Assembly (NCBI GenBank): GCA_019314085.1
Contig: JAFCZZ010000066.1
Span: forward strand, 1 to 11,976
DNA: 11,976 nt
From: Deltaproteobacteria bacterium
GTDB lineage: Bacteria; Desulfobacterota; Syntrophia; Syntrophales; UBA2210
Direction of reading: 5' to 3'
This document shows positions 1-11,976 of this stretch, one piece after another. A model generated the notes under the pieces. That model searched no databases, had not been told where the DNA came from, and was given only the letters and a program-made list of their open reading frames with translations. The position numbers and the translations under genes are program-made. Numbering within the stretch: the stretch's first letter is position 1; every line of letters begins with the position of its first letter.

Positions 1-42
1 GGCCGCCGCCGGGGCCGCCGGGGCCGCCGCCGGGGCCGCCGA
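1..42 (+). repeat. 21-bp GC-rich tandem repeat, two copies
   Basis: Bases 1-21 and 22-42 are the same 21-bp unit of GCC and GGG codons, differing only at the last base. It encodes AAAGAAG then AAAGAAE. The tract may extend left beyond the window. It lies in frame in a coding region, so copy-number change would alter an Ala/Gly linker length without a frameshift. Confidence 0.75.
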
Positions 43-130
43 ACTCAAACGCTGCGCGGAACTCGTCCGCAAGCGCATCCCCTTCGAAACAATGCGAGAC
101 GCGCTGCTCGCTGTGCAAGCAAAGCTATGA
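1..130 (+). CDS. C-terminal end of an Ala/Gly-rich protein (partial)
   Basis: An open frame enters from the left edge (codons from base 2) and stops at TGA 128-130. The visible 42 residues start with a low-complexity Ala/Gly tract made by a 21-bp tandem repeat. A charged, helical-looking tail with ELKRCAELVRKRIP and DALLAVQAKL follows. The stop overlaps the next ATG (127) as ATGA, which points to a real, translationally coupled upstream gene. Alanine-rich C-termini of this kind occur in many phage and actinobacterial proteins of unknown function. I do not recognise the family, and the N-terminal domain lies outside the window. Confidence 0.6.
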   Translation, partial: AAAGAAGAAAGAAELKRCAELVRKRIPFETMRDALLAVQAKL

Positions 131-507
131 CCGCGCTCCACATCCACGATCTCTTGCGGAAGCGACTGCTCGAAGCGGCTGGCATCGTCGAGCTGCCTCG
201 CTGCCACCTGCCGCTCGAGATGGTTGAGAGGTCGCAGTGGAGCCACCGATTCGAGAGGCTTCAGCGGGCCCGAATGGTGATGGGGTACTACCGCTATGGC
301 GGCCTCAGCACCCCAGCCCGCCGCGCCAAGCTCTACGACAACGTAGGTTCAGCCATCTACCGGCTGCAGCGGTACTACCGCACAGGCAACCAGGAGTTTC
401 TCGTCGATGCGGCCAACTTGTGCATGGTCGAATTCATGGTGCCGAGCTGCCACCACGCCCCGTGCTGGCGGCCGGTTGACGACGGACAACACACCAGGAG
501 CAAGTGA
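127..507 (+). CDS. Conserved-looking unknown protein upstream of thyX
   Basis: A 126-aa soluble protein with no signal peptide or membrane segment. Its ATG overlaps the upstream stop, and its TGA (505-507) overlaps the thyX ATG (507), so it sits inside a coupled operon. The C-terminal half holds what looks like a compact conserved core: a RYGG motif near residue 56, then LYDNVGSAIYRLQRYYRTGN, then LVDAANLCMVEF, ending in a Cys/His-rich stretch and VDDGQHT. The overall pattern resembles small phage proteins found near nucleotide-metabolism genes, but I cannot name a domain or function. Position suggests co-expression with thyX. No catalytic motif is evident. Confidence 0.75.
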   Translation: MTALHIHDLLRKRLLEAAGIVELPRCHLPLEMVERSQWSHRFERLQRARMVMGYYRYGGLSTPARRAKLYDNVGSAIYRLQRYYRTGNQEFLVDAANLCMVEFMVPSCHHAPCWRPVDDGQHTRSK

Positions 508-1325
508 TGCGTTTCATACAACCGAGCTTCAAGATCATGCAGTGCCCGGACGGCGAGGAGGTGCTCGCCTTGTTGGAGCGCGCCGCGCGAACTTGCTACA
601 AGAGTGAGAAGAAGATCTATCCGGGCGAGCCCGACTGGGACGCTGAGCAACGAATGGTGCAAGGTAGATGGAAGCGTGAGCCGTCAAGCCATAGGCTCGT
701 GCGCAAGGTGCTTGAGCTTGGCCATCACAGCGTGATCGAACACATGGTGGTGACAGTGCGCTTCATCTGTAACCGCGGCGTCTCGCACGAGCTAGTGCGC
801 CACCGTATCGGATCTTTTTCCCAGGAAAGCTCGCGTTATTGCAACTACAGCAAGGAGCAGCACGGTAGTGGGCTAAACATCATCGAGCCGAGCTATCGGC
901 CGGCCATGCCGCCATACAAGTTCGACCCCGAGAGCCCACAGACGTCGATGGACCAAGAGGCGCAGTGGACTAAAGGCGAGCATCGTCGAGTGATGTGGGA
1001 GCTGGCGCTCAGGAAGATAGAGGATACCTACCTCAAGTTGATCGAGTTGGGTGAGAAGCCAGAGCTGGCACGAGACATCCTGCCAATTGGACTCAAGACC
1101 GAGGTGGTTACGACGTTCAATCTGCGCGAGTGGCGGCACGTGTTCACACTACGTGCTCTGAACAAGCGAGCCCACCCCCAGATCCGAGAGCTAATGCTCC
1201 CGCTACTGCACTGCCTAGCGGCTCGCATCCCCATCGTATTTGACGACTTGGTGGCGGAGTCCGAAAGGCGACTCGACGCCATGGACGTTCTACCCCTTTG
1301 GCGTTCAACAATGGAGACAGAATGA
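507..1325 (+). CDS. thyX: Flavin-dependent thymidylate synthase ThyX
   Basis: ThyX methylates dUMP to dTMP in the cytoplasm using methylenetetrahydrofolate, FAD and NADPH. The 272-aa protein shows the ThyX signature at residues 98-111 (RHRIGSFSQESSRY, the RHRxxS...SxRY motif), the upstream HHSVIEH segment (73-79), and the C-terminal region with FNLREWRHVFTLR and KRAHPQIRE that forms the nucleotide-binding part of the fold. Length is within the family range (about 220-280). I chose ATG 507 over GTG 504 because AGGAG at 496-500 is 6 bases upstream. The stop overlaps the nuclease start at 1322. ThyX is common in phages and supplies thymidylate for replication; here it shares a coupled transcript with the nuclease. 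Confidence 0.97.
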   Translation: MRFIQPSFKIMQCPDGEEVLALLERAARTCYKSEKKIYPGEPDWDAEQRMVQGRWKREPSSHRLVRKVLELGHHSVIEHMVVTVRFICNRGVSHELVRHRIGSFSQESSRYCNYSKEQHGSGLNIIEPSYRPAMPPYKFDPESPQTSMDQEAQWTKGEHRRVMWELALRKIEDTYLKLIELGEKPELARDILPIGLKTEVVTTFNLREWRHVFTLRALNKRAHPQIRELMLPLLHCLAARIPIVFDDLVAESERRLDAMDVLPLWRSTMETE

Positions 1326-3172
1326 AAACTCGAGTGTACCAATACGGCCTACTGCGCCCCACAGGAGAGGCCGATCTAGTCTGGGAGCAGCTGCACTCAG
1401 CGCACCGCTACCGCAACCTGCTGACGGAGCTGGAGCGCAAACGGCGCGACAGCTTGCGCTCCATCATGTCGTCCTACGCCGACATTGCAGTGCTCGAGCA
1501 GGCGGCAACCGAAGCCAACGATAAGCGGCAGGAAGCCCTCGGCGCCGTCAAGTACGCGCGAAAGTGCTCACGCTCGCGCTCCGAGTCGCAGGCTGCTCGA
1601 CAGCAGCTGCAGGCTGCACGCAAACTCGTCAAGGTGGCGCGCGAAGCGCTCCGAGAGCGGCGCCGGGCGCTACTAGAAGATGAGAGCGCGCGCCTGCAGT
1701 GCGACGAGGTCAATGCGTGGGCGGGCGCGCAGCGCCGGGCTGCACGAGCCGAGTGTGGCTGCTACTGGGGCACGTACCTGCTTGTTGAGGCCGCCATGGA
1801 CGCAGCTCAAAAAAGCCCGCTTTACGACGGGGCCGAACCCAACGACCCGCGCTTCGTGCGCTGGCGCGCTGAGGGCTCAGTGGGCGTGCAGGTGCAGAGG
1901 GGGATTTCTTGTGGCGACGTTTTCGGCAGCGACACGCGCATTCAGATCGATCCAGTCGATGAGCTGGCCTGGCACTCTGAGACCCGCGGGCAGCGACGCC
2001 GACTGAGTCGCACCGCACTGAGGCTGCGCGTGGGCAGTGGGCCCAAGGGCGAACCCGTCTTCGCGCAGTGGCCCATGGTCATGCACCGGCCGCTGCCGGA
2101 GGCCGGCCAGATCATGCGGGCCACCGTGTCGGTCAAGCGCTACGCTGGACGGGACAAGTGGTCGGTCGAGCTCACCGTGCGATTGCCCGACTCTTGGCAG
2201 CATGGGATCTGCGGCAAGGGCAGGGTCGCCGTCGACATTGGCTGGCGCGCCATCGACGCAGAGTTGCGCGTGGCCTATTGGCGCGGACAGGACGGACGGC
2301 ACGGGGAGCTACGGCTCAACGAGAGGACGCTTGACGGGTTGACGATGCCCTCCGGGCTCAGATCTATCCGCGACCGGGTTTTCGATCTGTTCAAGGGGCT
2401 GTTTGGGCAATGGCTCCGGGAAGCCATGGTCAAGACGGCTCCAGAGATCCCTGAGTGGTTTGCGGAGGCTACCGAAACGCTGTCGCGATGGCGCTCCACT
2501 GAACGGGCAGACCGACTGCTCAAGCAGTGGGCCGAGCAGCGATGGGAAGGGGACGAGGTCGGCTGGGCAGTGCTCTGCGCCTGGCGCACGAGAAACCAGC
2601 ACTTGTGGGACTGGGAAGCCAACCAGCGGCGAGGCTCACTGGCCAACCGACGTGAGCAATACCGCGTCTTCGCCTCCGAGCTGGCTGACCAATACGGCAG
2701 CATCGTGCTCGAAGACTTCAACATGCGGCAGGTGGCCCGGCGCCCCCGCACCGCTGAGGAAGGCGACGACAACCAGCGGGCGCGCAGCAACCGCCAGCTC
2801 GCCTCAGTCAGTGAGCTGCGACTGGCGCTATGCAACTGCTTCAATCGGCGAGGCGGCAGCGAAGTCCGGGTGCCGGCCCCGGGCACCACGATCGTCTGCT
2901 CGCAATGCCTGGAGCTAGATAAGTTCGACGTCGCAGCCGAGCTAGTGCATACCTGCGTGCACTGCGGCGCACGGTGGGACCAGGACGACAACGCCACCGT
3001 CAACATGCTCCGGCTGGCTGCCGAGTCGCCGAGCGGCCCCAAGAAACCCGCCGCCGCGGGCAACGGCAAAAAGAACGGGAAAGAGCAGGGCAAGGAAGAA
3101 ACCAAATGGCAGCGGGTCGCGCGCCTCAGACAAGAGAAGAAACAGCGCCAGCTAGGCGGCGCAAGAGCCTAG
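1322..3172 (+). CDS. Cas12m/TnpB-like RuvC nuclease (type V-U like effector)
   Basis: A 616-aa protein resembling miniature Cas12m (type V-U) effectors, enzymes guided by RNA to DNA. The N-terminus matches the Cas12m pattern: residues 21-60 (EQLHSAHRYRNLLTELE, then SIMSSYADIAVLEQA), followed by a charged coiled coil at 60-125. CGCYWGTYLLVEAAMDAA lies at 145-162. The RuvC domain is split: RuvC-I VAVDIGW with D305, RuvC-II IVLEDFN with E464, RuvC-III WDQDDNATVN with D553, so the acidic triad is present. A zinc ribbon (C526xxC529, C545xxC548) lies between RuvC-II and III. Residues 570-616 are a Lys-rich, probably disordered tail. The start at 1322 has GGAGA at 1313-1317 and overlaps the thyX stop (ATGA). 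It is longer than typical TnpB (about 400 aa), and no TnpA or transposon ends are visible. No CRISPR array or Cas1/2 is in the window. Cleavage versus binding-only activity cannot be told from sequence. Confidence 0.88.
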   Translation: MKTRVYQYGLLRPTGEADLVWEQLHSAHRYRNLLTELERKRRDSLRSIMSSYADIAVLEQAATEANDKRQEALGAVKYARKCSRSRSESQAARQQLQAARKLVKVAREALRERRRALLEDESARLQCDEVNAWAGAQRRAARAECGCYWGTYLLVEAAMDAAQKSPLYDGAEPNDPRFVRWRAEGSVGVQVQRGISCGDVFGSDTRIQIDPVDELAWHSETRGQRRRLSRTALRLRVGSGPKGEPVFAQWPMVMHRPLPEAGQIMRATVSVKRYAGRDKWSVELTVRLPDSWQHGICGKGRVAVDIGWRAIDAELRVAYWRGQDGRHGELRLNERTLDGLTMPSGLRSIRDRVFDLFKGLFGQWLREAMVKTAPEIPEWFAEATETLSRWRSTERADRLLKQWAEQRWEGDEVGWAVLCAWRTRNQHLWDWEANQRRGSLANRREQYRVFASELADQYGSIVLEDFNMRQVARRPRTAEEGDDNQRARSNRQLASVSELRLALCNCFNRRGGSEVRVPAPGTTIVCSQCLELDKFDVAAELVHTCVHCGARWDQDDNATVNMLRLAAESPSGPKKPAAAGNGKKNGKEQGKEETKWQRVARLRQEKKQRQLGGARA

Positions 3173-3198
3173 ACCTTACGGGCTTGACTGAAACGCCA

Positions 3199-3221
3199 GC
3201 TCGGCGACTCAGTGCCGAGAC
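3199..3221 (+). repeat. GCTCGG/GCCGAGAC hairpin repeat, copy a
   Basis: A 23-nt element just after the nuclease stop. CTCGGC (3200-3205) pairs with GCCGAG (3214-3219) around an 8-base loop. The same element recurs at 3454-3476 with 4 mismatches and as a looser 25-nt form at 3500-3524. It lies 26 bases past the nuclease gene, before the small ORF. It could be part of a guide-RNA scaffold, a processing or attenuation element, or a weak terminator; there is no T-tract. Confidence 0.6.
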
Positions 3222-3267
3222 TAACCCGTAGGTCCGGACCTTCACAACCACAGCAAGGAGAGACAGC

Positions 3268-3429
3268 GTGGCCACACCAACCAGCGAAGAGATCGAAGAG
3301 CAACTGAACCTGGCGTACGAACAGATCAACGAGGGCCAGAGTAAATACCCAAGCATGACCTTCGAAGAGGGCGTGCGCGACGCCCTGAGCTGGATGCAAG
3401 GGGATGCTGAGGTGCCACCGATGGAGTAG
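3268..3429 (+). CDS. Small acidic protein between nuclease and structured region
   Basis: A 53-aa ORF starting at GTG 3268 with a strong ribosome site (AAGGAG, 3255-3260, 7 bases upstream) and ending at TAG 3427. The product begins MATPTSEEIEEQLNLAYEQ and contains MTFEEGVRDALSWMQG, then ends PPME. It is strongly acidic, with no Cys and no membrane segment, and looks like a short two-helix protein. I recognise no family with confidence. Its position, 95 bases after the nuclease and immediately before the repeated hairpins, makes an accessory or regulatory role for the nuclease possible, but that is inference. Acidity alone would also fit a DNA-mimic inhibitor or an unrelated phage morons-type gene. 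Confidence 0.65.
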   Translation: MATPTSEEIEEQLNLAYEQINEGQSKYPSMTFEEGVRDALSWMQGDAEVPPME

Positions 3430-3453
3430 GACTAACAGGGACCAGTAACGCTC

Positions 3454-3549
3454 GCTCGGGAGCTCAGCGCCGAGACCTCCGCGGGTCTCCCAAAAGCTTG
3501 CTCGGCAGCAAGAGGAGCCGAGACGGCATGGCGGCTTCCTAGCCGAGAC
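3454..3549 (+). repeat. GCCGAGAC hairpin cluster (copies b, c and a half copy)
   Basis: Copy b (3454-3476) pairs CTCGG 3455-3459 with CCGAG 3470-3474. Copy c (3500-3524) pairs CTCGGC 3501-3506 with GCCGAG 3517-3522. A half copy GCCGAGAC is at 3542-3549. Alternative pairings compete with these: GAGACC 3472-3477 pairs perfectly with GGTCTC 3484-3489, using bases of the copy b stem, and the CTCGGC of copy c could pair with the half copy instead of its own partner. Spacing is irregular (48 and 25 nt between GCCGAGAC motifs), unlike a CRISPR array. Confidence 0.6.
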
Positions 3550-3556
3550 CGCAACG

Positions 3557-3650
3557 ACATCATCACGGCAGCTGGCGGCCAATGCGCCAGACAACGACGA
3601 GAGGCTCTAAGGCTATCCCGGGAGCCGCTTTCCGGGCCAAAGTGAAAGTA
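3557..3650 (+). ncRNA. Putative structured RNA element, copy 1
   Basis: First unit of a tandem duplication (offset 108-109). Its first 26 bases (3557-3582) are identical to 3665-3690. Hairpin A pairs CTGGCG 3572-3577 with CGCCAG 3585-3590. A variable ~14-nt stretch follows (to 3606). CTAAGGCTA (3607-3615) is shared with copy 2. Hairpin B pairs CCCGG 3617-3621 with CCGGG 3632-3636, and the unit ends with GAAAGT (3644-3649). Loops and core differ between copies while the stems stay paired, the pattern expected of a selected RNA fold. Transcription and function are not shown by sequence. A role as guide scaffold for the upstream nuclease is inference. It does not fold as a tRNA. Confidence 0.5.
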
Positions 3651-3664
3651 ACGGGGACACCCCA

Positions 3665-3759
3665 ACATCATCACGGCAGCTGGCGGCCAACCACGCCAGA
3701 CGGGGCTATGGGATACTAAGGCTAGCCCGGCGGCCGCTTGCCGGGACAAGCGGAAAGTG
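3665..3759 (+). ncRNA. Putative structured RNA element, copy 2
   Basis: Second unit of the duplication. Hairpin A pairs CTGGCG 3680-3685 with CGCCAG 3694-3699 and has an 8-base loop instead of 7. The variable core is 3702-3715, then CTAAGGCTA (3716-3724). Hairpin B is one pair longer than in copy 1: CCCGGC 3726-3731 with GCCGGG 3740-3745, where both the C and the G of the extra pair changed together relative to copy 1 (a covariation-like change). GAAAGT at 3753-3758 closes the unit. It ends 54 bases before the transglycosylase start, so it could also act in that gene's leader. Confidence 0.5.
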
Positions 3760-3812
3760 AGGCCTGGAGATCGAGACTTGCTATTACCTGGGGCAGATCA
3801 CGGAGGGAAGCT

Positions 3813-4487
3813 ATGGTCACGTTCATCCATGACTCAGATGACTGGACGCCGCGCCGGCAGCATGGCCGGCCGGACAGAGACGCCGAAGTCAACTATCGGT
3901 TCCACCAGTGGCAACTGACCGACGATGGGATCTTCGTTCATGGCGAAGACGGCGTGCGGCGCACCCGAGGGGAGCCAAAAACGCTTCGTCGCATCGTCGA
4001 GGTCTTTCACAAGGAGATCTTCGCAGCTTCCGGTGCAAGTGGGATCGGCGAGCAGTTGCTCGCAGCCGTCATCGCCACCGAAAGCGGAGGCAAGCCCGAC
4101 GCGGAGCGGTTCGAGCAGCACCTGAACGACTACTCGATCGGGCTCATGCAGACGCTGACGGCCACGGCCAAGCAGGTCATGCGCCTGGACGGGGACTTGC
4201 CTCGCCTCTCTGCCAAGTCGGTCCCAAGCGGCGGTGGGCTCGACACCTGGCGCGGGTTTCTGCGTGAGCCCGTAAACTCCATCGGACTTGGCGCGGGCTA
4301 CCTCCGCCACCAAAATCGCACGCTCGAGCTGCGCAGCGATCCCATCCTCTTGTACTGCTCCTACAACGCAGGCAGCGTCCGACAGAGCAGCAAAAATGCC
4401 TGGGGCATCGTCAGCTACGGAAACGCTCTGGATCACTTCAGCCGCTGGTACGGAGATGCCTGCGAAGTGTACGGGGTATGCGAGTGA
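3813..4487 (+). CDS. Lytic transglycosylase (SLT/GH23-like), soluble
   Basis: A 224-aa peptidoglycan-cleaving enzyme of the lysozyme-like SLT fold, which cuts MurNAc-GlcNAc bonds to form 1,6-anhydroMurNAc. Visible motifs: catalytic Glu90 in LLAAVIATESGGK, YSIGLMQ (108-113) followed by TLTATAKQ, GAGYLRHQNR (160-169), and the substrate-groove motif YCSYNAGSV (181-189). The first 55 residues are a charged extension of unknown role. There is no signal peptide or membrane helix, so it reaches the wall through a holin, through lysis, or as a virion-associated enzyme used during DNA entry. ATG 3813 was chosen for its GGAGGGA site (3802-3808). An extended -10-like TGCTATTAC at 3779-3787 may promote it. 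A second, membrane-anchored transglycosylase lies at 7849. Confidence 0.88.
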   Translation: MVTFIHDSDDWTPRRQHGRPDRDAEVNYRFHQWQLTDDGIFVHGEDGVRRTRGEPKTLRRIVEVFHKEIFAASGASGIGEQLLAAVIATESGGKPDAERFEQHLNDYSIGLMQTLTATAKQVMRLDGDLPRLSAKSVPSGGGLDTWRGFLREPVNSIGLGAGYLRHQNRTLELRSDPILLYCSYNAGSVRQSSKNAWGIVSYGNALDHFSRWYGDACEVYGVCE

Positions 4488-4492
4488 GAGCG

Positions 4493-4723
4493 ATGCCGCT
4501 ATTTGAATTTCGCCCAGGCGTGTTCGCAAAGTGGATGGATGAAGCAACCGTCCACGACAACCTCTGGCGGTTTGACGGCAAACGCTGGCGCCCCCGAAAC
4601 CTGGCCGACACGGGCTTCTGCTCAGGGCCGCAGGCTGCCCCCATGGGCGATGGCGATCGCAACCTCGGGACGATGAGGACACCATCCGAGATACTGTCTA
4701 CCATCGAGCTGGGCCGATGCTGA
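4493..4723 (+). CDS. Hypothetical small protein
   Basis: A 76-aa product beginning MPLFEFRPGVFAKW, with a HDNLWRFDGKRWRPR segment in the middle. It is rich in Trp and Arg, with no membrane segment. The sequence looks like a compact beta protein of the kind found among phage minor structural genes, but I recognise no family. An alternative ATG at 4478 would add 5 residues and overlap the transglycosylase stop; neither start has a strong ribosome site (GAGAG precedes 4493 closely). Its end overlaps the next ATG at 4717, so it belongs to the same coupled run. Confidence 0.6.
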   Translation: MPLFEFRPGVFAKWMDEATVHDNLWRFDGKRWRPRNLADTGFCSGPQAAPMGDGDRNLGTMRTPSEILSTIELGRC

Positions 4724-4911
4724 ACGAACGTCGGTGCACGCGATGCTTGTGTGAACGCGACCGGGAACCGGTGACGTTCGTGGAACAATTCAGCGATAGC
4801 GCTTGGTGTGACAAGTGCCTGAGCGAGTACAACCTGGGGCAGCAAGCCATTGTGGCGTCGATAGCTGAGCACGATGAGGCTACGGCAACGCAGGTGACCG
4901 TGCAGCGCTGA
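4717..4911 (+). CDS. Small zinc-ribbon-like protein
   Basis: A 64-aa protein with two CxxC knuckles, C7xxC10 (plus C12) and C31xxC34, separated by about 20 residues (CTRCLC ... AWCDKC). This spacing is typical of small treble-clef or zinc-ribbon modules in phage proteins, so zinc binding is likely. What it binds is unknown; a nucleic-acid or protein adaptor role is a guess. The ATG overlaps the end of the preceding ORF by 7 bases, indicating coupling. The C-terminal 25 residues are helical and acidic. It is the last gene before the separate promoter at 4951. Confidence 0.65.
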   Translation: MLNERRCTRCLCERDREPVTFVEQFSDSAWCDKCLSEYNLGQQAIVASIAEHDEATATQVTVQR

Positions 4912-4950
4912 GCCGCGCGGAAACTTTCCAGGCGACAGCTGCCTGAGCAG

Positions 4951-4959
4951 TGTTATGAT
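4951..4959 (+). promoter_or_regulatory. Extended -10 promoter, probably giving a leaderless mRNA
   Basis: TGTTATGAT is an extended -10 (TGnTATGAT, one mismatch to TATAAT). Transcription would begin about 6-7 bases downstream, at or next to the ATG at 4966. No Shine-Dalgarno sequence precedes that ATG and no good -35 is seen, as expected for an extended -10 promoter. This fits a leaderless transcript, which is common in actinobacteria and their phages. Confidence 0.45.
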
Positions 4960-4965
4960 GCGTCG

Positions 4966-5442
4966 ATGAGTCGTATTGTAGCCACCTCCGCCGCCCAAAA
5001 CCCCGAGTGGAGCCACCTGGACATCTTGTGGACCCTGCCGCAGAGCTCCGACGTGCTCTGCATGAACCCGTCCGGTGAGCTTGTCCGCATCAACCACGGC
5101 AAGCTAGCCAACTGGCTGCGCGATGGCCAGTACGCGCTGAAGGCCTCCACTGCGCCGATCGTTCCCGCCACGCCCGTGTGCGGCCCTCCCGGAAAAACAG
5201 GACCAGCGGGCCCCCAGGGTGACGCAGGGGTCGAGGGGCCGGTAGGCCCCCAGGGAGCCGCAGGTCCCGTGGGGACGCCGGGACAGACCGGGCCGGTAGG
5301 CCCCCAGGGAGCCGCAGGTCCCGTGGGGACGCCGGGACAGACCGGACCGGCAGGCCCCCCGGGAGCTGACGGCGGAAGCGACAAGGCTGATGGCGAGGCT
5401 CCTGAGCCGACGCGCACTCGGCGCCGCAGAACCAAGCGCTAG
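4966..5442 (+). CDS. Collagen-like (Gly-X-Y) fibre protein
   Basis: 158 aa in three parts. Residues 1-72 form a short globular head ([20 protein letters not shown] and an [10 protein letters not shown] helix) with no family I recognise. Residues 73-136 are about 21 Gly-X-Y triplets rich in Pro and Gln, expected to form a collagen triple helix. Residues 137-158 are an acidic, then Arg-rich tail ending RRRRTKR. Collagen-like repeats in phages are typically trimeric spacers in tail fibres, spikes or capsid decorations. The head could be an attachment domain and the repeats a rod, but no receptor domain follows. The start is supported by the adjacent -10 box. A perfect 54-bp duplication lies in the collagen part. 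Its stop overlaps the stop of the convergent gene (shared CTAG). Confidence 0.85.
5236..5345 (+). repeat. Perfect 54-bp tandem duplication in the collagen tract
   Basis: Bases 5236-5291 are identical to 5290-5345, a period of 54 bp or six Gly-X-Y triplets ([18 protein letters not shown]). Identity at synonymous sites means the duplication is recent or homogenised. The flanking triplets are diverged versions of the same unit. Confidence 0.9.
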
Positions 5443-5786
5443 TCTGTGTCCTGGTGAGTCCGTCGGCGCCACCAATCGGCCAGCAGCTCCAGGGTGCGGG
5501 GCTGCGCTCTAGACGACCAGTCCAACAGGTGCCGCTGGCCAAACAGCACGCGCGTACCCCGAGACATTGGGATCCGCTGCGGCTCTGACTGTAGCTCCCC
5601 GGCGAAGCGCCGCTCCCCGATGCAGTCATCAGCGGTCACCCGCAGCCACAGCTCCTCCACGTGACCACGCGCGCTCAGGGGGCCGCACTCAAACAGTAGC
5701 TTGACCCGATCGCCAATGCGCACTTCGACGTGCAGGCCGCCGTGGGAGGGGTGGCCCAAACGCCACTCCCGTTCAGAACCGGTCAC
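5439..5786 (-). CDS. DUF2314-like small protein
   Basis: 115 aa, GTG start at 5786 overlapping the upstream stop (GTGA), so coupled to the LamG-like gene. Residues 44-92 follow the DUF2314 pattern as I remember it: [11 protein letters not shown], then [10 protein letters not shown], a short loop, G-T-R-V-LF and a closing LLDW. Residues 1-43 add two beta-rich segments, and the tail ends in [12 protein letters not shown]. The DUF2314 function is unknown; members occur in bacteria, phages and some effector or immunity settings. No catalytic residues, signal or membrane segment are seen. The assignment rests on motif memory only, so it is moderate. Confidence 0.65.
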
Positions 5787-6691
5787 GGCGTGTTGTAGCG
5801 CTCATGAACGAAGCGCTCCGCCTGCTCAACCACGGTAATATTGGTGGTGTCAAAGAGTGAGACGACTGCCAGTAGCCCTCCCCAGGAGACCCCAACGGAT
5901 GGAGTGGCGGCAGCACCCCCCAGCGACAACGTCGTGGCGTCGTCGGGGGTGTCGGCGTTTCCACCTACGATAGCGCGATTGACCCTGAACTCGCCCCCCG
6001 TGGTGTCTTGGCGCACGGTGAGCAGAGCCAGGGTGGTGTCAGCCGTGCCACCAGAGAGAATGGTGCCCACACTGTTTTCGTACTCCCACACTCCGGCGGT
6101 GCTCACGCCGAGCCGCCAGTTGTTGGCGCCGTCGGAGCTGAGCAGGTTGGTCCCTGCATCAAGCAGAGCACTGATGAAGTTGGCCACCACAATTATCGTG
6201 AACGGCGGCGAGAGCGGGACCTCGCTGGTCATGTGCTGGTCGGAGGCCTGCGTCAGCAGCAGGCCTCCGTAGCCGTTGGCGGCGCCCGCAACGTACAGCC
6301 CCTGTCGAGCTGGTGTGGACTGGGTGTAGCCGCGGAGTTGGCCGGAGCGATCGCCGAGCAGGTCGACCTTATTGGTCGACACGTCGAGCACTCGAGCGTT
6401 GGCGTCGATGTCACACCATTGCGCAAGATCTTCGCCGGCAATGTCCAGCAGATCGAGGCTGGTGTCGCGAGCAACCCAGTGCTCGACTCCGGTGACCATG
6501 TTCTCCTGGGACCAGCGAAGGAGACCGCCGCCAACGGCATTGACCGCCCGTTTGGCATCCGACAGGGTCGGAAAAAAACCGAGCCTTGTCCTGCCGGCTC
6601 GTGCCACGAAGGCGCCGGCATTGGTGGTGCCTGATTGAGGATTGGCGATAGTGCTCACCGCGCTCCGGGTCACGCTTCCGAGGATCGTCAT
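5783..6691 (-). CDS. LamG/concanavalin-like domain protein, probable tail or receptor-binding protein
   Basis: 302 aa. The C-terminal half (about 163-300) has the jelly-roll pattern of LamG/concanavalin-A-like lectin domains: PFTIIVVANF, NLLSSDGANNWRLGV, GVWEYENSVGTILSGG, TLALLTVRQD, EFRVNRAIVGG, TLSLGGAA, WGGLLAVVSLFD, and a closing helix VEQAERFVHERYN. The N-terminal 60 residues resemble a short attachment segment. Residues 90-160 (DANARVLDV to QASDQHMTSEV) match the lead-in found before such domains in phage tail proteins. The likely role is glycan or receptor binding on the virion. No signal peptide is present. It sits in a minus-strand run with the SGNH-like, Cys-rich and DUF2314-like genes. 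The ATG at 6691 has only a weak AGAG site upstream. Confidence 0.75.
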   Translation of the reverse strand: MTILGSVTRSAVSTIANPQSGTTNAGAFVARAGRTRLGFFPTLSDAKRAVNAVGGGLLRWSQENMVTGVEHWVARDTSLDLLDIAGEDLAQWCDIDANARVLDVSTNKVDLLGDRSGQLRGYTQSTPARQGLYVAGAANGYGGLLLTQASDQHMTSEVPLSPPFTIIVVANFISALLDAGTNLLSSDGANNWRLGVSTAGVWEYENSVGTILSGGTADTTLALLTVRQDTTGGEFRVNRAIVGGNADTPDDATTLSLGGAAATPSVGVSWGGLLAVVSLFDTTNITVVEQAERFVHERYNTP

Positions 6692-6700
6692 GGCTCTACT

Positions 6701-6934
6701 CTACAGGGAGAAAGGGCCCGAGGAAATAGACGGGCCGGACAGCGTGACGGACAGGGTTAGGATTGACCGGGCACGACGCTGGGCCGCGCGGACAGCGCGG
6801 CGGTACAGCGCCAGCTGCGGCTCCACCAGCTCAGCCGGACCGATCAGGCCCAGCTCCCAAAGGTCGCACCGACAGGGGCAGGGCCACTTGTGAAACGGAC
6901 AGCCGTGGCGATGGGGACGAAAGCGCGGGTGCAT
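6701..6934 (-). CDS. Small Cys/His-rich protein
   Basis: 77 aa from ATG 6934, filling the gap between the SGNH-like and LamG-like genes on the same strand. The first 25 residues hold a dense metal-site-like cluster (FRPHRHGCPFHKWPCPCRC), followed by an amphipathic helix (ELVEPQLALYRRAVRAAQRR) and a Ser/Thr-rich tail. The CPFHKWPCPCRC segment suggests zinc binding. I do not recognise the family. The start lacks a clear ribosome site; TATATT lies just upstream (on the minus strand). An upstream extension to 6979 is possible but would run back over the end of the preceding gene. Confidence 0.5.
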   Translation of the reverse strand: MHPRFRPHRHGCPFHKWPCPCRCDLWELGLIGPAELVEPQLALYRRAVRAAQRRARSILTLSVTLSGPSISSGPFSL

Positions 6935-6960
6935 GGCGCCGAATATACCACAAAAGGGAG

Positions 6961-7518
6961 CTACCCGATCCAGCGCCAAAGCGCACCGGCCCAGCCCGCG
7001 TAGCCGCGCGCCGTGGGCAGTTTGCCATCGGGGCCGCGGGGCAGCTCGAGGGCTTCGGAGTGAAACGACGGCACCTTGGCGAGACTGAGCTGTTGACGCA
7101 TCCGGACAGTGGCATCAGATCGCTCTGGCGGACGCAGCCACACTAGTGTGCCACGGCATGGCCGCGCGGCGGCAGCGACCTCTCTGACGGCGGCAGCGGT
7201 TTGCTCGGTGGGGGGGCCGGAGAGGCCTAGGCTCATGACCACAACCGTTGGTTCGAGCTCGGCTACTGCCGCGCGCAGACCCGCACTGTCTGCCCAGTCC
7301 TCCAACGTGCAGCGGTGCGCCCGAGAGCGAAAGGCGACGCCGCCGTCGCGGCACAGATGCCCGAGGAACGGACCCAGGCCCCAGGCGTGCTCATCACCGC
7401 ACAGCAACAAGGTGGCGCCAGGGAGGAGTCGGTGTCGTGCTCGCTCCGGATGGGCGAGCACAACGCCCGGGGGGTGGGCAAGGCCACTGTAGATCCAGCT
7501 TCGCTTCTGTGTTTGCAC
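6961..7518 (-). CDS. SGNH-hydrolase-fold protein lacking catalytic residues
   Basis: The fold is recognisable from its block layout, but each catalytic block is altered (numbering from GTG 7518, 185 aa). Block I is LLLCGDEHAWGLG, with Glu43 where GDS has its nucleophile Ser. Block II reads RAHRCTLEDW without the usual Gly. Block III is SLGLSGP instead of GxND. Block V is DGKLPTARGYAGWA, with Leu167 in place of the DxxH histidine. Intact relatives are esterases that deacylate glycans or peptidoglycan. This version is probably non-catalytic, perhaps carbohydrate-binding or structural. The start is uncertain: GTG 7518 avoids overlap with the divergent gene, TTG 7590 would add 24 residues, and neither has a good ribosome site. 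Confidence 0.75.
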   Translation of the reverse strand: MQTQKRSWIYSGLAHPPGVVLAHPERARHRLLPGATLLLCGDEHAWGLGPFLGHLCRDGGVAFRSRAHRCTLEDWADSAGLRAAVAELEPTVVVMSLGLSGPPTEQTAAAVREVAAAARPCRGTLVWLRPPERSDATVRMRQQLSLAKVPSFHSEALELPRGPDGKLPTARGYAGWAGALWRWIG

Positions 7519-7559
7519 GCTTTTTGGTACCCTACAGCAAGACGGCTGAAGGAGAGAGC

Positions 7560-7847
7560 ATGTATGCGCTATCAGGTCTGACGCCAGCAACTAGAGCCGC
7601 AGCCGAAACGGCTCTGCCCAAGTGCTACAGCTTGGAGTTTGACAGAGATTGCATCAAAAACGCAAATCCTGATGGCTACCGCGGCTGCCCACAGCTACTC
7701 ACCGCCTACGACGAGGACTTCGACGAGACCGAGGCGATGGTCGACTCACTACCCTACTGCAGCGAGCAAGCAGGCCGCAGGGACAGGATTATGTACGGGG
7801 TCATGGGAGTGCTCGCCGGGCTGCTCGCCGGCGTGATCATCAGCTGA
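7560..7847 (+). CDS. Small protein with one C-terminal membrane helix
   Basis: 95 aa, ATG 7560 with a strong GAAGGAGAG site just upstream. The soluble part has four cysteines (22, 31, 43, 67), possibly disulfide-forming, and an acidic stretch (YDEDFDETEAMVD). Residues 77-94 (IMYGVMGVLAGLLAGVII) are a hydrophobic helix preceded by RRDR. By the positive-inside rule this would leave the N-terminal part in the cytoplasm, although the cysteines hint at an outside location. It ends one base before the ATG of the membrane-anchored transglycosylase at 7849, so the two are co-translated and may act together. Holin-like or virion-membrane roles are possible; I recognise no family. Confidence 0.7.
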   Translation: MYALSGLTPATRAAAETALPKCYSLEFDRDCIKNANPDGYRGCPQLLTAYDEDFDETEAMVDSLPYCSEQAGRRDRIMYGVMGVLAGLLAGVIIS

Positions 7848-7848
7848 C

Positions 7849-8682
7849 ATGGACGCGTCCTGGCGCAAGTTCTCCTGCCCCGGCTCGGTCAAAAGCTGGC
7901 GGTACCTGACCGACGGCCGCATCCAGCTGCAGGACGAGGGAGTCGTCAGCTCCCCCTGGCCTGAGCGAGTCAACGACTGGCGCCAGCTCATCGAAGCATC
8001 GGCACTAGTCAACGAAGTGCCCGCGGCCTGGGTGGCGGCCATCATGGCCAAGGAGACCGGCGGACGCAACGTGTGCCTCGATGCCGATGCCCTGCCGGGC
8101 TACAAGGCCTGCTCAGCTCCCTGTCGCTGCGTCCAGAACGAGGGCGCGGGCCTGATGGCCACCTTGCCGGCCACGGCAAGCAGCATGATGGGCCAGGCCA
8201 TCACCAGTCAGCAGCTGCTTGGCGATCCGGCTCTGGCCATTGAAGCAGGCACCCGCTACCTCAGCTACCAACTGAACCGGTACGGCGGGGACTTCGTCCA
8301 GGCCGCCGTCGCCTACAACGCCGGCAGCGTAAAATGCGGCCGGGGCAGCACCTTCCGGCCAGCCGGCACCTCCTGGCCCAAGGAGCCCTGTCCCGATCTG
8401 GGGTGGGGGGTAGTGTTTGGGTGCGTGTACGCCAACGCAAAGTACGGCGAGCGCTGCGTACCCTCATCCACAGGCGTCAAGAGCTATGTGTGCTCGACCG
8501 ACTATCCGCGCCAGGCCATTCACCTGCAAAACGCCGCCAGAGAGCACTTCGAAGGGCTCAAACCCCTAATGCCGCCACCACCGCTAGTCAAACCGGCTGA
8601 TGCTGGCGCTGTAGCCCCCGCTGCAGCCGCTTTGGCCCTGGGGGTCCTGGTTGGCTACGCCGCCCTGGGGCTAGCGTCATAA
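7849..8682 (+). CDS. Lytic transglycosylase with C-terminal membrane anchor
   Basis: 277 aa, lysozyme-like SLT fold. Catalytic Glu69 lies in WVAAIMAKETGG, followed by GAGLMATLPATASSMMG (99-115), AIEAGTRYLSYQLNRYGGDF (130-149) and AVAYNAGSVKCG (154-164). Cysteines at 76, 88, 92, 94, 163, 181, 192, 203 and 215 suggest disulfides and so an extracytoplasmic or virion location. A proline-rich linker (240-250) leads to an Ala/Leu/Gly membrane helix at about 255-276. There is no N-terminal signal. A membrane-anchored transglycosylase could be a virion protein that opens the wall during DNA entry, or part of lysis. It resembles the soluble enzyme at 3813 in the core motifs only, so they are distant paralogs or separately acquired. 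Confidence 0.88.
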   Translation: MDASWRKFSCPGSVKSWRYLTDGRIQLQDEGVVSSPWPERVNDWRQLIEASALVNEVPAAWVAAIMAKETGGRNVCLDADALPGYKACSAPCRCVQNEGAGLMATLPATASSMMGQAITSQQLLGDPALAIEAGTRYLSYQLNRYGGDFVQAAVAYNAGSVKCGRGSTFRPAGTSWPKEPCPDLGWGVVFGCVYANAKYGERCVPSSTGVKSYVCSTDYPRQAIHLQNAAREHFEGLKPLMPPPPLVKPADAGAVAPAAAALALGVLVGYAALGLAS

Positions 8683-8688
8683 TGAAGC

Positions 8689-8705
8689 GCTCGGGCGCGG
8701 CGAGC
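8689..8705. terminator. Possible hairpin between convergent genes
   Basis: GCTCG (8689-8693) pairs with CGAGC (8701-8705) around a 7-base GC-rich loop in the 26-base gap between the transglycosylase stop (8682) and the end of the minus-strand glycosyltransferase (8709). The position fits a bidirectional terminator, but the stem is short and there is no T-tract on either strand. Confidence 0.25.
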
Positions 8706-8708
8706 CAT

Positions 8709-9422
8709 TCACCCCTTGCCGTAACTGGGACTCTGGTGAAAGCTCCCGGAATGAGTGCAATGGATGCCAATATGTTGCACTACATTAGGGTTGACGGCAT
8801 GCAGCTCAATACTCCTCTGCACGAGAAACTGCTTCATGATCATGTCGTCCATCAGCCCGGCGTGGCGCGCGTGCTCAAAGTACGGGGTCAGCTCGGCCAT
8901 GACAGCGGCGGGAATGAAGAGGCCTTGATTTCCATAAAACTCCGACGCCTTATACAGCGCCAGAGGACGCTCGGTTGGGCGCAGGTTTTTGGTCGTGTAC
9001 AAGGCCAGCACGTAGCGGCCGGCCAGCGGGACGCCGTCGCAGCTACGATTGGCCAGCCGGGCCGCCGCCTCCTTAGAGCTATCGAGTGTGGCCTGCAGCC
9101 AGTGGGGCGCAAACTCCACGTCGTCCTGGCAGAGCAGCAGGTCGCCCGGCACAGCTCCGCGCAAGCAGCGGAAGCAAGTCTCGCCGATGCGCCGGGCGAC
9201 CGGTAGCCTCCGGAGTGACTGGTTCAGCTCGAGGTCGAGCACTTCGACCTTCACGCGGGGGTGAGTTTTCCATTTGCCGGTGTAGGCTGGGTTGGCGCCG
9301 TCGACCACGACGCGGATCTGTAGCTGCTCCGAGCCATGGCTCGCAAACAGCGACTGGAGCGTCCGTCCGAGATAGCTGGGCTGCCTCGGGCTGCTCATCA
9401 CGGCGACATTTAGTCGCCCCAC
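8709..9422 (-). CDS. GT-A-like glycosyltransferase
   Basis: 237 aa. The N-terminus LNVAVMSSPRQPSYLGRTLQSL has the nucleotide-sugar-binding start of GT-A folds. A DxD-like acidic motif follows in DLLLCQDDVEFAPHW (Asp100, Asp101), then YGNQGLFIPAAVM, DDMIMKQFL and the C-terminal NPNVVQHIGIHCTHSGS. That last element resembles the end of GT-A enzymes such as the MGAT4-like families (VQHIG, HxxH/SxS). The enzyme would move a sugar from a nucleotide donor to an unknown acceptor; the donor cannot be read from sequence. Length fits a single GT-A domain with no anchor. GTG 9422 has AAGGGGGG close upstream and overlaps the phosphatase stop by 13 bases. It may glycosylate virion proteins, host polymers or phage DNA. 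Confidence 0.75.
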   Translation of the reverse strand: MGRLNVAVMSSPRQPSYLGRTLQSLFASHGSEQLQIRVVVDGANPAYTGKWKTHPRVKVEVLDLELNQSLRRLPVARRIGETCFRCLRGAVPGDLLLCQDDVEFAPHWLQATLDSSKEAAARLANRSCDGVPLAGRYVLALYTTKNLRPTERPLALYKASEFYGNQGLFIPAAVMAELTPYFEHARHAGLMDDMIMKQFLVQRSIELHAVNPNVVQHIGIHCTHSGSFHQSPSYGKG

Positions 9423-9931
9423 AAGGCCCCCCTTCTCACTTCATGACGGAGGTGAGCTCTGTTGGCGGCCGCGCTGGGCCTCCGAGTCGCCGTCCAGCTG
9501 GCCACTTCGGTCCGGAGGATCTCCACAAACGCGTCGTTGCACAGTACGTACGGATCGCGGCGACGGCGCATCATCTCGACAACATCCAGAGCCGGAGCCC
9601 CGGTCAGCTGCATGACCGTAGCTGCAGTGACAATCCCCGACCGATTGAGCCCCATTTGGCAGGTAACAAGCACTCTCTGACCTGCGCTGACCGCCTGGGC
9701 GAGCCACCCACTCAACCGCCGCAACGCCATGATCTGTTGCGCCGACCAAGGCTGCGGGCCATCGTCGAGGGGGAAACGGATAACGCGAACGGCGGGGAAG
9801 TGATCAGCGGTGGGTTGGTGCTCCTCGGCCGCGAGCACCAGCACCTTGAAACCCCGGTGTTGCAACCACGCGCCCACCGGCGGCACCCCTCCCTGATACA
9901 GCTCCCGGTAGATCCGCGTCGTCTCCTCCAT
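9410..9931 (-). CDS. Dual-specificity/tyrosine phosphatase-like protein
   Basis: 173 aa with the cysteine-phosphatase P-loop CX5RS: C91-Q-M-G-L-N-R97-S98, inside RVLVTCQMGLNRSGIVTA. Candidate general acid Asp56/Asp57 lies in FPLDDGPQPW, at the usual distance upstream. The usual His before the Cys is Thr here. The core (about 1-140) is DSP-sized; the last 35 residues are Arg-rich. Family members remove phosphate from Tyr/Ser/Thr, and some act on RNA 5' ends, lipids or sugars, so the substrate is open. It is the first gene of a minus-strand pair with the glycosyltransferase, divergent from the sulfotransferases by 25 bases. ATG 9931 has GAAAAG upstream, a weak ribosome site. Confidence 0.8.
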   Translation of the reverse strand: MEETTRIYRELYQGGVPPVGAWLQHRGFKVLVLAAEEHQPTADHFPAVRVIRFPLDDGPQPWSAQQIMALRRLSGWLAQAVSAGQRVLVTCQMGLNRSGIVTAATVMQLTGAPALDVVEMMRRRRDPYVLCNDAFVEILRTEVASWTATRRPSAAANRAHLRHEVRRGALWGD

Positions 9932-9956
9932 CTTTTCGATCTATCATGGGGACCAG
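9932..9956. promoter_or_regulatory. 25-bp divergent start region
   Basis: Only 25 bases separate the phosphatase ATG (minus) and sulfotransferase ATG (plus). A TATCAT box at 9942-9947 is a possible plus-strand -10 (its complement ATGATA faces the other way), about 9 bases before ATG 9957, which would give a leader of a few bases. No clear -35 or ribosome site is seen on plus beyond a weak GGGGA. Promoters for each side may extend into the opposite gene. Confidence 0.3.
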
Positions 9957-10682
9957 ATGACGGCACCCCTGATCCTGTTCGTACGCGTCCCAAAAACGGC
10001 CACGAGCCTACTCGACGCTATGCTACAAAACCTGCTGGGGGCCGAGGCAGTGCTCAACGTCGAAGGCCGCAGCCAGAACGCCATCGCGCTCAGTACGCTC
10101 TCGTCGCTGACCGACGGGCACCGCGTCGTGAGCGCCCACATGCCCGTGGGGCTGCACGCCTACCTGGCTCGGGAGACCGAGTACGTTACACTGCTACGCG
10201 ATCCAGTCGACCGGGTGGCCTCGCTATTTCACCACGTACAGGCAGACCACCACCGTACCCACTGGCTGCACCGCCCTGGCATGACGATCGCGCAGTGGGT
10301 GACCGATTGCGCCGGGCCAAATACCCAAAACGCGGCCGTGCGATACTTGAGCGGCATGGACATCAAAAGCGGGGCGAGTATGAAAGACTTCGCTCCCGTC
10401 TGCCGGCGGCACCTGGATCTGGCCAAGCAAAACCTGCTCGATCTCTTTCCCTTGGTCGGCGTGGTCGAGCGCTTCGAAGCGCTGCTCCGCAAGCTCGAGC
10501 AGCGCTACGGCCTCCCCCCCCATCACATGGGGCACGTCAACGGGAGACCAAACGCCGCTCCCTACGGTGAGCGACCCACCGACCGGCAAGCACTACCGCC
10601 CGGCACCGTGGCGGCAATCGACGCCGAAAACCGGCTCGATCTAGAGCTATACGAGTTTGCCAGGGACAACCTTGCGCCATGA
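9957..10682 (+). CDS. Sulfotransferase (Sulfotransfer_2 / HS2ST-like)
   Basis: 241 aa. It transfers sulfate from PAPS to a hydroxyl or amine of an acceptor, probably a glycan given the family. The 5'-phosphosulfate loop is FVRVPKTATSLL (8-19; Lys13, Thr14, Thr16, Ser17). The 3'-phosphate motif is YVTLLRDPVDRVASLFHHV (76-94; Arg81, Ser89). VVSAHMPVGLHAYL (57-70) places His61 where heparan-sulfate 2-O-sulfotransferase-like enzymes keep an active-site His. NTQNAAVRYLSGM corresponds to the family NxQTR-LSG element, and VGVVERFEALL to the closing conserved region. No signal or membrane anchor, so action is cytoplasmic. Its stop overlaps the start of a paralog (ATGA at 10679), and an APS kinase lies beyond. 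Confidence 0.9.
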   Translation: MTAPLILFVRVPKTATSLLDAMLQNLLGAEAVLNVEGRSQNAIALSTLSSLTDGHRVVSAHMPVGLHAYLARETEYVTLLRDPVDRVASLFHHVQADHHRTHWLHRPGMTIAQWVTDCAGPNTQNAAVRYLSGMDIKSGASMKDFAPVCRRHLDLAKQNLLDLFPLVGVVERFEALLRKLEQRYGLPPHHMGHVNGRPNAAPYGERPTDRQALPPGTVAAIDAENRLDLELYEFARDNLAP

Positions 10683-11248
10683 CCGCCGCGCGCCCACTAG
10701 TGCTGTTTGTGCGGATCCAAAAAACCGCCACGACCATGCTTCATTGCGTCGTCGAAAACACCCTTGGTAAGGAGGCGGTGCTCTCGTTCGGTTGCTACGA
10801 CGAGCGCACTGCTGCGCGGGCCATCAACCAAGCAGACCGGCCAGGGCTTTTCATGGCGAGCGCCCACATGCCTTACGGCGCGCACCTCCATATTGAACGC
10901 GACTGCGAATACGTGACGCTGATGCGCGATCCGGTCGACAGGGTCGCATCGCTTTACCACCACGTGCAGATGCCGCACCTGACCGGACACTGGCTGCACT
11001 TGCCTGGAGCCAGTCTCGAGCAGTGGCTCGCCCATCATCGCCAGCGATGCGACGCCAGCATCTGCAACACGGCCACGCGCTACCTCTGCGGCGGACGGGT
11101 CGAGAACGGGCCCGGGCAACGCTTCTCGACTCTTGGGCAGACCGAGCTCAGGGCCGCTGCCCACAACCTGGCGGCGGGGAGTCGCGCCATACGGGCAGCG
11201 GCCCACCGACCGAGAGAGCTTGCCCCAGGTCCTGGTCGACGCGATTGA
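10679..11248 (+). CDS. Second sulfotransferase, frameshifted near the C-terminus
   Basis: 189 aa, a paralog of the preceding enzyme. The PAPS-binding loop FVRIQKTATTML (10-21) has Gln in place of the usual Pro before Lys. ASAHMPYGAHLHI and YVTLMRDPVDRVASLYHHV retain the catalytic His and the Arg/Ser of the 3'-phosphate site, and ATRYLCGG matches the acceptor-side element. Homology stops at about AAAHNL (near 11170). The remainder is an Arg/Ala-rich out-of-frame tail ending at TGA 11246-11248. The region equivalent to the sibling's LFPLVGVVERFEALL through its linker is deleted. The protein may still fold around PAPS but lacks the last helices, so activity is doubtful. Start coupled to the upstream gene (ATGA). 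Confidence 0.8.
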   Translation: MTAARPLVLFVRIQKTATTMLHCVVENTLGKEAVLSFGCYDERTAARAINQADRPGLFMASAHMPYGAHLHIERDCEYVTLMRDPVDRVASLYHHVQMPHLTGHWLHLPGASLEQWLAHHRQRCDASICNTATRYLCGGRVENGPGQRFSTLGQTELRAAAHNLAAGSRAIRAAAHRPRELAPGPGRRD

Positions 11249-11309
11249 CCGAGACAACGAGCTAGATCTAGATCTCTATCGGCTCGCCCGCGAGCAGCTG
11301 GCCTCCTGA
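11169..11309 (+). pseudogene. Out-of-frame remnant of the second sulfotransferase C-terminus
   Basis: Reading from 11169 in the +1 frame gives WRRGVAPYGQRPTDRESLP and then AIDRDNELDLDLYRLAREQL, ending at TGA 11307-11309. This matches the last ~45 residues of the sibling enzyme (AAPYGERPTDRQALPPG; AIDAENRLDLELYEFARDNL) almost position by position. It is therefore the original C-terminus, separated from the rest of the gene by loss of roughly 38 codons and a frame change at about 11168-11172. Its end overlaps the convergent APS kinase by 34 bases. Confidence 0.8.
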
Positions 11310-11809
11310 AGCGCTGCGACGACGATGTCCGCACCATCGTCCGGCTCCCACACCTCAGTGTCGATGGTGAGCTCGGCGTCCGCTGGCGCCTCATACGGAT
11401 CGGTCACCCCCGTGAAGTAGGGGATGAGCCCGAAGCTCGCCATGGCGTAAAGCCCCTTGGCATCGCGAGCGATGCACACCTTCAGCGACGTGCTGACGTG
11501 CACCAGCACAAACGGGTCGCACAGCGACCGGGCCAGACGGCGCGCCTCATCGTAGGGGCTGATCAGCGACACGACAACGTTGATGCCACTGCGCTGCAGC
11601 AGGCTCGCCGCGTAGCCCACCATGGCCACGTTTTGATCGCGGGACGCGCGGTCAAAACCGGACTGCCCAACAGCTGAGCGCACCGCGTCGCCGTCGATGT
11701 GCTCGGCGCGCAGGCCATTTGCCCGCAGCACTGCGACGACGCGGCGGGCGAGCGTTGTTTTTCCCGAACCGCTCAGGCCCGTCAACCACACGACGACCGG
11801 ACAGGACAC
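11276..11809 (-). CDS. cysC: Adenylylsulfate (APS) kinase
   Basis: Phosphorylates APS with ATP to make PAPS, the sulfate donor for the two adjacent sulfotransferases; cytoplasmic. 177 aa, the usual single-domain length. P-loop GLSGSGKTT at 11-19. HIDGDAVR (37-44) carries the DGD motif. FDRASRDQN fits the family FSxxDRxxN element. VVSLISPY, then ARDAKGLYAMASFGLIPYFTG and DPYEAPADAELTIDT match the C-terminal APS-binding and lid region. GTG 11809 is the start; it follows the stop of the upstream minus-strand gene by 9 bases with no strong ribosome site. No ATP sulfurylase is in the window, so APS must come from the host or from elsewhere in the genome. It is convergent to the sulfotransferases. 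Confidence 0.95.
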   Translation of the reverse strand: MSCPVVVWLTGLSGSGKTTLARRVVAVLRANGLRAEHIDGDAVRSAVGQSGFDRASRDQNVAMVGYAASLLQRSGINVVVSLISPYDEARRLARSLCDPFVLVHVSTSLKVCIARDAKGLYAMASFGLIPYFTGVTDPYEAPADAELTIDTEVWEPDDGADIVVAALQEASCSRASR

Positions 11810-11818
11810 GGCTACGGC

Positions 11819-11976
11819 TCAGGGCTGCAGGGGTGAGGCAACCTGGATGATGCTGCTCGGAGCCGACACCACTCGCGTTACTGAGTGGATCACTTCCGGG
11901 CTGAAGCGGATGGCGATGACGCCGCCCTTCTTTTTGATGATGGCCTCTTGCCCGTCATCGCTGATGTGCGCGTTGA
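11819..11976 (-). CDS. C-terminal end of an unknown protein (partial)
   Basis: An open minus-strand frame runs in from the right edge and stops at TGA (11819-11821). The visible 51 residues include ISDDGQEAIIKKKGGVIAIR, then FSPEVIHSVTRVVSAPSSII and QVASPLQP. It is beta-rich with no membrane segment and unrecognised. It ends 9 bases before the APS kinase start, so the two are probably one transcript. Confidence 0.55.
   Translation of the reverse strand, partial: NAHISDDGQEAIIKKKGGVIAIRFSPEVIHSVTRVVSAPSSIIQVASPLQP

Follow-up and report, generated by a model that had tools for sequence, protein, structure and literature searches.

A cas12m Gene in Probable Phage DNA

The stretch of DNA analyzed here (the window; 11,976 nucleotides, positions 1 to 11,976 of contig JAFCZZ010000066.1, assembly GCA_019314085.1, Deltaproteobacteria bacterium) carries a cas12m gene and, on the same strand, a series of crRNA repeats, the first of which overlaps the last codons and the stop codon of the gene (Table 1). 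The protein encoded at 1322–3172 is Cas12m, subtype V-M: it matches the PADLOC Cas12u1 model (1.4e-110), PDB entry 23vw, named "CRISPR-associated DNA-binding protein Cas12m" (residues 7–566, 5.9e-84), and Cas12m2 in the PDB (9.4e-35), and the best structural matches of its AlphaFold2 model (mean pLDDT 82.9, pTM 0.65) are four Cas12m structures with TM-scores (query length) of 0.58–0.65. The window thereby contains the effector expected of CRISPR-Cas subtype V-M. Its reading frame is intact with the D-E-D residues present, and D305, E464, and D553/D555 are common to 20/20 aligned sequences, the window protein counted. Residues Arg237, Arg241, Arg245, His269, and Arg270 hold the crRNA in Cas12m2, according to the available text of PMC10442227, and align with R222, R226, R230, H255, and R256 of the window protein (hand-counted numbering).

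TnpB was rejected as the identity of the protein, the NCBIfam TnpB model giving 27 bits against a cut-off of 100 and the Cas12m structures lying far ahead of TnpB. With TnpB and its omega RNA the locus shares the RuvC/TNB core and an RNA overlapping the 3′ end of the gene; a long REC insertion, best matches to Cas12m, and several scaffolds in tandem place it outside the TnpB/IS200-IS605 group. TIGR-Tas systems are defined by a Tas protein with a Nop-type RNA-binding domain, and membership was rejected because Pfam finds only a Cas12f1-like TNB domain in the window protein. Among the three closest protein relatives of the window Cas12m (P0002–P0004, 67–88% identity), P0002 and P0003 share its C-terminal QLGxARA, preceded by a linker that varies; since QLGxARA is kept while the linker varies, the RNA of repeat 1 may be conserved through the protein.

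Around the locus are encoded ThyX, two transglycosylase (SLT) proteins, a collagen-like protein, a dual-specificity phosphatase, two sulfotransferase-like proteins, and an APS kinase. Relatives of the Cas12m are found on 18 IMG/VR loci and on Virus Rctr197k. From the neighbor genes and these viral relatives we infer that the window is probably phage DNA, although no virion hallmark gene was recognized among the 18 window proteins searched with Pfam or the nine searched with PHROGs. Close DNA relatives of the window were found neither in viral contigs nor in phage records. The two sulfotransferase-like genes adjoin each other at 9957–11309, and the end of the second lies in another frame (11133–11309), which by eye looks like a frame change.

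Table 1. Features of the cas12m locus, with guide starts and support for each repeat
Feature	Positions	Strand	Guide from	Details
cas12m	1322..3172	+		616 aa; RuvC D305-E464-D553/D555
crRNA repeat 1	3139..3174	+	3175	Best model match, 26.0 bits; 6/6 pseudoknot pairs
crRNA repeat 2	3186..3221	+	3222	21.1 bits; 6/6 pairs; side stem only 1 bp by scan rule
53-aa reading frame between repeats 2 and 3	3268..3429	+		PHROG phrog_6680 (unknown function), 2.2e-5
crRNA repeat 3	3441..3476	+	3477	15.9 bits; 5/6 pairs
crRNA repeat 4	3488..3524	+	3525	16.9 bits; 6/6 pairs
Possible remnant of a further repeat (GGCTTCCTAGCCGAGAC)	3526..3549	+		Partial model match, 3.3 bits, positions 13-36; weak
crRNA repeat A1 (first hairpin, unit 1)	3557..3592	+	3593	Strict motif, G and AC in place; 6/6 pairs; 9.3 bits, below background
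crRNA repeat B1 (second hairpin, unit 1)	3603..3638	+	3639	6/6 pairs, one G-T; duplicate of B2
crRNA repeat A2 (37 nt)	3665..3701	+	3702	Strict motif, G and AC in place; 6/6 pairs; 8.5 bits
crRNA repeat B2	3712..3747	+	3748	18.0 bits; 6/6 pairs

Repeat Architecture in Cas12m Relatives

The crRNA scaffold of Cas12m2, as described in the available text of PMC10442227, is 36 nt long, with nucleotides −36 to −30 disordered and a stem that stacks on a pseudoknot formed between −22 to −17 and −8 to −3; G(−23) makes a noncanonical pair with A(−2), C(−1) is read by the protein, and the guide lies directly 3′ of the scaffold and forms a heteroduplex of 17 bp. Loci of relatives were scanned for the corresponding order of elements (stem, G, 6 nt, loop, 6-nt complement, AC). 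At least three repeats of this architecture lie near the gene in 21 of the 27 fetched Cas12m loci (L001–L027; one of the analyses behind this count did not include L015), and the relatives have ordinary arrays with one 36-nt pseudoknot repeat per guide, an AC end, and the guide directly after it. L010 has one repeat, at the contig end, L018 an array of a different repeat, and L027 two isolated matches, one of them 36 nt behind the matched gene piece; no repeat of the Cas12m architecture was seen in L023. A single repeat instead of an array stands behind cas12m in a Polyangiaceae MAG (L020:2253-2288) and in a Manganitrophus plasmid (L025:7741-7779).

Alignment A2, which comprises 22 repeats taken from 20 of the loci, shows covariation in both helices (90.9% paired vs. 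65.3% when shuffled). This is partly built in, because the scan by which 18 of the rows were selected requires the helix; the other four rows (L004, L014, L016, and L020) came from a repeat search or from reading. L013 and L015, of the near-duplicate pairs L012/L013 and L006/L015, were left out of this alignment, as was the solo repeat of L025 on account of its longer loop.

Eight Drifted Repeats Keep the Pseudoknot Scaffold

A covariance model of 22 repeats from 20 relatives' loci, containing no window sequence, was applied to the window in full, with filters disabled. The five best of its 43 matches are at 3139-3174 (26.0 bits), 3187-3221 (21.1), 3713-3747 (18.0), 3488-3524 (16.9), and 3442-3476 (15.9), all on the + strand and all 3′ of cas12m. 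The best control score was 12.4 bits, from 13 phage loci (167,626 bases; 12 retrieved by a ThyX query and one by a guide) for which the default filters of the program were kept. Five of the eight window repeats thus lie above background, and A1, A2, and B1 taken singly do not; these three rest on duplication and spacing, and A1 and A2 also on the strict motif. The earlier note had proposed a covariance model built from two copies within the window; in the stricter form used here the model recovers the locus as a whole, with A1, A2, and B1 the exceptions. B1 ends in CC instead of AC, has T in place of the G, and was not found by the model. The sixth-best window match, at 8099-8133 inside a transglycosylase gene, ends in TC and at 14.7 bits exceeds the control best; it is probably due to chance.

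The + strand of 3130–3770 (641 nt) contains six occurrences of a strict motif, G-[6 nt]-loop-[6-nt complement]-AC, and the other strand none. In 2000 dinucleotide shuffles the mean count of the motif was 0.09 and its maximum 2, so that none reached six, and any 641-nt stretch of the 13 control phage loci contained at most two. Folding energy was rejected as evidence, three of the four neighboring pairs of repeats being ordinary (z of −3.31 for the first pair, then −1.17, −1.21, and −0.61, the last two being twin units 1 and 2 described below); pseudoknots are outside the scope of the program used. A search of the window against Rfam, with E allowed up to 1, was without matches. Most of the guide region of repeat 1 is complementary to that of repeat 2 (3172-3182 vs. 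3225-3234), and in the predicted fold of this first pair the two are joined.

Eight drifted crRNA repeats lie on one strand with cas12m, each keeping the pseudoknot scaffold of stem, G, 6-nt arm, loop, complement, and AC. All eight differ from one another, A1 and A2 in the loop only, and the mean pairwise identity of the aligned repeat parts, loop excluded, is 58%. Six different pseudoknot helices occur among the eight repeats, with 47 of 48 pairs standard, and the side stem has at least 3 bp in seven of the eight. These pairs were counted in a hand register, and no second model was built, because MAFFT misplaced repeat A or the loop gaps. Repeats with the Cas12m pseudoknot scaffold ending in AC, as subtype V-M has them, are thus found at the locus, A1, A2, and B1 being the weaker cases; an array of near-identical repeats with regular spacers is not.

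The Twin Elements at 3557–3759

The earlier note had described, from the sequence of 3557–3759, two tandem structured units of ~95 nt with a variable core. The two units are there at an offset of 108–109 nt, with a perfect 26-nt start (3557-3582 = 3665-3690, offset 108), CTAAGGCTA at 3607 and 3716, a ~14-nt variable core (3593-3606 in unit 1 and 3702-3715 in unit 2), and GAAAGT at 3644 and 3753, after which the sequences diverge. The paired C-G said to be gained by hairpin B in copy 2 is also real, the G-T of copy 1 being replaced by C-G in copy 2 at the sixth pair. A 43-nt stretch of 81% identity (3607-3649 vs. 3716-3758) has an offset of 109.

This frame was too narrow, since related repeats start at 3139 and end at 3747, and the two elements correspond to the final four repeats of the series, in the order A-B-A-B. 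Unit 1 consists of repeat A1 (3557-3592), the 14-nt variable stretch, repeat B1 (3603-3638), and the guide of B1, and unit 2 of A2 and B2 likewise. The proposal of a guide-RNA locus holds in that an RNA-guided protein adjoins it and a constant scaffold alternates with variable segments; the definition of the unit and the guide positions had to be changed. In place of one ~95-nt scaffold per guide, each unit has two complete scaffolds, A and then B. Because the scaffold ends in AC with the guide immediately 3′, in the Cas12m2 crRNA and in the 22 relatives' repeats, the guides of the two units start at 3593, 3639, 3702, and 3748. The variable cores, one of the two sets of guide candidates put forward, are accordingly the guides of A, and the bases after GAAAGT (3650 and 3759), the other set, are discarded: guide B begins 11 nt upstream of the site proposed, and GAAAGT, taken to be the terminal part of the scaffold, lies inside guide B at its positions 6–11. 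Counted back from the end of A1, the block of identity between the copies starts at exactly 36 nt, and the variable core lies directly 3′ of AC, so that comparison of the copies itself draws the borders expected between Cas12m scaffold and guide. Guides B1 and B2 are alike at 8 of their first 11 positions, guides A1 and A2 at only 3 of 14; judged from these sequences, the two B guides may descend from one guide.

Spacing and Guide Length

The distances between successive repeat ends are 47, 255, 48, 68, 46, 63, and 46 nt, giving four tight pairs of repeats with ends 46–48 nt apart, two of which stem from one duplication. A full 36-nt repeat within a tight pair leaves 10–12 nt for the guide. 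If the first 7 nt, disordered in Cas12m2, are dispensable, ~17 nt are left, the length in the Cas12m2 structure; the distances of 46–48 nt fit a 29-nt ordered scaffold plus a 17-bp heteroduplex. The guides of the array look unusually short. Among 177 spacers in 20 arrays of relatives (distances of at least 100 nt dropped, L015 left out, L012 and L013 both included), 140 are 35–40 nt long, and 12 are at most 24 nt, six of them 9–13 nt. One relative has the same 12-nt spacer twice in one array, between full repeats (L007:8343-8354 and 8678-8689), as short as those of the window. Repeat drift is common in relatives, with 10 of 11 repeats distinct in L017, 13 of 20 in L007, and 10 of 14 in L003, and the window is the extreme of this trend.

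Scattered Repeats in a Related Phage Contig

The viral contig IMGVR_UViG_3300032770_000005 (L003/G002, pieces L041–L048; 152,857 bases) has 81 model matches at E up to 0.01. Some make up a regular array at cas12m, and many lie outside it in several further clusters, with both strands represented; the motif scan shows the same clusters. With four motif matches added, the short distances between neighbors are 45, 45, 47, 48, 48, 49, 50, 52, and 54 nt; single distances of 30 and 38 nt also occur, too short to hold a 29-nt scaffold together with a 17-nt guide. Agreement with the consensus forms over the first seven bases averages 3.3/7 for repeats at ≤56 nt from the one before (n = 14) and 5.9/7 for those at ≥68 nt (n = 40). 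The weaker 5′ match is as expected where guides are allowed to extend into the start of the following repeat, and is not proof that they do, because spacers shortened by deletion would show the same pattern. One tight pair is present twice (91660/91705 and 106285/106240); its two copies share the start of the first guide and differ in the second guide. Isolated model matches far from the array are present in the records of other relatives, for example G007, G011, G013, G014, and G018.

Searches for Targets and a Promoter

Matching the variable segments to phage, plasmid, and host sequences had been suggested in the earlier note; no target match was obtained in the window, phage records, or viral contigs. 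Within the window the best match of the guides, apart from themselves, is 13/17, and BLAST of the 3′ flanks of repeats 2, 4, B1, and B2 (four of the eight) in phage records gave only E ≥1 among the matches listed. Guide B2 has a 17-nt match in phage NCTB with CAC directly before it. Exact 17- to 18-mers of guides B2, 2, and A1 (three of the eight) in viral contigs gave zero, zero, and one match, the A1 match being preceded by CGC. Neither the B2 nor the A1 match is preceded by the T- or C-rich motif of studied Cas12m, which may not be the PAM of this protein, and both are read as chance. When 258 guide candidates (256 from the motif scan over all loci, duplicates included, and two window guides taken by hand) were compared with all fetched loci, 26 filtered matches elsewhere were obtained, against nine for reversed guides; at least one of the 26 is a piece-border artifact, and six are repeats of one match. 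For none of the window guides searched in the window, phage records, or viral contigs was a convincing target found. No sigma-70-like promoter was found in 3050–3900. In one relative, the spacers L002:8158-8177 and 8308-8327 match a site of their own contig (L002:5111-5145) at 20/20 bases, on opposite strands; the site lies inside a 190-aa reading frame upstream of cas12m, with no T- or C-rich motif directly before it.

A Probable Phage-Borne Subtype V-M System and Its Alternatives

Studied Cas12m proteins use a single crRNA and no tracrRNA, their precursor is cut within the repeat by self-processing, and DNA binding, which needs a T- or C-rich PAM, silences the target (PMC11013384, available text). 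In the same text no tested Cas12m variant cut double-stranded DNA, four of the eight chosen variants carrying the D-E-D triad; cutting by the D-E-D clades is left open in the available text of PMC10442227. On the protein family, the scaffold architecture, the kinship to relatives' repeats, and the spacing observed here we base the reading that we hold to be probable: a CRISPR system of subtype V-M carried by a probable phage, in which cas12m is accompanied on the same strand by eight crRNA repeats, drifted in sequence and conserved in fold, that act as guide RNAs. A transcript would run through the array and be cut 5′ of each scaffold by Cas12m. The bases 3′ of each AC would serve as the guide, of ~17 nt in the tight pairs, where it would extend over the dispensable first bases of the following repeat. 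The complex of Cas12m and crRNA would then bind matching DNA next to a PAM and block transcription or replication of the target, most plausibly in competing phages or plasmids.

That the repeats are instead relics of a once regular CRISPR array drifting to loss, few or none of them working, we judge unlikely. All eight repeats do differ and their spacing is irregular, B1 lacks the G, the A, and one Watson-Crick pair, repeat 3 has one broken pair, and degenerate repeats also occur at the far end of the array of Virus Rctr197k. However, decay would not keep 47/48 standard pairs over six helix sequences, the cas12m frame is intact with its D-E-D residues, and tight pairs recur in another phage. 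It is far less probable that each ~95-nt unit works as one guide RNA in which hairpin A is an added structural domain and the only guide lies after hairpin B or GAAAGT. A and B do accompany each other in the two copies, both copies retain GAAAGT, and repeat 1 overlaps the gene end as omega RNAs of TnpB do; yet A and B each contain a whole Cas12m scaffold, relatives have one 36-nt repeat per guide, and pairs 1-2 and 3-4 are equally spaced without the sequence of A or GAAAGT. Least credible of all is an RNA anti-CRISPR, in which Racr-like decoys would load the host's own Cas12m with useless RNA: repeat mimics are known in phages for other types (PMC10651486, available text) and solo repeats occur in relatives L020 and L025, but a cognate cas12m lies in the same locus and the sequence after the repeats varies between copies, as guides do.

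Beyond the subtype V-M system that we favor, it is possible, if doubtful, that in one group of Cas12m-bearing phages the array has turned from an adaptive archive into individually evolving crRNA genes. On this view compensatory change would maintain a separate sequence in every scaffold, the scaffolds would be packed in overlapping pairs with the ~17-nt guide of the first extending into the 5′ end of the second, and in one relative ~80 of them would lie in scattered clusters over the contig. The phage would then carry a hard-wired, multitarget silencing program. The dozens of scattered guides in that relative prompt the question of which targets the phage would be silencing. Should the tight pairs be functional, they would provide a natural compact Cas12m guide unit of ~46 nt (29-nt scaffold plus 17-nt guide).

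Comparison with Known Systems

Subtype V-M is already known; according to the available text of PMC11656645, it shows strong enrichment in plasmids and some prophages also encode it. With this subtype (V-U1; Cas12m2, GoCas12m, and MsCas12m) the locus shares Cas12m over its full length, a 36-nt pseudoknot repeat with an AC end, a 3′ guide, and an array beside the gene; it differs in that its repeats are mutually different rather than near-identical, and that four pairs have 46–48 nt between ends rather than ~72. A diverged, compact array appears to be new against the open-access literature searched, where no account of phage Cas12m crRNAs that are scattered or diverged from one another was found, the available text of PMC12607003 and PMC12669027 included. 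The locus shows the extent to which CRISPR repeats can drift with the fold kept. Such loci are probably missed by array finders that seek near-identical repeats, and a structure model was needed here to group the repeats.

CRISPR-associated transposons possess delocalized crRNAs, which are special-purpose, diverged, and located outside the regular array. The term is used in the available text of PMC11656645. Unlike these transposons, the window contains no transposition protein besides Cas12m itself among the 18 proteins scanned. IMGVR_UViG_3300032770_000005 resembles the window in its diverged repeats, its preserved pairing, and tight pairs of 45–54 nt, and differs in having several clusters over 153 kb besides the regular array at cas12m. 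The array of Virus Rctr197k, annotated in its record (KX853510), lies directly behind the gene for a 40.5% identical protein and has the same repeat architecture; in contrast to the window, it consists mostly of regular 36-nt repeats with ~36-nt spacers, and only its far end is degenerate. The Virus Rctr197k record also contains a second annotated transposase-like protein (L001:993-2888), behind which lies a separate annotated CRISPR that has a different repeat.
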